Below are positions 1 through 64,000 of a DNA stretch of 64,000 nucleotides, one piece after another; position 1 is the first letter of the stretch; each line of letters opens with the position of its first letter. The stretch covers positions 62,001-126,000 of the forward strand of contig NZ_SMKV01000015.1 of NCBI RefSeq assembly GCF_004348445.1, given 5' to 3'. A program made the translations under genes and the position numbers. The DNA comes from Saccharopolyspora aridisoli. GTDB lineage: Bacteria > Actinomycetota > Actinomycetes > Mycobacteriales > Pseudonocardiaceae. The notes under the pieces were generated by a model. It was not told the DNA's origin. It ran no database searches and worked only from the letters and a program-made list of their open reading frames with translations.

Positions 1-55
1 CTGAACAATGGGGAATGCGGGCCCGCGCAACGTGTGCGCCGGGAAGACTGGGGGC

Positions 56-829
56 ATGTTCAAGAGGTTGATGGCGGCGGTCGGCGTCGGCGGCGCCGAC
101 GTGGAGACCGAGCTGCACACCCCGGGTGTGCAGCCGGGAGGTCAGGTCCACGGCGTCGTGCGGTTGCGCGGCGGCGAGGTCCCGCAGCAGCTGGACGGTG
201 TGTCGGTCGAGTTCGTGACCCGCGTGGAACGCGAGGTCGACGACGACGAGGTCGAATCGGTGCGCGGCTTCGGCCGGCAGCGGGTCGGGGAGGGCGTTGC
301 CCTGCAGCCGGGCCAGGTCGTGGAGCTGCCGTTCCAGGTGACGGCCCCGATGGAATCCCCGATCACGTTCTACGACGGCCGGCACCTGCCGGGCGGTGAG
401 GTCGCGATCCGCACGAGGCTGGAGATCAGCGGCGCGGTCGACGCCACCGACACCGACCCGGTCGGAGTCGGCGCGCTGCCCGCTCAGCACGTCCTGCTGG
501 AGGCGGTGGAGCGCCTCGGCTTCCGCTTGCACCGGGTCGACTGCGAGGCGGGCCACCTGCGCGGAACTCGTCAGACGTTGCCGTTCTACCAGGAGATCGA
601 GTTCTACGGCTCCCCGAACTACCCGCGCCTGAAGCAACTCGAAGTCACCTTCATCGCGGGTCACGACGGCCTCGACATGATCATCGAAGGGGACAAGAAG
701 GCGGGTCTGCTCTCCAGCGGCCGAGACCTCACCAACGTCCTCAACATCGACTACCAGGCGATTCCCCAGGTCGACTGGACGGCCGAACTCCACAACCACC
801 TCGCCCGCATGGGCAGCGGCTGGCTGTGA
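56..829 (+). CDS. Spo0M-like (SpoOM family) protein
   Basis: 257 aa. The product begins MFKRLMAAVGVGGADVETEL and continues as the arrestin-like double beta-sandwich typical of the Spo0M family, whose Bacillus member affects sporulation control and cell morphology; its biochemical role is unknown. No signal peptide or membrane segment is visible, so it should be cytosolic. An in-frame ATG at position 8 would add 16 residues, but the family normally starts at MFK, with a hydrophobic-basic first helix. The gene stands alone and ends 6 bp before a GC-rich hairpin. Family assignment is by sequence style and is fairly sure; the cellular role in this organism is inferred only. Confidence 0.8.
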   Translation: MFKRLMAAVGVGGADVETELHTPGVQPGGQVHGVVRLRGGEVPQQLDGVSVEFVTRVEREVDDDEVESVRGFGRQRVGEGVALQPGQVVELPFQVTAPMESPITFYDGRHLPGGEVAIRTRLEISGAVDATDTDPVGVGALPAQHVLLEAVERLGFRLHRVDCEAGHLRGTRQTLPFYQEIEFYGSPNYPRLKQLEVTFIAGHDGLDMIIEGDKKAGLLSSGRDLTNVLNIDYQAIPQVDWTAELHNHLARMGSGWL

Positions 830-835
830 CCTCGA

Positions 836-864
836 GCGGCCGCGGTCCGGCGGGTCGCGGCCGC
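836..864 (+). terminator. GC-rich hairpin after the Spo0M-like gene
   Basis: A 9-bp perfect inverted repeat (gcggccgcg / cgcggccgc) with an 11-nt loop lies 6 bp after the stop codon. A second, weaker dyad (aaccgctc / gagcggtt) lies at about 868-908. There is no T-tract. It probably ends transcription between the convergent genes. Confidence 0.5.
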
Positions 865-1065
865 CACGAACCGCTCTCGGGCCTCTCGGCTGCGGTCCGG
901 GAGCGGTTCACGTTGCAGGCACGGGCTTTCGTCGTTCCGACGAGAGGGTGACGAGCGTGTCGACCGCTGCCCGAAGGCCGCTGACCGAAGATGTGGTCGC
1001 CCCGGGCAGTTCTGGTCCGAACCGTCCATGATCGACGTCGGTCCTAACCCGTCGGCGTGGTGACC

Positions 1066-2322
1066 TCACGGACGCGCAGGGGAGGCCTGGTCCAACGGGA
1101 GATCTCGGACCTGACCGAGGGGTGAGCTCAGCAGCCAAGCCGACGACAGCAGAACCCCCGCGCCGGTGATCCACAAGGTGGGCCGCATTCCCAGCTGCGT
1201 GGCGCTCACGCCTCCCAGCAGCGCCCCGAACGGCGCCGTTGCGCGGAACATGAACCGAATCGTGGCGTTCATCCTGCTCATCATGTGGTCCGGGCACAGC
1301 GCCTGGCGGGAGCTGACCTCCGCGATGTTCAACGCGACCAGGCTGAACCCGCTGATCAGGCCGCCGACGGCGAACCAAGTGAGGTGCCGGCCGGGTCCGG
1401 TCAGCGGTACCAGCAGCATCCCGGCTCCGATGCCGATGATCGCCATCCGCACCAGACGCGCTTGCCCGATCCGCCGCGCGATGGCGCCCGTGGTCAGCGC
1501 GGCCGCCACCGCTCCGAGCGGGCCGACGCTGGTGAGCGCCCCGACCTCCCCGGGCGTCAGTCCGATGTCGACGGTCAGGAAGGTGACTGTGATCGCGACG
1601 CTCCCGGCCTGGAAGAACACGACGCTGGCCCCGCTGCACGCGATCGCGCGGAGGAGCCTGTGGGTGAAGACGAACCGAAGTCCCTCCTGGATCTCGCTGA
1701 TCAACCGGCGGTCGGTTCGGCGCTCCCGCCGGGGTTCGGTGCGCTTGATCGAGCGCAGCCACGCGGCTGACCACACGAAGCTCAGGGCGTCGACGACGAT
1801 CGCGAGGGGAGCGGTCAGCCACTGGACGAGCAGCCCGCCGGCGGCAGGCCCCGAGACCTCGGCGATCGAGATGTTCATCTGGAGCTTGGAGTTCCCCTCG
1901 ACCAGGTGCGCGCGCTCCACCAGCCGCGGCAGGTAGGTCTGGTGCGCGACGTCGAAGAAGACGGTCAAGACGCCGGTGACGGCCACTGCCGCGTACAGGT
2001 GCCCGAGCGTGAGCGCCCCGAAGGCCGCCGCGACCGGCAGCGAACCCAACGCCACCGCCCGTCCCACATCGGCGATCAGCAGCACGGGGCGGTTGCGCCA
2101 GCCGTCGCACCACGCGCCCACCGGCAGCCCCAGCACCAGGAAGGCGGCCGTCTCCAGCACCACCAGCACCGACACCTGGAACGCCGAGGCGTTCAGCTCG
2201 GTGAGTGCCAGCAGTGGAAGTGCGACGAAGCTGATCCTCGTGCCGATCTGGCTGAGCCCGTCGGCGACCCACAGGTGTCGGAAATCGCGGTCACCCCACA
2301 GCGAATTCCGACGAATCCTCAC
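1066..2322 (-). CDS. MFS transporter, drug-exporter-like
   Basis: 418 aa from a GTG start (VRIRRNSLWGDRDFRHLW) chosen because a strong ribosome site (GGAGGG) lies 5 nt upstream; a longer ATG reading would add 39 residues with no transport-protein character. The 'F..LW....S..G' opening and about 12 hydrophobic segments match the enterobactin/macrolide-exporter branch of the major facilitator superfamily (MFS_3 type). The product should sit in the cytoplasmic membrane and export a small molecule, substrate unknown. It stands alone, convergent with the Spo0M-like gene. Family is sure; substrate cannot be read from the sequence. Confidence 0.85.
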   Translation of the reverse strand: MRIRRNSLWGDRDFRHLWVADGLSQIGTRISFVALPLLALTELNASAFQVSVLVVLETAAFLVLGLPVGAWCDGWRNRPVLLIADVGRAVALGSLPVAAAFGALTLGHLYAAVAVTGVLTVFFDVAHQTYLPRLVERAHLVEGNSKLQMNISIAEVSGPAAGGLLVQWLTAPLAIVVDALSFVWSAAWLRSIKRTEPRRERRTDRRLISEIQEGLRFVFTHRLLRAIACSGASVVFFQAGSVAITVTFLTVDIGLTPGEVGALTSVGPLGAVAAALTTGAIARRIGQARLVRMAIIGIGAGMLLVPLTGPGRHLTWFAVGGLISGFSLVALNIAEVSSRQALCPDHMMSRMNATIRFMFRATAPFGALLGGVSATQLGMRPTLWITGAGVLLSSAWLLSSPLGQVRDLPLDQASPARP

Positions 2323-2624
2323 CGAGCCCTCCGCGCGATCACTCCTGGATGCTGCCGGTCCGGGACGCGCAGGGGAACCGCCGTGGAACGAGATCACAAG
2401 CCGCGAAGGAGGACTCTCGTGGATCGCGTGCTCCACCATCGCGCGGTGCGTGCCTCACACACGACCTCGATCAGCTGGCTGACGTCGCCGAACGGCTCGT
2501 CGTCGATGATGGGCCGGAGCGGCTCACCGCGCGCACGGCTCTTCCGCTGCCAGAGGCGTGCCCGAACCGTCGCGGACGGACTGACGGGGCGCGACTGTTA
2601 CCAAAACTGCTACCACGACCAAAA
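2323..2624. other. Intergenic region without a recognisable gene
   Basis: This stretch lies upstream of the MFS gene and downstream of tRNA-Ser. Reading frames here are arginine/proline-rich shadows. It presumably holds the MFS promoter; no operator dyad was recognised. Confidence 0.4.
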
Positions 2625-2655
2625 GGACCCGGTGGGGGAGATCCCCGCCGGGTCC
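2625..2655 (-). terminator. Rho-independent terminator of tRNA-Ser(UGA)
   Basis: Perfect 8-bp stem (ggacccgg / ccgggtcc) with extra pairing inside (ggggga / tcccc). On the minus strand it is followed by TTTTGG. It lies about 20 bp downstream of the tRNA 3' end. Confidence 0.75.
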
Positions 2656-2676
2656 TGTTTATGCTGGTCAGCTGAG

Positions 2677-2761
2677 CGGAAGCGGCGGGATTCGAACCCG
2701 CGGTCGGTCTCCCGACGCTCGCTTTCAAGGCGAGTGCATTCGGCCGCTCTGCCACGCTTCC
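2677..2761 (-). tRNA. tRNA-Ser, anticodon UGA
   Basis: 85-nt class II tRNA. The acceptor stem GGAAGCG/CGCTTCC pairs fully, the T-loop GTTCGAATC is present, and there is a long variable arm. The anticodon loop CTTGAAA gives UGA (serine UCA codons). The discriminator base is G and CCA is not encoded. It is followed by its own terminator. Confidence 0.95.
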
Positions 2762-2811
2762 ACGCCGCAGCGTAGCCAACTCCGGGTGGTGGGCCTACAA
2801 CCGGTCCGGGG

Positions 2812-3288
2812 TCATTCGAAGCCGCGGAGGTGGTCGGTGAGGCGGCTGAAGACTGCCGCGAGGGTTTTCTGCTCGTCGGGGTCGAGCAGGTCGATCATGT
2901 GGTCACGGACGCCTTGGACGTGGGACGGGGCGGCTTCGCGCAGCTTGGCCAAGCCCTCCGCGGTGAGGACCGCGAGCACGCCTCGCCCGTCCTGCGGGCA
3001 CTCCTGTCGGCGGACCAGCCCCTCGCTCTCCATCCTGCGGATCTGGTGGGACATGCGGCTCTTGGAATGTGCGACGCCGTTCGCAAGCTCGCTCATCCGC
3101 ATCTGCATGTCCGGAGCCTCCGACAGCGAGACGAGGATCTCGTAGTCAGCGATCGACAGGCCGTGCGCGACCTGCAGTTCTCGGTTCAGCCGGTGCTCAA
3201 GCAACGCGCTGCCCACGATGTAGGCGCGCCAGGCCGTCATCTCCGTGTCGCCCAGCCAGGGGGCAATCTGCTCGGTCGCCTCACTCAC
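2812..3288 (-). CDS. MarR-family transcriptional regulator
   Basis: 158 aa winged-helix protein. The core 'LSIADYEILVSLSEAP...MRMSELANGVAHSKSRMSHQI' is the recognition region and 'GLVRRQECPQDGRG' the wing, followed by a C-terminal dimerisation helix (LDPDEQKTLAAVFSRLTDHL). MarR proteins are usually ligand-responsive repressors. It is transcribed divergently from the ABC exporter beginning at 3409, with a 120-bp shared intergenic region, so it most likely controls that exporter. The inducer is unknown. Confidence 0.9.
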   Translation of the reverse strand: MSEATEQIAPWLGDTEMTAWRAYIVGSALLEHRLNRELQVAHGLSIADYEILVSLSEAPDMQMRMSELANGVAHSKSRMSHQIRRMESEGLVRRQECPQDGRGVLAVLTAEGLAKLREAAPSHVQGVRDHMIDLLDPDEQKTLAAVFSRLTDHLRGFE

Positions 3289-3408
3289 CCGGTCAGGTTA
3301 CCGAGGTCTGCGGTGCCGCGTGTCCAGGTCGGGGAACCTTCGGTCGAAAACGGATTGCCTGACCTCCGGTTCCCGCGACTAGCATCGAGTGCGGAACAGG
3401 GGGTCGAT

Positions 3409-4380
3409 GTGTCGGTCGCGGTCGAGGTCAGCGAGCTGGTCAAGCGCTACCCCAAGAGTCGCGCCAACGCGGTCGACGGGCTGTCCTTCCAGGTGCGGGC
3501 GGGCGAGGTCTTCGGACTGCTCGGGCCCAACGGTGCGGGCAAGACCACCACCGTCGGCATCCTCACCACGAGGGTGGAGCTGACCAGCGGACGAGCGATG
3601 GTCGCCGGGGTGGACGTGGCCGCGAACCCGGTGGCCGCGCGAAGCAAGGTCGCCGTCGTGCCGCAGCGGGTGAACCTGGACCGCTCGCTCAACTCGCGGC
3701 AGAACCTGATCTGGCACGCCACCTACCACGGTGTTCCGCGCACCGAACGGCATCGGCTGGCCGACGAGCTGCTGGACCGGATGGGCCTGACCGACAAGGC
3801 CAAGGCCCGCGTCGACGACCTCTCCGGCGGTCAGGCGCAGCGGCTGATGATCGCCCGAGCGCTGATCCACGAGCCCGAGGTGCTGTTCCTCGACGAACCT
3901 TCCACCGGGCTGGACCCGCAGGCCCGGTTGTTCGTCCACGACCGGATCAACGACCTGCGCGACCAGGGCGTCACGGTGGTGCTCACCACGCACGACATGG
4001 ACGAGGCCGAGAAGCTCTCCGACCGCGTCGGAGTCGTCGACCACGGCCAGTTGCTGACCCTGGACGCCCCAGGAGCCCTGATCCGCTCGCTGCCCGGCAG
4101 CGGAACCCTCGACGCCACGGTGCTGACCGACGGCCACCACCCGGACAAGATCATCGACCTCCTCGCCGAGGTCCGCGGCGTGCACCGGGTCGAGCGGATC
4201 AGTACCGACGATGCCGCCGAGCTGCGGCTCCGGCTCTACGTCGGCGCCGAGCCGGCCGCGCTGCTCGGCCCGATCGCGCAGACCCTGCACGAGCAGCGCA
4301 TTCCGGTCAGCGACCTGTCGCTGGGCTCGGCGACGCTGGAGGACGTCTTCATCGAGCTGACCGGACGGGAGTTGCGATGA
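3409..4380 (+). CDS. ABC exporter ATP-binding subunit (DrrA-like)
   Basis: 323 aa. Walker A GPNGAGKTTT, signature LSGGQAQR, and Walker B VLFLDEPSTGLD with the H-loop TTHDMDEAE are all intact. The C-terminal extension is typical of daunorubicin-resistance-type (DrrA/ABC-2) ATPases. The start is a GTG after a G-rich ribosome site (cagggggtcgat); the frame is open further upstream, but that region overlaps the divergent MarR gene. A possible promoter is TTGCCT (3355) and TAGCAT (3380) with a 19-bp spacer. The stop overlaps the permease start by 4 nt (ATGA), implying translational coupling. With the next gene it forms an exporter of unknown substrate, probably MarR-controlled. Confidence 0.92.
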   Translation: MSVAVEVSELVKRYPKSRANAVDGLSFQVRAGEVFGLLGPNGAGKTTTVGILTTRVELTSGRAMVAGVDVAANPVAARSKVAVVPQRVNLDRSLNSRQNLIWHATYHGVPRTERHRLADELLDRMGLTDKAKARVDDLSGGQAQRLMIARALIHEPEVLFLDEPSTGLDPQARLFVHDRINDLRDQGVTVVLTTHDMDEAEKLSDRVGVVDHGQLLTLDAPGALIRSLPGSGTLDATVLTDGHHPDKIIDLLAEVRGVHRVERISTDDAAELRLRLYVGAEPAALLGPIAQTLHEQRIPVSDLSLGSATLEDVFIELTGRELR

Positions 4381-5147
4381 GTTCCGCTCGTGCTTTCCTC
4401 GCCGTGCTCGGGCGGGACGTCTTCGTCACCGGCCGGGAGTTGCCGAGCTTCCTCGCGCAGGTGCTGGTGCAGCCGGTGGCGCTGCTGTTCATCTTCGGCA
4501 AGGTCCTCGGCGAGCTCGGCTACACCCAGCCCGGGTACGCGCAGGTTCTGCTCCCCGGGATGATCGCGCTCAACGCGTTCCTGGTGGCGCTGCAGAACAC
4601 CTCGTTCCCGCTGGTCCTGGACTTCTCGTACTCGCGGGAGATCGAGGACCGGCTGCTGGCGCCGCTGCCGATCAGCTGGGTGGCGGTGGAGAAGATGCTC
4701 TTCGGCGCGCTGCGCGGGTTGTTCGCGGCGGTGCTGATGGTGCCGATGGGCGTGTGGATGCTCGGCCGGATCGACTGGGACCTGGGCGGTCTTCCGTTCG
4801 CGCTGCTGTGCATGGTGCTGGGGTCGGCGGCGGGCGCCGCGGTCGGGCTGACGGTGGGTGCGGCGGTGCCGCCGAGGCGCATCAACATCATGTTCGCGGT
4901 GATCCTGGCGCCGCTGATGTTCACCGGTGCGACCCAGTTCCCGTGGGCGCAGCTGGAGCACCTGCGCTGGTTCCAGGTGCTGTGCGCGATCAACCCGCTG
5001 ACCTACGTCAGCGAGGGCATGCGCGGCGCGCTGCTGCCGGAGATCCCGCACATGGCTCCGTGGGTGTGCGTGCTGGCGCTGCTGTTCGCGACGGCGCTCT
5101 TCGGCGCGCTCGGGATCAAGTTCTTCCTGCGCCGCGCTCTCGACTAG
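4377..5147 (+). CDS. ABC-2 type permease, DrrB-like
   Basis: 256 aa membrane protein with six hydrophobic segments. The ABC-2 signature region FAVILAPLMFTGATQFPW and the conserved 'INPLTYVSEGMRGALLP' mark the DrrB/NodJ class of exporter permeases. It overlaps the ATPase gene by 4 nt and would dimerise to form the pore of that exporter in the cytoplasmic membrane. Substrate unknown; drug, lipid or polymer export are all possible for this class. Confidence 0.9.
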   Translation: MSSARAFLAVLGRDVFVTGRELPSFLAQVLVQPVALLFIFGKVLGELGYTQPGYAQVLLPGMIALNAFLVALQNTSFPLVLDFSYSREIEDRLLAPLPISWVAVEKMLFGALRGLFAAVLMVPMGVWMLGRIDWDLGGLPFALLCMVLGSAAGAAVGLTVGAAVPPRRINIMFAVILAPLMFTGATQFPWAQLEHLRWFQVLCAINPLTYVSEGMRGALLPEIPHMAPWVCVLALLFATALFGALGIKFFLRRALD

Positions 5148-5493
5148 AGCTGTTGAGGGGTGGGCTCGCTCGGCGGTGCACGCTGAGCACCACACCCGAC
5201 CATCCGATGCCGCCGCGTTCTCAAACGCTCCTAGCAGCCGCTCGAACGAGTTAAAAGATCTACACCATCAGGTGATCACTGCTCAGTAACGAGCTTCCGG
5301 CGACTCGTCGGGAAGCCTGTTTTAGCTGATCAGAGGCCAAGTTCTCCTCGCGGCCAATGCGCGGGCCGATGTGGTGGTGTCGGAACGCCCGGATAACTTC
5401 TCGTCGGCATGTGATCTCCGATCAGCTGCCCACCTCCGGGCCCCACAAGGCGTTTCGGCCCGGAGGGCCGCAGCGCCAACGGGCCGGGAGCCG
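5148..5493. other. Intergenic region between exporter and L,D-transpeptidase
   Basis: No convincing gene. It contains an AT-rich patch (about 5250-5275) and the hairpin listed at 5293. The remaining 3' part carries the promoter and leader of the transpeptidase gene. Confidence 0.4.
5293..5323 (+). terminator. Intrinsic terminator after the ABC exporter
   Basis: Stem gcttcc/ggaagc with an inner cga/tcg pair is followed by CTGTTTTA. It lies about 145 bp after the permease stop. Confidence 0.5.
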
Positions 5494-6306
5494 ATGATGA
5501 GCCTACGTCGCACAGCCGGAGGCACCGCACGCGTGGTGCGGTCGCTGACGGCCGCCGCGCTGGGCTTGGCGTGCCTCGCGCCGACCGGTTGCGCGGCGGC
5601 GGTCATCGCGCCGGTCGAACGACCTCCGTACGCGATGGCCAAGGCCGACCTGGGCATGCAGGCCGACGCCACCACGTTCACCGAATTCCCCACCGCCCCG
5701 GACGATCCCGCCCCCGGTGGGCTGACGGAGGGGGTTGTGCTGCGGGTGCACGCCGATGTGGCCGTGCACCAGTCGCCCGGCGGGCCGGTGTTCGCGAAGC
5801 TGCCCGCCAAGCAGCTGAACAACCCCACGTGGGTGCCGGTGATCGCCGAACACGGCCGGTGGGCCCAGGTCCTGCTGCCCTCCCGGCCCAACGGCGCCAC
5901 CGGCTGGGTGCTGGAAGACGACCAGGTCGAACGCGCCCGCACGCCCTACGTGGTCGACGTCGAGATCGACGCTCGGCGGCTGACGGTGCGCCGGGCCGGT
6001 GCCGTCATCGGCGAGTGGGTGGTCGGCGTCGGGGCGACGGAATCCCCCACGCCGCGCGGCCGGACGTACATCATGGCCGCGATCGAGGAAACCGTCACGA
6101 AGTTCAGCCCGATCATCCTGCCGCTGGGCATCCACTCCAACACCTTCAGCACGTACGGAGGCGGGCCGGGCACGGTCGCGCTGCACGGCTGGCCCGACCC
6201 TTCGGTCTTCGGCCAGGCCGACAGCGACGGCTGCGTACGCGTCCCCGACGACGCGCTGCGCCTGCTGGCAACACTGCCACTGGGCACGCTCGTCCACCTG
6301 CGGTGA
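5494..6306 (+). CDS. L,D-transpeptidase (YkuD/ErfK family), exported
   Basis: 270 aa. The start is one of two adjacent ATGs 3-6 nt after GGGAG. A basic N-terminus and hydrophobic core (residues about 12-30) end at a Cys (APTGC), so it is secreted and possibly a lipoprotein, although Pro at -3 is unusual for a lipobox. Next comes an SH3-like stretch (VLRVHADVAVHQSPGG...GWV), then the YkuD domain with the catalytic block LHGWPD...SDGCVRVPDDAL. The Cys is present, but Asp replaces the His of the usual S-H-G-C. The family forms 3-3 cross-links in peptidoglycan or attaches proteins to it. The next gene encodes a surface protein, fitting an envelope role. Confidence 0.85.
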   Translation: MMSLRRTAGGTARVVRSLTAAALGLACLAPTGCAAAVIAPVERPPYAMAKADLGMQADATTFTEFPTAPDDPAPGGLTEGVVLRVHADVAVHQSPGGPVFAKLPAKQLNNPTWVPVIAEHGRWAQVLLPSRPNGATGWVLEDDQVERARTPYVVDVEIDARRLTVRRAGAVIGEWVVGVGATESPTPRGRTYIMAAIEETVTKFSPIILPLGIHSNTFSTYGGGPGTVALHGWPDPSVFGQADSDGCVRVPDDALRLLATLPLGTLVHLR

Positions 6307-6356
6307 CTCCGCCATGGGTGAAATTCCACACCAGGAAAAGGTAAAGGAAGCGATCT

Positions 6357-6737
6357 ATGCGCAAGACTGCTTACTTGGCGGGCTCGCTGGCCGTGGGCAC
6401 CGCGAGCATGGTCCTCGGCGGCGCTCAGGCCTTCGCCGACAGCACCGACAACGACGGCGTCAACGTCGGTAACGACAACAACATGAGCGTGCTGCCGATT
6501 CAGCTGTGCGGCAACAACATCGCCATCCTCGGCGCGGTCGTGCCGGTCGCGTCCCCGCAGAACGTGGTGTGCGCGGCGAACGCTCCGATCGTGGAGGACT
6601 CGAGCGTGCAGCTGGACGAGGAGCCCACCGAACCGCCCGCCGTGCAGCAGCAGCTCGAGGTCTCGTCCGGCGAGGAGCGGCTGCCCGAGGCCCCGGCGCC
6701 CGTCGCGGTGCAAGGCCACCACGCGGTGACCGGCTAA
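6357..6737 (+). CDS. Chaplin-like small secreted protein
   Basis: 126 aa with a strong ribosome site (aaggaag). A Sec signal peptide (residues 1-27, ending QAFADS) precedes a core rich in G, N and V: 'GVNVGNDNNMSVLPIQLCGNNIAIL' then 'VVPVASPQNVVC'. Two Cys about 26 residues apart, a G-N rich hydrophobic core and small size resemble chaplins, the amyloid-forming surface proteins of streptomycetes. The remaining half is acidic and Pro/Glu-rich and not chaplin-like. It could alternatively be a rodlin-like or unrelated secreted protein. It follows the L,D-transpeptidase by 50 bp and may be co-transcribed. Confidence 0.65.
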   Translation: MRKTAYLAGSLAVGTASMVLGGAQAFADSTDNDGVNVGNDNNMSVLPIQLCGNNIAILGAVVPVASPQNVVCAANAPIVEDSSVQLDEEPTEPPAVQQQLEVSSGEERLPEAPAPVAVQGHHAVTG

Positions 6738-6853
6738 GTCCACCTGGATGGATGGGCTAGCCACCTGAACGGGTGGACCCCTGTCGCTTATGTAGCGGCT
6801 GGCCCGGCCCGCCACTACATTCCGGTGCTGCGTAGATCGCTACGCGTAGAGAG

Positions 6854-6881
6854 TGCGGTCGTTTCGGCTCGAACGACCGCA
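6854..6881. terminator. Hairpin 1 between convergent genes
   Basis: Perfect 10-bp inverted repeat tgcggtcgtt / aacgaccgca with an 8-nt loop. It lies between the chaplin-like gene and the convergent aminotransferase. Confidence 0.55.
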
Positions 6882-6889
6882 TCCGCAGT

Positions 6890-6935
6890 GGTGGTGGTCG
6901 GCGAAGTACTCCCCCTCTCTTCGCCGGCCACCACC
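6890..6935. terminator. Hairpin 2, long bidirectional terminator
   Basis: A 17-bp stem (starting ggtggtggtcgg and ending ccggccaccacc, one G-U pair) encloses a 12-nt pyrimidine-rich loop. It sits 33 bp from the stop of the minus-strand aminotransferase and probably serves both strands. Confidence 0.7.
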
Positions 6936-6968
6936 GTTGCTCTTCTCCTGCGGGAGAGCGGGTTTCCG

Positions 6969-8021
6969 TCAGCCGCCGAAGGTTTTCGCGGCGGCCAGGA
7001 ACGCGTCGTTCTCGTGCGTCTGGCCGATGGTCACCCGGGCGCCTTCGCCGACGAACGCCCGCACCACGACCCGGTTCTCCAGGCAGTGCTCGTTCATCGC
7101 GGTGGTGCGCTCACCGAGCGGCAGCCACACGAAGTTGGCCTGCGTCTCCGGGAGCTCGTAGCCCATCGCGACGAGCTCGCGGTGCACCCGGCCGCGCTCG
7201 GCGATCACGTCAGCGCAGCGCCTGCGGAGCTCGTCCTGGGCTTGCAGGGAAGCGATGGCGGCGGTCTGGGCGAGAGCGTTGACGCTGAAGGGGATCGTGA
7301 CCTTGCGCAGGGCCTCGGCGACCTTCGCTGGAGCGATCGCGTAACCGGCGCGCAGCCCGGCCAAGCCGTAGGCCTTCGAGAAGGTCCGCATCGACACGAC
7401 GTTGTCGCGAACCCGGGTGATCTCCACGCCGTCCGGCGCTTCCGGGTCGTCGACGAACTCGAAGTACGCCTCGTCGAGCACCACCAGGACGTCGCCGGGC
7501 ACGCGGTCGAGGAAGGCGTTCAGCTCGGCCTCGCGCACCAGGGTGCCGGTCGGGTTGTTCGGCGTGCACACGAACACCAGCCGCGTCGCCGTGGTGATCG
7601 CCGCCAGCATCGCTTCGAGGTCCAGGGCGTGCTCGCCGGTCAGCGGCACCTTCACCTGCCTCGCCCCGACCACCTGCGTGATGATCGGGTACGCCTCGAA
7701 CGACCGCCACGGGAAGATGACCTCGTCCTCGGCGGTGCAGGTCGCCTGCACCAGCTGCTCGCACAGCGCGACGGAGCCGCAGCCGACCGCGATCTGCTCG
7801 GGCGCGACGTCGTAGTGCGCGGCCAGGGCCTCGGTCAGCGCGCTCACCCCCATGTCGGGGTAGCGGTGGACTTCGGTCGCGGCCTGGTTGATCGCGGTCA
7901 CCGCGCTGGGCAGCGGTCCCTCGGAGACCTCGTTGCTGGCCAGCTTGATCGAACCGGGCACGGTCCGGCCCGCCACGTAGGGCGGCAACTGCTCCAGGTC
8001 GGCACGGGTGCGCACGCTCAT
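6969..8021 (-). CDS. hisC2: Histidinol-phosphate / aromatic amino acid aminotransferase
   Basis: 350 aa, fold-type I PLP enzyme. 'IKLASNEVSEGPLPS', 'TPNNPTGT', 'VLDEAYFEF' and the PLP-lysine motif FSKAYGLAGLRAGY are all present. The second ATG is preferred because AGGAG lies 6 nt before it, whereas the first ATG abuts that ribosome site. It lies outside a his operon, as does the mycobacterial HisC2/Pat branch, which favours aromatic amino acids. Phenylalanine/tyrosine transamination is therefore at least as likely as histidinol phosphate. Confidence 0.85.
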   Translation of the reverse strand: MSVRTRADLEQLPPYVAGRTVPGSIKLASNEVSEGPLPSAVTAINQAATEVHRYPDMGVSALTEALAAHYDVAPEQIAVGCGSVALCEQLVQATCTAEDEVIFPWRSFEAYPIITQVVGARQVKVPLTGEHALDLEAMLAAITTATRLVFVCTPNNPTGTLVREAELNAFLDRVPGDVLVVLDEAYFEFVDDPEAPDGVEITRVRDNVVSMRTFSKAYGLAGLRAGYAIAPAKVAEALRKVTIPFSVNALAQTAAIASLQAQDELRRRCADVIAERGRVHRELVAMGYELPETQANFVWLPLGERTTAMNEHCLENRVVVRAFVGEGARVTIGQTHENDAFLAAAKTFGG

Positions 8022-8217
8022 CGACATCTCCTACCTCGATCCGTCAAACAGGACGTTAGTACGACGTCCCCCGCTCCCACACCACCACTGTCCGCTTCCC
8101 GCCCCCGGGGAGCGGACAGTCGATCCCGATCACGATGAGGTGCTCTTCGGCCGAGTGTTGGTCCGTATGGATGACCGTGTTGCTCGATGTTTACCTACCT
8201 GTGGTTACCTGCCGGAC

Positions 8218-8904
8218 ATGATCCAAACCCGTACCGAGACGATCGCGCTCACCGACGGAACGGGCTTGCGGCTGACCGTCGCCGAGCCCGACAACGTGGT
8301 GCGCGGAGGCCTGGTCTTCCTCCACGAGGCGCGCGGGATCACGGAGCGGGTGCGCAAGCTCTGCAGCCTCCTGGCCCAGGAGGGCTGGCTCACGGTGGCC
8401 CCGCACCTGTACCACCGCGACGGCACCGACGAGCTCGCAGAGGACCAGAGCGAGCAGGAGCAGGTGCGCAAGCTCTCGGGCGAGTCGATCCTGGCCGACA
8501 CCGACGCCGCGTTCCTCTGGCTGTCCGACCAGGGCGTTCCCGCAGACCGGCAGGGGATCGTGGGCTTCGACATCGGTGGTTCGGCGGCTCTCGTGGTCGC
8601 CTCCAGCCGTTCGCTCGGCGCTGCGGTGAGCGTCGGCGGCAGCGGCATCATCGAACCGCTGTCGGCGGAGCTGCCGCCGCTGGTGGACGTCGCCGGTGAG
8701 CTGGCGTGCCCGTGGCTGGGTCTCTACGGCGACGACGTCGAGGCCGGCGAGGTCGACAAGCTCCGCGAGATCACCGACGCCGCCGAGGTCGTCGCCGACG
8801 TCGTCCGCTACCCGGGTGCAGGTCACCGCTTCGACCTCGACGCGGACGCCGCCGCTGAGGCGCTGCGCCGCGCACGCAACTGGTTCGACCTGCACCTCCG
8901 CTGA
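8218..8904 (+). CDS. Dienelactone hydrolase-like protein with altered nucleophile
   Basis: 228 aa alpha/beta-hydrolase of the dienelactone hydrolase family: opening 'GGLVFLHEARGI', 'AQEGWLTVAPHLYHRDG', and a C-terminal catalytic-type His in YPGAGHRF. The nucleophile elbow, normally G-x-C-x-G-G, reads GFDIGG, so Asp118 replaces the Cys. The enzyme may have lost hydrolase activity, or use Asp as in haloalkane dehalogenases. No ribosome site precedes the ATG, so a leaderless message is possible. It precedes acetoacetyl-CoA synthetase by 66 bp. Confidence 0.75.
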   Translation: MIQTRTETIALTDGTGLRLTVAEPDNVVRGGLVFLHEARGITERVRKLCSLLAQEGWLTVAPHLYHRDGTDELAEDQSEQEQVRKLSGESILADTDAAFLWLSDQGVPADRQGIVGFDIGGSAALVVASSRSLGAAVSVGGSGIIEPLSAELPPLVDVAGELACPWLGLYGDDVEAGEVDKLREITDAAEVVADVVRYPGAGHRFDLDADAAAEALRRARNWFDLHLR

Positions 8905-8970
8905 AGCGGCGCGCTGCGGGGTGATGTTCGCCCTGGCAGGGAGGGCGTCCCGTGGGTTAGGAAGTAGCCC

Positions 8971-10947
8971 ATGACGACCGCACCGGAACTGCTGTGGGAA
9001 CCGAGTCCGGAACGAGTGGCCGCCAGCCGGATGGCCGCCTTCCGCGCTTGGCTGCGCGATGAGCGCGGACTCGACGTGTCGGACTACCGCGCCTTGTGGG
9101 AGTGGTCGGTGGCCGACCTGACCGGCTTCTGGGCGGCGATCGCGGAGTTCTTCGACGTCATCTTCCACGAGCGCGCCGACGAGGTGCTGGCCGAGGAGGT
9201 CATGCCCGGCGGCCGCTGGTTCCCGGGTGCGACGCTGAACTACGCCGAGCACGCGCTCCGCGACGGCGAGGGCAAGGGCGATGAGGACCTCGCGGTGGTC
9301 TTCGTGCGCGAGGACGGCCGCAGCGAGGAGATCAGCTACGGCGAGCTGCGCAACCGGGTCGCCGCGGCCCGCTCCGCGCTCGCCGAGCTGGGCGTCGGTG
9401 CGGGCGACCGGGTCGCCGCGCTGGCGCCGAACAGCCCGGAGACGCTGGTTGCGTTCCTGGCCTGCGCGAGCCTGGGAGCGACGTGGTCGTCGTGCTCGCC
9501 GGACTTCGGCCCCCGCGCCGTGGCCGACCGCTTCGTGCAGATCGAGCCGAAGGTCCTCATCGCAGTCGACGGCTACTGCTACGGCGGTCGCCGCTTCGAC
9601 GTCCGCGAGACCGTCGACCAGCTGCGCGCGGAGATGCCCGGCTTGGCCGCGACCGTCCTGATCGACTACCTCGGCGAGGAGCACCGGCTGCCGGGCGCGC
9701 TGGACTGGTCGGAGCTGCTGGCCGACCACCGGGGCGCGGCGCTGGAGTTCACGCCTGTGCCGTTCGACCACCCGCTGTGGATCTTGTACTCGTCGGGGAC
9801 GACGGGTTTGCCGAAGGGCATCGTGCACGGGCACGGCGGCATGGTGCTGGAGCACCTCAAGGCCATCGGACTGCACTGCGACCTCGGACCGGGGGACCGG
9901 TTCTTCTGGTTCACCACCACCGGCTGGATGATGTGGAACTTCTTGATCGGCGGCCTGCTGACCGGGACCACGCTGGTGCTCTTCGACGGCAGCCCGGGGT
10001 ATCCGTCGCTGTCGGCGCTGTGGGAGCTGGCGGCCCGCTACCGGGTGAACTTCTTCGGCACGTCGGCCCCGTACATCCAGAGCTGCCTGAAGCGCGAGCT
10101 GCGCCCGAAGGACGCGTTCGACCTCTCGGCGCTGCGCGCGGTCGGTTCGACCGGTTCTCCGCTGACCACCGACGGTTTCCGCTGGGTGGCGGACGCGGTG
10201 GGCGCGGACGTGCAGATCGCCAGCATGTCCGGTGGCACGGACCTGTGCACGGCGTTCGTCGGCGCTAGCCCGGACGTCCCGGTGTGGCTGGGCGAGATCT
10301 CCTGCCCGCTGCTGGGCGCGGCGGCGGCCTCCTACGACGAGTACGGCGAGGAGCTGCACGAGGAGGTCGGCGAGCTGGTGCTGACCAAGCCGATGCCGAC
10401 GATGCCGGTGTTCTTCTGGAACGACCCGGACGGGAGCCGGCTTCGCGAGTCCTACTTCGACGCGTTCCCGGGCGTGTGGCGGCACGGCGACTGGGTCCGG
10501 ATGACCGACCGTGGCTCGCTGGTGATCTACGGCCGGAGTGATTCGACCCTCAACCGCGGCGGCATCCGGATGGGCACCGCCGAGTTCTACCGCGTGGCCG
10601 AGGGCTTCGAGCAGATCGCCGACTCCCTGGTGATCGACACCTCCGGTGCGGGCGAAACCGACGGCGAACTCCTGTGCTTCCTGGTCATGGCCGAGGGAGC
10701 GGAGCTCGAGGACGTCATCGGCGAGCTGAAGGCCGCGCTGCGCACCGAGCTGTCGCCGCGCCACGTGCCGAACCGCTTCATCGTCGTCGACGAGGTGCCG
10801 CGCACCTTGAACGGCAAGAAGCTGGAGGTTCCGGTGAAGAAGATCCTCGCCGGCACCCCGCCGGAGCGGGCCGTGAGCCGCGACGCCCTCCAGAACCCGG
10901 CGTCGCTGGAGCCGTTCGTGCAGCTCAGCAACACTGCGAGGAAGTGA
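8971..10947 (+). CDS. Acetoacetyl-CoA synthetase (acetoacetate-CoA ligase)
   Basis: 658 aa, the usual length for this acyl-adenylate enzyme. The P-loop-like motif LYSSGTTGLPKGIVHGHGG, 'FWFTTTGWMMWN' (hallmark of the acetoacetate/acetate branch), 'HGDWVRMTDRGSLVIYGRSD' and the C-terminal lysine region 'PRTLNGKKLEVPVKKIL' are intact. It activates acetoacetate to acetoacetyl-CoA in the cytosol for ketone-body or PHB-related use. The ribosome site AGGAAG fits the ATG at 8971. It may be co-transcribed with the preceding hydrolase-like gene. Confidence 0.93.
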   Translation: MTTAPELLWEPSPERVAASRMAAFRAWLRDERGLDVSDYRALWEWSVADLTGFWAAIAEFFDVIFHERADEVLAEEVMPGGRWFPGATLNYAEHALRDGEGKGDEDLAVVFVREDGRSEEISYGELRNRVAAARSALAELGVGAGDRVAALAPNSPETLVAFLACASLGATWSSCSPDFGPRAVADRFVQIEPKVLIAVDGYCYGGRRFDVRETVDQLRAEMPGLAATVLIDYLGEEHRLPGALDWSELLADHRGAALEFTPVPFDHPLWILYSSGTTGLPKGIVHGHGGMVLEHLKAIGLHCDLGPGDRFFWFTTTGWMMWNFLIGGLLTGTTLVLFDGSPGYPSLSALWELAARYRVNFFGTSAPYIQSCLKRELRPKDAFDLSALRAVGSTGSPLTTDGFRWVADAVGADVQIASMSGGTDLCTAFVGASPDVPVWLGEISCPLLGAAAASYDEYGEELHEEVGELVLTKPMPTMPVFFWNDPDGSRLRESYFDAFPGVWRHGDWVRMTDRGSLVIYGRSDSTLNRGGIRMGTAEFYRVAEGFEQIADSLVIDTSGAGETDGELLCFLVMAEGAELEDVIGELKAALRTELSPRHVPNRFIVVDEVPRTLNGKKLEVPVKKILAGTPPERAVSRDALQNPASLEPFVQLSNTARK

Positions 10948-11027
10948 ACGGGGGAGTGGGGGACCCCCCTGTTCGACGGAGCTGAGGGGGTGTGTAAAGT
11001 TTTCTCCGGTGGCCGCGAAGGACGCCG

Positions 11028-11117
11028 GGAGGCTTCGCCTAGTCTGGTCTATGGCGCCGCACTGCTAATGCGGTTGGGGGTTACGCCCCCTCCCGGGTTC
11101 AAATCCCGGAGCCTCCG
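11028..11117 (+). tRNA. tRNA-Ser, anticodon GCU
   Basis: 90-nt class II tRNA. Acceptor GGAGGCT pairs with AGCCTCC. Anticodon stem CCGCA/TGCGG flanks CTGCTAA, giving GCU (AGC/AGU codons). The long variable arm (ggggtta/ccccc) and T-loop GTTCAAATC are clear. Confidence 0.95.
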
Positions 11118-11157
11118 CAAGGGCCCTACCTCAGGGTGGGACCCGACAATTGAACAA

Positions 11158-11230
11158 GCGCCCGTAGCTCAACGGATAGAGCATCTGACTACGGATCAGA
11201 AGGTTTGGGGTTCGAATCCCTACGGGCGCA
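11158..11230 (+). tRNA. tRNA-Arg, anticodon ACG
   Basis: 73-nt tRNA. Acceptor GCGCCCG/CGGGCGC, anticodon loop CTACGGA (ACG, read as inosine-CG after TadA modification), T-loop GTTCGAATC, discriminator A. Its 3' end is duplicated at 13303, marking it as an integration site. The TadA gene in this window would modify it. Confidence 0.95.
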
Positions 11231-11236
11231 CGTCTG
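11212..11236 (+). repeat. attL-like direct repeat in the tRNA-Arg 3' end
   Basis: 25-bp sequence beginning tcgaatccctacgggcgc, covering the last 19 nt of tRNA-Arg plus 6 bp downstream (cgtctg). It is identical to 13303-13327, the signature of tyrosine-recombinase integration at a tRNA 3' end. Confidence 0.85.
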
Positions 11237-11248
11237 GTCGAGACAGCA

Positions 11249-11275
11249 GAAACCCCCAGTTACCTGGGGGTTTCT
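11249..11275 (+). terminator. Rho-independent terminator after tRNA-Arg
   Basis: Perfect 10-bp stem gaaaccccca / tgggggtttc with a 6-nt loop and TTTC following. Since it lies inside the island it may have been brought in with the element. Confidence 0.75.
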
Positions 11276-11830
11276 TGCTCTTGCGCCTCGCTCCCAGCGT
11301 CGCCGCTGGCGACCGCGGGAGGGCGGTTCGCCGATCTAGACGGTGAGCAGAACGGGTCGATCCGAGAAGGAGCGTTGCTGCCCACGCAGGCAATGCCAGC
11401 GTGGTTCCACCAGCGGACCACTAGGTCGTACGCGATAGTCGAATGCGCGTTCCGGATCTTCACCGCGTGGATCACTGCTGCACCGCTCTCTTGCCGTGCT
11501 GCCCCCGTCAATCCACGGCCACCGCAGCTTCGCGGATCTGGTCCGCGGCTCTCGTGTGAGGTGCGCAAGTCGCAGAGCAGCGCCGCCAGGGAAGGGACCG
11601 ACCTACCGCACCAGCCCCGAGCTGCGGGGACGTGCTGCTGAACTGATTGCCTGCTCGTGGTCCGTTCTCCCTGCTTTCGCTTCACCTCCACCAACGACCA
11701 CCTCGATCGGAACCGCGCGTTCAGTTGCCGGCCTGGAACTAGGCAGGGACGAGGACGAGTCCCACCAGAGATCAACTCGGTGCGCGGATGCGGTTCCGGC
11801 CCGAACGATCAACCCGCCACGGAGGAGATC
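11276..11830. other. Island segment without a recognisable gene
   Basis: 555 bp. Frames on both strands are short and of ordinary composition; none gave a family I recognise, and no integrase fragment was seen. It may hold decayed genes. The chorismate-mutase promoter should be at its 3' end. Confidence 0.4.
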
Positions 11831-12151
11831 ATGACCGACTTCGACGACCTCGAACCCGACAGCCTTGAGCAGGTCAGGGCTGACATCGACGCGATTGATC
11901 GCGAGCTCGTCGACCTCCTCGCGGCCCGAGGTCGGTGTGTCCAGCGAGCAGCCGGCTTCAAGCGGAACGGAGCAGAAGTTCGGGGGCCTCAGTCGCGCAT
12001 CGACCACATCATCACTCGCGCACGCACGGCCGCGATGGAGACCGGCGCAAACCCCGACGTCGTGGAAGCAACCTTCCGCGCCATGATCAGCGCGTTCATC
12101 GAAGCCGAGCTGACCATCCACGCCACGCTCGACAGCGACGAGCGCAAGTAG
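11831..12151 (+). CDS. Chorismate mutase type II (AroQ/PchB-like)
   Basis: 106 aa, preceded by GGAGGAG 4 nt before the ATG. The fold is an all-helical AroQ domain: 'LEQVRADIDAIDRELVDLLAARG' (first Arg and helix 1), 'AAGFKRNG' (conserved Lys), 'RIDHIITRARTAAMETGANPDVVEATFRAMI' (helices 2-3). It either converts chorismate to prephenate or acts as a PchB-like isochorismate pyruvate lyase; the sequence cannot decide. It is free-standing, with no partner enzyme nearby in the island. Its location between attachment repeats suggests acquisition by transfer. Confidence 0.8.
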   Translation: MTDFDDLEPDSLEQVRADIDAIDRELVDLLAARGRCVQRAAGFKRNGAEVRGPQSRIDHIITRARTAAMETGANPDVVEATFRAMISAFIEAELTIHATLDSDERK

Positions 12152-12311
12152 CTCGATCGAGGACGAACCCGAACTGGCGATCATTCGCACGCGTGTTCTA
12201 GCCTCGGGGTGTCGGGCTGGAGGATGGGGAAGGTCCAGAAAGCTCGGCGCGGGTCGGTCGCTGCACCTCTCTGGCCGACCCGACCAAACTTCACGTCGGA
12301 GCGGGCACCAG

Positions 12312-12616
12312 GTGGCGAACGAGGGCGGGGATGGGCTGGCAGGGCACACGGCGACGGCCGGACACCCCGAGCCCATCTGGGTCCGCCTGGCGCAGGTGCT
12401 CCCGCCACAACGGGGCATCGGTTGCGGCAACACCCCGCTCCGCGTTCGAGCGGGTGGCATCAACGTCGCCGCGACGGTTCCCGGCGTCCTGATTGCTTGG
12501 CATCAGGCGTCGGTGACTGGTGGGCGCTCGCGACGTTCGAGCTGACCAACCGATCGGGCAAGCCCGCAGTCGTCGTGACGCAGTTGGTGCCGACCGCAGC
12601 CATCTGTCCCCGCTAG
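12312..12616 (+). pseudogene. Frameshifted small hypothetical gene
   Basis: Two adjacent + strand frames look like halves of one protein. One ends 'GINVAATVPGVLIAWHQ' near 12510; the other, shifted in frame, continues 'DWWALATFELTNRSGKPAVVV...' to a stop at 12616. Neither frame alone has protein-like composition throughout. The joined C-terminus resembles small actinobacterial hypothetical proteins of the 'WWALVTFE' type that I recall only loosely. A frameshift near 12505-12520 is inferred. Confidence 0.4.
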
Positions 12617-12733
12617 CAGCGGTCTTCCGAACGAAGTAGCAGGTCATCGAACCCTCTTCGCAGATCGGTGCAGCGTTGCACCAGAGGTGCTACGAGGCGT
12701 GACAAGCATGGTGCTCCTTGTCAGGATTCGGCC

Positions 12734-13252
12734 ATGCCCCACGAACTCGCCCAGGTCAACATCGCTCGTCTCGCAGCCCCACTAGACGATCCCCAGCTCG
12801 TAGATTTCGTAGCAGCGCTCGATCCGGTGAACGCTGCCGCCGAGGCCGCACCAGGCTTCGTATGGCGCCTGCAGACCGAGGACGGCGACGCCACAGCGAT
12901 CCGCGCTTTCCATTGGGACGTGGGCGACAGCTCCGGCGTCATCGTCAACATGTCCGTTTGGCGAGATGTCGATTCCCTCGCAGCCTTCGTCCACGGCGAG
13001 CTGCACCGCCGGGTCCTCAAGCGCCGCCGCGAATGGTTCCAGCGCATGAGCGAGGCCTACACGGCCTGCTGGTGGATCCCCGCCGGACACCGCCCGGCCA
13101 CCGAGGAGGCAGAAGAACGCCTTCTCCACCTGCGCAGCCACGGACCTGCCCCGTACGCCTTCACGCTGCGCACGAGCTACCCATCGCCCGACACTGGTGC
13201 AACGCCGCAGGAACCCGTTCGCGGTGCCGACGACTGGCTCTGCCCTGCATGA
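12734..13252 (+). CDS. DUF3291-type protein
   Basis: 172 aa. 'LAQVNIARLAAPLDDPQLVDFVAALDPVNAAAEAAPGFVWRL' and 'NMSVWRDVDSLAAFVHGELHRRVLKRRREWF' followed by 'CWWIPAGHRPATEEAEERL' are characteristic of the DUF3291 family, a ferredoxin-like dimeric-barrel fold resembling heme/quinone monooxygenases. Function unknown. It is the last gene inside the island, ending 50 bp before the right repeat. The start ATG lacks a strong ribosome site. Confidence 0.75.
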   Translation: MPHELAQVNIARLAAPLDDPQLVDFVAALDPVNAAAEAAPGFVWRLQTEDGDATAIRAFHWDVGDSSGVIVNMSVWRDVDSLAAFVHGELHRRVLKRRREWFQRMSEAYTACWWIPAGHRPATEEAEERLLHLRSHGPAPYAFTLRTSYPSPDTGATPQEPVRGADDWLCPA

Positions 13253-13302
13253 CGCCTCATTCGCTGCCGGGCTGATCGGCGATCTCGTTCCAGACCGTGA
13301 AG

Positions 13303-13327
13303 TCGAATCCCTACGGGCGCACGTCTG
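13303..13327 (+). repeat. attR-like direct repeat
   Basis: Perfect 25-bp copy of 11212-11236 (3' end of tRNA-Arg plus 6 bp). Sequence diverges immediately on both sides. Confidence 0.85.
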
Positions 13328-13360
13328 TAGAAACACCGCGATCGATTCCTGAACTGGTGC

Positions 13361-14245
13361 TCACCGGTCGGTGTGGAAGGACTCGGCGATGGTCCGGGTG
13401 ATCGCCTCGACGGTCGGGGATCGCCACCTCCGCTCGTCGAGCACGAACGCCAGCGGTGCGTCGGGACGTGGCGGGTGGGGAAGGGTTCGCAGGCGGTGGT
13501 TCTGGAGCGCGTCGGCGCACGCGACCTCGGGCAGGACCGAGAGGCCGAGGCCGGCTTCGGCGCACGAGCGAGCGGCTTCGATGCTGCCGAAACGCGTGAT
13601 TCGCGGACGGATCGGGCTGTGCCGTTCGAGTTCTCGCACGAACTCGTCGCTGTAGCCGCACCCCTCTTCGAGCAGGAAGTAGGAGTGCTCGGCCAGTTCC
13701 GGCCAGGTCATCTCCTCGCGGGTGCTCGGATGGACCGGGGCGGCGACCAGCTCGATCGGCTCGGTCCCGATGGGCAGCAGGCTGAGCGGCCTCGGAGCCG
13801 CCGCGCGGTCGAGGATCAGCCCGAGTTCGAAGCGTCCTTCCAACACCCCCTGGAACGTCTCGCGGGTTCCGGCGGGGATCAGGTGGACCGTGATCCCGGG
13901 GTGCTGCTGCCGCAGCGCCGCGACGGCCCTCGGCAGGCGGTAGGCGCAGACCGACTCGGGTGCGCCGATGACGACCTCGCCGGCAGGCTCCGTGGAGGCC
14001 GTGTCCTCGATCAGCCTGTGCTCGGCGTCGAGGAGGGTGCGGGCGTGGTCGACGGCGCGCTGACCGGCGTCGGTGAGCCGGGCGCCGTCGGGTAGGCGAT
14101 CGAGCAGGCGGGCGCCGAGCGCCTTCTCCAGCGCTTTGACCCTGCTGGTCACCGTCGACTGGACCAGGTTCAGCTCCGCCGCGGCGGCCGTGAAGCTCTC
14201 GCGACGCCCCACGGCGAGGAACGTGCGCAGCAGATCGGTTTCCAC
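13361..14245 (-). CDS. LysR-type transcriptional regulator
   Basis: 294 aa. An N-terminal helix-turn-helix (METDLLRTFLAVGRRESF, 'AAAELNLVQSTVTSRVKALE') and a C-terminal periplasmic-binding-protein-like effector domain with 'GEVVIGAPESVCAYRLP' and 'AGLGLSVLPEVACAD'. It is divergent from the PhzF-family gene at 14329, and a perfect 19-bp palindrome lies between them, so it likely controls that gene and itself. The effector is unknown. Its 3' end is 34 bp outside the island boundary. Confidence 0.92.
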   Translation of the reverse strand: METDLLRTFLAVGRRESFTAAAAELNLVQSTVTSRVKALEKALGARLLDRLPDGARLTDAGQRAVDHARTLLDAEHRLIEDTASTEPAGEVVIGAPESVCAYRLPRAVAALRQQHPGITVHLIPAGTRETFQGVLEGRFELGLILDRAAAPRPLSLLPIGTEPIELVAAPVHPSTREEMTWPELAEHSYFLLEEGCGYSDEFVRELERHSPIRPRITRFGSIEAARSCAEAGLGLSVLPEVACADALQNHRLRTLPHPPRPDAPLAFVLDERRWRSPTVEAITRTIAESFHTDR

Positions 14246-14265
14246 AGCCCAAGGCTATCGGGAAG

Positions 14266-14284
14266 TTCGATCGATGCGATCGAA
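14266..14284. promoter_or_regulatory. Perfect palindrome, candidate LysR operator
   Basis: TTCGATCG-atg-CGATCGAA, a perfect 8+3+8 dyad in the 83-bp gap between the LysR gene and the PhzF gene. It has the T-N11-A form preferred by LysR regulators. Confidence 0.65.
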
Positions 14285-14328
14285 ATCCATCGTTTGAACG
14301 AATGGAAGAGCTGGTGGACAGTGGACGC

Positions 14329-15174
14329 ATGGCTGAAATCCACCGCTACGCCGCGTTCACCTCGACCCCCACCGGCGGCAACCCTGCCGGTGTCGTGCTG
14401 GATGCGAGGGGCCTGGACGAGACCCGGATGCAGCAGATCGCCGCCGAAGTCGGCTACTCCGAAACCGCGTTCGCCTTCCCCACCGGGCCGCGGCGCTTCG
14501 ACCTCCGCTTCTTCAGCCCGCTCGCCGAGGTCGCCTTCTGCGGGCACGCCACCGTCGCCACCGCGGTCGCACTCGCCGAGCGCACCACGACCGGCGACCT
14601 CCACTTCAACACCCCGGCGGGGGAGATCGCGATCAGCACGAGCGCCGACTCATCCGGCGCCGTCCGAGCGGGCCTGCGCAGCGTCGCCACGACGAGCCGC
14701 GCCGCCACCGAGGTCGAGGTCCGGGAAGCCCTGAAGGCGCTGCGGTGGAACGACGAAGACCTCGACAGCGCCTTACCGCCGCACGTCGCCTTCGGGGGCA
14801 ACGAGCACCTGGTCCTCGCCGTGCGCACCCGGGGGCGTCTGGCAGACCTGGACTACGACTTCGACGGGCTCAAGTCCTTGATGCTGGAACGGAACTGGAC
14901 CACGCTCCAGCTGGTGTGGCAGCAGGACGACGAGGTCTTCCACTCCCGCAACCCCTTCCCGGTCGGCGGTGTGGTGGAGGACGCGGCCACCGGTGCCGCT
15001 GCCGCAGCCCTCGGCGGCTACCTGCGAAGCCTCGGCCGCGTGACCGAACCCCGCCGCTTGACGGTCATCCAGGGCGAGGACATGGGACGCCCGAGCCGCA
15101 TCACCGTGGACGTCGGCCCCGCCTCCCCCCGCGTGACCGTGACCGGCGGAGCCGTCGCGATTCCGCTGGACTGA
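14329..15174 (+). CDS. PhzF-family epimerase/isomerase
   Basis: 281 aa. The diaminopimelate-epimerase-like double fold is indicated by 'AAFTSTPTGGNPAGVVLD' and the catalytic Glu at residue 45 (VGYSETAF), which matches the Glu45 position of PhzF. 'FFSPLAEVAFCGHATVA' and 'GVVEDAATGAAAAALGGYL' are also typical. True PhzF isomerises a phenazine precursor, but most family members act on unknown small molecules, and no phenazine genes are nearby. ATG 14329 (MAEIHRY) matches the family start; an ATG at 14302 lacks a ribosome site. Probably regulated by the divergent LysR gene. Confidence 0.85.
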   Translation: MAEIHRYAAFTSTPTGGNPAGVVLDARGLDETRMQQIAAEVGYSETAFAFPTGPRRFDLRFFSPLAEVAFCGHATVATAVALAERTTTGDLHFNTPAGEIAISTSADSSGAVRAGLRSVATTSRAATEVEVREALKALRWNDEDLDSALPPHVAFGGNEHLVLAVRTRGRLADLDYDFDGLKSLMLERNWTTLQLVWQQDDEVFHSRNPFPVGGVVEDAATGAAAAALGGYLRSLGRVTEPRRLTVIQGEDMGRPSRITVDVGPASPRVTVTGGAVAIPLD

Positions 15175-15210
15175 GCCGGGCGCCCGGGCCACCGCGCGGG
15201 CGCGAACGGC

Positions 15211-15241
15211 GCGGAGACCTCCGAGTTCCAGAGGTCTCCGC
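15211..15241. terminator. Hairpin between convergent PhzF gene and small lipoprotein gene
   Basis: Perfect 11-bp stem gcggagacctc / gaggtctccgc with a 9-nt loop and no T-tract. It is placed to end both convergent transcripts. Confidence 0.6.
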
Positions 15242-15251
15242 GTCAGCGCGA

Positions 15252-15431
15252 TCAGTTGTCGCCGTCCTCCTGCTCTTGGCCGCCGTCTTCCTGCTGCTGC
15301 TGGTCGCCGTCCTGCTGCTCCTGCTGGTCCTCCTGCTGCGGGGGCTGGGCGAAGTCGCAGCCAGCGGTCGCACCGAGTGCGAAGACAGCGCCGGCGATGG
15401 CAGTGACGATTCGAATCTTCGAGTTCCGCAT
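15252..15431 (-). CDS. Tiny lipoprotein with acidic Gln/Glu/Asp tail
   Basis: 59 aa. 'MRNSKIRIVTAIAGAVFALGATAGC' is a signal peptide ending at a lipobox-like Cys25. The mature part is almost wholly Q, E, D and G. The product would be a membrane-anchored flexible acidic peptide of unknown role. The longer upstream frame has no protein character, so the internal ATG is chosen although its ribosome site is weak. The low-complexity tail could also be a remnant of a longer gene. Confidence 0.55.
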   Translation of the reverse strand: MRNSKIRIVTAIAGAVFALGATAGCDFAQPPQQEDQQEQQDGDQQQQEDGGQEQEDGDN

Positions 15432-15564
15432 AACTGGACGATACGGGCGACCCCGACGATTCGTCATGCCACGCGCGGAACCGAGGTCTCGGCGGAGCTG
15501 ACCGTCATGGGCCAGCGGCCGGGTCTGCGGAACCGCGAAGTGGTGGTCGTGGAGCTGCACATGC

Positions 15565-15790
15565 GTGGAGACGGTCTGCGTGGTCACCGGCGGTAGCAAG
15601 GGGTCGAACTCGCGACCGCTTCCGTGCTGGCGGCAAAGGGGCGCACGTGGTGAGAGCCCGGAACCCACGTAGCAGTGGGAGCAGCTGTGCGCCGAGCGCT
15701 CGGTGACGTTCGTCCCGGTCGATCTCGCGCCGGGCGGACCCGCCGAGCTGATCGACGTCGCGCTCGGCCGGAAGTCCGCGGTGATGTCGT
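15565..15790 (+). pseudogene. Decayed short-chain dehydrogenase (SDR) N-terminus
   Basis: Pieces of an SDR Rossmann start can be read across frames: 'TVCVVTGGSKG', then after a frameshift 'ELATASVLAAKG', then 'RSVTFVPVDLAPGGPAELIDVAL'. These correspond in order to the TGxxxGxG loop, helix 1 and the 'VDL' strand of an SDR. Missing bases in the Gly motif and in-frame stops show it is broken. The sequence from about 15800 to 15995 has another open frame (HVVEEELPGTY...) that may be a second fragment. Confidence 0.4.
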
Positions 15791-15995
15791 GGGAGGACCA
15801 CGTCTGGAGTCATGATCGGCGGCGAGCGGCGGGAGTTCTTCGTGCTGTTGAAGGTCTGGGTCCTGCTACGTGCACGTGGTCGAAGAAGAGCTGCCGGGGA
15901 CCTACCGGGGACGACCCACGCGGCTCCTGCGACTACGTCGTGCACCAGACGTACGAGCCCGTCCTGCCGCGCGTGGCACCCCGAGGCTCTGGGTC

Positions 15996-17246
15996 TCAGC
16001 GTGCGCAGGTCGCTTGATCGGCGGTGACGGGGGCTTCGGCGGGGCGGGGGATGCTGGTGGCGAGCAGTGCTGCGGTCAGGCACAAGGCGCCGGTGGTTGG
16101 CCAGAGGAGGGCGTAGGTGCCGGTGAGTTCTCGGGCGAGGCCGCCGAGGAGAGCCAGGGTTCCGGCGCCGAGCTGGTGGGCGACGCTGATCCAGCCGAAG
16201 GCGATCGGGCCGTCGGCGCCGTGGAGCTCCCGGCACAGCGCGATGGTCGGCGGGACCGTGGCCACGTCGAGCAGGCCGAACACCACCACGAACGCGAGCA
16301 TCCCGGGCTGCACGGACGGCCCGAACAGGCCGGGCAGCAGCATCAGCGAGACGCCGCGGAGGGCGTAGCAGGCGGTCAACAGCAGACGCGGGTTCGTGCG
16401 GTCGGTGAGCCAGCCGGAGCCGACCGTGCCCAGCACGTTGACCACACCGATGATCGCCAGCAGCGAGGCCGCGACGCCGGTCGGCATCCCGTGGTCGTGG
16501 GCGGCCGGGGTGAAGTGGGTCCACATGATGCCGTTGGTGGACGCACCGCAGACGGCGAAAGTGCCTGCGAGAAACCAGAACGGGCCGCTCCGCAACGGGA
16601 GGGCGCGCACCGCGCGGGTCACCGACGCGGGCGCGGACCGCGGTTCCGGCTGCGTCGCGCCGTAGGGGAGCAGACCGATGTCGGCGGGACGGTCCCGCAG
16701 CACCGCCCAGGCCAGCGGGGTGACCAGCAGCGCGATGGCGACCAGCGTGCCGGTCGCCGCGTGCCAGTCGAAGTCGACCAGCAGCGAGAACACCGGCAGC
16801 AGCGCGAACTGCCCGAACACCGTGGCCGCCGTGAGGATCCCCGCGACCAGCCCGCGCCGGGCGGCGAACCAGCGGTCGGCCACCAGCGCGGCGAAGGTCG
16901 TGGCCAGCGCGCCGCAGCCGGTGCCGACGAGCAGGCCCCAGCCCAGCACGAATTGCCAGGGCGCGGCCATCAGCGTCGTGAGGGCCGCGCCGGAGGCGAT
17001 CAGCAGCAGGGCAGCGGTGACCATCCGGCGCATGCCGAAGCGGTCCATCGCGGCGGCGCCGAAGGGCGCGGTCAGCCCGTACAGCACGAGGTTCACCGAG
17101 GCGGCTGCGCTGATCGTGCCGTGCGGCCAGCCGAACTCGTGGTGCAGCGGCGTCACCAGCAGGCCGGCGGTCGTGGCGCAGGCGCCGGCTCCGATGATCA
17201 CCAGGGCGGTCACCGCGGCGACCCACCAGGCTCGATGAACGAACAT
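15996..17246 (-). CDS. MFS transporter, monocarboxylate/OxlT-like
   Basis: 416 aa with 12 predicted membrane segments. 'TTAGLLVTPLHHEFGWPHGTIS' and the loop 'DRFGMRRM' resemble the oxalate/formate antiporter and monocarboxylate branch. ATG 17246 (MFVHRAWW) is preferred over the GTG three codons upstream. It is divergent from a GlxA/AraC-type regulator, with a perfect palindrome in the 71-bp gap, so regulator-controlled transport of a small organic acid or drug is likely. Substrate unknown. Confidence 0.85.
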   Translation of the reverse strand: MFVHRAWWVAAVTALVIIGAGACATTAGLLVTPLHHEFGWPHGTISAAASVNLVLYGLTAPFGAAAMDRFGMRRMVTAALLLIASGAALTTLMAAPWQFVLGWGLLVGTGCGALATTFAALVADRWFAARRGLVAGILTAATVFGQFALLPVFSLLVDFDWHAATGTLVAIALLVTPLAWAVLRDRPADIGLLPYGATQPEPRSAPASVTRAVRALPLRSGPFWFLAGTFAVCGASTNGIMWTHFTPAAHDHGMPTGVAASLLAIIGVVNVLGTVGSGWLTDRTNPRLLLTACYALRGVSLMLLPGLFGPSVQPGMLAFVVVFGLLDVATVPPTIALCRELHGADGPIAFGWISVAHQLGAGTLALLGGLARELTGTYALLWPTTGALCLTAALLATSIPRPAEAPVTADQATCAR

Positions 17247-17282
17247 GACCCCCACTCTGCGATCCGGTGGGGTTCGCGACGA

Positions 17283-17298
17283 TTGGCCTGATGGCCAA
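17283..17298. promoter_or_regulatory. Perfect palindrome, candidate operator
   Basis: TTGGCC-tgat-GGCCAA lies between the divergent MFS gene (17246) and the GlxA/AraC gene (17318). It is well placed to control both. Confidence 0.5.
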
Positions 17299-17317
17299 CA
17301 TGTGGAAGGATCGGGCC

Positions 17318-18343
17318 ATGTCCACTCGGGTGGCGGTGCTGGTCCGCGACGGCGTGATGCCGATGGAGCTCGGCCTGGTCCACCAGCTGTTCGGCAGCGC
17401 CCGCTCGCCGTCCGGCGAACCGCTGTACGAGGTCGTGACCTGCGCGGTCGTGCCGGGTGTGATCCGCACCGACGCGGACTTCCCGATCCACGTCGAGCGC
17501 GGCCCAGAGGCGCTCGACGGCGCGCGCACCGTGGTCCTGCCCGCCAGCCACGAGCCGGACGAGACCGAGACGGAGGGGCGGCTGCCGTCCGAGCTGGCCG
17601 CCGCGCTCGCCCGGATCCCGGACGGTGCTCGGATCGCGTCGATCTGCACCGGAGCGTTCGTGCTGGCCGCGGCCGGCTTGCTCGACGGCAGGCGCGCGAC
17701 CACGCACTGGAAGTCCTGCGATCACTTCCGCCGACTGTTCCCGCAGGTCGAACTGGAGCCGGACGTGCTCTACACCGACGACGGGGACGTGCTGACCTCG
17801 GCGGGGGAGGCGTCCGGCATCGACCTGTGCCTGCACCTGATCCGCCGTGATTACGGGGCTGCGGTGGCCAACGAGGTCGCGCGCACCACCGTCGTCCCGC
17901 CGCACCGGGAGGGAGGTCAGGCGCAGTACGTCCGCCGCCCGGTTCCGGAAGCGCGGATCTCGACGACCGCGCGAGCGCGCGCGTGGGCGCTTGAGCACCT
18001 CGACCGGCCGCTCACGTTGCGAGAACTCGCCGCGCAGGACTCGTTGAGCGTGCGCACCTTCACCCGACGATTCCGCGATGAGGTGGGTTTGTCGCCATTG
18101 CGATGGCTGACCAGGCAGCGAGTGGAACGCGCCTGTCAGCTGTTGGAGGAGACGGACCTCTCAATCGATGAGATCGCCGCTGAATCAGGATTCGGAACTG
18201 CTGCTTCTCTGCGCCAGCACCTGCAAACCGAGCTCGGAGTGTCCCCCAGTTCGTATCGAGCAACTTTTCGGGGGTGCTCCAGTGCGGGACGCGGTGAGGT
18301 CCCGCCGGGTGTGGCCGGCGGGACCTCAGTCTCGGGAGGTTAG
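17318..18343 (+). CDS. GlxA-family AraC regulator (DJ-1/PfpI + HTH)
   Basis: 341 aa. The N-terminal DJ-1/PfpI-like domain includes 'ICTGAFVLAAAGLLDGRRATTHW', with the nucleophile-elbow Cys. The C-terminal AraC domain has two helix-turn-helix units: 'LTLRELAAQDSLSVRTFTRRFRDEVG' and 'SIDEIAAESGFGTAASLRQHL'. ATG 17318 follows GGAAGGA by 7 nt. The last 17 or so codons run through a strong hairpin (18296-18327), so the C-terminal tail after SSYRATFRG is probably not conserved. It is presumed to regulate the divergent MFS gene. Confidence 0.9.
   Translation: MSTRVAVLVRDGVMPMELGLVHQLFGSARSPSGEPLYEVVTCAVVPGVIRTDADFPIHVERGPEALDGARTVVLPASHEPDETETEGRLPSELAAALARIPDGARIASICTGAFVLAAAGLLDGRRATTHWKSCDHFRRLFPQVELEPDVLYTDDGDVLTSAGEASGIDLCLHLIRRDYGAAVANEVARTTVVPPHREGGQAQYVRRPVPEARISTTARARAWALEHLDRPLTLRELAAQDSLSVRTFTRRFRDEVGLSPLRWLTRQRVERACQLLEETDLSIDEIAAESGFGTAASLRQHLQTELGVSPSSYRATFRGCSSAGRGEVPPGVAGGTSVSGG
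18296..18327 (+). terminator. Terminator hairpin overlapping the regulator 3' end
   Basis: Perfect 11-bp stem gaggtcccgcc / ggcgggacctc with a 10-nt loop. It lies inside the last codons of the GlxA/AraC gene, 16 bp before its stop. Confidence 0.6.
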
Positions 18344-19115
18344 CCCGCGATCCCGCATTTCAGGCTGGTCATGGAGTCGTCTTCCGCCTACACGGTCGTG
18401 TTCGTGGTCCGATGAGACCTGGCAGGAGGAGCCGCAGATCTCAGTTGCCTCCTCAGCGGCTGCGAGGCCGGCTCCGGCGAAGGCGAGGGGCAGCGAGAGG
18501 GCGCCGATGACAATGGTGCGAGACAGCGAACTCTCAGAGTGATCGTTGAACCCTGGAAAGGAAATGATCGAACCCGGATCAGGCAATTCAATTCCTACCC
18601 GCTGCCTTCGAGGTCTGCAGATTCTTCGCCGGGACGTCACCGGAAAGTGTTCGCGACGTGAATGGTGGCTTGCTGCAATCGATCTCGACTGGTGAATGGA
18701 GCATATCAGTGCCTGTCACGAAGCGTGCCGAAAGCAAGTCCGAATGGGTGATCTGGACCAATTCGATGCGGCGGTCGGCGGGTCGTCGGCACGCACGAGG
18801 CGTGGGGGTATCCCTGATGGTGTAGTTCAGGACCAGGCGACCTCGGCCGCCAGCCCGCCGGTGGTGCGCAGCAGCTCGTCGAAGCGGGAACATCGCGAGC
18901 TTGCTGCCCGCGCCCGCCCCGTCATGCGCTACCTCTCGCGACTCGTTGACCAGAATTGCGAACTCGGTGATCAGGGCGCCCGCGGGTAGGTGCCCGAGCG
19001 GGCGCAAGGCGTCCCCTGAACGAGCCAACGCCGTGCGTCGCAACCAGCGGGAACGGGCGATCGAGCTTAGCTTCGCCGGGGGTACGAACAAGCACGAGGC
19101 ACGGGAAGGCGCACC
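18344..19115. other. 770-bp region with no intact gene; possible decayed secreted peptide
   Basis: On the minus strand at about 18353-18550 a frame reads 'RTIVIGALSLPLAFAGAGLAAAEEATEICGSSC', a convincing signal peptide plus a two-Cys mature start. It has no clear ATG/GTG start or ribosome site, and the rest is polar shadow, so it looks like a broken small secreted protein. From 18600 to 19115 I see only short frames without family resemblance. Probably degraded accessory sequence. Confidence 0.4.
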
Positions 19116-19313
19116 ATGGGCTTCGGAGACTTCAAGGGCACGCTGGAGGACGTCGGCCAGGAGCACGGCGACAAGGTCGAGCAGGGCGTGGACAGGGCCG
19201 GTGACGCGGCCAAGCAGGAGTTCGGCCACGAGCAGCAGGTCGACCAGGCTGTGCAGAAGGGCAAGGTCTTCGTCGCCGGAGATCAGGAAGAGCCTCCGCC
19301 TGCCGGTCAGTAG
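19116..19313 (+). CDS. MT0933-type antitoxin-like / CsbD-like small protein
   Basis: 65 aa, charged and helical: 'MGFGDFKGTLEDVGQEHGDKVEQGVDRAGDAAKQEFG' followed by 'HEQQVDQAVQKG'. This pattern (DKVxQGxDKAGD) is that of the actinobacterial antitoxin family named after MT0933/Rv0909. No toxin gene lies beside it, so an antitoxin function here is doubtful. These proteins also resemble CsbD stress proteins. It is followed by a strong bidirectional terminator. Confidence 0.7.
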   Translation: MGFGDFKGTLEDVGQEHGDKVEQGVDRAGDAAKQEFGHEQQVDQAVQKGKVFVAGDQEEPPPAGQ

Positions 19314-19399
19314 GACAACGCGAAGCTACGGCGCTCCAGCCGAGGCTGGCGGCGGGGCAAGGCGAAAGCCGTCCCGACCAGTGGTCGGAGCGCACCACA

Positions 19400-19438
19400 G
19401 AAGAGGTCGCCCCAACGCACAGGGCGACCTCTTCTTCG
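19400..19438. terminator. Strong intrinsic terminator between convergent genes
   Basis: 13-bp perfect stem gaagaggtcgccc / gggcgacctcttc with a 9-nt loop, followed by TTCGTCT on the + strand. It lies between the small antitoxin-like gene and tyrA. Confidence 0.8.
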
Positions 19439-19459
19439 TCTGCTCTCGGGCGCCGCTCG

Positions 19460-20431
19460 TCAGCCGACCGGGACTTGGGTCGTTGCCCGGTCTTCCCCGA
19501 TGGCGGTCACCCTGCCGCCGAGTTCCCCGAGATCTCGCAGGCGGGACAGGGCTTCCGGGCGGAGCTGGACCGTCGAGGTCGTCGTGGCGTCGCCGGTGGC
19601 CAGGTCGTCCAGGCGCTTCCGGGCCTCGTGGCCCGAGTCCAGAGTGGATTTGAGGCCGCCGGTCGAGGCGAGGGAGCCGCGTGCCGCACCCAGCCGACCG
19701 AGTGCGTCGTCCACCGCGTCGAGGAGGGCCGCCTTGTTGCCCTCCGTCATCGCCCGGACGAGCTCCGGTGAGCTGCCCGCGACCCGGGTCCCGTCCCGGA
19801 ACGACCCCGCCGCCAACGACAGCGCGAGCGGACCTCCGTCAGCGCCGACCGTGGCGAGGATCGCCGCGAACAGGTGCGGCAGGTGGGAGATGCGGGCGAC
19901 CGAGTCGTCATGCGCGGCGGCGCCGGTGGGGACCACGTGGGCGCCGCAGTCCAGCGCCAGCTGAGCGGCCTCGCGCCACGCCTCGATCGTGGTGGCCTCC
20001 TCGATGGTCACCGCCCAGGCGGCGCCCTGGAACAGTTCCGCCGACCCGGCTGCGAAGCCAGAGGCCGAAGTGCCCGCCATCGGGTGACCGCCGGCGTAGC
20101 GAGCGTTCGGCACGAGCTTGCGGACCTCGAAGTCGACCGGGTCCTTCACGCTGACCACGTCGGTGAGCCAGGCGCCAGGGTGGACCTCGGCGATGCTGCG
20201 CAGCACCTCGCGCAGCGCCGTCAGCGGCACCGCGACCACCACCAGCGCGTCCTCCTGCTTGGCCCGGCGCAACGCGGCATCGGTTCCGAGCACCTCGAAA
20301 CCATCGTCGCGGGCTGCTGCGGCATCCGCCTCCGACGCGGTGGCACCCCACGCGGGGCGCCCGGCGCCGGACGCGGCCCGCAGCACGGATCCACCGATGA
20401 GTCCCAGTCCGATCACGCACACGGCACGCAT
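19460..20431 (-). CDS. tyrA: Prephenate dehydrogenase
   Basis: 323 aa. The NAD(P)-binding start MRAVCVIGLGLIGGSVLRA contains GLGLIGGS at residues 9-16. The catalytic-type His is in 'GGHPMAGTSASGF', and the helical dimerisation domain follows ('DDSVARISHLPHLFAA'). It oxidatively decarboxylates prephenate to 4-hydroxyphenylpyruvate in tyrosine synthesis. The start is set at the ATG before the Rossmann motif; longer frames add unlikely sequence. The neighbouring tadA pair on the other strand matches the mycobacterial arrangement as I remember it. Confidence 0.92.
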   Translation of the reverse strand: MRAVCVIGLGLIGGSVLRAASGAGRPAWGATASEADAAAARDDGFEVLGTDAALRRAKQEDALVVVAVPLTALREVLRSIAEVHPGAWLTDVVSVKDPVDFEVRKLVPNARYAGGHPMAGTSASGFAAGSAELFQGAAWAVTIEEATTIEAWREAAQLALDCGAHVVPTGAAAHDDSVARISHLPHLFAAILATVGADGGPLALSLAAGSFRDGTRVAGSSPELVRAMTEGNKAALLDAVDDALGRLGAARGSLASTGGLKSTLDSGHEARKRLDDLATGDATTTSTVQLRPEALSRLRDLGELGGRVTAIGEDRATTQVPVG

Positions 20432-20553
20432 CCGTCCATCCTGCCCGACGAGGCCGCTCCGCACGCACCCGGTTGAGCGCTTTCCGTCCCCTGATGGATA
20501 CGACAATCGCAATAGTGCTTTCGGGTGGCCTTCGTACGCTTTACGGTGTCTCC

Positions 20554-21042
20554 ATGACGGTGCAGGAGCCGGTCGCAGGCTTCGCCGTCGCCGTGGTCCG
20601 AGAAGACGGGCGGTGGCGGTGCAGCGCGATGGACAACTCGGTGCTGACCGGCCTGGACGCTTCGATCACGGCGTTGCGCGAGCTGCGTTCCACCGGCGCG
20701 GTGTTCGGAATGTGCAATGTGGACGACGAGTTCTTCGTGCTGATCCGGCCGGTCCCGGGGGGTGTGGACCTGCTGCTGTCCGATGCCGCTGCGGCGCTGG
20801 ACTACGACATCGCCGGGGACGTGCTCGACCTGCTGCGCGTGGATGCTCCTGATGAGGACGACGAGGAGGTCTGGCCTGAGGGCAACCTCGCGGTGCTGTC
20901 CGACCTCGGGCTCCCCGAGGGCGAGCTGCTGGTCATCATCGAGGAGGTCGACCTCTACCCGGACGAGCAGCTGGAGATGATCGCCCAGCGCTGCGGGTTC
21001 GGCGACGACTTCTCGAAGCTGTTGGAGACCATGTACCGGTGA
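20554..21042 (+). CDS. tRNA adenosine deaminase-associated protein
   Basis: 162 aa acidic protein: 'GFAVAVVREDGRWRCSAMDN', 'ALRELRSTGAVFGMCNVDDEFFVL', 'LYPDEQLEMIAQRCGFGDDF'. It matches the actinobacterial family always found directly before tadA. Its biochemical role is not established; it may be a TadA partner. The TGA overlaps the GTG of tadA by 4 nt, implying translational coupling. Confidence 0.88.
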   Translation: MTVQEPVAGFAVAVVREDGRWRCSAMDNSVLTGLDASITALRELRSTGAVFGMCNVDDEFFVLIRPVPGGVDLLLSDAAAALDYDIAGDVLDLLRVDAPDEDDEEVWPEGNLAVLSDLGLPEGELLVIIEEVDLYPDEQLEMIAQRCGFGDDFSKLLETMYR

Positions 21043-21533
21043 ACACCACCGAAGCCCGCACCGGCGACGTCGAGCTGGTGCGGGCAGCGTTGCGGGTGGC
21101 CGCCGACGCGCCGTCCACGGGCGACGTGCCCATCGGCGCCGTCGTCGCCGATGCCCGAGGCCGGGTGCTGGCCGAGGCCTGCAACCGGCGCGAAGCCCAC
21201 GGCGACCCCACCGCGCACGCCGAGGTCCTCGCCCTGCGCGCCGCCGCCCACGCCCACGGCGATGGCTGGCGGCTGGAGGGCTGCACCCTCGCGGTCACCG
21301 TCGAACCGTGCACCATGTGCGCTGGAGCGCTGGTCCTGTCCCGCGTGGCCAGGGTCGTCTTCGGCGTCTGGGAACCACGCACCGGAGCCGTCGGTTCGCT
21401 CTGGGACGTCGTCCGCGACAACCGCCTCAACCACCGCCCGGAGGTCGTCGGCGGCGTCCTCGCCGACGAGTCGGCGGCCCTCCTGGAATCCTTCTTCGCC
21501 ACCCACCGCTCCCACGAACCTCCCGCCCCCTGA
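21039..21533 (+). CDS. tadA: tRNA(adenine-34) deaminase
   Basis: 164 aa cytidine-deaminase fold. The zinc and proton-shuttle motif is HAEV (His60, Glu62) and PCTMC (Cys91, Cys94). The GTG start overlaps the preceding stop. It converts A34 to inosine in the tRNA-Arg(ACG) anticodon; that tRNA is encoded at 11158 in this window. It may also be required for normal decoding of CGU/CGC/CGA codons. Confidence 0.95.
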   Translation: MNTTEARTGDVELVRAALRVAADAPSTGDVPIGAVVADARGRVLAEACNRREAHGDPTAHAEVLALRAAAHAHGDGWRLEGCTLAVTVEPCTMCAGALVLSRVARVVFGVWEPRTGAVGSLWDVVRDNRLNHRPEVVGGVLADESAALLESFFATHRSHEPPAP

Positions 21534-21694
21534 CCCCGTGCCTCACCAAGGGCGGTTTTCGGTCCGGGCTGACCGGGCGGAACGGCCGTTGACCACGAAC
21601 GGTTCGGCCCAGGGCCGTCCGGTGCCGTCGGGCGCGCACCGGGTGGCGGACCCCCTCTGCAGGCTTCGAGGAGGCGGCCGGTAGCCTTATCGGC

Positions 21695-21779
21695 GGTAGC
21701 GTGTCCGAGCGGCCTAAGGAGCGCGCCTCGAAAGCGCGTGTGGTGAGAGCCACCGTGGGTTCGAATCCCACCGCTACCG
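21695..21779 (+). tRNA. tRNA-Ser, anticodon CGA
   Basis: 85-nt class II tRNA. Acceptor GGTAGCG/CGCTACC, anticodon stem CGCGC/GCGCG with loop CTCGAAA (CGA, reads UCG), variable arm with gtggt/accgt pairing, and T-loop GTTCGAATC. Confidence 0.95.
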
Positions 21780-21784
21780 CTGGC

Positions 21785-21818
21785 AAAGGGCCGGTCCCCT
21801 CGAGGACCGGCCCTTTTT
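21785..21818 (+). terminator. Rho-independent terminator of tRNA-Ser(CGA)
   Basis: 13-bp stem aaagggccggtcc / ggaccggcccttt with a 6-nt loop, ending in TTTTT. Confidence 0.9.
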
Positions 21819-21926
21819 GCGCGTGCTGTGGATCTTGGCGAGTCGGCCCGCTGGACGGACGGAACCGCCGTCGCCACCGGTGATGGATGGTCGCCGCTGA
21901 CGAGACGCTGCAGCGCTTCACACGGG

Positions 21927-23288
21927 TCAGGGCGCGATGTTCTGGTTCAGCCGGAAGAGGTTGTGCGGGTCGTAGTGGCGTTTGGTCTCCGCCAGGCGGT
22001 CGTAGTTCTCGCGGTAGTTCGCCTCGATCCGTCCCTGGTCGTCGGCGGCCATGAAGTTGACGTAGCCACCCTCTTCGGAGTGCGGAGCGGTCGCGGCGTA
22101 GTAGTCGCGCACCCAGCTGATGTTCGCCTCGTTGTCAGCGGGATCCGGCCACATGCCCGCGATGACGGTCGCGAAGTTCGCATCCCGGTAGGCGAAGGCC
22201 GTGTCGCCGGGTGCGACGCGGTGGCAGGCGCCGTTGATCGGGTAGATGTGCACCGTCGAGTTCACCACCGGAACCCGCGGTCCGTGCTCGACGTGCGCGG
22301 CGATCATCTCGTCGCTGAGCTCGGTGGCGAAGTTGGCCTTCCAGTAGTGCTGCAAGCCTGGTGGGACCAGTGCGTCGAAAGCCGCGTTGAGCGCCGGGTA
22401 GGGCATCGGGCCGACGTGTTCGGCGACCACCGGCGCCAGGTCGCGCAGCGCGGCCACAGCCGCCGGTCCTTCCTCGACCGGCCCTGCCCAGCACGTCACC
22501 AACGCGATGTGCGGGACGCCGTGCCGCTCCTCGGGGATGAACGGCAGCGGCGGGGCGATCTGGAAGGCCGGGAACGCTCCGAGCTCCTCTGGAGCGTCGG
22601 CGATCACGTCGCGGAAACCGCGCAGCACGTCGGTCGCGTGCTCCAGGTCGAAGAAGATCGGGCCGCCGTAGATCTCGCTCACCGGGCTGAGCCGGTACTC
22701 GAACGACGTCACCGCGCCGAAGTTGCCGCCTCCGCCGCGAAGCGCCCACAGCAGGTCGGTGTTGTGCTGCTCGTCGGCCACCACCACTTCGCCGGAGGCC
22801 AGCACGACATCGGCGGAGATGAGGTTGTCGCAGGACAGGCCTAGCCCCCGGGCCAGGTACCCGATCCCGCCGCCGAGGGTGAGCCCGCCAATCCCGGTGG
22901 TGGAGACGATGCCGCCGGTGGTCGCCAGCCCGTAGGCGTGCGTGGCCGCGTTGAAGTCCCCCCAGGTCGCGCCGCCCTCAGCGCGCGCGGTTCGGCGCTC
23001 GCCGTCGACCCGCACGCCGCGCATCCCGGACAGGTCGGCGACCACGCCTCCTTCGCAGGTGCCGAAACCGGGAACGCTGTGCCCGCCGCCGCGCACCGCC
23101 ACGTCGACGGCGTTCTCCCGCGCGAAGGCGACCGCGGCCCGCACGTCTCCGGCGTTGGCGCAGCGCACCACGGCGACCGGGTGCAGGTCGATCATCGCGT
23201 TGTGGACCCGCCGCGCCGCCTCGTAGCCGGCATCCGGTGGTGTGATCACCGGACCGCGCACCTGCTCCCGCAGTTGTTCGATCGTCAT
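21927..23288 (-). CDS. FAD-linked oxidase, berberine-bridge type
   Basis: 453 aa. The FAD-binding PCMH domain carries both covalent attachment residues of the BBE group: His in RGGGHSVPG and Cys in 'YLARGLGLSCDNL'. The C-terminal BBE domain ends 'NYDRLAETKRHYDPHNLFRLNQNI'. No signal peptide is seen. Such enzymes oxidise sugars, lactones or secondary metabolites with oxygen. No biosynthetic cluster surrounds it, so the substrate is open. The ATG at 23288 matches family starts (MTIEQLREQV). Confidence 0.88.
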   Translation of the reverse strand: MTIEQLREQVRGPVITPPDAGYEAARRVHNAMIDLHPVAVVRCANAGDVRAAVAFARENAVDVAVRGGGHSVPGFGTCEGGVVADLSGMRGVRVDGERRTARAEGGATWGDFNAATHAYGLATTGGIVSTTGIGGLTLGGGIGYLARGLGLSCDNLISADVVLASGEVVVADEQHNTDLLWALRGGGGNFGAVTSFEYRLSPVSEIYGGPIFFDLEHATDVLRGFRDVIADAPEELGAFPAFQIAPPLPFIPEERHGVPHIALVTCWAGPVEEGPAAVAALRDLAPVVAEHVGPMPYPALNAAFDALVPPGLQHYWKANFATELSDEMIAAHVEHGPRVPVVNSTVHIYPINGACHRVAPGDTAFAYRDANFATVIAGMWPDPADNEANISWVRDYYAATAPHSEEGGYVNFMAADDQGRIEANYRENYDRLAETKRHYDPHNLFRLNQNIAP

Positions 23289-23673
23289 GCCCACGACAGC
23301 CGCCCCCGCTCCATTCCTGTGCGTTGCCCTCGATCGCACCGTGCGACACCCGCGGTTCGCTGCACAGAGACGTTCGGCCCGGGATGGGGAGAAAGGAGAA
23401 GAGCCCCGGACCAGCTGCGAGCGAGGGGAGCGACTTTCGGGTCCCCCTCGTTGCGCGCCGGCGACGAGCACCCGTTGCACGTCAACGGTCGACATCCGTC
23501 TCGAGCGACTTGGCAAGCAGGCCGGGATTGAAAGCCTGCCGGGTCGGCGGCCGTTGGTACTCGCGGTAGCCCTCCAGCGGGTGGCCCTGAGCCACATCGA
23601 TGAACTCGACCCGGCCGGTCTCCGTGCGCGCTCGGAAGGTGTGCGTTGCGTTTGGGCAGCTAGCATCGGTGCC
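23289..23673. other. Divergent intergenic region, oxidase / diguanylate cyclase
   Basis: 385 bp with no gene I can support. It should contain promoters for both flanking genes. A frame continuous with the cyclase runs through it but has no protein-like composition. Confidence 0.4.
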
Positions 23674-24933
23674 ATGGGAGTCGGGGCGCGAAGCACACGC
23701 GGTACCGCGTTGTGGGATGCGCTGTGGAGTCAGGTCTCCGGCCCTATTGCGCTGCTCGACCTGCAGGGGCGGCACGTGGATGTCAACCCGGCCATGTGCC
23801 GTCTGCTCGGCTATGACCGCGAGACGCTGCTCGAACTGCTGCCCGCAGACGTCACCCACATGGATGATTACGTCCTGACGGAAACAGCAGTCCAAAACAT
23901 AGTGCGGGAGCAGATCGAGAGCTTCTCGGCGGAGAAGCGGCTCCTGCGCTCCGACGGCAGTGTGATCCTGGTGCTCGTCAACAGTTCGCTGATCAGAGCG
24001 CAGGACGGCAGCCCGGAGCTGATCGTCTCCCAGTTCCATGACATCACCGCTCGCCATGAATCCGAGCTGCTCTGGCGCCAGACACTGATCAACGCCCCCA
24101 TCGGCATAGCCCTGACGAGTCTGGACGGACGCTGCACCGAGGCCAACGTCAGGCTGTGCGAGCTGGTCGGTTACCGCCGCGAGCAATTGGTGGGCCAACG
24201 GTGCACCGATCTGATCTACAACGGTGACAAGGAACCGGTGGATGCGTTGTACGCCGAATTCCGGGATGGGTGCACCGATTCGGCCAGCCTGGAGATCTGC
24301 ATGCGGCACCGGGACGGCCACCCGTTCTGGATCTTGGCCCGCCTCGGTCTGATTCGAGGGCTGGATGACCGGCCAGCCTACGTGGTCGGCCAGTACGAGC
24401 CGCTCGGCGACGATGCGCAGGTGGAGGAGGGGCGCCTGGCCGAGCTGACCCGCATGGCGTTGCACGATCCGCTGACCGGTGTGGCCAACCGCGCCCTGCT
24501 CATCGACCGATACCAGCAGGAGATCGCGAAGTTCCCGGTGCAGGAAGGTGTACTCGCCCTGCTCCTGGTCGACCTGGACGGGTTCAAGGAGATCAACGAC
24601 CGCTACGGACACGTCGCAGGTGACGAGATCTTGCAGGCCGCCGCACGCGAGCTGCTAGGGGCCGTGCGCACCGCCGACACCGTGGCTCGCGTCGGTGGTG
24701 ACGAGTTCGTCGTGCTCGCCAGCGTGGCCGACCAGGCCCAGGCCGAGGAGCTGCGCACCCGAGTCGACCGCAGGCTGAACACCGAGCCCACCGCACCCGA
24801 TCTAGGCATCAGGTCGGGCGCCAGCGTGGGAATGGCCTTCACGCGAAGCCCCTCGACCCCCTACCGAGTCCTGCTGGACAGCGCCGACCAAGACATGTAC
24901 GCACGCAAGAACCGATCCAGTGAGAGGGCGTGA
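23674..24933 (+). CDS. PAS-PAS-GGDEF diguanylate cyclase
   Basis: 419 aa. Two PAS domains (about residues 15-130 and 135-255, each with 'DVNPAMCRLLGYDRE'- or 'EANVRLCELVGYRRE'-type cores) precede a GGDEF domain. The active site is a canonical GGDEF, and an RTAD sequence lies exactly five residues before it, forming an inhibitory RxxD I-site. It should make c-di-GMP with product feedback, sensing a cytosolic signal, since no membrane segments or EAL domain are present. C-di-GMP controls development in related actinomycetes. ATG 23674 lies just before the first PAS domain. Confidence 0.9.
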   Translation: MGVGARSTRGTALWDALWSQVSGPIALLDLQGRHVDVNPAMCRLLGYDRETLLELLPADVTHMDDYVLTETAVQNIVREQIESFSAEKRLLRSDGSVILVLVNSSLIRAQDGSPELIVSQFHDITARHESELLWRQTLINAPIGIALTSLDGRCTEANVRLCELVGYRREQLVGQRCTDLIYNGDKEPVDALYAEFRDGCTDSASLEICMRHRDGHPFWILARLGLIRGLDDRPAYVVGQYEPLGDDAQVEEGRLAELTRMALHDPLTGVANRALLIDRYQQEIAKFPVQEGVLALLLVDLDGFKEINDRYGHVAGDEILQAAARELLGAVRTADTVARVGGDEFVVLASVADQAQAEELRTRVDRRLNTEPTAPDLGIRSGASVGMAFTRSPSTPYRVLLDSADQDMYARKNRSSERA

Positions 24934-24985
24934 TCTGGGTCAGTTGACGGGTTCCATCGAGACGACGATTGAGACTGGACATGCA

Positions 24986-25019
24986 AGAGGCCCGGAAGCG
25001 AGATCGCTTCCGGGCCTCT
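24986..25019 (-). terminator. Terminator of tRNA-Ser(GGA)
   Basis: Perfect 15-bp stem agaggcccggaagcg / cgcttccgggcctct with a 4-nt loop. It lies 7 bp downstream of the tRNA on the minus strand and also faces the convergent cyclase gene. Confidence 0.8.
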
Positions 25020-25025
25020 GAACTG

Positions 25026-25111
25026 CGGAGGATACGGGATTCGAACCCGTGAGGGCTATTAACCCAACACGATTTCCAATCGTGCGCCTTAGGCCGCTCG
25101 GCCAATCCTCC
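25026..25111 (-). tRNA. tRNA-Ser, anticodon GGA
   Basis: 86-nt class II tRNA. Acceptor GGAGGAT/ATCCTCC, anticodon stem ACGAT/ATCGT with loop TGGAAA giving GGA (UCC/UCU), T-loop GTTCGAATC, and a long variable arm. Confidence 0.95.
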
Positions 25112-25236
25112 GTGCGGAAGCCTAACAGGGCGTTTCGGCGGAGCGGATAGGGGGTCTGAGCTGCGGTGACCACTGGTGACCCGAGTCGTGGGCCCCGGTT
25201 CTACGAGCGCGGACCGCGTCTGGGTACACTGTCCGT

Positions 25237-25322
25237 GGACCTCGTGCGGCGTCCATCCTGTGAACTCCCCCAGGGCCGGAAGGCAGCAAGGGTAAGCGGG
25301 CTCTGACGGGTGCACGGGGTCC
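25237..25322 (+). ncRNA. ffs: Signal recognition particle RNA (4.5S-like)
   Basis: The conserved SRP apical core is visible: 'gggccggaaggcagcaaggg' with 'taagcgggctc' closing it. The ends ggacctcgtgc and gcacggggtcc pair along the base of a long hairpin (one G-U). The small bacterial form, about 86-100 nt, binds Ffh for membrane-protein targeting. Position directly upstream of dnaX is usual in actinobacteria. Exact ends are estimated from pairing. Confidence 0.9.
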
Positions 25323-25386
25323 CCTTACTTTTCAGGGAAGCTCACCCTGGTCCGAGTTGTCAGCCCGACCGCGTAGGGTTCCGACC

Positions 25387-27567
25387 GTGGCGCTCGCCCT
25401 CTACCGCAAGTACCGTCCGGCGACCTTCGCTGAGGTCGCCGGGCAGGAACACGTCACCGAGCCGTTGCGGACCGCGCTGTCCGCCGGGCGGATCAACCAC
25501 GCATACCTGTTCTCCGGCCCGCGCGGCTGCGGCAAGACCTCCAGCGCGCGCATCCTGGCGCGGTCGCTGAACTGCGCCCAGGGCCCGACGGCGGACCCGT
25601 GCGGTGAGTGCGACTCCTGCGTGTCGCTCGCGCCCGAGGGTGGCGGCAGCGTCGACGTCGTCGAGCTCGACGCGGCCAGCCACGGTGGTGTCGACGACAC
25701 CCGCGAGCTGCGGGACCGCGCGTTCTTCGCGCCCGCCCAGTCGCGGTACCGGATCTTCATCATCGACGAGGCCCACATGGTCACCACGCAGGGCTTCAAC
25801 GCCCTGCTGAAGATCGTCGAGGAGCCGCCGGAACACCTGATCTTCGTCTTCGCCACCACCGAACCGGACAAGGTGCTGACCACCATCCGGTCCCGGACCC
25901 ACCACTACCCGTTCCGGCTGATGCCGCCGGGTGTGATGCGCGAGCTGGTGGAGCGGATCTGCGCCGACGAGGGCGTCAAGGTCGAACCGGCAGTGTTCCC
26001 GCTGGTCATCCGTGCTGGTGGTGGTTCGGCGCGAGACACCTTGAGCGTGCTCGACCAGCTGCTGGCCGGTGCCGGTGACGAGGGCGTCACCTACGAGCGG
26101 GCCGTCGCGCTGCTCGGGGTCACCGACGTCGCGCTGATCGACGACATGGTCGACGCGCTCGCGGCCGGCGACGCCGCCTCCGTCTACGGCACGGTCGAGC
26201 GGCTGGTGGAGGCCGGGCACGACCCGCGCCGGTTCGGCTCCGACCTGCTGGACCGGCTGCGCGACCTGGTGCTGCTCAGCTCGGTTCCGGACGCGGGCGA
26301 GCGGGGTCTGGTGGAGACCACCGGGGACGAGCTCACCCGCATGCAGCAGCAGGCCGAGCAGCTGGGCGTGGCGACGCTGTCGAGGTTCGCCGAGATCGTC
26401 CACACCGGACTGTCCGAGATGCGCGGAGCCACGGCGCCGCGCCTGCTGCTGGAACTGCTGTGCGCGCGGATGCTGCTGCCGGCCGTGTCGGACTCGGAAA
26501 CCGCGCTGCTGCAACGACTCGAACGCGTCGAGCGCCGGATGACCATCGCGCCGGGCGAGGCCCCGGCCGCGGAACCCGCTGCTGCGGCGCCGGTTTCGAA
26601 CGACGGCGACAAGCCGAAGCGGGTCTTCCAGCGACCGCACGAGCGCGCCGCCGCCGAGACCGCCCAAGAGGCGCCCGCCGCGCCGAAACCGGCGCAAACC
26701 CCTGTCGCGCAGGAAAGGCCCGCACCCGCTCCGGCGCCTGAACCGGCACCGCAGCCGCCCGCCGCGCAGGCCGAAGAGCCTGCCGCAGCACCGCTGCCGC
26801 AGCGTCCCGCCGAACCGCCGCGCCCGCCGGAGCCGGCCCCGGACCAGCCCGCCGCGTCCGCGCCGAACGGGTTCGACGCCGCAGCCGTGCGCCGGGTGTG
26901 GACCGACGTGCTGCAGGGCGTCGCCAAGCGCAACCGTCCGACGCAGGCGCTGCTGCTCAACGCCACCGTGCAGGACCTCAACGACAGCGTGCTGGTGCTG
27001 TCGATGCCGACGTCCGGGCTGGTCAAGCAGCTCGCGCAGCAGCGGCGGCTGGACTTCGTCCGGGAGTCGCTGCGCGAGGTCGTCGGCGGCGAGTGGGACA
27101 TCCAGTGCGTCGAAGCCGGGGCGGCCCCGCCCGCCCGGCCTGCCGCGCCGAAGCAGCCCCCGCAACCACCGCAGCGCCCGTCGCAGCAGCAGGACGCCGC
27201 CCGGCAGCAGCCCACGGAGCAGCGCCCGCCGGAGCCGAAGCCGTCCCGAGGCAACGGGCAAGGCCCCAACGGTGCTGCTCAGCAGCGCGAACCCGGTGGT
27301 GCGCGCGGTGGTTCGGTCCCGCGCCCACCGGAACCCGATGACATCCCGCCGCCACCGGAGCCCCCGGACGAGGAACCCCCGCCGGACGACATCCCGCCGC
27401 CACCGGAGCCGCAGCGCCCCGCGGCGCCGCCGGACGAGGAGGACCCGGAGTCGATGCTCGCCGAGTCCTCACCGATGGAGGCCGGAACGCGCGTCGGTCG
27501 CGATGCCGACTCGGCGGCCGTCGAGCTCTTCGAACGAGAGCTGGGCGCCCGCCGCATCGAGGGCTGA
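25387..27567 (+). CDS. dnaX: DNA polymerase III subunits gamma/tau
   Basis: 726 aa. AAA+ clamp-loader ATPase: 'LALYRKYRPATFAEVAGQ', Walker A GPRGCGKT (residues 44-51), four zinc Cys (63, 72, 75, 78), 'IIDEAHM' and 'EEPPEHLIFVFATTEP'. Residues about 405-510 are a Pro/Ala-rich linker, then a tau-specific domain (AAVRRVWTDVLQGVAKRNR), then another Pro-rich stretch with a repeated 'DDIPPPPEP'. The GTG at 25387 begins the conserved block. It loads beta clamps at the replication fork. Convergent with the S9 peptidase gene, only 8 bp apart. Confidence 0.95.
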   Translation: MALALYRKYRPATFAEVAGQEHVTEPLRTALSAGRINHAYLFSGPRGCGKTSSARILARSLNCAQGPTADPCGECDSCVSLAPEGGGSVDVVELDAASHGGVDDTRELRDRAFFAPAQSRYRIFIIDEAHMVTTQGFNALLKIVEEPPEHLIFVFATTEPDKVLTTIRSRTHHYPFRLMPPGVMRELVERICADEGVKVEPAVFPLVIRAGGGSARDTLSVLDQLLAGAGDEGVTYERAVALLGVTDVALIDDMVDALAAGDAASVYGTVERLVEAGHDPRRFGSDLLDRLRDLVLLSSVPDAGERGLVETTGDELTRMQQQAEQLGVATLSRFAEIVHTGLSEMRGATAPRLLLELLCARMLLPAVSDSETALLQRLERVERRMTIAPGEAPAAEPAAAAPVSNDGDKPKRVFQRPHERAAAETAQEAPAAPKPAQTPVAQERPAPAPAPEPAPQPPAAQAEEPAAAPLPQRPAEPPRPPEPAPDQPAASAPNGFDAAAVRRVWTDVLQGVAKRNRPTQALLLNATVQDLNDSVLVLSMPTSGLVKQLAQQRRLDFVRESLREVVGGEWDIQCVEAGAAPPARPAAPKQPPQPPQRPSQQQDAARQQPTEQRPPEPKPSRGNGQGPNGAAQQREPGGARGGSVPRPPEPDDIPPPPEPPDEEPPPDDIPPPPEPQRPAAPPDEEDPESMLAESSPMEAGTRVGRDADSAAVELFERELGARRIEG

Positions 27568-27575
27568 CGCTGCCG

Positions 27576-29378
27576 TCAGCCGAGGTGCCGGGCGAGGAAG
27601 GCGAGGGCCTTCGGGTAGGCGTCGAGGCGGTTGGAGCGCTTGGCGAGACCGTGGCCCTCGTCGGGGTACACGTGGAACTCGCACGCTACGTCGTTGCCGC
27701 GCACCGCTTCCACGATCTGCTCGGCCTCGCTCAGCGGCACGCGCGGATCGTTGGCGCCGTGGAGGACGAACAGCGGTGCGGCGATGGAGGAGGCTCGGGT
27801 GAGCGGGGACGCCTCGCGGAGGAAGTCGGCGTCGGTGGCGAGGCTGCCGTACTCGCGTTCCCGGTGGGCCCGACGGTAGGGCGCGGTGTTCTCCAAGAAC
27901 GTGACCAGCGAGGAGATGCCGACGATGTCCACGCCCGCCGCCCACAGCTCGGGCTGGAAGGCCAGTCCGGCGAGCACCATGTAGCCGCCGTAGGACCCGC
28001 CCCACAGCGCCGCGCGGGATGGGTCGACGCCCGCCGCGGGCAACCACTGGTGCAGGTCGGCGAGGTCTTCGACGGATTCGAGCCGGTTGCGGGCGTCGTC
28101 GGCTGAGTACCAGGTCTTGCCGTAGCCGGTGGAGCCCCGGACGTTGGGCACCAGCACCGTGTGGCCGCGGGCGACCATCGCCTGCACCAACGGGTGGAAC
28201 GCGCGCACCGACTCGCTCTCCGGTCCGCCGTGGATGAGCAGCACGGCCGAACCGTCCGGCTCGGCAGGGGAGTAGCGGAAGCACGGGATCTGCTGGCCGT
28301 CGCGAGCGGGAACCCGGTGCACGCTCGGCTCGGCGAGGGCTTCTCCGGCCAACTGCGCAGCTGAAACGGTCAGCGGTGCGCAGCTGCGGGCGGTGATGTC
28401 GACGAGCAGCACGTCACCGGGTGAGGTGGGGGAGCTGAAGGTGAGCGCCGCGAACCGGGAGTCCGGTGACCAGACCGGCTCGGGCAGCGGGAACCCGCAC
28501 CAGCCCTCGGTCGGCAGCGCGATGTCCAGCAGGTGCTCACCGGTCTCGGCGTCGTGCAGGGCGGGCCGGTGCGCGCCGTCGACGGCGGTCAGCACGAGCA
28601 GGGTGCGCCCGTCCGGCGACAACCGGCCGGTGAGGTCGTGCGAAGGGGAGGTCACCAGCCACCGGTGCTCACCGGTGCGCGGGTCCAGCCGAGCGATGCC
28701 GGTGTGCTCGCGCCCGGCATCGCTGGTCACGACCAGCCCTCCGGCCTGCCACCCGGGGTTCAGGTGGCGTGCGGCGACGTCGCGGCCGATGAGCTCGCGC
28801 AGCCGGTCGGACCCGGTCCCGGGCATGATCTCGGCCAGCAGCACCTGGTCGGACAGGGGTCTCGCGGCGGGCACGGTGATCGCCGCCCAGCGGGAGCCGG
28901 GGTCGATCGAGACCTCGGCGACCATCCCGCCGCCGTCGTAGAGGACGTGCTCCTCGCCGGTGACGGCGCTGCGGATCACCACGTCGAAGTCGACGCCGTT
29001 GCGGCGGTTGGTGGCGTAGACGATGCGGCCGGGCAGCACGTCGAGCAGCCGGTGCACGTGCTCGGGGTCGCGGACCAGCGGCTCCAAGTCGGACAGCTGA
29101 GCCGGTCGCCGCCGGCGGTCGTCGAGGCGCAGCAGCGACAGCTGGCCGCGTTCGTTGCCGTCGCTGTCGTGCTGCACCACCACGGCGCGCTCGCCGGGCA
29201 GGTAGCGGCCGGTGACGGCGCCGGTCAGCGCGGTCAGCTCGGTGCGCTTGTCGTCGGCGAGCTCCACCAGCTGCACCGACCCTGACTCGTCACAGCCCGC
29301 GAGCACCCGTCCGTCGTCGGTCACGTCGAACGCGCGCCAGGTGGTCAGTTCCAGCAGCCGTGTGATGTCCAGCGTCAC
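27576..29378 (-). CDS. S9 family prolyl oligopeptidase-like peptidase
   Basis: 600 aa. An N-terminal beta-propeller (WD-like blades with 'SPDGRTLL', 'SPDSRFAAL') precedes an alpha/beta-hydrolase domain. The triad is Ser in 'WGGSYGGYMVLAG', Asp in 'HGANDPRVPLSEAEQI' and His in 'YPDEGHGLAKRSNRL'. Acylaminoacyl-peptidase/DPP-like members trim small peptides. No signal peptide, so it is probably cytosolic and could process peptides imported by the nearby peptide ABC transporter (inference). The ATG at 29378 opens the first blade. Confidence 0.9.
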   Translation of the reverse strand: MTLDITRLLELTTWRAFDVTDDGRVLAGCDESGSVQLVELADDKRTELTALTGAVTGRYLPGERAVVVQHDSDGNERGQLSLLRLDDRRRRPAQLSDLEPLVRDPEHVHRLLDVLPGRIVYATNRRNGVDFDVVIRSAVTGEEHVLYDGGGMVAEVSIDPGSRWAAITVPAARPLSDQVLLAEIMPGTGSDRLRELIGRDVAARHLNPGWQAGGLVVTSDAGREHTGIARLDPRTGEHRWLVTSPSHDLTGRLSPDGRTLLVLTAVDGAHRPALHDAETGEHLLDIALPTEGWCGFPLPEPVWSPDSRFAALTFSSPTSPGDVLLVDITARSCAPLTVSAAQLAGEALAEPSVHRVPARDGQQIPCFRYSPAEPDGSAVLLIHGGPESESVRAFHPLVQAMVARGHTVLVPNVRGSTGYGKTWYSADDARNRLESVEDLADLHQWLPAAGVDPSRAALWGGSYGGYMVLAGLAFQPELWAAGVDIVGISSLVTFLENTAPYRRAHREREYGSLATDADFLREASPLTRASSIAAPLFVLHGANDPRVPLSEAEQIVEAVRGNDVACEFHVYPDEGHGLAKRSNRLDAYPKALAFLARHLG

Positions 29379-29594
29379 GTGAGCACCTTGTCACGTCGTG
29401 TGATGACGACCAAGGATGGGAGCTTGCCCCGTTCGTCGTGCGAGGGGCGTGGCCACGAGGCGTGAAGGCCACCTCGCGGCTGGCCCCGCCACCCGCAACG
29501 CTGAGCAAGGTGAGTTCAGAGCTGGGACGGCAGAACCTCTACGCTGGTCTTGTGCCCCGTGCGGGGGTACTCACCCGGGCGATGAGGAGTAACG

Positions 29595-29939
29595 GTGCAG
29601 CCAGGTGGCCAGCCGAACATGCAGCAGATCATGGAACAGGCGCAGAAGATGCAGGAGCAGCTGATGTCTGCGCAGCAGGAGCTCGCCGATGCGGAGGTCA
29701 CCGGGAGCGCCGGTGGCGAGCTGGTGACCGCGACCGTCACCGGTGCCGGGGAGCTCAAGGGACTGGTGATCGACCCGAAGGCGGCCGATCCGGAGGACAC
29801 CGAGACGCTGGCGGACCTGGTCGTGGCGGCCGTCCGCGACGCCAACCGGGCCGCGCAGGAGTTGCAGGCGCAGAAGATGGGCCCGCTGACGGGCGGTCTG
29901 GGCGGCGGCCTGGGCGAGCTCGGCCTGCCGGGTCTGTGA
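29595..29939 (+). CDS. ebfC: YbaB/EbfC nucleoid-associated protein
   Basis: 114 aa. '[47 protein letters not shown]' is the hallmark YbaB fold, a dimer that binds DNA. The GTG start has the ribosome site GAGGAG 6 nt before it. It lies 16 bp before recR, the arrangement found in most bacteria. A Pro/Gly-rich tail ([15 protein letters not shown]) is common in actinobacterial members. Confidence 0.93.
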
Positions 29940-29955
29940 TCCGGGGCGAGTCGAC

Positions 29956-30552
29956 GTGTACGAGGGTCCGGTACAGGATTTGATCGATGAGCTGGGGCGC
30001 CTTCCCGGCATCGGTCCGAAGGGCGCGCAGCGCATCGCCTTCCACCTGTTGGCCGCGGAGCCGGCGGACGTGACCCGGCTGCAGGAGGTCCTGCAGCAGG
30101 TCAAGGAGGGCGTGGTGTTCTGCGACGTCTGTGGCAACGTCTCCGAGGAGACGACCTGCCGCATCTGCCGGGACGCCCGGCGGGACAAGACGCTGGTCTG
30201 CGTGGTGGAGGAGCCCAAGGACGTGCTCGCGGTGGAGCGCACCCGCGAGTTCAAGGGCCGCTACCACGTGCTCGGTGGTGCGCTCGACCCGTTGTCGGGC
30301 GTCGGACCGGATCAGCTCCGGGTCCGGGAGCTGCTGGCGCGGATCGGGACCGACGAGATCAGCGAGGTGATCATCGCGACGGACCCGAACACCGAGGGCG
30401 AGGCGACCGCGACGTATTTGGTGCGGATGTTGCGCGACTTCCCGGGTCTGAACGTCACGCGGCTCGCTTCCGGACTTCCGATGGGTGGCGACCTCGAGTT
30501 CGCCGATGAATTGACGCTCGGCCGGGCTCTGTCCGGTCGTCGTTCGATGTAG
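29956..30552 (+). CDS. recR: Recombination mediator RecR
   Basis: 198 aa, family length. Helix-hairpin-helix '[20 protein letters not shown]', Cys4 zinc finger (Cys56, 59, 68, 71), Toprim domain with '[16 protein letters not shown]' and '[16 protein letters not shown]', and the C-terminal '[29 protein letters not shown]'. It works with RecF/RecO to load RecA at gaps. The GTG start is 16 bp after ebfC. It probably forms an operon with ebfC. Confidence 0.96.
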
Positions 30553-30878
30553 TAAGCGAGAACGGTCAAGCGCGAACAAATCAATAGCGGGAACGGCGGC
30601 GCCTTTCTTCTCGGGAATCACGGGAGGTCAGGCGCCGTCTTCGTGTTCGCGAGGAAACAAGTCGCCAGGTCCTTGACTAGGACGATTCCTTCCTCTATTC
30701 GCCCGCGTTAGCGTAGAACTCGCAGTTCTTGCAAGGCCCTCCTCCTGCTCGGTCGCCCCGATCTCCAAGGGCCGCCTAAGTAGCGCGATCGTAACCTTGA
30801 TTGTTCCATTCCACTCCTTTCGAGGGTTACTCTCACGGAACTCTGCTGCCTATGGACACAAACGGGTGGGTAAATCCA
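30553..30878. other. Intergenic region recR - peptide transporter
   Basis: About 325 bp, less GC-rich than the surroundings. It contains a dyad ggcgcc...ggcgcc with flanking ac/gt near 30593-30638 that may terminate recR. AT-richer sequence at 30785-30850 probably carries the promoter of the peptide-transport operon. No gene seen. Confidence 0.4.
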
Positions 30879-32573
30879 ATGAGTAGAGCTCCATCGGTGC
30901 GGCGAAGCGGAACCCGCTCTCTGCGTCGGGTCATCACGGTCGGCATCGCTTTCGCAACCGCTGCGTCCCTGGCGGGCTGCGCGCAATCCGAGCGCGGGGC
31001 CGGTGGCGGAGAGGGCGGCACCTTCACCTTCGGTGCGGCCGGTGCTCCGGACCTGTTCGATCCCTTCTACGCCTCCGACGGGGAGACCTTCCGCGTCACC
31101 CGGCAGCTGATGGAGGGCCTGGTCAACTTCAAGCCGGGCTCGGTCGAGGTCGAACCGTCCCTGGCCGAGAGCTGGGAGCAGACGCCGGACGGCAAGACCT
31201 GGACGTTCAAGCTGCGCAGCGGTGTGAAGTTCCACGACGGCACGGACTTCAACTCCGACGCGGTCTGCAAGAACTTCCAGCGCTGGTACAACCAGACCGG
31301 AGCCGGGCAGAACAACGCGCTGTCCTACTACTGGATCGAGAACTTCGGCGGCTTCGCCGACGGCAAGGCGCCCTCGCTGTTCCGGGACTGCGAGAACCCG
31401 GACCCGACCACCGCGGTCGTGCACCTGACCCGCGCGACCTCGAAGTTCCCCGACCTGCTGGGACTTCCGTCGTTCAGCATGCAGTCGCCGACGGCGATGG
31501 AGCAGTACAAGGCCAACGACGTGAAGGCGCAGGGCGACAGCTTCGTCTACCCCGAGTACGCCAAGGCCCACCCGACCGGCACGGGGCCGTTCGAGTTCGA
31601 CTCCTACGACCAGTCCAACGGCACGATCAAGCTGGTCCGCAACGACCAGTACTGGGGCGACAAGACCAAGGTCAACGAGCTGATCTTCCGGATCATCCCG
31701 GACGAGACCGTCCGCAAGCAGGAGCTGGAGTCGGGCGCGATCGACGGCTACGACTTCCCCAACGCGGCCGACCTGAAGGCGCTGCGCGACGCGGGCCACG
31801 ACGTCCAGGTCCGCGACCCGTTCAACATCATGTACCTGGGGATCACCCAGAAGAACAACCCGGCGCTGCAGAACCTCAAGGTCCGGCAGGCCCTGGCCCA
31901 CGCGGTGGACCGGGAAACGCTGGTCAAGGCCAACCTGCCGGAAGGCGCCTCGGTGGCCAGCCAGTTCTACCCGGAGAACGTCGACGGCTACGCCCCCGAC
32001 GTGCAGCAGTACCCGCACGATCCGGCCAAGGCCAAGCAACTGCTCGCCGAGGCGGGCGCGTCGAACCTGACGGTGAACTTCTACTGGCCGACCGAGGTCA
32101 CCCGGCCCTACATGCCGGACCCGCAGGGCATCTACAACGCCCTCGCCGAAGACCTGCGCGAAGCCGGCATCACCGTCAACCCGGTGAGCAAGCCGTGGAA
32201 CGGCGGCTACATCGACGACGTCGACAACGCCAAGGCCGACATCTTCCTGCTCGGCTGGACCGGTGACTACAACACGCCGGACAACTTCATCGGCACGTTC
32301 TTCGGCACGCCGACCAACCGCTTCCACACCGCGGGAGCACCGTGGGGTGAGGACCTGGCGGGGCAGCTGCGGGCGGCCGATTCCGAGCCGGACGCAGCCA
32401 AGCGCACCTCGATGTACCAGGACATCAACCGCAAGCTGCTGTCCGAGTACCTGCCCGCGATCCCGCTGTCGCACTCGCCGCCGGCGATCGTGACGAGCTC
32501 CCGAGTCCAGGGTCTGGTGACCTCACCGCTGACCGCCGAGGAGTTCGCTTCGGTGAGCGTCTCGGAGCAGTGA
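30879..32573 (+). CDS. Peptide ABC transporter substrate-binding lipoprotein
   Basis: 564 aa. A basic twin-Arg-containing N-terminus and hydrophobic stretch end in a lipobox (SLAGC), so it is an exported lipoprotein. The SBP_bac_5 fold is shown by 'LAESWEQTPDGKTWTFKLRSGVKFHDGTDFNSD', 'HPTGTGPFEFDSYD' and 'NLKVRQALAHAVDRETLV'. It captures oligo- or dipeptides outside the membrane for the permeases encoded next. ATG 30879 gives a normal signal peptide; ATG 30852 is also possible. First gene of a five-gene operon. Confidence 0.93.
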   Translation: MSRAPSVRRSGTRSLRRVITVGIAFATAASLAGCAQSERGAGGGEGGTFTFGAAGAPDLFDPFYASDGETFRVTRQLMEGLVNFKPGSVEVEPSLAESWEQTPDGKTWTFKLRSGVKFHDGTDFNSDAVCKNFQRWYNQTGAGQNNALSYYWIENFGGFADGKAPSLFRDCENPDPTTAVVHLTRATSKFPDLLGLPSFSMQSPTAMEQYKANDVKAQGDSFVYPEYAKAHPTGTGPFEFDSYDQSNGTIKLVRNDQYWGDKTKVNELIFRIIPDETVRKQELESGAIDGYDFPNAADLKALRDAGHDVQVRDPFNIMYLGITQKNNPALQNLKVRQALAHAVDRETLVKANLPEGASVASQFYPENVDGYAPDVQQYPHDPAKAKQLLAEAGASNLTVNFYWPTEVTRPYMPDPQGIYNALAEDLREAGITVNPVSKPWNGGYIDDVDNAKADIFLLGWTGDYNTPDNFIGTFFGTPTNRFHTAGAPWGEDLAGQLRAADSEPDAAKRTSMYQDINRKLLSEYLPAIPLSHSPPAIVTSSRVQGLVTSPLTAEEFASVSVSEQ

Positions 32574-32656
32574 TCCCGAGGTGCTGCGCGCGGGGCCGGT
32601 GCGAACCGGTTCCGCGCGCAGCACCCGGTTCGCTGACTTGAACACGGGGGTTTCGC

Positions 32657-33667
32657 GTGCTCCGCTTCACTGTTCGACGACTGGGACAGCTGGTGCTGGT
32701 CGTCTTCGTCCTGTCGATGCTGCTGTTCGGCTGGCTGCGCATGCTGCCGGGCGGACCGGTCTCTGCACTGCTGGGCGACCGCGCCACACCGGCCGCGCGG
32801 GAGCAGCTCGAGAAGGCTCTCGGGCTCGACCAGCCGATCTTCGTGCAGTACTTCAAGTTCCTCGGCCGGGCGATCACCGGCGACTTCGGCACCTCGACCG
32901 GGGTGCAGCGCGGTGATTCCGCGCTGGAGGTGTTCATCACCCGCTTCCCGGCGACGCTGGAGCTGTCCATCCTGGCGCTGGTCCTGGCCGTGGTGGTCGG
33001 CATCCCGCTGGGGTACCTGGCCGCCCGCAAGCGCGGTGGATGGCTGGACAACCTGAGCATCACGTGGTCGCTGGTGGGCGTCGCCGTGCCGGTGTTCTTC
33101 CTGGCGTTCCTGCTGAAGTTCGTCTTCGCCATCGAGCTCGGCGCGCTGCCCGCCTCCGGGCGGCAGGACTCGGCGATCAACGCCACCCGGGTCACCGGCT
33201 TCTACGTCCTCGACGGGTTGCTGACCCGCGAGTGGGACGCCTCCTGGAACGCGTTGGTGCACCTCATCCTGCCCGCCATCGCGCTGTCGACCATCCCGTT
33301 CGCGGTGATCTTCCGGATCACCCGGGCCGCGGTGCTCGACGTGATGGACGAGGACTACGTGCGCACCGCGCGCGCGAAGGGCTTGGGGCAGATGGTGATC
33401 CGGCGCAGGCACATCCTGCACAACGCGATGCTGCCGGTGGTCACCACCATCGGTCTGCAGACCGGTGCGCTGCTGGCGGGCGCGGTGCTGACCGAGCGGG
33501 TGTTCAACATCGCCGGTATCGGGCAGGCCGTCGCGATCGGCTTCGAACGCAAGGACTTCCCGGTGCTGCAGGTGGTCATCCTGGCATCCGCGATGGTCTA
33601 CGTGCTGGTCAACCTCGTCGTCGACCTCTCGTACGCGTTGATCGACCCACGACTGCGGACACGGTGA
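32657..33667 (+). CDS. Peptide ABC transporter permease (DppB/OppB type)
   Basis: 336 aa, six membrane segments. A GTG start leads into 'LRFTVRRLGQLVLVVFVLSM', typical of DppB N-termini, then 'PGGPVSALLGDRATPAA' and the EAA loop 'YVRTARAKGLGQMVIRRRHILHNA', which contacts the ATPases. It lies 83 bp after the binding protein and 6 bp before the second permease. Confidence 0.94.
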   Translation: MLRFTVRRLGQLVLVVFVLSMLLFGWLRMLPGGPVSALLGDRATPAAREQLEKALGLDQPIFVQYFKFLGRAITGDFGTSTGVQRGDSALEVFITRFPATLELSILALVLAVVVGIPLGYLAARKRGGWLDNLSITWSLVGVAVPVFFLAFLLKFVFAIELGALPASGRQDSAINATRVTGFYVLDGLLTREWDASWNALVHLILPAIALSTIPFAVIFRITRAAVLDVMDEDYVRTARAKGLGQMVIRRRHILHNAMLPVVTTIGLQTGALLAGAVLTERVFNIAGIGQAVAIGFERKDFPVLQVVILASAMVYVLVNLVVDLSYALIDPRLRTR

Positions 33668-33673
33668 GGGACG

Positions 33674-34606
33674 ATGGTGCTCAACACGCAGCGCAAGGAC
33701 GGGCTCGACGCGCTGGCGGAATCGGCCTCCGACGCCGGTGTCAGCCTCGCCGCGTCGGCCTGGCGGAGGTTGCGCCGCAACCCGGTCTTCATCGTCGGTG
33801 CACTGGTCATCGTGGCGTTCGTGCTGCTGGCACTGCTGGCGCCGCTGCTGGCACCGCACGACCCGGCGCAACGCCTGCTGGAATCGCAGGTCTCCCGCGC
33901 GGAGAACACGATTCCGCCGTCGCAGCCCGGATTCCCGCTGGGTGGCGACCAGTACGGCCGTGACCTGCTTTCCCGGCTGCTGCTGGGCTCCCAGCAGACG
34001 CTGCTGGTGGCGGTCCTGGCCACCGTGATCGGCCTCGGCGGCGGTCTGGTGCTCGGCTTGCTCGCCGGTGCCTTCGGCGGCTGGGTGGACTCGTTGGTCA
34101 TGCGCATCGCCGACGTGATGCTGTCGGTGCCGTCGCTGCTGCTGGCGGTGTCGATCGGCGCGCTGTTCGCCGAGCAGACCCAGTTCACCGTGATCCTCGC
34201 GGTGGCGATCGTGCAGGTGCCGATCTTCGGACGGCTGCTGCGCGGCACGATGCTGGCGCAACGCAGCAGCGATCACGTGCTGGCGGCGCGGGCCCTCGGC
34301 GTCAAGGAGAGCGCGATCGTGTTCCGGCACATGCTGCCCAACGCGTTGGGGCCGGTGATCGTGCAGGCCACGCTGGTGCTGGCGGTGGCGATCATCGACG
34401 CGGCGGCGCTGTCCTTCCTGGGTCTGGGCGCGGCCGACGACTCGGTGCCGGAATGGGGCCAGATGCTCGGCGGCGCGCAGGACATCATCGACTCGCATCC
34501 GCAGCTGGCGTTCTGGCCCGCCGGTTGCATCATCCTGGTCGCCTTCGGGTTCACGCTGGTCGGCGAGTCGCTGCGCGACGCGTTGGACCCCAAGCGACGC
34601 CGGTAA
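33674..34606 (+). CDS. Peptide ABC transporter permease (DppC/OppC type)
   Basis: 310 aa. The OppC N-terminal motif '[21 protein letters not shown]', '[18 protein letters not shown]' and the EAA loop '[24 protein letters not shown]' are all present. It pairs with the DppB-type permease to form the channel. The ribosome site GAGGGACG precedes the ATG closely. The next gene follows after 12 bp. Confidence 0.94.
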
Positions 34607-34618
34607 GGGGAGTTGGCA

Positions 34619-35617
34619 ATGGCACTGCTGGAAGTTCGCGACCTCTCCGTTGTCTTCGCCCGCAAGGGCGAGCCGCCGGTGACCGCGGTGGACGGGATCT
34701 CCTTCGACGTCGAACCGGGCAAGACCGTCGGCCTGGTCGGCGAGTCCGGCTGCGGCAAGTCGGTGACCTCGCTGGCGATCATGGGCTTGCTGCCGCCGCG
34801 CGGAGCGGAGGTGTCGGGCTCGGTGTCCTTCGACGGCACCGACCTGCTGACGCTGCCGAAGAGGGAGCTCGACGCCCGGCGCGGCAAGGACCTGAGCATG
34901 GTGTTCCAGGACCCGCTGACCTCGTTGAACCCGGTGGTGCCCATCGGGTTGCAGGTCTCCGAGGTCATCGAGCGGCACCGCGGTCTGCCCCGCAAGCAGG
35001 CGATGCCCGGGGCCGAGGAGCTGCTGCGCAAGGTGGGCATCCCGGACCCGAACCGGCGGCTCAAGGAGTACCCGCACCAGCTCTCCGGCGGGATGCGGCA
35101 GCGGGCCCTGATCGCGATGGCGCTGGCCTGCAAGCCCCGGTTGCTCATCGCGGACGAGCCGACTACGGCGCTCGACGTGACGATCCAGGCGCAGATCCTC
35201 AAGCTGCTCTCGGAGCTGGTCGCCGAAACCGACACCGCGCTGATCATGATCACCCACGATCTCGGCGTGGTGGCGGGGTTGTGCGACGAGGTGAACGTGC
35301 TCTACGCGGGTCGCGTGGTCGAACGCGCTGCGCGGCACGAGCTGTTCGCCCGGCCGAAGCACCCCTACACCGCGGGCTTGCTGGCCTCGATCCCGCGACT
35401 GGATTCGCCCCGCGGGCAACGCCTGTCGCCGATTTCGGGTTCGGTGGCCGACAACATCCCGTGGGACACCGGTTGCGCGTTCTGCCCGCGCTGCCCGAAC
35501 GCCAGCGATGTGTGCGAGCGCGAGACCCCCGAGGTCAGCATCGACGCGGGAGCGCGGTTGCTGCGCTGCCACAACCCGGTTCGCGGAACGATCTCGAACA
35601 GCGCGGAGGCGTCATGA
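34619..35617 (+). CDS. Peptide ABC transporter ATPase (DppD type)
   Basis: 332 aa. Walker A GESGCGKS, signature LSGGMRQR, Walker [13 protein letters not shown] and H-loop THDLG. The C-terminal oligopeptide-type domain has the Cys cluster '[14 protein letters not shown]', which binds Fe-S or zinc in DppD relatives. ATG 34619 with AAGGGG 8 nt upstream is preferred over the TTG two codons earlier. It overlaps the next gene by 4 nt (ATGA). Confidence 0.94.
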
Positions 35618-36681
35618 GCGAAACCAGTGGCGTCATGAGCGAGGACGTGCTCGTCGAGCTGCGCGACGTGAAGGTGCACTTCCCGATCAAGAAGGGCGTG
35701 GTGCTGGACCGGACCGTCGGCCACGTCTACGCCGTGGACGGGGTGTCGCTGAGCATCCAGCGCGGTGAGACCTACGGTCTCGTCGGGGAGTCCGGTTGCG
35801 GCAAATCGACCCTGGGCCGCGCGGTGTTGCGGTTGGAGAAGCCGACCGGCGGCGAGGTCGTCTTCGACGGCACCGACCTGTCCGGCATGAAGGGCGAGGA
35901 GCTGCGCAAGATGCGGCAGCGGATGCAGATGGTCTTCCAGGACCCGCTGTCCTCGCTCGACCCGCGCCAGTCGGTGGAATCGCTGTTGGTGGAGGGCATG
36001 CGTGCGCACGGCCTGGCTGACGACAAGGCGTCCACCGACAAGCGGCTGCGCGAACTGCTCGATGCCGTCGGATTGCCGCCGACCGCGCTGCGCAAGTACC
36101 CGCACGAGTTCTCCGGCGGTCAGCGCCAGCGCGTTGGCATCGCCCGCGCGCTGTCGGTCGGCCCGGAGCTCGTGGTGGCCGACGAACCGGTGTCGGCGCT
36201 GGACGTCTCGGTGCAGGCGCAGGTGCTCAACCTGCTGGAGGACCTGCAGGAGGAGTTCGGCCTGACCTACCTGGTGATCGCGCACGACCTCGCCGTGGTG
36301 CGGCACATCGCCGACCGGGTGGGCGTGATGTACCTGGGCGGCATCGTCGAGGAGTCCACATCGGACGATCTTTACGGACAGCCGCTGCACCCCTACTCCA
36401 AGGCGCTGCTGTCGGCGGTCCCTGTGCCGGACCCGCAGGTCGAGGACGGTCGCGAGCAGATCCTGCTCACCGGCGACCTGCCCTCACCGGCGAACCCGCC
36501 GTCGGGTTGCCGGTTCCACACCCGCTGCCCGTGGCGGCAGGAGGAGCGCTGCGACACCGAACGCCCGGCCCTGCGGGAGATCGGGGCGGGGCACCGGGTC
36601 GCCTGCCACTTCGCCGAGGAGATCCGAGACGGTGAGCTCCAGCCCCGCTCGACGCCGGAAGCGGCAGCCCCGACGGCGTGA
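35614..36681 (+). CDS. Peptide ABC transporter ATPase (DppF type)
   Basis: 355 aa. Walker [10 protein letters not shown], signature FSGGQRQR, Walker [13 protein letters not shown], and the C-terminal '[16 protein letters not shown]' domain. It partners the DppD-type ATPase as a heterodimer powering peptide import. The ribosome site GGAGG precedes the ATG. A second in-frame ATG eight codons on is possible. Last gene of the operon. Confidence 0.94.
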
Positions 36682-36760
36682 TCCTGGCGGTTTCTCGCGA
36701 GCCCGTTCCCTCGCGGCCGACGTCCACATAGGATCTTCGGCTGGGGAAGGGAGGTCGCGC

Positions 36761-36937
36761 TTGAAGTACAGCAGCGCGCTCCGGTGCTCGGCCTGCGAGC
36801 ACCGGGCTGTTCTGGACCGAACCGTCGCTGCCCGGCTCGTCGCCGAGACCAACCAGTCGCTGGTGCTCTACGACTGCCCGGTGGGCAACGGCGTGCACGT
36901 CAGGAATCCGGATTTCGAGAAGGGCCCGATCGCGTAG
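36761..36937 (+). CDS. Small hypothetical protein with N-terminal CxxC
   Basis: 58 aa from a TTG start preceded by GGAAGGGAGG. 'LRCSACEHRAVLDRTVAARLVAETNQSLVLYDCPVGNGVHVRN' contains a CxxC and a later Cys, possibly a small zinc-ribbon-like fold. Similar short 'KYSSALRCSAC' proteins occur in actinomycetes as I remember, with no assigned function. The stop codon lies within a terminator hairpin. Composition and ribosome site support it as real. Confidence 0.6.
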   Translation: MKYSSALRCSACEHRAVLDRTVAARLVAETNQSLVLYDCPVGNGVHVRNPDFEKGPIA

Positions 36938-36960
36938 AGCGTGGTCGCAGATCGGGCCCT
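36921..36960. terminator. Bidirectional terminator hairpin
   Basis: Perfect 11-bp stem agggcccgatc / gatcgggccct overlapping the end of the small gene. It lies 7 bp from the stop of the convergent DMT transporter. Confidence 0.7.
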
Positions 36961-36967
36961 CTGGCCG

Positions 36968-37867
36968 TCACACCGGTGTCGGCTCCAGCGCTGGCTGACG
37001 CCGGGCGATCCGCATGCTGCCCAGCAGCACCCCGCCGACGACCACCGCCCCGGCGGCGAGTTCGAACGGGTGCGGCTGCTCGCCGAGGATCAGCCAGGCC
37101 GTGCTGAACCCGACGATCGGTACCAGCAGCGAGAACGGAGCCACCGTGCTCGCCGGGTACCTGGCGAGCAGTGTCGTCCACAGGCCGGACCCGACCACGG
37201 TGGCCAGCAGCGACGTGTAGGCCAGACCGGCCAGCGCGGCAGTCCCGGTCGGGGAGTCCAGCACCGTGGTGACCGCTGCCCAACCGGTCGTCGGCCCCTC
37301 GAACAGCGCGGACGCCGCGAACATCGGCAGCGGTGGGACGATGGCGATCCACAGCGAGAGGTGCAGCGGTTTCGGCGCTTCGGCCTTGCGGCTGCACAGG
37401 TTGCCCAACGCCCAGGAGAACGCGCCGCACAACGTGATCAGCATCGGCAGCAGCGTCGCGGTCTGCGCGCGGTGCCAACCGATGGCGACCATGCCCAGCA
37501 CCGCCGTGGTGATGCCCAGCACCTGGACCGGGGTGAGCTTCTCGCGCAGCAGCAACGCGCCCAGCAGCACGGTGAACGGCGCAGACCCCTGCTGCACCAG
37601 CGAGGCCAGCCCGGTCGGCATGCCGATCTCCATCGCGACGAACAGGAACGCGAACTGCGAGGTCCCGAAGAGGAGGCCGTAGCCGAGCAGCCAGCGCCAC
37701 TTCACCCGCGGGAACGGCACGAAGAACAGGATCGGCAGCAGCACGGCGAAGCGCAGTCCGGCGAAGAAGAACGGCGGGAAGTGCCCCAACCCCTGGTCCA
37801 ACGCGATGAAGTTGCCGCCCCAGAGCACTGCGACGACCACCGCCAGCAGGCGATCTCTCGTGGTCAT
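36968..37867 (-). CDS. EamA/DMT-superfamily transporter
   Basis: 299 aa with ten hydrophobic segments in two EamA repeats. 'VLWGGNFIALDQGLGHFPPFFFAGLRF' opens repeat one and 'GLAYTSLLATVVGSGLWTTLLARYPASTVAPFSLLVPIVG' marks repeat two. YdeD/RhtA-like members export amino acids or metabolites such as cysteine or threonine. The ATG at 37867 (MTTRDRLLA) fits the family. Divergent from a LysR gene that probably regulates it. Confidence 0.9.
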   Translation of the reverse strand: MTTRDRLLAVVVAVLWGGNFIALDQGLGHFPPFFFAGLRFAVLLPILFFVPFPRVKWRWLLGYGLLFGTSQFAFLFVAMEIGMPTGLASLVQQGSAPFTVLLGALLLREKLTPVQVLGITTAVLGMVAIGWHRAQTATLLPMLITLCGAFSWALGNLCSRKAEAPKPLHLSLWIAIVPPLPMFAASALFEGPTTGWAAVTTVLDSPTGTAALAGLAYTSLLATVVGSGLWTTLLARYPASTVAPFSLLVPIVGFSTAWLILGEQPHPFELAAGAVVVGGVLLGSMRIARRQPALEPTPV

Positions 37868-37907
37868 ACCGCTCAGCCTGCGTCGACCGTCTGTGAAGCA
37901 CAAGCGA

Positions 37908-37922
37908 TACTATCTGCAAGTA
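37908..37922. promoter_or_regulatory. Candidate LysR binding site
   Basis: TACT-N7-AGTA dyad in an AT-rich patch of the 72-bp gap between the DMT gene and the LysR gene. It fits the T-N11-A LysR rule. Confidence 0.4.
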
Positions 37923-37939
37923 CTATGTAGGATTCCTCT

Positions 37940-38851
37940 ATGGACGTTCGCAGGTTGAGGCTCCTGCGCGAGCTGGCCGATCGGGGCACGGTCACCGCGG
38001 TCGCCAACGCCCTGTCCTACACGCCTTCTTCGGTGTCGCAGCAGATCCGGGCCCTGCAGGCCGAGGTCGGGGTGCGGCTGACCGAACCGGCCGGTCGTGG
38101 CCTGCGCCTCACCGACGCCGGCTGGGCGCTGGCCACCCGCGCCGACGAGGTGCTGGCCGCGCTGGACCGGGCCGAGGCCGAGCTCGACACCTACCGCTCG
38201 TCGCCGCGCGGCGTGGTCCGCGTCGCGATGTTCCCCTCCGGTGCGTTCCTGCTGCTCCCGGGTGTGCTGCGGCGCATCGCCGAGCACCCGCAGGTCCGCC
38301 TGGAGGCTCGCGACGTCGACATGGTGCCGTCGGAGGTCCCGCGCCTCACGGCCGACTTCGACCTGGTCGTCACGCACCGGGACGACCAGGCTCCGCCGCA
38401 CGACGGCGACCGGGTCGCGGTCACCCCGCTGCTGCGCGAGCCGCTGGACGTGGCGATGCCGCTCGGGCACCCGCTGGCCGGCCGCGAACGCGTCGAGCTC
38501 ACCGAGCTGGTCGGCGAACCCTGGCTGAGCGTCGACATCGGTTTCCCCGTCGACGACGTGCTGCGCTCGCTGGCGGTGCGCACCGGTGTGCGGCCGATCG
38601 TCGTCCAGCGCATCAACGACTTCCGGGTCACCGAAGCGCTCGTCGCCGCAGGTCACGGCATCGCGCTGCTGCCCAGGTACACGGTGAACAGCTCACAGCT
38701 CGTGATGCGCCCGCTCGCCGGGGTCCGCGCGGGCCGCAACATCGAGGTCGTCTCCCGCAAGGGCGCCACCGAACGCCCGGCCGTGCAGGTCGCCCTCGAC
38801 GCCCTCACCGCCGAAGCCCGCGCCCGGACGGAGGCCAACTCACCGGGGTGA
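37940..38851 (+). CDS. LysR-type transcriptional regulator
   Basis: 303 aa. The HTH 'LRLLRELADRGTVTAVANALSYTPSSVSQQIRALQ' is of the ArgP/IciA-like actinobacterial branch. The effector domain includes 'GVVRVAMFPSGAFLLLPGV' and 'VAAGHGIALLPRY'. It is divergent from the EamA exporter, and such pairs usually sense the exported metabolite. Its 3' end overlaps the convergent glycosidase-like gene by 12 bp. Confidence 0.92.
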   Translation: MDVRRLRLLRELADRGTVTAVANALSYTPSSVSQQIRALQAEVGVRLTEPAGRGLRLTDAGWALATRADEVLAALDRAEAELDTYRSSPRGVVRVAMFPSGAFLLLPGVLRRIAEHPQVRLEARDVDMVPSEVPRLTADFDLVVTHRDDQAPPHDGDRVAVTPLLREPLDVAMPLGHPLAGRERVELTELVGEPWLSVDIGFPVDDVLRSLAVRTGVRPIVVQRINDFRVTEALVAAGHGIALLPRYTVNSSQLVMRPLAGVRAGRNIEVVSRKGATERPAVQVALDALTAEARARTEANSPG

Positions 38852-40456
38852 GTTGGCGGCCGCCCAGCGGCAGATCGCGGCGAGTTCGTCGCCGTGCTCT
38901 TCGAGCGTGTCATCCACGACGCCCACGACGGGCAGGTGGCCTTCGCGCACCACGTCCGGCGGCCTCGGGATGTAGCCCTTCTCGTGCACGCCCGTGCTGC
39001 CCGGGCCCGGGGTGCCCTCGGCGAGGTGTCCGGTGGTGCGGGCGTAGCGCGACAGGACCCTGGGTTCGCGCAGGTCGCGGTCGGTGCCGAACCACTGCTG
39101 GCTCAACGGGAACAACGCGCTGAGCGCGTCCCACCAGCCCTCGGCGGCCAGCACCAGCCCGGGATGCCGCAGGTGCAGCTCCTCGACCAGCAGCCGGTAC
39201 CCGGCGAACACGTCGTGGCGGGGGTCGTCGAAGTAGTAGCCCACGGTGTCCAGGAACGCCGCGTCCACGCCGAACTCGTCGACCAGCGCGGAGATCGACT
39301 CCACCAGGTGCGCGCGGAACCCGGGCTCGGCGGGGTTGAGGAAGACCTGATCGCCCTCGCCGGAGCGGTCGGAGTCCCAGTCGGGGCGGTTGAGCAGCTC
39401 CACGTAGCGGTCGGTGTCGTTGCGCATCACCGCCCGTTCCCAGTCCGGGTACTGCGCCACGTTGGCGCCGTGCCCGCCGAACATCGGCATCAACCGGAAC
39501 CCGAGCTCGTGCGCGGTGCGGACGAGCTCGGCGAACCCCTCGTCGCCGCCGAGATCAGCACCGGGCCGGTAGCGCGGGTAGGCGTAGTAGTAGCGGCCCT
39601 CCCAGCCGGGCAGGTAGGCGAGCACGCGATGCGGGTCGATGTGCTGCGCGACGAAGCGGAGGGCCTCGCTCATCTGCGAGAACGTGTTGAACACGTAGCC
39701 GGTCCAGTGCTGGCCGTGCAGCGTCACGACGAGCGCGGTGTCGCGCAGCCAGCCGGGCACGTCCGGCCGGGACTCCCACGGCCGCAGGCCGTGCGCGTTC
39801 TCGACGAATCGCAGGTGCTCGTCCAGGTCCGGGTCCGGTGACGAGGCGTCCTGGCGCAGCCGGATCTCCGGGACCCGGCACGTCGTCCCGCGCGCCGACG
39901 CGGCAGGCACGTGCAGCAGCTCCGCGATCGGCTCGGGCGAGTGGGCGGGTGTGTTGACGTGCAGCACGTGCCTGCGCACCGACGGGTCCCGGACGCTCAG
40001 CAGCGAGCAGTCGGACTCCGAGCCGACGGCCACCCACGGCGTCGCCCAGTCCGGGCTCGGGTACTCCAGCTGGAAGCGCTCGTGGTGGCTGTGCGAGCGG
40101 CCGGTGTTCGGCGCCCACCAACCCGCGCTCAGCTGCCGCTGCGGCAGACCGCGCAGCAGCAGCTTGACGGCCTTGATCGGCTCGGTGTGCTCCGCGGTGA
40201 TCGACCAGGTCAGCACGCCGTCCCGGAGCGCGACGTCGACTCCGACGACACCGGCGTCGACGGTTCGCTGCTGCCCGAGCGCGGCGTAGCCGGTGCGCAC
40301 CTGCACGCGACCGGCGTCGACGAGCGGTTCCGCGGGTCGCAGGCCGTAGCCGTTGGTCGTGGTGAACACCTGCACCGACCAGCTCAGCGGACCGCCTGGC
40401 ACGGGGAAGCGCGGATCGCGGGGATCGAAGCTCAGGTCGGTGTCGATCAGGCTCAT
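38840..40456 (-). CDS. Glycoside hydrolase-like TIM-barrel protein
   Basis: 538 aa, no signal peptide. An N-terminal beta-sandwich (about residues 1-210) is followed by a barrel with 'VLAYLPGWEGRYYYAYPRYRPGADLGG', 'AHELGFRLMPMFGGHGANV', 'FGVDAAFLDTVGYYF' and 'LVLAAEGWWDAL'. An Asp at the end of one strand and a Glu at the end of another suggest retaining glycosidase chemistry. It resembles the DUF6259 and alpha-galactosidase-related barrels, but I cannot place it in a GH family. It overlaps the upstream small gene by 4 nt, so they are co-translated. Confidence 0.65.
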   Translation of the reverse strand: MSLIDTDLSFDPRDPRFPVPGGPLSWSVQVFTTTNGYGLRPAEPLVDAGRVQVRTGYAALGQQRTVDAGVVGVDVALRDGVLTWSITAEHTEPIKAVKLLLRGLPQRQLSAGWWAPNTGRSHSHHERFQLEYPSPDWATPWVAVGSESDCSLLSVRDPSVRRHVLHVNTPAHSPEPIAELLHVPAASARGTTCRVPEIRLRQDASSPDPDLDEHLRFVENAHGLRPWESRPDVPGWLRDTALVVTLHGQHWTGYVFNTFSQMSEALRFVAQHIDPHRVLAYLPGWEGRYYYAYPRYRPGADLGGDEGFAELVRTAHELGFRLMPMFGGHGANVAQYPDWERAVMRNDTDRYVELLNRPDWDSDRSGEGDQVFLNPAEPGFRAHLVESISALVDEFGVDAAFLDTVGYYFDDPRHDVFAGYRLLVEELHLRHPGLVLAAEGWWDALSALFPLSQQWFGTDRDLREPRVLSRYARTTGHLAEGTPGPGSTGVHEKGYIPRPPDVVREGHLPVVGVVDDTLEEHGDELAAICRWAAANSPR

Positions 40457-40710
40457 CTCGGCACCGATGCGTAGCCGATCGCCTCCTCCACCAGGTAGGC
40501 CAGGCTGTCGGCCTCCTCAGCGGTGAAGATCAAGGTGTCTCCGGGAGGTAGCACGAGTCCGACGCGGTCACCCATGACCAGCACGGTCACGTTCCCGCAG
40601 CCGTTCGTCGTGGCGCACTCGATGCGCCACCGCAGCTGCTCCGTCGGATCTTCGGTCGGCCACATAGCCACATCACTGAACCGTGCGAACTCTCGAACAT
40701 CAAGTTCCAT
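40453..40710 (-). CDS. Small hypothetical protein, coupled to the glycosidase-like gene
   Basis: 85 aa: 'RWRIECATTNGCGNVTVLVMGDRVGLVLPPGDTLIFTAEEADSLAYLVEEAI'. Beta-rich with a C-terminal helix and no recognised family. The stop overlaps the next start (ATGA), which supports it being translated. The start codon is less sure because the ribosome site is weak. Confidence 0.6.
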   Translation of the reverse strand: MELDVREFARFSDVAMWPTEDPTEQLRWRIECATTNGCGNVTVLVMGDRVGLVLPPGDTLIFTAEEADSLAYLVEEAIGYASVPR

Positions 40711-41086
40711 GAACCGTTCGAGTGATGGCCTGGGCGGGGAGCAGAGGAGTAGGTGCGGCTATGCCCCGACGTCACCCCGTGTGAGCCGCTTCGACTAGTT
40801 CTCCCCCCAGGGGCGCCGCTTCGACATCCCTGCGACGCGAGTCCATATGCCCGTTCGCGCGCCGGGCAATACCGACTTCAGTCGAGTCCGTTCCCGATCT
40901 AGCGTGGGGGTCGTCCTCGGCCGATGGGCTGTGCGGGCTCATGGATCCCCGGGTCCGGTCCGCTCTGCCCTGTTACCGGAGTTGTGCCCGTGACCGGCGA
41001 TTTCCCGCCACCCGGTGCCCGGTGGCGGTCGAGCGGCAGTCCGTACCCTTGCAGGAGCCGAACTGCGCTGCCCCCGACCAGAACGG
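40711..41086. other. Intergenic region without a recognisable gene
   Basis: 376 bp between divergent genes; it should contain both promoters. Frames present are arginine/proline-rich shadows. Confidence 0.4.
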
Positions 41087-41719
41087 ATGTCCATGATCGA
41101 GTGGCTGAACACGATCCCGGCCGGGGTGATCTACCTGGTGGTTGGGGGGATCATCGGGCTGGAGAGCGTGGGAATCCCACTGCCCGGCGAGATCTTGCTG
41201 GTCAGCGCCGGTGTCGCGGCCTCGCACGGGGTGATCAACCCGATCTTGCTCGCCACCTTCGCCTCGATCGGGGCGATCGTCGGCGACTCGATCGGGTACG
41301 CCATCGGCAAGCGCTTCGGCCGCAAGCTGCTGACCTGGCTGGGCACCAAGCTGCCGAAGCACTTCGGGCCCAAGCCGCTGGCCCAGGCGGAGAAGCTCTT
41401 CGAGCGCTGGGGCGCCTGGACGGTGTTCGGCGGCCGGTTCGTGGCGCTGCTGCGCATCCTCGCCGGGCCGCTCGCGGGCAGCCTCGGCATGCCGTACCGC
41501 AAGTTCCTGCTGGCCAACGCGACCGGCGGCATCGCATGGGCGGGCCTGGTGACCGCCATGTCCTACGGGTTCGGCCTGGTCGCGGGCCAGTGGTTCCACC
41601 GCTTCTCGTGGATCGGCCTGGTCATCGCCGTCGCCTTCGCCTGGTGGAGCACCCGCATCATCCAGAAGCGCGTGGAACGAGCCGAAGCCGAAGAACCAGA
41701 ACCAGCCCGATCCACCTGA
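41087..41719 (+). CDS. DedA-family membrane protein
   Basis: 210 aa. 'LESVGIPLPGEILLVSAGVAA', 'GDSIGYAIGKRFGRKLL', 'RWGAWTVFGGRFVALLRILAGPLAGSLGMPYRKFLLANATGGIAW' contain the conserved DedA (VTT) motifs, including the re-entrant G-R/F-R-P-like segment. DedA proteins recycle undecaprenyl phosphate or flip phospholipids. Alternative ATGs at 41087 and 41093 cannot be separated. Convergent with leuA. Confidence 0.92.
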   Translation: MSMIEWLNTIPAGVIYLVVGGIIGLESVGIPLPGEILLVSAGVAASHGVINPILLATFASIGAIVGDSIGYAIGKRFGRKLLTWLGTKLPKHFGPKPLAQAEKLFERWGAWTVFGGRFVALLRILAGPLAGSLGMPYRKFLLANATGGIAWAGLVTAMSYGFGLVAGQWFHRFSWIGLVIAVAFAWWSTRIIQKRVERAEAEEPEPARST

Positions 41720-41815
41720 CCGCCCCCTCGGGAAGCACACCCCGCCCAACCCGGCACGGAGGCGACCCGAACACGGTGGTATTCGATCCCACGATCGCGG
41801 CGGCGAACCGGGTGA

Positions 41816-41887
41816 TGACCGGAATGCCGCCGTGATCAGGACCCGGAATACCGCCGTGATCGGATACCTGACCACGGCGGTGATCGG
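41816..41887. repeat. Three 24-bp tandem units
   Basis: Units begin at 41816, 41840 and 41864. The first two share ccggaat(g/a)ccgccgtgatc; the third is diverged and carries the inverted form ccacggcggtgatcgg, so the block can also fold. It lies between convergent DedA and leuA. Confidence 0.6.
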
Positions 41888-41919
41888 GTTGCCTGAGCCC
41901 GGGGACTGGCTGGGTTCGG

Positions 41920-43833
<1,914 letters not shown>

Positions 43834-43965
43834 GAGCCACGGAGCAAGGCTAACCGCAACAAGGGCCTGCAACGCAAGCGGCCCTTCCAGATCGTGGGAC
43901 CCAGCTGGCCGGTAGCGGTCGAACGAGCTTGCCAATCCCGCCGCTTCTCGTGCAACACTGTGATC

Positions 43966-44316
43966 GTGACCGAGGAAGTTCGTACCGGCGCCCGCGGGAG
44001 CGGCGTGCGACGCGCTGACCTGCGGCGCGGGTGGGGCCGTTTCGTCGACGTGCTGATCCTGGTGGTGCGCTGGGCGGGGCTTGTGTGCGCCTCGCTGCTG
44101 GCGACCCATGTGATCCTCACCATCGGCAGCGCGAATCCGGACAACGGGATCACCCAGTTCGTGGCCTCCGTCGCCGATCCGCTCGCCCTCGGTTTCCAGG
44201 ACCTGTTCACCCCGGCCGACCCGCAGCTGGCGGTCCTGCTCAACTACGGCATCGCGGCCCTCTTCTGGCTGTTCATCACCTCCATCGCCAGGCGGATCCT
44301 CGCCGCGCTGCGCTGA
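43966..44316 (+). CDS. Small membrane protein, hypothetical
   Basis: 116 aa. A basic N-terminus (about 25 residues) is followed by two hydrophobic segments: 'VDVLILVVRWAGLVCASLLATHVILTI' and 'LLNYGIAALFWLFITSIA'. Overall organisation is YggT-like, but the family is not recognised. The start is GTG 43966 or GTG 43960; neither has a ribosome site, so it could be leaderless. Divergent from leuA, with a shared region of about 125 bp. Confidence 0.65.
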   Translation: MTEEVRTGARGSGVRRADLRRGWGRFVDVLILVVRWAGLVCASLLATHVILTIGSANPDNGITQFVASVADPLALGFQDLFTPADPQLAVLLNYGIAALFWLFITSIARRILAALR

Positions 44317-44466
44317 CCGCGTTCCTGGCCCAGCGCGGTTGTGACGCACACCGTCGTGTGATCCCGTCTTCGCGGACACCGTCGCGGCAGCTCGGCTTGG
44401 CAGGATCGAGGTGACCCCCGGTCGCTCGGCGTGGAGCGCAGGCCCGGCGACCCGAAGGGATTGCGG

Positions 44467-46269
44467 TTGACCAGCGGCGGGCTCCCTGGACTCGAAGCAC
44501 CTCAGTGGCTGCGGCGGATGCTGCGCCCGATCGCCATCCCGACGGATTGGACCCGCGTCGTCGCGGCCGCCGTCGGCGTGGGGGTCCCACAGGTGGTCGG
44601 TCTGCTCACCGGACGCACCGACGAAGCCGTGCTGGCCTCGGTCGGCGCGCTCTGCGCGAGCTTCTCCGACGTCACCGGCTCCTACCGGTTCCGGCTGCGG
44701 CGCCTGGCGATCGCCGTGCTGCTCGGTGCGATCGGCTTCGCCGCGGGCGCTCTCGCCCCCGGTCCGCTGTGGGCGGCGGTCGCCGTGCTGGTGGTGTCGG
44801 TCCCGTCGGTGCTGGCCAGCAGGTTGGGGGAGCTGTGGTCCTCCGGCGGCGCGCACATGCTGACCTTCTGCGTGGTGGCGACCGGCCAGCGCTCCCAGGT
44901 GCTCGCGCTGCCCGACCAGGTCGCCTGGTTCCTGGCCGGTGAAGTGCTGGTCCTGGCGCTGGCGGCGGCGAGTTGGCCGCTGCGCGCAACGGCCCCGGCC
45001 AGGGACGCGGTCGCGGAGATCTTCACCGCGATACTGCGGATGTTCGGTCCCGGCGAGGCGGTCACCGCCCGGCAGCGGCTGACCAAGGCGCTCGACACCG
45101 CGCACGACGTGCTCATCGGTGGCGCGTCGATGTCGCGCAGCCGGGTCCGCGACCGGCTGCACCTGATCTACCTGCGCGCGACCCCGGTGGTGGAGGCGGC
45201 GGTGTCGGTCTCGCACGCCGGGATCACCCCGCCGCTGCGCACCCGCGAGGCGCTGGCAGGACTGGCCCACTGCGTCCGCACCGGTGAGCTCCCGCCCCGC
45301 TTCCAGCCGGGGACGACCGAATCCGCGTTGGTCAGGGCTCTGGACGAGGGGATCGCCGAGCTCGTCGACGCGTTCCGCGACGCCAAGCGCTCCCCAGCCC
45401 CGGGCAGGCAGCGCGAGCGGCTGAGCATCGGTGCCACGACCTGGTGGCAGGTGCTGCGGATGCTGCTGTGCCTGGCTCTGGCCGAGGGGTTCGCCCTGCT
45501 CGCGGGCCTGGAGCAGGGCTACTGGATCGCGCTGACGGTCGCGCTGGTGCTGCGTCCCAACTCGGGTTCGGTGTTCGCCCGGACCGTGCTGCGCGCGCTC
45601 GGCACGATCCTCGGCGTGCTGGTGGCGTGGGCGCTGCTGGCGCTGCTCCCGCCCGGTTGGTGGCTGGTGCCGTTCATCGTCGCCTTGGCCGGGAAGCTGC
45701 CGGTCGCGCTGAGCAGGCACTACGGGTTGTTCAGCGCAGTGGTGACGGCGCTGGTGCTGCTGCAGATGAGCCAGCAGGCGCAGTTCTACCCCGCGGCCCG
45801 GCTGGTGGACACGTTCGTCGGCTGCGCGATCGTGCTGGTGGTCGGGTTCCTGCTGCGCGGCGTGCGGGGAGGACCGTCGTTGCGGGACGGTGTCGGCGAC
45901 GCGGTCGAGTCGGTGGCCGACTACCTCTCCCGTTCGCTGGCGGGTGCCGAGCACGGTCGTCCCGCGCTGCGCCGCCGCACCTACCGGCAGCTCGCCGACC
46001 TGCGCTCTCGCCTGCAGCAGCTGCTGATGAGCCCGGACCGCCACGCCGAGGCCGAGGCGTGGTGGCCGACGATCGCGGTGCTGGAGCGGGTCGTCGACGC
46101 GGCCACCGAGCAGGCCGTCCGAGCAGGCGACACCGATCTCCAGCAGGCGCAGCGCCTGGTCTCCGCGATGCGCACCGTCAACCGCCGCCTGCGCGCTGAT
46201 CCCGAGGTCCGCCCGGACTCCCTGCACGCCGAACTCGATGCGATCTACCAGCACCTGACCACGAGGTGA
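44467..46269 (+). CDS. FUSC-family (aromatic acid exporter-like) membrane protein
   Basis: 600 aa. Two blocks of about five hydrophobic segments (residues 30-185 and 330-465) are separated by a soluble domain: 'VRVVAAAVGVG' type start, 'GGAHMLTFCVVATGQ', and in the second half 'LEQGYWIALTVALVLRPNSGSVFARTVLRALGTILGVL', a hallmark of FUSC/YccC. The C-terminal soluble helical part follows. Relatives export fusaric acid or aromatic carboxylates. The TTG start is chosen for its AAGGGA ribosome site; a GTG at 44431 is possible. Confidence 0.85.
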   Translation: MTSGGLPGLEAPQWLRRMLRPIAIPTDWTRVVAAAVGVGVPQVVGLLTGRTDEAVLASVGALCASFSDVTGSYRFRLRRLAIAVLLGAIGFAAGALAPGPLWAAVAVLVVSVPSVLASRLGELWSSGGAHMLTFCVVATGQRSQVLALPDQVAWFLAGEVLVLALAAASWPLRATAPARDAVAEIFTAILRMFGPGEAVTARQRLTKALDTAHDVLIGGASMSRSRVRDRLHLIYLRATPVVEAAVSVSHAGITPPLRTREALAGLAHCVRTGELPPRFQPGTTESALVRALDEGIAELVDAFRDAKRSPAPGRQRERLSIGATTWWQVLRMLLCLALAEGFALLAGLEQGYWIALTVALVLRPNSGSVFARTVLRALGTILGVLVAWALLALLPPGWWLVPFIVALAGKLPVALSRHYGLFSAVVTALVLLQMSQQAQFYPAARLVDTFVGCAIVLVVGFLLRGVRGGPSLRDGVGDAVESVADYLSRSLAGAEHGRPALRRRTYRQLADLRSRLQQLLMSPDRHAEAEAWWPTIAVLERVVDAATEQAVRAGDTDLQQAQRLVSAMRTVNRRLRADPEVRPDSLHAELDAIYQHLTTR

Positions 46270-46281
46270 AGGGATGCCGAG

Positions 46282-47433
46282 TCAGGTGATCTCGTGGAGG
46301 GTGGCGTGCAGGCGTTCCGCGGCTTGCCAGACGTCGAGGTAGGAGAGCCAGGCCGGGGCGAAGTTGAAGCGGATCAGGTCGGACTCGGCGAACTCCACCA
46401 GCACGCTGCGGTCCAACAGCAGATCGGCGATGCGCTGCGCTTGCTCGTGCCGCAGGCAGACCTGCGCGCTTCGCGGGGAGCCGGCGGTGCGCACCTCGAT
46501 CGCCGCCTCCGGGCAGAACGCGCCGATGCGCTCCAGGAACAGCTCCACCAGGCCCGACGTCTTCGCCGCGAGCGCTCCGACCGGGACACCGTCGAGGTTG
46601 GCCAGCACGTCCCGGAGTTCGGCCGCCGCGAGGGTCGCGGCCGGTCCGGCGAAGCCCTCGGCGAGCGGGTGGCGCAGGCCGCCGGTCGGGGAGGACGCCA
46701 TGTGCCGTTCGGCCACGAAGCCGAAGGACGGCGCGGTCGTGCTCCCGCCCAGGAACTTGTGCCCGCATCCGATCGCGAAGTCCGCGCCCCACCCGTGCAG
46801 GTCGACGTCCAGCGCTCCGGCCGAGTGGCTGAGGTCCCACAGCGTCAGCGCCCCGCCACCGTGGATCCGGGCGGTGATCGGTTCAGCGTCGCGCACGGCG
46901 CCCGTGCGCAGGTCCACGTGCGAGAGCGCGACCACCGCGATCTGGTCCAGCGGCAGCGAGGCGAGGTCGTCGGCGCCGTCGATCAGCTGCAACCGGCCGC
47001 CGATGTGGTCGGCGGCGGACTGGGCGAGGCAGCGGTCGATGCCGAAGCAGTCGCGTCCGACGGCGAGCACCGGCCGTCCGGGGCGGAGCTCGGCAGCCGC
47101 GACCAGGGCCTTGAACAGGTTGATCGAGGTCGATTCGGCGACGGTGAGCTCAACGGCGGCAGAGCCGACCAGCGGGGCCAGGGCGTCTGCCGCGAGCCGC
47201 GCCTCGCGGCGCCACTCCGCGCCGGAGGTGCGGCCGCTGCGTGGTTCCCAGCGGTGCTGGACGAACCGGCGCAATCGCGCGGGCGAGGTGCGCGGCATCG
47301 GACCACCGCTGTGGCCGTCGAGGCGGATGACTCCGGGGACGAGGTCGTAGCGCAGGCGCAGTCCAGCGAGCACGTCGGCGTCATCAAGCGCTTCCGCGGT
47401 CGTTCTGATACTCGTCCACACGAGTGAAGTCAT
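46282..47433 (-). CDS. Kynureninase-like PLP enzyme
   Basis: 383 aa, aminotransferase class V fold. 'RYDLVPGVIRLDGHSGGPMPR', 'VALSHVDLRTGAVRD', 'LTLWDLSHSAGALDVDLHGWGADFAIGCGHKFLGG' (PLP Lys in GCGHK) closely follow kynureninase. Kynureninase splits kynurenine to anthranilate and alanine. No tryptophan dioxygenase or formamidase gene is nearby, so the physiological substrate could be another beta-substituted amino acid. The ATG at 47433 (MTSLVWTS) is preferred over one six codons earlier. Convergent with the FUSC gene, 12 bp apart. Confidence 0.8.
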   Translation of the reverse strand: MTSLVWTSIRTTAEALDDADVLAGLRLRYDLVPGVIRLDGHSGGPMPRTSPARLRRFVQHRWEPRSGRTSGAEWRREARLAADALAPLVGSAAVELTVAESTSINLFKALVAAAELRPGRPVLAVGRDCFGIDRCLAQSAADHIGGRLQLIDGADDLASLPLDQIAVVALSHVDLRTGAVRDAEPITARIHGGGALTLWDLSHSAGALDVDLHGWGADFAIGCGHKFLGGSTTAPSFGFVAERHMASSPTGGLRHPLAEGFAGPAATLAAAELRDVLANLDGVPVGALAAKTSGLVELFLERIGAFCPEAAIEVRTAGSPRSAQVCLRHEQAQRIADLLLDRSVLVEFAESDLIRFNFAPAWLSYLDVWQAAERLHATLHEIT

Positions 47434-47596
47434 ACCGCATCGGAGAACCACATGTAACCGAAGTGGTGATCATCTGCCGAAGATTGGAAGGGGTCGTCAT
47501 GCGACCGGACCATTGTTCTGGTCCGTTCAGCTCCGGTGAGGTGCAGATGGGGATGTTCCCGTTGAACTCGCGCCATCGCGGTGATCCGCCACCGGT

Positions 47597-48220
47597 TCAG
47601 CGCGGTTGCTCCGCGCACTCCCGGCACGTCTTCGCCGAGTTCGCCAGCGCCGAATGCGCGGCCGCGGTGCCCGCGGCGATGATCAGCAGCAGCGGCCAGT
47701 TGTCGGCCAGCGGTAGTGCGGTGGCCAGGGCGATCGTGGTCAGCGGCATCGCGATGCTGGCGGTGGTGCCGGTCCAGGCCATGATCAGCGGCAGCCGGTC
47801 CGGCACCGACAGGCGCCGGGTGATCAGCAGCGCGGCGCAGCCGACGACCGCGGCGGTGCCGGCGATGGTGGCCAGCAGTTGCGCGGTCTGCGACGGCGGG
47901 ACGCCCTGATCGCGGCCGATCGTCCACGCCAGGTGCCAACAACCGAGCAGCACCGGCACGGTCGACAGCAGCGCGAACGCGGTGTGCCGGGTCTGGGCGA
48001 CGGTGAGCTCCTGCTGGCAGCTGGGCGCGACCTCGGCGGGCGTGCCGAACTCGCGCACCGCGTCCCGCACGGCCTGCTCGGGAGGCAACCCGGCTTCGAC
48101 GCGCGCGGCCGCGGTGTCGGACAGGCCGTCGCGGATCTCCCGCACCATGCGCGCCTTGGCGCGCGCGGGCCCGCGCAGTTCGGCGGCGAGCTCGTCGGCG
48201 TAGCTCTCGATCGCGTTCAC
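47597..48220 (-). CDS. Membrane protein with permease-prefix domain
   Basis: 207 aa. The N-terminal helical 'permease prefix/HAAS-like' domain (residues 1-75: 'YADELAAELRGPARAKARMVREIRDGLSDTAAARVEAG', 'REFGTPAEVA') is followed by four hydrophobic segments. Such proteins follow PadR regulators and are often anti-sigma-like or signalling membrane partners. The GTG start overlaps the PadR stop by 4 nt, so they are translationally coupled. Function unknown. Confidence 0.8.
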   Translation of the reverse strand: MNAIESYADELAAELRGPARAKARMVREIRDGLSDTAAARVEAGLPPEQAVRDAVREFGTPAEVAPSCQQELTVAQTRHTAFALLSTVPVLLGCWHLAWTIGRDQGVPPSQTAQLLATIAGTAAVVGCAALLITRRLSVPDRLPLIMAWTGTTASIAMPLTTIALATALPLADNWPLLLIIAAGTAAAHSALANSAKTCRECAEQPR

Positions 48221-48546
48221 GCGTTGCTCCCGGGGTTGAGCACGGCGCCGATCGCGGCGGTGAACTGCCGCCAGTCGGCGCGTTCCCCGGCCAGGCTGCG
48301 CCTGCCTTCGTCGGTGAGCCGGTAGCAACGCCGACGTCGTTCGCCGATCGATTCCCAGCTGCTGGTCAGCAGGCCGAGTCGTTCGAGGCGCTTGAGGGCG
48401 GGGTAGATGGTCCCGGTGCGCAGTTCGAGCGCACCGCCGCTGCGGTTCATGACCGCGGTGATGATCGCGTAACCGTGCAGCGGTCCGGGTTCGAGCACGG
48501 CGAGCAGCAGGCCGTCCAGGTGTCCTCGCACCGCGTCCGCCTTCAT
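48217..48546 (-). CDS. PadR-family transcriptional regulator
   Basis: 109 aa. Winged helix: 'LDGLLLAVLEPGPLHGYAIITAVMNRSGG', 'LRTGTIYPALKRLERLGLLTSSW', and the wing 'GERRRRCYRLTDEGRRSLAGER'. PadR proteins are dimeric repressors. The ATG at 48546 (MKADAVRG) is typical; one three codons upstream is possible. It is divergent from a membrane-protein gene pair, and a 30-bp near-perfect palindrome in the gap is the likely operator for both directions. Confidence 0.92.
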   Translation of the reverse strand: MKADAVRGHLDGLLLAVLEPGPLHGYAIITAVMNRSGGALELRTGTIYPALKRLERLGLLTSSWESIGERRRRCYRLTDEGRRSLAGERADWRQFTAAIGAVLNPGSNA

Positions 48547-48568
48547 GCGTCTCATTATATCGGGTGAA

Positions 48569-48598
48569 GGTAGGCAGGGTATATATTGCCTGCCAACC
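48569..48598. promoter_or_regulatory. PadR operator candidate with embedded promoter
   Basis: GGTAGGCAGG-N10-CCTGCCAACC, 9 of 10 positions paired, with centre gtatatattg. The AT-rich centre could be the -10 element for the plus-strand genes, so binding would block RNA polymerase. Confidence 0.65.
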
Positions 48599-48627
48599 TA
48601 TTGCTGAAAGCACACGGAGGTCCTGCG

Positions 48628-49053
48628 ATGACCGCGCTGCTGCTGTCCGTGCACGTCCTGGCGGCGATCGTGCTGATCGGCCCGATCGCCGTCGCCGCCT
48701 CGCTGTTCCCGCGCCACGCCCGCACCGATCCGAACTCCGGCGTCCCCCGGCTGCTGCACCGGATCTGCCGCGGCTACGCGCTGGCCGGCATCGCTGTCCC
48801 GGTGTTCGGCCTGGCAACCGGCCTGCAGATGGGCGTCCTGGGCGACCCGTGGCTGCTGATCTCGATCGTCCTGACGGTGATCGCGGCGGTGCTGCTGGCG
48901 CTGGTGATCCTGCCCGCGCAGGCCGCGATGCTCACCGAACCGGTCGCGGCCGCGGCCAAGCGGCTGACCATGACCACCGGCGTCTTCAACCTGCTGTGGG
49001 CGGCCGTGGTCGTGCTCATGATCGTCCGTCCCGGCTCGTCGACGGGAGCCTGA
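48628..49053 (+). CDS. DUF2269-like membrane protein
   Basis: 141 aa, four hydrophobic segments: 'LLLSVHVLAAIVLIGPIAVAASLFPRHAR', 'GYALAGIAVPVFGLATGLQMGVL', 'LISIVLTVIAAVLLALVILPAQ', 'VFNLLWAAVVVLMIV'. The opening His in a 'SVHVLAAIV' context fits DUF2269-type proteins. ATG 48628 is preceded by ACGGAGGTC. It is the first gene downstream of the PadR operator and 2 bp from the next gene. Confidence 0.75.
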   Translation: MTALLLSVHVLAAIVLIGPIAVAASLFPRHARTDPNSGVPRLLHRICRGYALAGIAVPVFGLATGLQMGVLGDPWLLISIVLTVIAAVLLALVILPAQAAMLTEPVAAAAKRLTMTTGVFNLLWAAVVVLMIVRPGSSTGA

Positions 49054-49055
49054 CG

Positions 49056-49292
49056 GTGCGCGCGCTCAAGATCGCCGCAGCGGTGGAAGCCCTGACCCTC
49101 GTGCTCCTGCTGGGCAACCTGGTCACGGTCCACGTGCCGGAGCTCAGCTCCTCGCTCGGCCCCGTGCACGGCGCGGCCTACCTGATCACCATCGCAGCAG
49201 CCCCCGCCGCGATCCCCACCCGAGCGCGCTGGCTGGTCCTCATCCCGGGAATCGGCGGCCTCCTGGCCCTCTCGCGCTCCTCAGCCGGGTGA
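49056..49292 (+). CDS. DUF3817-like small membrane protein
   Basis: 78 aa from GTG. 'VRALKIAAAVEALTLVLLLGNLVTVH' then 'GPVHGAAYLITIAAAP' contains the E...N...G-x-x-H-G pattern of DUF3817. Two to three membrane segments. It lies 2 bp after the DUF2269-like gene, so the two form a small PadR-controlled unit. Confidence 0.75.
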   Translation: MRALKIAAAVEALTLVLLLGNLVTVHVPELSSSLGPVHGAAYLITIAAAPAAIPTRARWLVLIPGIGGLLALSRSSAG

Positions 49293-49327
49293 GGGCTGCA
49301 GATCTGCGCGCGGAATCCGATAGGGGA

Positions 49328-49927
49328 TCAGAAGCGGGGCGTGCCCCACGATTCGGTGAAGACGAGGTCGGTGAGCGGCTTCCGGACTCGGGGGCGGAGT
49401 TCTTTCTCAACGAGGCGTTCCGGCATGTCGTCCAGGTTGCCGACGTCGCCGATCGCGATCGCCACCATCGGCTCGAAGTCGTTCGGGACCGAGAACGCCA
49501 CGCGGGCCGCGTCGCGGTCGAAACCTGCCATCTGGTGCGCGTGCAAGCCCTCCGCCACGGCCTGCAGGACCAGGTTCTGGGCGGCCAGCGCGAGCCCGTA
49601 CTCCCCGTAGGGCATCGGTTCGCCGTCGGAGTTGACCGATTGCGCGACGCCGATCGCCAGCGCGGCCGCGTCGCCGGCCCAGCCCTTGTTCCCGCGCGAG
49701 AGCGTGCCGTGGATGCGGTCGAAGGTCGACTCGCCTCGGCGGGCGGCGATGAAGCGCGCGGGCTGCGTGTTGCCCCACGACGGAGCCCACCGGGCGGCCT
49801 CGAACAGCGCGGCGAACTGCGCGTCGTCGATCGTCGCCGCCGGGTTCAGCGCGCGCGGGCTCCAGCGCTTCGCCAGCAGCGGGTGCAGCGGAACCGAGGT
49901 GTCCGCGGTCTTCTCCAGTTCGGTCAC
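49328..49927 (-). CDS. Nitroreductase-family protein
   Basis: 199 aa. 'HPLLAKRWSPRALNPAATIDDAQFAALFEAARWAPSWGNTQPARFI' (FMN-binding RxSxR-like start) and 'LALAAQNLVLQAVAEGLHAHQMAGFDRDAAR' are typical of FMN-dependent nitroreductase/oxidoreductases. The GTG start 5 nt after GGGAGG is chosen over ATG codons upstream. It would reduce nitro groups, quinones or similar using NAD(P)H. No operon partners. Confidence 0.88.
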   Translation of the reverse strand: MTELEKTADTSVPLHPLLAKRWSPRALNPAATIDDAQFAALFEAARWAPSWGNTQPARFIAARRGESTFDRIHGTLSRGNKGWAGDAAALAIGVAQSVNSDGEPMPYGEYGLALAAQNLVLQAVAEGLHAHQMAGFDRDAARVAFSVPNDFEPMVAIAIGDVGNLDDMPERLVEKELRPRVRKPLTDLVFTESWGTPRF

Positions 49928-50027
49928 CGAAACCTCCCGGCAGCAGAGTTCGTCCATGGAACCGCGAGGACCACCCTCGCAGCTCGGCCGCTGAGGTTCC
50001 ACCACTCGCGCCGCCAGGAAAGACGAG

Positions 50028-51182
50028 TCAGATGGCGTAGTCCCAGGCCGTCAGCGAGTAGGCGCCGAGCCAGGAGCCGAAGAACACGAGCAGCACCGCT
50101 GTGGTGACGGCCGTGGCCGGAGTCCTCTTGCTCAGTCCGATCGCGACCGGGATGAGCAGCGGGAACGCGGGCAACATCAACCGCACCTTGGAGTACATCA
50201 GCCCGTCCGAGCCCAGGTCCAGCACCAGCACGGCGGCGGCGAACAGGACCAGCGGCCACGGCAGCCGGTGCCAGACGCACAGCGCCAGCAGCACGATCGC
50301 CGCCAGCACCACCCAGACCGTGAAGGTCTCGAAGACCGACTTGTCCTCGGTCAGCGCCTCGACAACGAATTGCGCGGTCTTCGCACCGCCGTCGAAGGCC
50401 GAGGACCAGCCGCGGGCCTGCAACTCGAAGTAACCGTTGAGCTTGCCTGTCTGCAGCCCCACCCAGCCGATGTAGGCGATCACGCCCAGCGGTGCGAGCA
50501 GCACGGCCAGCCACGGTCGCCAGGAGTCCCGGCGCTGGACGATCGCGATCACGGCGGCCAGCCCGATCACCCCGACCAGGGCGGCGGCGGTCGGCCGGAT
50601 CAGCCCGGCGGCCGCGCAGCACAGCCCGGCCAGCGGCCAGTTGCGCTCGACCACGCCGATCAGCGCCCAGATCGACAGCGCGCAGAACAGCGCCTCCGAG
50701 TAGGCCATCGACAGCACCACCGACATGGGCGCCGCTGCGAACAGCACCACCAGCAGCAGACCGACCCGGCGGGTGCCGCCGAGCCGTTCGCCCAGCCGCG
50801 CCAGGCCGTACGCGGCGACGACTCCGCAGACCAGGCTCGCGGTGATCGCCGCGCCGATCGTGCTCACGCCCGGGATCAGCGCGATGGCCATGATCAGCAG
50901 CGGGTAGCCGGGGAAGAACGCCAGCGGGGTCTCCGGGTACCGGTGCCCGAAGCCGTCCACCATGCTCGGGTTCACGCCGCCGTAGCCGTGGGCGGCGATC
51001 TCGGTGTACCACTGCCCGTCCCAGGCGTTGAGGTTGTCCAGCAGGGATTCGTCGTTGACTGCGGAGAGCCAAGCTAGTACGAGCAGTCCCACCAGCCGAA
51101 TTGCGAGGTAGACCACAGCCGGGGTCAGCGCGATGATCAACCGACGCCGTTGCGGTGCACCCGCTCGCGTGCCGACGCTCAC
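50028..51182 (-). CDS. PIG-V-like mannosyltransferase, membrane
   Basis: 384 aa, about 10 hydrophobic segments. 'NAWDGQWYTEIAAHGYGG' has the W-D...Y acidic loop typical of PIG-V/GT-C-type mannosyltransferases, with 'PLAFFPGYPLLI', 'AYSEALFCALSIWAL' and 'GLIRPTAAAL' following that family. It probably transfers mannose from polyprenyl-phosphate-mannose on the outer face of the membrane. The GTG 51182 (VSVGTRAG) is inferred; the longer frame upstream is not membrane-protein-like. Divergent from the ask operon. Confidence 0.8.
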   Translation of the reverse strand: MSVGTRAGAPQRRRLIIALTPAVVYLAIRLVGLLVLAWLSAVNDESLLDNLNAWDGQWYTEIAAHGYGGVNPSMVDGFGHRYPETPLAFFPGYPLLIMAIALIPGVSTIGAAITASLVCGVVAAYGLARLGERLGGTRRVGLLLVVLFAAAPMSVVLSMAYSEALFCALSIWALIGVVERNWPLAGLCCAAAGLIRPTAAALVGVIGLAAVIAIVQRRDSWRPWLAVLLAPLGVIAYIGWVGLQTGKLNGYFELQARGWSSAFDGGAKTAQFVVEALTEDKSVFETFTVWVVLAAIVLLALCVWHRLPWPLVLFAAAVLVLDLGSDGLMYSKVRLMLPAFPLLIPVAIGLSKRTPATAVTTAVLLVFFGSWLGAYSLTAWDYAI

Positions 51183-51327
51183 TCGCGACGCCTGCCGTTT
51201 CCGCTGCGTAACCGCGGTGTTTCCGGTATCCCCCAGGGGTGGTTCCAGCGCGCCCTGCGTGGTGGACAACCCTACGCTCCGCTCTTGTCGACAATCGCGT
51301 CCCACAGGGTAGACGTGACGTTCGTGA

Positions 51328-51357
51328 TTGGGGTTCACCCCCGGTGGTCGGTAGGCT
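51328..51357 (+). promoter_or_regulatory. Candidate promoter of the ask-asd operon
   Basis: TTGGGG (51328) and TAGGCT (51352) are separated by 18 bp. The transcript would have a leader of about 180 nt before ask. Seen by eye only. Confidence 0.4.
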
Positions 51358-51543
51358 AGTCCGGCAGCGGAGCGACCTGGTAAGAGGCCGTTTCGGTCGT
51401 GATCGACCGACGCTGTCTCCCGCCGGTCGCGGGGCGGAGGGCACATCCAACCCGGATGTCCCGCTGCTCTTCGTCCACCCGGTGTCAGCACGGGGACAAC
51501 CCGTGCCCGGGACGGCCGCAGCGGTCGAGGAGGTTTGTTTCAC

Positions 51544-52809
51544 GTGGCGCTCGTCGTCCAGAAGTACGGCGGTTCCTCGCTCGAGAGTGCTGATCGCATC
51601 AAACGGGTCGCCGAACGCATCGTCGAGACCCGCAAAGCGGGCAACGACGTCGTGGTCGTCTGCTCCGCGATGGGTGACGCCACTGACGAGCTGCTCGACC
51701 TCGCCAAACAGGTCAACCCGGCGCCGCCGGAGCGGGAACTCGACATGCTGCTGACCGCGGGGGAGCGGATCTCCAACGCGCTGGTCGCGATGGCCGTCGA
51801 GTCGCTCGGTGTGGAAGCCCAGTCGTTCACCGGCTCGCAGGCCGGCATGATCACCACCTCGGCGCACCAGAACGCGCGGATCGTCGACGTCACGCCGGGA
51901 CGCGTCCAGGAGGCGCTGGCCGAGGGCCAGGTCGCGCTCGTCGCCGGGTTCCAGGGCGTTTCGCAGGACACCAAGGACATCACCACGCTCGGTCGTGGCG
52001 GCTCGGACACCACCGCGGTCGCGGTGGCGGCTGCCATGAACGCCGACGTGTGCGAGATCTACACCGACGTGGACGGGGTCTACACGGCCGATCCGCGCAT
52101 CGTGTCCGACGCGAAGCACCTCGACCACATCACCTACGAGGAGATGCTGGAGATGGCGGCGACCGGCGCGAAGGTGCTGCACCTGCGCGCGGTGGAGTAC
52201 GCCCGCCGCTACGGCGTGCCGCTGCACGTCCGCTCGTCTTACTCGCCCAAGCCCGGCACGACGGTGTCCGGTTCAGTGGAGGACCTTTCCGTGGAACAGG
52301 CGATGATCACCGGCGTCTCGCACGACCGGTCGGAGGCCAAGGTCACCGTGCGCGGTGTGCCGGACAACCCGGGCGTCGCGGGGCGCATCTTCCGCGTGGT
52401 CGCAGACGCCGAGATCGACATCGACATGGTGCTGCAGAACGTCTCCGGCATCGCGTCCGGCAAGACCGACATCACCTTCACGGTGGCCCGCAGCAACGGT
52501 GCGGTCGCCGTGGCGGAGCTCGAGAAGATCTCCGGTGAGGTCGGGTTCGAGGAGGTCGTCTACGACGACAAGGTCGGCAAGGTCTCGCTGGTCGGCGCGG
52601 GCATGCGTTCGCACCCGGGCGTGACGGCCACGTTCTGCGAGGCGCTGTCCAACACGGGCGTGAACATCGACATCATCAACACCTCGGAGATCCGCATCTC
52701 CGTGTTGATCCAGGACACCCAGCTCGACACCGCCGTGCAGGCCCTGCACGCGGCCTTCGGGCTCGGTGGCGACGAGGAAGCGGTCGTGTACGCGGGGAGT
52801 GGTCGCTGA
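51544..52809 (+). CDS. ask: Aspartate kinase
   Basis: 421 aa. Kinase domain: '[24 protein letters not shown]', '[15 protein letters not shown]', '[38 protein letters not shown]'. Two ACT domains follow ('[31 protein letters not shown]' and '[37 protein letters not shown]'). The GTG follows GAGGAGG. It phosphorylates aspartate, the first step to lysine, threonine, methionine and diaminopimelate, and is expected to be feedback-inhibited by lysine plus threonine. It overlaps asd by one nucleotide. Confidence 0.96.
52291..52809 (+). other. Internal start: aspartate kinase beta subunit
   Basis: An in-frame GTG at codon 250 ([18 protein letters not shown]) has a strong ribosome site (GGAGG) 8 nt before it. 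This would yield a 172-aa ACT-only subunit, as in Corynebacterium lysC, where the beta subunit starts at codon 250. The ribosome site is seen; separate synthesis is inferred. Confidence 0.7.
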
Positions 52810-53876
52810 TGAGTTCTGCACGGGTGGCTCCCACCTTGGCCATCGTCGGTGCGACCGGTGCCGTCGGCACGGTCATGATCGACATCATCAACAACCGCGA
52901 CTCGGTGCCGTGGGGTGAGATCCGGCTGATCGCCTCGCAGCGCTCGGCCGGCAAGAAGATCACCGTCCGCGGCGAGGACAACACCGTGGTCGCGCTGGCC
53001 CCCGAGGCGTTCGACGGCGTGGACATCGCGCTGTTCGACGTGCCGGACGAGATCTCCGCCGAGTGGGCCCCGGTGGCCGCCTCGCGCGGTGCCGTCGCGG
53101 TCGACAACTCCGGCGCCTTCCGGTTGGACCCCGAGGTGCCGCTGGTGGTGCCCGAGGTCAACCCGGAGAAGGTGCACGAGCGCCCCAAGGGCATCATCGC
53201 CAACCCGAACTGCACGACGCTGTCGATGATGGCCGCGCTGGGCGCGCTGCACCGCGAGTTCGGTCTGCGCGAACTGGTCGTCTCCTCCTACCAGGCTGCT
53301 TCCGGTGCTGGGCAGGACGGCATCGACCGGCTCTACGCGGAGCTGGAGGCGGTGGCGGGCAAGCAGCTCGGCGTCCGCGCCGGTGACGTCGCCGAGGCCC
53401 TGGCCGCGGCCGGTCTGCCCGCCGAGACCCCGTTCAACGCGCCGCTGGCGCTCAACGTGGTCCCGTGGGCGGGTTCCCGCAAGGACGACGGCTGGACCTC
53501 CGAGGAGCTCAAGGTCCGCAACGAGTCCCGCAAGATCCTGGGGATCCCGGAGCTGAAGGTCTCCGCGACCTGCGTCCGCGTCCCGGTGCTGACCACGCAC
53601 TCGCTGGCGGTGCACGCCACCTTCGAGCGCGAGGTGTCGGTGGAGCAGGCGCACAAGCTCTTCTCCGACCAGCCGACGATCGTGCTGGACGACGACCACG
53701 ACAACGGCGTGTTCCCGACCCCGGCGGCCGTCGTCGGCGGCGACCCGACCCACGTCGGCCGCGTCCGCCAGGCGCTGGACTTCCCGAACACGCTGGACTT
53801 CTTCGTCTGCGGCGACAACCTCCGCAAGGGTGCGGCCCTCAACACCTACGAGATCGCCGAAACACTCGCCAAGTGA
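52809..53876 (+). CDS. asd: Aspartate-semialdehyde dehydrogenase
   Basis: 355 aa. '[18 protein letters not shown]' is the NADP-binding start, the catalytic Cys135 lies in 'NPNCTT', and '[13 protein letters not shown]' with '[10 protein letters not shown]' complete the active site. It reduces aspartyl phosphate to the semialdehyde. The start overlaps the ask stop by one base. Downstream is a strong hairpin, so the operon is just ask-asd. Confidence 0.96.
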
Positions 53877-53891
53877 CCTGATCACCGGCAC

Positions 53892-53936
53892 GACGAGGGC
53901 GCTCCCTCCTGGCCACAGGGGGTGGGCGCCCTCGTC
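53892..53936 (+). terminator. Terminator of the ask-asd operon
   Basis: Perfect 11-bp stem gacgagggcgc / gcgccctcgtc with a 23-nt loop, 15 bp after the asd stop. There is no T-tract. The sequence from there to 54214 holds no gene I can support. Confidence 0.65.
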
Positions 53937-54214
53937 CGCCCGGAGGAGCGCGTCGACGATCTTGCCCATGTGCCGGTGCGCGGAGGCGAGCGCTCCTGCG
54001 TACTTCGACGTCCCCCGAAGCCGTCGGCGACCGTTCTCGTCGACGGGTGGGTGCGCGGAGATCTCCAACGGCATGGGTTCGTCCATGGCAGAGCGGCCCT
54101 ATGGGCCCGCGGACCGATCTCGACGCGCTGGAGGATCGGGTCGTCGAAGCGGGAGTGATCCTGGGCACCCCGCCTGGGCCGACCGGGTGCCATCCGGGCG
54201 GATAGGTTCGTGGC

Positions 54215-55687
54215 ATGAGCTCTGTCCCGGTCGTTCTGGGTGTCGATCTCGGCACCACTGCCACCAAGGTCGTCGCCGCAGGCACCGATGCGCGGGTGCT
54301 GCACACCACCGAGCGCGGCTATCCGCTGCGCACCGACGAGTCGGGTGAGGCCACCCAGGACGCGTCGGAGGTGCTGCGGGCCGCGGTCGAGGCGCTTTCC
54401 GACTGCGTGATGTGGGCCCGGGAGCAGGGGCACGAGGTCGCCGGGCTGTCGTTCAGCAGCGCGATGCACACCCTTGTCGGGTTGGACTCCCGAGGCGTAC
54501 CCGCCACGCGCGCGTTCAACTGGGCTGACACGCGGGCCGCCGACGTCGCCGCGCGGCTGCGCGCCGAGCCGGAGACGTCCTCGGCGCTGCACCGGGCGAC
54601 CGGAACACCCGTGCACACCCAGTCGGTCATGGTGAAGCTGGCCTGGCTGACCTCGGCCGGAGCCGACATCGGCGAGGTCGAACGCTGGTGCGCGCTCAAG
54701 GACTTCGTGGTCACCGCCTTCACCGGCGAGTTCGTCACCGAGCACTCGCTGAGCTCCGGCAGCGGTCTGCAGGACATGCACTCGCTGACCTGGCACGAAC
54801 CAGCGCTGGAGGTCGCGGGCATCCGCGCCGAGCAGCTGCCGGAACTCCGCGAGCCGACCGCCTCGGTCCCGCTCGCGCCGCAGGTCGCCGAGGCCGTCGG
54901 GCTCCCGGCCGGTTTACCGGTCGTGCTCGGCGGCGGTGACGGGCCACTGGCCAACCTCGGCGTGGGCGCGGTGACCCCCGGTGTGGCGGCGCTGTCGCTG
55001 GGCACCAGCGGCGCTCTGCGGGTGACCCGGGACAAGCCGGGCGTGGACGACCGCTGCCGCACCTTCAGCTACGCGATCGCCGACGGCTTGTGGGTGATCG
55101 GTGGCGCGGTGAGCAATGGCGGCGTTGCCGGCCAGTGGGCCGCGGAGGCGTTCGGCGTGGACGTCGCGGACCTGCTCGAGGAGGCCGCCCAGGTCTCGGC
55201 CGGGGCCGACGGCCTGATGGCCTTGCCGTACCTGCTCGGCGAGCGCGCACCCTGGTGGGAACCGGGCCTGACCGGCGCTTTCCTCGGCCTGCGCCGCTCG
55301 CACGGCCGCGCCGAGATGACCCGCGCCATCATCGAGGGTGTCGCCCAGCAGCTCGCCCTGGTCCGCGACGCGGTCACCGAATCCGGCGCGGAGGTCCGAG
55401 CGGTGCGCGCCACCGGCGGAGGTTTCCGCAGCCGCATCTGGGCCGAGACCATCGCCTCCGCCCTGAACATGGACCTCGACCTCGCCGAAGGCAGCGGAGG
55501 GTCGGGTCTGGGAGCGGTCCTGCTGGCCTGGCGAGCCCTGGGCGAGATCGACTCCCTGGCCCACGCCGCGGAACTGGTCGCCGTCGAATCCGAGATCGCC
55601 CCGGATCCGGCCGCAGCGGACCTCCTGGCCCGCCGCCGACCCCTCATCGACCAACTCCACCACACCCTCCGCGACCTGCCCCTCTGA
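54215..55687 (+). CDS. FGGY-family sugar kinase (gluconokinase-like)
   Basis: 490 aa. 'VVLGVDLGTTATKVVAAGTDARV' is the phosphate loop of the actin-like ATPase fold. 'FSSAMHTLVGLDSRGVPATRAFNWADTRAA' is characteristic of the gluconokinase group of FGGY kinases. 'GGGDGPLANLGVGAV', 'LGTSGALRV' and 'VRATGGGFRSRIWAETIASAL' complete the fold. It phosphorylates gluconate or a related polyol or sugar acid in the cytosol. It stands alone, so the substrate is inferred from motifs only. Confidence 0.88.
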   Translation: MSSVPVVLGVDLGTTATKVVAAGTDARVLHTTERGYPLRTDESGEATQDASEVLRAAVEALSDCVMWAREQGHEVAGLSFSSAMHTLVGLDSRGVPATRAFNWADTRAADVAARLRAEPETSSALHRATGTPVHTQSVMVKLAWLTSAGADIGEVERWCALKDFVVTAFTGEFVTEHSLSSGSGLQDMHSLTWHEPALEVAGIRAEQLPELREPTASVPLAPQVAEAVGLPAGLPVVLGGGDGPLANLGVGAVTPGVAALSLGTSGALRVTRDKPGVDDRCRTFSYAIADGLWVIGGAVSNGGVAGQWAAEAFGVDVADLLEEAAQVSAGADGLMALPYLLGERAPWWEPGLTGAFLGLRRSHGRAEMTRAIIEGVAQQLALVRDAVTESGAEVRAVRATGGGFRSRIWAETIASALNMDLDLAEGSGGSGLGAVLLAWRALGEIDSLAHAAELVAVESEIAPDPAAADLLARRRPLIDQLHHTLRDLPL

Positions 55688-55721
55688 CCCCTGACCCGGC
55701 CGGGCTCCGAGGTTCGCGGGG

Positions 55722-57863
55722 TCAGCCTCGGGAGTGGCGGCCCGAGGGGGTCGGGTCGACGTAGTGGGAGGACTCCTCCTCGGGGTCCGGTTTGGCGTGG
55801 CTGCCGGTGGGCTGGTTGACCGCGGAACGGGTGTGGGACTCGCCCTGCTCCGGCTCGGCCCGGCGCCGGCGCCCCGTGCTGGTGCCCACCTCGCGGAGCG
55901 CTCGGCGCCCGGTCGGGTGGTCGCTCTGCTGCAGGAACTGGGTGGCCGGGGTCTTCCCGGGGGTGTGCGTGCCGCGTGCCGGGGTCGACCACTCGCCCTG
56001 GCGGGCCGGGGCAGCGGCCGGCTCCTGGCGGGCTCGTTCCGCCTCGGCAGCCTGGCGAGCCTGCTCAGCCTCCGCGGCGCGCCTGGCCTGCTCAGCCTCG
56101 GCGGCCTGGCGGGCTCGTTCCGCCTCCGCGGCCTGGCGAGCCTGCTCAGCCTCCGCGGCGCGCCTGGCCTGCTCAGCCTCGGCCGCTTGGCGGGCTCGTT
56201 CCGCCTCCGCGGCCTGGCGAGCCTGCTCAGCCTCCGCGGCGCGCCTGGCCTGCTCAGCCTCGGCCGCTTGGCGGGCCTGCTCAGCTTGGGCCTGGGCCTG
56301 GGCCTGGGCCTGGGCTTGGGCCTGGGCTTGGGCTTGGGCTTGGGCCTGGGCGGCACGGGCTTGTTGCTGGGCTTGGGCCTGGGCGGCCTGCTGCGGATTC
56401 CCCTGGTTCTGGATCTGGTGCAGGATCACGCGTTCCGCGCTGCGCAAGACGCAGCGGACGGCATCGCGGTGAGCGCGGTCGAGCATCGGGTTGACGGCCT
56501 GCTCGCGCCAGCGGGAGAGCGTGGCGGTGGCCTCGTCGGCGACCTCGGTGATCGCCGCCGTCTCGTCCAGGCCGAGCCGTGCGTGCGGTGAGTGCCCGGA
56601 AGCGCCGAGCAGCCGCTTGGCCTCGGCTTGCAACGGGCGGGCGAACCGGATCTGCCCGGAGTCCAACGCTGACAGGGTGCGCAGCTCGTTCCACTCGTGG
56701 GCGTTGGTGAGGACCCGCTCGAACTCGCCGAGCAGCTGCTGCACTCCGGGGCGCGGGTTGGCGCGGAGCACCATGTCCACCGCCAGCAGCGCGGACCGGG
56801 CGCGCAGCGCGTCCTGGCGCTCCACGAACTGCGAGCGCAGCGTCTCCTGCAGGGTCGCGAGCCCACTGGTCTCCAGCAGCTCCTGCTGCAGCTGCTCGGC
56901 AGTGCTGACCCCACCGCGCAGCAGGTCCAGCGAGCGCGCGATGCCGTAGTGGCCGTAGCGCTCCAGCAGCCGCTGCCGGATCTCCGACGGCACGGCCTCC
57001 AAGCCCGCCTTGACGAACCGCTCCGCCGACAGCAGCAGCGTGTCCCGGTCGGTGTCGGACAACCGCGCCAGGTAGGCGAGGATCTTGAAGTCGTCCTCGG
57101 TCATCGTCGACGACGCCTGCCCGAGCAGCCCCACGACCGGGATGAAGTGCTGGGCGAACGCGCTCAGCGTCGGGTCGGCGCGGTAGCGATCGGCGATTCG
57201 CCCGGCGGCGGCCAGCGCGTCGGTGCCGCCGTCGCCGGTCTCGTCGGCGCGGGAGAACGCGACGATGGTGTTGATCGGCACGCAGCGCGCGGTCTGCAGC
57301 TCGTTGACCGACTGCAGGAACTGCAGGTCGGTCTGGCGCGGGTAGCGGGTCAGGTACAGCACCGCGTCGGACTCGGAGAGGATCTGCGCGAGCGCGGAGC
57401 GGCCGGTCTCCTGCACGGCCGCGGAGGCCACGCCGGGCGTCTCGATCAGCGTGATGGCTTGCAGGCCCGGTGTCGGGGATTCGATGACCAGCCGGGAGAC
57501 CTCGTCCGGACGCCAGTGCTGCAGGTCCCTGATCGTCGCCGAGTCCAATGTGGACACCGGAACGTTCTGCACCGCGCCGTGCGGGGTGTGCACCAGGATC
57601 TTCGGTTCCGGTCCGTACTGGTAGAACGTCGTGACCTGGGTGCGCTCCTCGGCGTCGGTGGGCGCCAGGTCGGTCCCGATCAACGCGTTGATCAGCGTCG
57701 ACTTGCCCGACTTCACCCGCCCGCTGACCGCGATCCGCAGGGGTTGGTCGAGCCGTTCCAGGCGGTCGCGCAGCCACGTGGACGTGCGCGGATCGTCGCG
57801 GTAGAACGTCATCGTCCGCATCAGCAGGCCCTTGGCCCGCTCCAGCAGTGCTTCGGTGCTCAT
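55722..57863 (-). CDS. Dynamin-like GTPase with repetitive coiled-coil tail (IniC-like)
   Basis: 713 aa. GTPase domain: P-loop GRVKSGKS (48-55), switch Thr in 'TQVTTF', G3 as ETPGV (141-145, Glu for the usual Asp), and FSRADE (203-208) as a G4-like motif. A helical stalk runs to about residue 525 without membrane segments, as in mycobacterial IniC. Then come an Ala-Gln dipeptide tract and three copies of a 27-residue 'EQARRAAEA'-based coiled coil, ending in a disordered tail (about 610-713). The ATG overlaps the upstream dynamin gene by 4 nt. The pair probably forms a hetero-oligomer remodelling or repairing membrane. Confidence 0.88.
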   Translation of the reverse strand: MSTEALLERAKGLLMRTMTFYRDDPRTSTWLRDRLERLDQPLRIAVSGRVKSGKSTLINALIGTDLAPTDAEERTQVTTFYQYGPEPKILVHTPHGAVQNVPVSTLDSATIRDLQHWRPDEVSRLVIESPTPGLQAITLIETPGVASAAVQETGRSALAQILSESDAVLYLTRYPRQTDLQFLQSVNELQTARCVPINTIVAFSRADETGDGGTDALAAAGRIADRYRADPTLSAFAQHFIPVVGLLGQASSTMTEDDFKILAYLARLSDTDRDTLLLSAERFVKAGLEAVPSEIRQRLLERYGHYGIARSLDLLRGGVSTAEQLQQELLETSGLATLQETLRSQFVERQDALRARSALLAVDMVLRANPRPGVQQLLGEFERVLTNAHEWNELRTLSALDSGQIRFARPLQAEAKRLLGASGHSPHARLGLDETAAITEVADEATATLSRWREQAVNPMLDRAHRDAVRCVLRSAERVILHQIQNQGNPQQAAQAQAQQQARAAQAQAQAQAQAQAQAQAQAQAQAEQARQAAEAEQARRAAEAEQARQAAEAERARQAAEAEQARRAAEAEQARQAAEAERARQAAEAEQARRAAEAEQARQAAEAERARQEPAAAPARQGEWSTPARGTHTPGKTPATQFLQQSDHPTGRRALREVGTSTGRRRRAEPEQGESHTRSAVNQPTGSHAKPDPEEESSHYVDPTPSGRHSRG
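55998..56280 (-). repeat. 81-bp tandem repeats encoding a coiled coil
   Basis: Three near-identical 81-bp units (27 residues, each three 9-mers of EQARRAAEA, EQARQAAEA and ERARQAAEA type), plus partial copies at the ends. They encode a highly charged helical rod in the tail of the IniC-like GTPase. Copy number is likely variable. Confidence 0.75.
56286..56351 (-). repeat. Hexanucleotide repeat (Ala-Gln tract)
   Basis: About 11 copies of ttgggc/ctgggc encode (Ala-Gln)n between the GTPase stalk and the coiled-coil repeats. Slippage would change length by 6 bp without a frameshift. Confidence 0.8.
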
Positions 57864-59680
57864 GCGGCGGTGATCCGGTTCTGCGTGAGCTGGGTGACCC
57901 GCCGGCGAAGCACGGTGATCTCCTCGAGCTTCTGCTTGATCTCCCGCGCCCGCTGGTCGCGGTCCACCGCGCTGCGCTCCGCGGAGCGCTTGATCGCCTG
58001 GATGGACTGGCTGATCTCCATCTGGGCGTCCTCGGTGATCCGGGTGAAGTGCTTGTGCAGCGCCTTGTGGATCGCGCGGATGGTGTCCTTCGAGTCCTTG
58101 TTGACCTGGAAGATCACCTGCTCGATGTGCCGCTGCACGTTGCTCTTGGCCTCGGTCTGGCGGCGGCGCAGCCGCATGTCCTTCTCTTCCTTGAGGCTCT
58201 TGGTGCCCAGCAGCACACCGGCCGAGATCGACACGACGTTCATCAGCGGCAGCCCGGCCATCGTGGTGATCAGGCCGAACATCAGCACGCCGCCGTAGGA
58301 GCCGCGCAGACCGGTGAGGACCTGGTCGAAGTTCTTGTAGTCGGCGCCGGTCGGCAGCTTCGGGCCGGGGACATCGTCGAGCGGGTCCGGCGCCAGCACC
58401 GGGTTCAGCTCGGGCGGGCGGCTCAGCTGCTGCGGCGGCAGCTGCTCGGCGACCATCTCGGCGAGGCGCTGCTGGCGCTGCTCCAGCCAGCCGAAGGTCT
58501 CGCTGATCGCATCGGTGAGCCGGGCCTGCATCCACCGGATGAAGTCGTCCCAGATCATCAGCGGGTCTGCGACCTCGAAGATCTCGTTGACCTCGTGCAG
58601 CACCGCCCAGGTGCGCTCCCGGAAGTCGTACTCGATGTCGGTGAACAGCTCGGAGATGCCGTCGTTGAGCGTCTTCTGCCAGTGCTGCGAGATGCGGCGC
58701 AGGTCCTCGGCCCGGCGCTGCGCGGTCTCCAGCTCGACCAGCGTTTCGGCGGCGGTGCGCGGGTTCTGCGCGGCGAGCTCCGCGCGCAGCGAGTCGTTGA
58801 TCTGGGTCAGCGCCTCGGATACGTTGTGCGCCACCAGCCTTCGCGTGAACTGCTCGTGCTGGCCCGCGAGTTCGGTCTGCAGGAACTCCAGCAGCTGCGG
58901 GAATCCCGACTCCGCGTTGAGGTTGGTGTTGCGCGACTGCATGGCGCGCATCCGGATGTCGGCCGAGACCGGGAACAGCTTCGCCGAGACGCCCGCGTTG
59001 CTCAGGTGCTTCCGGTTGACCTCCAGGACCTTCCGCCAGTGCGGGGTCCGGTCGATCTTGGGCATCACGAGCGCGATGTTCGGGCACAGCGCGGTGGCCT
59101 GCTTGAGGAACGCGAGCTCGTTGGTGGTCAGTTCCTGTGTCGAATCGGACACCATCAGCAGCGCGTCGGCTTCGGCGACCACGGAGAGTGTCGTGCTGGT
59201 GAGGAAAGATGAGACGCTTCCCACACCGGGGGTGTCCATCAGCGCCAGACCGTTCTGCAGCACCGCTCGTGGGATGCCGATCTCACCTCGGGTCACCGGA
59301 CGGCCGTTCGCGACGGCGCGTTCCATGTGCTCTTGGACCTGGTCGATCGGCACCGGTGTGCGGTCGAGCGCGACCGGTCCGCGCGCGGGTTCCTGCTCGA
59401 TCAGCAGCGCGGTGGGCTCGTCGGCGTAGCGCACCAGTGTCGGCACGGTCGTGGTGACGTCGTCACCTGACGGGCACACGGGCGCGTTCACGATGGCGTT
59501 GACCAGCGCGGACTTTCCCTGCTTCGACTCTCCGACGACCAGCACGAGCTGGGTCGGGTCGAGGACTCTTGTTCTGATTTGGCGCAGGCGGCCATGCAGA
59601 TCGGCGCGCTGCTGCTCGGCGCACTCGGCAGTAGCGCGATCGATCAGTTCCACCAACGCTGTCTCGATCACGGCGGCCAT
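57860..59680 (-). CDS. Dynamin-like GTPase with membrane hairpin (IniA-like)
   Basis: 606 aa. P-loop GESKQGKS (50-57), switch Thr77-79 (VTTT), G3 DTPGVG (149-154), G4 as PKID (207-210). A helical stalk (about 270-445) leads to a hydrophobic hairpin at 464-492 (MFGLITTMAGLPLMNVVSISAG), then a C-terminal helix bundle. This organisation matches mycobacterial IniA, a bacterial dynamin that binds and fuses membranes. It lies immediately upstream of and overlaps the second GTPase gene. A terminator separates it from the IniB-like gene, so a promoter probably lies at 59681-59786. Confidence 0.9.
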   Translation of the reverse strand: MAAVIETALVELIDRATAECAEQQRADLHGRLRQIRTRVLDPTQLVLVVGESKQGKSALVNAIVNAPVCPSGDDVTTTVPTLVRYADEPTALLIEQEPARGPVALDRTPVPIDQVQEHMERAVANGRPVTRGEIGIPRAVLQNGLALMDTPGVGSVSSFLTSTTLSVVAEADALLMVSDSTQELTTNELAFLKQATALCPNIALVMPKIDRTPHWRKVLEVNRKHLSNAGVSAKLFPVSADIRMRAMQSRNTNLNAESGFPQLLEFLQTELAGQHEQFTRRLVAHNVSEALTQINDSLRAELAAQNPRTAAETLVELETAQRRAEDLRRISQHWQKTLNDGISELFTDIEYDFRERTWAVLHEVNEIFEVADPLMIWDDFIRWMQARLTDAISETFGWLEQRQQRLAEMVAEQLPPQQLSRPPELNPVLAPDPLDDVPGPKLPTGADYKNFDQVLTGLRGSYGGVLMFGLITTMAGLPLMNVVSISAGVLLGTKSLKEEKDMRLRRRQTEAKSNVQRHIEQVIFQVNKDSKDTIRAIHKALHKHFTRITEDAQMEISQSIQAIKRSAERSAVDRDQRAREIKQKLEEITVLRRRVTQLTQNRITAA

Positions 59681-59786
59681 TGTGTCGTGCCGCGGCGGTT
59701 AGAGAAACCCAATCGGTTGAACTCACATCGCTAACGCGCACGCGCCGTGTTGGTGAGGCACGCGGAATTTACGGAATGTGAAAAAT

Positions 59787-59817
59787 GCCGGGATCCACTC
59801 AGGGAGCGGATCCCGGC
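59787..59817 (-). terminator. Intrinsic terminator between iniB-like and dynamin genes
   Basis: Perfect 10-bp stem gccgggatcc / ggatcccggc with an 11-nt loop. On the minus strand it is followed by ATTTTTC. It lies 29 bp after the IniB-like stop. Confidence 0.85.
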
Positions 59818-59845
59818 ACCTTCAAAGCTCAGTCGCGGAGAGCGA

Positions 59846-61681
59846 TCAGAGCAGGCCGTCCAGCGGCAGCGCGTCCGTGGCGGTGTTGGTCAGGTCCTCC
59901 ACCGGCTCGCCGACGATCGGACCCGCGACCGGCAGGTCGCTCGGTGCCGGCAGGTGCGAGACCACGTCGCCGACCGGGGCCAGCGGAGCGGCGTCCAGCG
60001 GCAGCGCCGAGGTGACGTCCTCGACCGGCAGCGCGTCGGTGGGCAGCGCGGAGGTCAGGTCGTCGACCGGCAGCGCGGAGACGTCGCCACCGGCAACGGT
60101 GTCGGTCACGGAGCTGGCGAGGTCGCCGGCGACCGGGACGTTGGCAACGGCGTCGGTGACCGTGCCGGTGACGTCGCCGATGGCCTCCGGGCCGACCGGG
60201 ACGTTGTTGACCAGGCTGCCGCTAACGGCGGCACCGCCGGCCACGTCGCCCACGACCGGGACGTTGCTCAGCGCGCCGGTGGCGGTGTCGGCGACCTCGC
60301 CGGCGACCGGAACGTTGGAGACGGCACCGGTGACGTCACCCGAGGTCACGTCGCCCAGGGCGTCGCCCACGACCGGCACGTTCGCGCCGGCGTCGGTCAG
60401 CGTGCCGGCCACACCGGTCACGTCGCCCGAGGTCACGTCGCCGACGACGTCACCCACGACCGGCACGGAGCCGACGGTGCTGGTGGCGGTGGAGGCGATG
60501 TCGCCCACGACCGGGACGCCGGCCACGACGCCCAGCGGGCCGCTCTCGGCGGCGCCCGTGACGGAACCGGCCAGGTCGCCCACGACCGGGACACCAGCGG
60601 CAGCGCCGGCCAGGTCGCCCACGACCGGCAGGCCGGCGGCGTTGTCGCTCAGGTTCCCGGCGATGCCGGTCACGTCGCCCGAGGTGACCGAGCCGACGAC
60701 GTCGCCGACGACCGGGGCCTCGGAAACGGTGGAGGTCAGGTCACCGGCAACGCCGGTGATGTCGCCCGAGGTCACGTTGCCGACGACGTCGCCCACGACG
60801 GGGGCCTCGGAAACGGTGGAGGTCAGGTCACCGGCAACGCCGGTGATGTCGCCCGAGGTCACGTCGCCGACGACGTCGCCCACGACCGGGGCGTCGCCCA
60901 CGACCTGGGTGGCGTTGGCGGCCACGTCGCCCACGACCGGGGCGTTGGTGACCACGTCGGTGACGTTGCCCGAGGCCACGTCGCCGACCACGTTGGTGAC
61001 GTCGCCGTGCACCAGCGAACCGGTGACCGACGCGACGTCCAGCGAGCTGTCGAACATGTGGGTGGCGGTGCTGGTGACCGAACCGACGGTGGAGGACAGG
61101 TCGAGGTTGTCACCGATGTTGACGTCGTTGCCCGACAGGACCTGGTTGCCCGAGAGCACGTCGTGCACGTTGACGACGTTGTGCGAGTCGACGTCGGTGT
61201 GCTCGATGTCGATGTTGGTGTCGCCGTTCTGCGCCGGGGCGGGGGCAGGCATCTGGGCGTCGACGTCGCCGCCGGGGCCGAAGTCGTCAGAGGGGGTGTT
61301 CTGCAGCATGCTGAGTTCTTCCTGCTCGTGTGGATGTGCGGGATGCAGTTCGCTGATTACGACATGCTGGTTGCTCGCGGCGAACTTCTCGACGCTGCTC
61401 GAAAGCGAGCGGTCGTGCGCGTTGACCACCTCGACCGGCGCGTAGTCGAGGACCAGCGACGTGGCTTGAAGCACGTCTGTCGCGCTCATTTCCCCGAGTC
61501 CGACCTGATCCAACGTGGCTTGCGGATCAGCGTCGAAGGCCGACCGTGCGGCCGGATCGCTGACGAGGCGCGTGAGGAACTCGTGCAGCGTCGGTTCCGC
61601 GGACAGGCCGGAGTTGGAGTGCGTCCCGGGGTCGGAGGTGGGGGACTCGGCCTGACCAGAGGGGTGCTGAGGGTTCGCCAT
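59846..61681 (-). CDS. IniB-like repetitive acidic protein
   Basis: 611 aa. The N-terminal domain (about residues 30-85: 'LHEFLTRLVSDPAARSAFDADPQATLDQVGL...DVLQATSLVLDYAPV') matches in spacing the N-terminus of mycobacterial IniB, where a similar short helical domain precedes a low-complexity repeat. Here the remaining 450 residues are built from V-V-G-D, V-T-S-G-D and P-V-V-G-D-V units, predicting a regular beta-solenoid or flexible acidic rod. No Sec signal or lipobox is seen. The ATG follows GGGAGG. Its position next to two IniA/IniC-like dynamins supports the identification. Confidence 0.75.
   Translation of the reverse strand: MANPQHPSGQAESPTSDPGTHSNSGLSAEPTLHEFLTRLVSDPAARSAFDADPQATLDQVGLGEMSATDVLQATSLVLDYAPVEVVNAHDRSLSSSVEKFAASNQHVVISELHPAHPHEQEELSMLQNTPSDDFGPGGDVDAQMPAPAPAQNGDTNIDIEHTDVDSHNVVNVHDVLSGNQVLSGNDVNIGDNLDLSSTVGSVTSTATHMFDSSLDVASVTGSLVHGDVTNVVGDVASGNVTDVVTNAPVVGDVAANATQVVGDAPVVGDVVGDVTSGDITGVAGDLTSTVSEAPVVGDVVGNVTSGDITGVAGDLTSTVSEAPVVGDVVGSVTSGDVTGIAGNLSDNAAGLPVVGDLAGAAAGVPVVGDLAGSVTGAAESGPLGVVAGVPVVGDIASTATSTVGSVPVVGDVVGDVTSGDVTGVAGTLTDAGANVPVVGDALGDVTSGDVTGAVSNVPVAGEVADTATGALSNVPVVGDVAGGAAVSGSLVNNVPVGPEAIGDVTGTVTDAVANVPVAGDLASSVTDTVAGGDVSALPVDDLTSALPTDALPVEDVTSALPLDAAPLAPVGDVVSHLPAPSDLPVAGPIVGEPVEDLTNTATDALPLDGLL
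60630..60890 (-). repeat. 87-bp tandem repeats in the iniB-like gene
   Basis: Three units; the segments 60717-60776 and 60804-60863 are identical, offset by exactly 87 bp. They encode a 29-residue unit with V-V-G-D-V-V-G-D-V-T-S-G-D. More diverged units continue to about 60130. Confidence 0.8.
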
Positions 61682-61980
61682 CGTCGGACCTCCCGATGCT
61701 CAGCGGTACTCGGCTAGGTGGACCGAGTGAGGTCGTGCCGTTCCCTCACTCCTGTGTTGATCACAGTAGGGGCGGCGAACCCCCCAGCCATCGGGTACGA
61801 CTCCTAGTCATCGAGATCTCTATTAGGGGATTGATTAGGTAGGCCGTTGGGGGGTGGCTAGGGGAGTCCCGAACCGCTCCGTAATCGAATGCCGCTAAAT
61901 TGTGGACACCCCGCCCGCGCGCAAGACCCTCGATCGGGGAACCTGGCAGGACACGCGAGTCGGTGACACGAAGGGATTGC
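61682..61980. promoter_or_regulatory. Divergent control region, iniB-like / Hsp70-like
   Basis: 299 bp shared by two divergent genes, with an AT-rich stretch (61795-61842) in otherwise GC-rich DNA. It contains two attagg direct repeats 12 bp apart (61822 and 61834) and an imperfect dyad CTCCTA (61801) / TAGGGG (61824). These are candidate binding sites for the STAND/LuxR-type regulator encoded at 63458 (inference). Confidence 0.5.
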
Positions 61981-63336
61981 ATGCCTTACGTCCTGGGCGT
62001 TCACCTGGGCGCGACGGTGACGACCGCCGCAACGGCCAGGCGCGACGGTGGCCGCTGGACGGCGACCGTTCCCGTGCCCTTGGCGACCAACGGCCCGGTG
62101 GTGCCGACGGTGCTGTGCAAGGTCCAGGACGGATCTTTCGTGGCCGGGGAGGCCGCCGCCCGCCAGGAGATCAGCCACCACGAGTGGGTCGCGCGCGGCT
62201 TCACCAGCAGGCTCGGCGACGACCTGCCGCTGGTGGTCGGCAGCGAGTTCGTCCCGGCGCAGCGCCTGGTCGCCGCGATGATCGAGTGGGTCTCCGACGT
62301 GGTCACCCAGCGGCAGGGGTACCCGCCCGAGCACATCGCCGTGGCCCACAGCTCCAGCTGGGGCCCGCACCGGGTGCACCTGGTGCAGCAGGCGCTGTCC
62401 CAGCTCGGGATCACCGAGGTCACCTTGGTCCCCGAGCCGATCGCCGTCGCCCTCGACTACGCGAGCAAGCAGCGAGTGCAGGAACAGCATCCGCTCGTGG
62501 TCGCCAACGTCGGCGGCAGCGGCTTCGACGCCACCGTGCTGCGCCGCCGCCACCCCTCCTTCGAGGTCGTCGGCTCGCCGTTGAGCACTGAACACCCCTC
62601 GGGGCAAGACCTCGACGACGCGCTGTTCGAGCTGATCGGCGAGCAGTTCCCGGCGCAGATCGGCGAGCTCGACACCTCCGACGTCAACCACCGGGCGGCG
62701 CTGGCCAAGCTGCGCGGCGAGTGCGTGCGGGCCAGGGAGGCGCTGTCGCACCAGGCCGGTGTGTCGATGTGGGTCGACCTGCCCGGCGTGCGGACCGAGT
62801 TCGGCATCTCCCGCGCCCGCTACGAGCAGCTGGCGCGCCCGCACCTGGAGCGGGTGCCCGAGCTGATCTCGCAGGCCGTGCAGTCGGCGTCGTTGCGCCC
62901 GGACGACGTCGAGACGGTGGTGCTGGCGGGCGGGATCGCGCGCACCCCGATGCTCAAACAACTGGTCTCCGAGCGGTTGCAGACCCCGCCGCTGGTCGAC
63001 GTGGCCCCCGAGCTCACCGCCGCCAGCGGTGCCGCGCTGGCCGCGCAGCAGGTGCTGTCCACCAGCACCGACCGCGGTTCGATCGCCGAGACCAGCGTGC
63101 TGATGCGCGTTGACGGCTTCGACACCGACGACGACGTCGACAACGAGCCCGAACCCGTCGAACGCCCACCGATCGACGTCGAGCCGATGCCCATCGAGCC
63201 CCCCGACGAAGCGCGGGCGAAACGCATGAAGATCATCAAGCTGGTGGTGGCGGCGCTGCTGATCACCGTGGGCATCGTGATCACCTTCATGACCAAGGAC
63301 CACTCCATCACCGGCGTGATGGACCTCTTCAAGTAG
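61981..63336 (+). CDS. Hsp70-like actin-fold protein with C-terminal membrane anchor
   Basis: 451 aa. It has an Hsp70 nucleotide-binding domain only, with no substrate-binding domain. Phosphate-1 reads GVHLGAT instead of GIDLGTT; phosphate-2 reads ANVGGSGFD instead of (F/Y)DLGGGTFD; the adenosine motif VVLAGGIARTPML is normal. So both metal-coordinating Asp positions are changed (to His and Asn). After an acidic Pro-rich linker (about 375-410) comes a single membrane segment (419-437) with a short outside tail. The ATG follows GAAGGGA. Divergent from the IniB-like gene and 121 bp before the STAND ATPase, suggesting a signalling or scaffold role in the same system. Confidence 0.85.
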   Translation: MPYVLGVHLGATVTTAATARRDGGRWTATVPVPLATNGPVVPTVLCKVQDGSFVAGEAAARQEISHHEWVARGFTSRLGDDLPLVVGSEFVPAQRLVAAMIEWVSDVVTQRQGYPPEHIAVAHSSSWGPHRVHLVQQALSQLGITEVTLVPEPIAVALDYASKQRVQEQHPLVVANVGGSGFDATVLRRRHPSFEVVGSPLSTEHPSGQDLDDALFELIGEQFPAQIGELDTSDVNHRAALAKLRGECVRAREALSHQAGVSMWVDLPGVRTEFGISRARYEQLARPHLERVPELISQAVQSASLRPDDVETVVLAGGIARTPMLKQLVSERLQTPPLVDVAPELTAASGAALAAQQVLSTSTDRGSIAETSVLMRVDGFDTDDDVDNEPEPVERPPIDVEPMPIEPPDEARAKRMKIIKLVVAALLITVGIVITFMTKDHSITGVMDLFK

Positions 63337-63457
63337 CTCGGTGATCGCGATTTCGTTAACGGAACGGCATACCGCGCAACTGGATCCGCACCCACCACCG
63401 TCAGCCAACTGATCAAGACCGCTAGACCCAGGTGACCGGACGACAAGGAAGGCAGGC

Positions 63458-64000
63458 GTGAATCACCCGACGACATCCCGCCCCGCCCTGGTCCCGGACG
63501 GGCACGCGGCCGGGTTGCGGTCGGCCATCGAGGCCTCCCCGGGCTCGCCGATCGTGGCCGGCATCCAGGGCGCAGGTGGGTTCGGCAAGACCACGCTGCT
63601 CGAGGCCATCGCCGCCGCCTACCGCGAGGCGGACGTGCCGGTGCTCGGTGTCCAGGAGCTCGACCGCGCCGAGCACGGTGCGCTGCTGGTCGACGACGCG
63701 CACCGGCTCGACGACGAACTGCTGCTGCGGCTCAGCGAGATCGCCCGCCGCCCGGGGACCCGACTGCTGGTCGCCTACCGGCCCGGCCCGCGCAGCGCAG
63801 CGCTCGGCGAGCTGATCGGCGAACTCGGCGCTCCCGTGCTGCTCGCTGCCCTCGGGCTGGACGAGATCGCCGAGCGGGCCGAGGGCAGCGCGCTGGACTG
63901 GGTCGGTTGGGTGCAGACCCAGACCGGCGGTGTCCCGCGCTACGTCTCCCGGCTGCTGGCCGAGGCCGTGCCCGGACGCGCCGAGCTGCCCGCCCGCGCG
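63458..64000 (+). CDS. STAND P-loop ATPase, possible IniR/MalT-like regulator (partial)
   Basis: First 181 codons; the gene runs off the window. The GTG start has AAGGAAGG 5 nt upstream. Walker A is GAGGFGKTT (residues 38-46), and Walker B ALLVDDAH (76-83) leads into 'LLVAYRPGP', as in MalT/LuxR-type STAND ATPases. The early 'LVPDGHAAGLRSAIEASPGSPIVAGIQGAG' resembles the N-terminus of mycobacterial IniR, the STAND activator of iniBAC, but that rests on recall. Whether a LuxR helix-turn-helix follows cannot be seen. It probably regulates the neighbouring genes. Confidence 0.7.
   Translation, partial: MNHPTTSRPALVPDGHAAGLRSAIEASPGSPIVAGIQGAGGFGKTTLLEAIAAAYREADVPVLGVQELDRAEHGALLVDDAHRLDDELLLRLSEIARRPGTRLLVAYRPGPRSAALGELIGELGAPVLLAALGLDEIAERAEGSALDWVGWVQTQTGGVPRYVSRLLAEAVPGRAELPARA

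Follow-up and report, generated by a model that had tools for sequence, protein, structure and literature searches.

An ini-type dynamin locus of Saccharopolyspora aridisoli encodes an Hsp70-like protein with a degenerate ATPase site

In mycobacteria, cell-wall drugs are strong and specific inducers of the iniBAC operon, and the relevant sections of Boot et al. (PMC5760070) describe IniR as a MalT-like protein with a ChIP peak 5' of iniB, specific activation and a response to trehalose. IniA has been reported to carry out membrane fission in vitro (PMC6715688, relevant passages). Paired dynamin-like GTPases in one operon are likewise described for LeoABC (PMC4159319) and Campylobacter DLP1/2 (PMC6104087), and passages of both papers cite IniA/IniC as such a pair or a relative. 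A word search found none of Hsp70, DnaK and GrpE in the text of the LeoABC paper, and in the searched portion of PMC6104087 Hsp70 occurs in a reference title only. A neighborhood of DnaK and dynamins has already been hinted at twice: an Hsp70-type gene is conserved beside cyanobacterial "chaperone group" dynamins, where an activity link is proposed (PMC5827413, passage on this group), and a single sentence of Boot et al. places an Hsp70-like gene beside iniR in M. smegmatis (PMC5760070).

The window analyzed here is a stretch of 64,000 nucleotides of the soil actinobacterium Saccharopolyspora aridisoli, in which iniC-, iniA- and iniB-like genes, all on the minus strand, diverge from an Hsp70-like and an IniR-like gene on the plus strand. 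All five genes named in a preceding sequence-only reading are present, confirming its observation. With mycobacterial iniBAC/IniR, as portrayed in the consulted sections of PMC5760070 and PMC6715688, the locus shares the IniB N-terminal domain, the dynamins in B-A-C order and an adjoining regulator of IniR type, a putative STAND/LuxR protein. It differs in that no iniB* was found in the window between iniB and the regulator, where an hsp70-like gene lies instead, and in its long IniB and IniC repeats, its short-tailed pseudo-ATPase and an IniR match below the equivalog cut-off. Since gene content and order recur across families, the locus is more than a chance arrangement, and it is almost certainly an ini-type system.

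The iniA-like gene (57860..59680, minus strand) encodes a dynamin-like GTPase of 606 aa (Pfam Dynamin_N, 3.1e-18), residues 9-584 of which align with the solved M. smegmatis IniA, 6j72 (phmmer, E 5.1e-106). Directly 3' of it on the same strand lies the second dynamin gene, iniC (55722..57863, minus strand; 713 aa; Dynamin_N 4.1e-14 in Pfam, with the frame taken from 57845), which shares 4 nt (ATGA) with the end of iniA at its stop, as expected from the earlier mention of two overlapping dynamin-like genes. The window's IniC matches IniC of loci with IniR above the curated cut-off at E about 1e-67 to 1e-72. Its A/Q/E/R-rich tail is encoded by tandem repeats (56024..56384, minus strand) of 27/81-bp (56024-56285) and 6/12-bp units, and among the 80 loci of the named set, IniC tails of such length occur in part of Saccharopolyspora. 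The iniB-like gene (59846..61681, minus strand) encodes 611 aa, with an IniB N-terminal domain at residues 31-79 that aligns with the NCBIfam model NF038175 (IniB_NTERM) above its cut-off (55.8 bits versus 40), the alignment on which the sequence-only reading had staked its IniB assignment. The protein also has V/G/D/T-rich repeats, among them an 87-bp (29-aa) tandem repeat (60649..60896, minus strand), and the number of iniB repeats differs from species to species; Tandem Repeats Finder, with its repeats in both genes, bears out the tail repeats reported earlier. Outside the order, the NCBIfam IniB model gave two below-cut-off matches (G391 and G482), and it missed the IniB-like genes of G282, which our own model found.

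The dynamin pair also invites the explanation that the locus serves chiefly in phage defense, as a dynamin system like Eleos/Leo. In the PADLOC library, which comes without cut-offs, the LeoBC model matches IniA over residues 21-588 (8.4e-20) and LeoA matches IniC (3.2e-6). However, the matching models are themselves dynamins, IniB and the Hsp70-like protein have no match in PADLOC, the IniR-like protein matches CARF models by its DNA-binding end only, and cell-wall drugs elicit a response in the known relatives, according to the relevant sections of PMC5760070; an anti-phage system as the main identity of the locus is therefore extremely unlikely.

The regulator gene begins inside the window (63458..64000, plus strand) and runs on past it to G000:C6:127917. 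Residues 22-816 of its 819-aa product match the IniR model NF038181 at 364 bits, below the NCBIfam equivalog cut-off of 750 bits, a level that IniR reaches in 8 of 150 genomes of the order. The C terminus carries a LuxR-type helix-turn-helix (GerE, 54.9 bits, cut-off 23.5), and the N terminus scores 20.1 bits against nSTAND_NTPase5, below the cut-off of 34. Because the equivalog cut-off is not reached, "IniR-like", the term of the sequence-only reading, is a better label than "IniR".

By sequence, the product of the Hsp70-like gene (61981..63336, plus strand; 451 aa) has the nucleotide-binding domain of DnaK/Hsp70 chaperones (HSP70, PF00012, 102 bits, 3.2e-29, Pfam cut-off 20.6). Unlike these chaperones, it has no substrate-binding domain, the match stopping at profile position 378 of 599, and it carries one membrane segment, predicted from hydropathy at residues 418-436, after which the protein stops 15 residues later. 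The ATPase residues, which we take to be D8, K70, E171, D194, T199 and D201 in DnaK numbering with their roles there, read HTENGD in the window against DKEDTD, so that E171 and D201 are kept and four of the six are changed. The designation "degenerate membrane Hsp70" was thus apt, the membrane part being a prediction. Across loci, K70 is absent from all 42 degenerate non-redundant rows. Degenerate proteins are shorter, with a median of 451 aa (n=43) versus 638.5 aa for intact ones (n=18, one DnaK left out), and a membrane segment beyond residue 330 is found in 22 of 43 degenerate versus 18 of 18 intact proteins. This shortening and the incomplete retention of the segment, together with the loss of catalytic residues in several lineages, would suit a decaying bystander gene with no role in the system. 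However, the reading frames are open, dN/dS of hsp70 is 0.20 to 0.42 against four relatives, a sequence-based indication of purifying selection, and the gene occurs at every locus of our two sets except those truncated by a contig end, namely in 36/36 loci of the order sample and in 72/80 of the named set (the other 8 being cut). We consider a bystander very unlikely, and the Hsp70-like protein is in all likelihood functionally part of the ini-type system.

Among 150 genomes of the order, IniB and full-length IniR (counted at >=300 bits) were each found in 36 and IniA (E <=1e-70) in 39; the three co-occur in the same 36 genomes, and three more have IniA only. In the order sample, the fetched stretch contains both hsp70 and iniR at 33 loci, and at 32 of them the two genes are adjacent and on one strand; some genomes of this sample recur in the named set (e.g., G112:C50 / L225), so that the two are not independent. 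The Hsp70-like and IniR-like genes are accordingly conserved beside the dynamins in relatives, which the sequence-only reading had made a test of its proposal. Hsp70 was not found on the fetched stretch at two IniA-type places, L124 and L261. The earlier idea of a "Pseudonocardiaceae version" holds insofar as this is an ini locus with an Hsp70; the Hsp70 link is not exclusive to the family, as loci with above-cut-off IniR have Hsp70 too. The accompanying claim that Hsp70 is no part of the described mycobacterial operon needs qualifying by the one sentence on M. smegmatis, so that the link is not wholly new. Both organisms have an Hsp70-like gene beside iniR, but that of the window sits upstream of iniR, and its type recurs with a decayed ATPase site; the sections of PMC5760070 concerned give no analysis of the Hsp70-like gene.

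How is the decay of the ATPase site distributed? Its recurrence in ini loci, as judged from catalytic residues, goes beyond the sequence-only reading. The site is degenerate in 35 of 36 order-sample ini loci, kept in most Pseudonocardia-type ini loci, and likewise intact in L262 and in the IniA-type loci L256-L260, which fall outside the class. A prediction noted beforehand was that catalytic residues would be intact in Hsp70s next to IniA loci presumed to be without IniB, as is the case in all five (L256-L260) and in L262; however, a weak IniB-like gene and a gene resembling iniR are present at both L256 and L257, and L258 has a match of IniR type, which leaves L259 and L260 as the tests of the prediction as worded. 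Among named loci with both genes (n=68), hsp70 lies away from iniR in 19 (16 intact, 3 degenerate), and five intact hsp70 genes adjoin iniR (L167, L172, L176, L184, L201). Given such loci, adjacency does not by itself explain decay. The notion that proximity to iniR causes the decay of hsp70 was rejected. Filtering by length and 85% identity reduced 118 IniA rows to 68, of which 41 have hsp70 adjacent to iniR (38 degenerate, 3 intact), 15 have it apart (2 degenerate, 13 intact) and 12 lack one of the two traits; Fisher's test gives p 2.7e-8, but the tree holds only two phylogenetically independent pairs, too few for a phylogenetic test. This quick tree requires at least 5 state changes, with no direction inferred.

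A second locus type, hsp70-dynamin-grpE-dynamin, keeps the ATPase site. In this hsp70-dynC-grpE-dynA arrangement the two dynamin genes flank a GrpE-like gene in 19/20 fetched loci, 19 of the 20 having been chosen for a nearby Hsp70 match and the remaining one being the own-genome dynamin; at least 21 of 48 unselected second-type dynamin matches, read by hand, have an Hsp70 match within 10 kb. That the own-genome Hsp70 at C4 (L128) lies beside a dynamin was considered and rejected, the weak iniC match at that place (E 6e-12) having no Pfam match. The second locus type argues for an Hsp70-like protein that acts on the dynamins and not on IniR, as a membrane-bound assembly/disassembly factor of IniA/IniC that in the window would be a scaffold left from an ATP-driven version. 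Intact membrane Hsp70s also lie beside dynamins without IniR (L125, L126, L259, L260, L262), and the cyanobacterial "chaperone group" dynamins have a DnaK-domain gene downstream (PMC5827413, same passage); Hsp70s in such places favor a dynamin partner. The cyanobacterial case concerns another phylum, and the passage makes no mention of IniB, IniR, a membrane anchor or loss of ATPase residues. Against a dynamin target, the window's clade encodes hsp70 with iniR, divergent from the dynamins, and the GrpE-like model has no match at the ini loci (39 order-sample and 80 named) except L119. Action on the dynamins is thus a credible alternative that still falls short of an even chance. L119, the sole place of the ini set with a GrpE-like match, adjoins a dnaK-type gene.

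The other feature beyond the sequence-only reading is a conserved sequence box, CCCCTAA...CCCGATG, 5' of iniB. In the window it is represented by a candidate IniR box (ATCCCCTAATAG...ACTAGGAGTCGTACCCGATG; 61789..61831, minus strand) in the divergent iniB/hsp70 intergenic region. CCCCTAA occurs in 45 of 62 iniB upstream regions (2.25 expected) and CCCGATG in 49 (8.15 expected); CCCTAA is absent in either orientation from 14 of the 62. A strict form of the pattern has 17 matches in 60 family genomes and 0 in the reversed control, 14 of them adjoining iniB and/or hsp70, and is absent from six ini-bearing genomes (G014, G055, G062, G069, G083, G144). A wider IniR regulon was considered and rejected, the one other loose-pattern match in the own genome (C15) equaling the reversed-control level (1) and failing the stricter pattern. 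The box offers a testable candidate site at which IniR may bind.

We propose the following model. The IniR-like protein, a putative STAND activator, would recognize envelope stress (trehalose in mycobacteria) and switch on iniB-iniA-iniC from the CCCCTAA/CCCGATG boxes; IniA and IniC would subsequently act on the plasma membrane, remodeling or repairing it, and IniB would be an abundant partner. The Hsp70-like protein would have a cytoplasm-facing nucleotide-binding domain and use its C-terminal segment as a membrane anchor. Its ancestor probably had ATPase activity, an extracytoplasmic tail that was either Pro/Thr-rich or folded, and tandem dynamins as partners; in the window's lineage, the ATPase would have been lost and the tail reduced to only about 15 residues, which makes a nucleotide-insensitive scaffold produced together with IniR the most likely form. 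The pseudo-Hsp70 probably serves IniR or the dynamins as a scaffold in the membrane, and may keep either or both there and free them upon envelope damage. Such a restraint would resemble that of MalK, a membrane-bound transporter ATPase, on MalT in E. coli. The likeness extends to a putative STAND/LuxR activator of MalT type with a proposed membrane partner holding it (PMC5760070, relevant section); by this analogy, a pseudo-Hsp70 would take the place of the transporter ATPase in the window. That the Hsp70-like protein gates IniR, as opposed to a dynamin-only role, is a tentative suggestion, and the cyanobacterial dynamin-DnaK passage (PMC5827413) led us to lower our estimate of it slightly. 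As a whole, we lean modestly toward the view that the iniBAC-iniR envelope-stress locus is present here in its Saccharopolyspora form, with the Hsp70-like protein as a core member and the mechanism as set out here.

What is the relevance of a chaperone fold in this setting? The Hsp70-like partner recurs in the related clusters examined and has been little noticed so far. Boot et al. ask for binding partners of IniR (PMC5760070, relevant section), and the membrane Hsp70-like protein beside IniR is a concrete candidate. The recurrent ATPase loss amounts to a natural experiment on what the Hsp70 fold does once its motor is gone, and the hsp70-dynamin-grpE-dynamin loci suggest that bacteria couple chaperones to dynamins. 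We speculate, at nearly even confidence, that tandem dynamins throughout Actinomycetota generally have a membrane-anchored Hsp70 nucleotide-binding domain as their partner. One locus type would combine an ATPase-competent form with a dedicated GrpE-like factor, many ini loci would have an ATPase-competent form whose tail reaches the wall, and the domain would repeatedly have become a pseudo-ATPase, for the most part where its gene accompanies that of IniR. If this is true, a chaperone fold that once drove dynamins would have come to gate a stress switch.

The locus comprises three genes on the minus strand, iniB (59846-61681), iniA (57860-59680) and iniC (55722-57863), the last starting within the iniA stop codon (ATGA), and two on the plus strand: an Hsp70-like gene (61981-63336), divergent from iniB across a gap of about 300 bp, and an IniR-like gene that begins at 63458 and ends outside the window, at G000:C6:127917 of its own genome. 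The iniB product carries the IniB N-terminal domain (IniB_NTERM; profile score 55.8 bits, cut-off 40), residues 9-584 of IniA can be aligned to the M. smegmatis IniA of solved structure (E 5.1e-106), and Dynamin_N is present in IniA and IniC alike. The IniR-like protein, whose DNA-binding end is of the LuxR type, scores 364 bits to the IniR model with residues 22-816 covered, below the equivalog cut-off of 750 bits. The closest named relatives are from Saccharopolyspora, with S. endophytica IniA 99% identical in its best segment. Residues 31-96 of the iniB product also gave weak, sub-cut-off matches to NHLP/Os1348-type RiPP families and LigA, and an FGGY sugar kinase gene (54215-55687; gluconokinase-like, 347 bits, under the cut-off) lies convergent with iniC, 34 bp away.

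How firmly do these genes belong together? Among 150 genomes of the order, IniB_NTERM above cut-off, a full-length IniR match (set by us at ≥300 bits) and IniA (E ≤1e-70) occur in 36, 36 and 39, respectively; the 36 genomes are identical, and IniA stands alone in G021, G032 and G044. An Hsp70-like gene was found in 36/36 ini loci fetched from this sample. It shares one fetched stretch with iniR in 33 of them, the two being same-strand neighbours in 32 of the 33; in the exception (L116, genome G052) hsp70 sits at the iniC end. IniA served to find 80 named loci, of which 72 contain the Hsp70; the remaining eight end at a contig edge on the hsp70 side. In a phylum sample, IniB_NTERM exceeded its cut-off in 6/296 genomes, each within the order, with two sub-cut-off matches elsewhere; IniA matches below E 1e-150 also occurred in four genomes outside the class. 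Boot et al. (PMC5760070) devote one sentence to an M. smegmatis Hsp70-like gene beside iniR; apart from this and a review of cyanobacterial dynamins taken up below, the passages of open-licence papers that we covered gave no treatment of an Hsp70-ini/dynamin link. A second IniR-like/IniB-like pair at L127 (G076:C1:4650000-4669900) has no dynamin or Hsp70 match within the fetched 20 kb, and at least two iniB-like genes lie ahead of iniA in seven Pseudonocardia-type loci (L191, L198, L202, L208, L212, L214 and L227).

The window's Hsp70-like protein consists of the nucleotide-binding part only (profile positions 152-378 of 599 matched), followed by a predicted membrane segment at residues 418-436 and 15 further residues; basic residues preceding this segment suggest that the nucleotide-binding domain faces the cytoplasm. 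From an alignment with the DnaK-type protein L119:1780-3624 we scored six residues that we take, in DnaK numbering, to serve the ATPase (D8, K70, E171, D194, T199 and D201), calling any deviation from D-K-E-D-T-D degenerate. The window's protein reads H-T-E-N-G-D, with two residues kept and four gone. With dN/dS values of 0.20 to 0.42 in comparisons with four relatives, its gene is under purifying selection and so encodes a pseudo-enzyme rather than being a pseudogene.

Degeneracy extends to 35/36 ini loci of the order sample. The sole intact Hsp70 is at L097, in whose genome IniR is on a separate contig; the 9 kb fetched from that contig contain no Hsp70-like gene. In the named set, 49 of the 72 Hsp70s are degenerate and 23 intact, the degenerate groups including Saccharopolyspora/Actinopolyspora, Lentzea/Saccharothrix/Umezawaea and Micromonospora. 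The majority of intact ones occur in the Pseudonocardia-type arrangement, with hsp70 divergent from iniB and iniR convergent past iniC, yet three such loci (L194, L196 and L197) are degenerate, and five named loci with adjacent hsp70 and iniR are intact; Lentzea fradiae carries one locus of each kind (L204 intact, L179 degenerate). K70 is gone in 42/42 non-redundant degenerate rows, and four or five of the six residues in 36/42. An IniA tree of 68 rows requires no fewer than five changes of state, and in it the window's clade is degenerate throughout (30/30). Intact proteins have a median length of 638.5 aa (n=18) versus 451 aa for degenerate ones (n=43), a membrane segment past residue 330 is found in 18/18 versus 22/43, and Pro/Thr/Ser-rich tails follow it in the seven intact proteins inspected for this. 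At L121-L123, iniR is flanked by two Hsp70-like genes, each degenerate.

One reading of the Hsp70-like protein is as a membrane scaffold holding IniR, like MalK with MalT; in the window's lineage it is favoured by the adjacency of hsp70 to iniR and by the loss of the ATPase. In mycobacteria, IniR activates iniBAC with trehalose as a cue, and ChIP-seq maps the binding of M. tuberculosis IniR to the DNA directly upstream of iniB (PMC5760070); IniA with GTP cuts membranes (PMC6715688). By analogy, the window locus would run the same IniR-iniBAC circuit.

A candidate promoter box lies upstream of iniB. The block CCCCTAATAG...ACTAGGAGTCGTACCCGATGG is common, substitutions allowed, to 12 Saccharopolyspora and Actinopolyspora upstream regions. 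Of 62 non-redundant iniB upstream regions, 45 contain CCCCTAA (2.25 expected) and 49 CCCGATG (8.15 expected), on either strand; expectations come from dinucleotide shuffles, the top 7-mer count in any of 20 being 31. CCCTAA is directed towards iniB in 47/62, TTAGGG is present in 1, and 14 contain neither. CCCTAA also precedes iniB where IniR clears its curated cut-off (L115, L116, L120 and L121). A stricter pattern gave 17 matches in 15/60 family genomes and none when reversed. Of these, 12 lie in the stretch that separates iniB from hsp70, two have just one of the genes as a neighbour (iniB in one case, hsp70 in the other), contig ends account for two more (L232, L247), and the last (L235) has neither gene near. 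The pattern is specific, not sensitive, because six ini-locus genomes lack a match (G014, G055, G062, G069, G083 and G144). We infer that IniR may be the reader of this box, whose GGGGA core is reminiscent of the MalT box. A single loose match elsewhere in the window's genome (L230, G000:C15:88820-88848), ~240 bp ahead of a gene that by eye resembles one for a Mur ligase, is probably chance.

Hsp70 also accompanies dynamins beyond the ini loci. All six residues are kept at IniA-type loci outside the class (L256-L260), at L262, and at L125 and L126, where IniA occurs without IniB and IniR; L124 and L261 have IniA and no Hsp70 in the fetched stretch. Weak IniA similarity led to a second locus type, ordered hsp70-dynC-grpE-dynA or rearranged. 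A GrpE-like gene lies between the dynamins in 19/20 such loci fetched (L129-L148, 19 of them chosen for an Hsp70 nearby), L140 having no GrpE-like match; 3/4 candidates tested matched PF01025, and a custom GrpE model matched nothing in the ini loci (39 order-sample and 80 named) but one place beside a dnaK-type gene. All six residues are retained by every Hsp70 of the second-type loci fetched. In the window's own genome, a dynC-grpE-dynA group (L147) has no Hsp70 within the fetched 20 kb. This genome also encodes an Hsp70 at L128:8788-10602 (G000:C4). Its ATPase site is intact, it has a membrane segment, and its C-terminal part matches a galactose-binding-like domain (PF18559, 2e-27); by eye, one neighbour resembles a histidine kinase and another a response regulator. 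In a quick tree, second-type and ini-type Hsp70s fall on opposite sides with starred support, so the Hsp70-dynamin link is either ancient or of more than one origin.

The other reading, that the Hsp70-like protein is a dynamin partner, is favoured as the ancestral role by Hsp70 in IniR-free loci, by the GrpE-bearing loci and by the cyanobacterial dynamins, in whose 'chaperone group' a DnaK-domain protein is encoded downstream, according to a 2018 review (PMC5827413). A change of role, from dynamin partner to IniR scaffold, would be consistent with both sets of facts.
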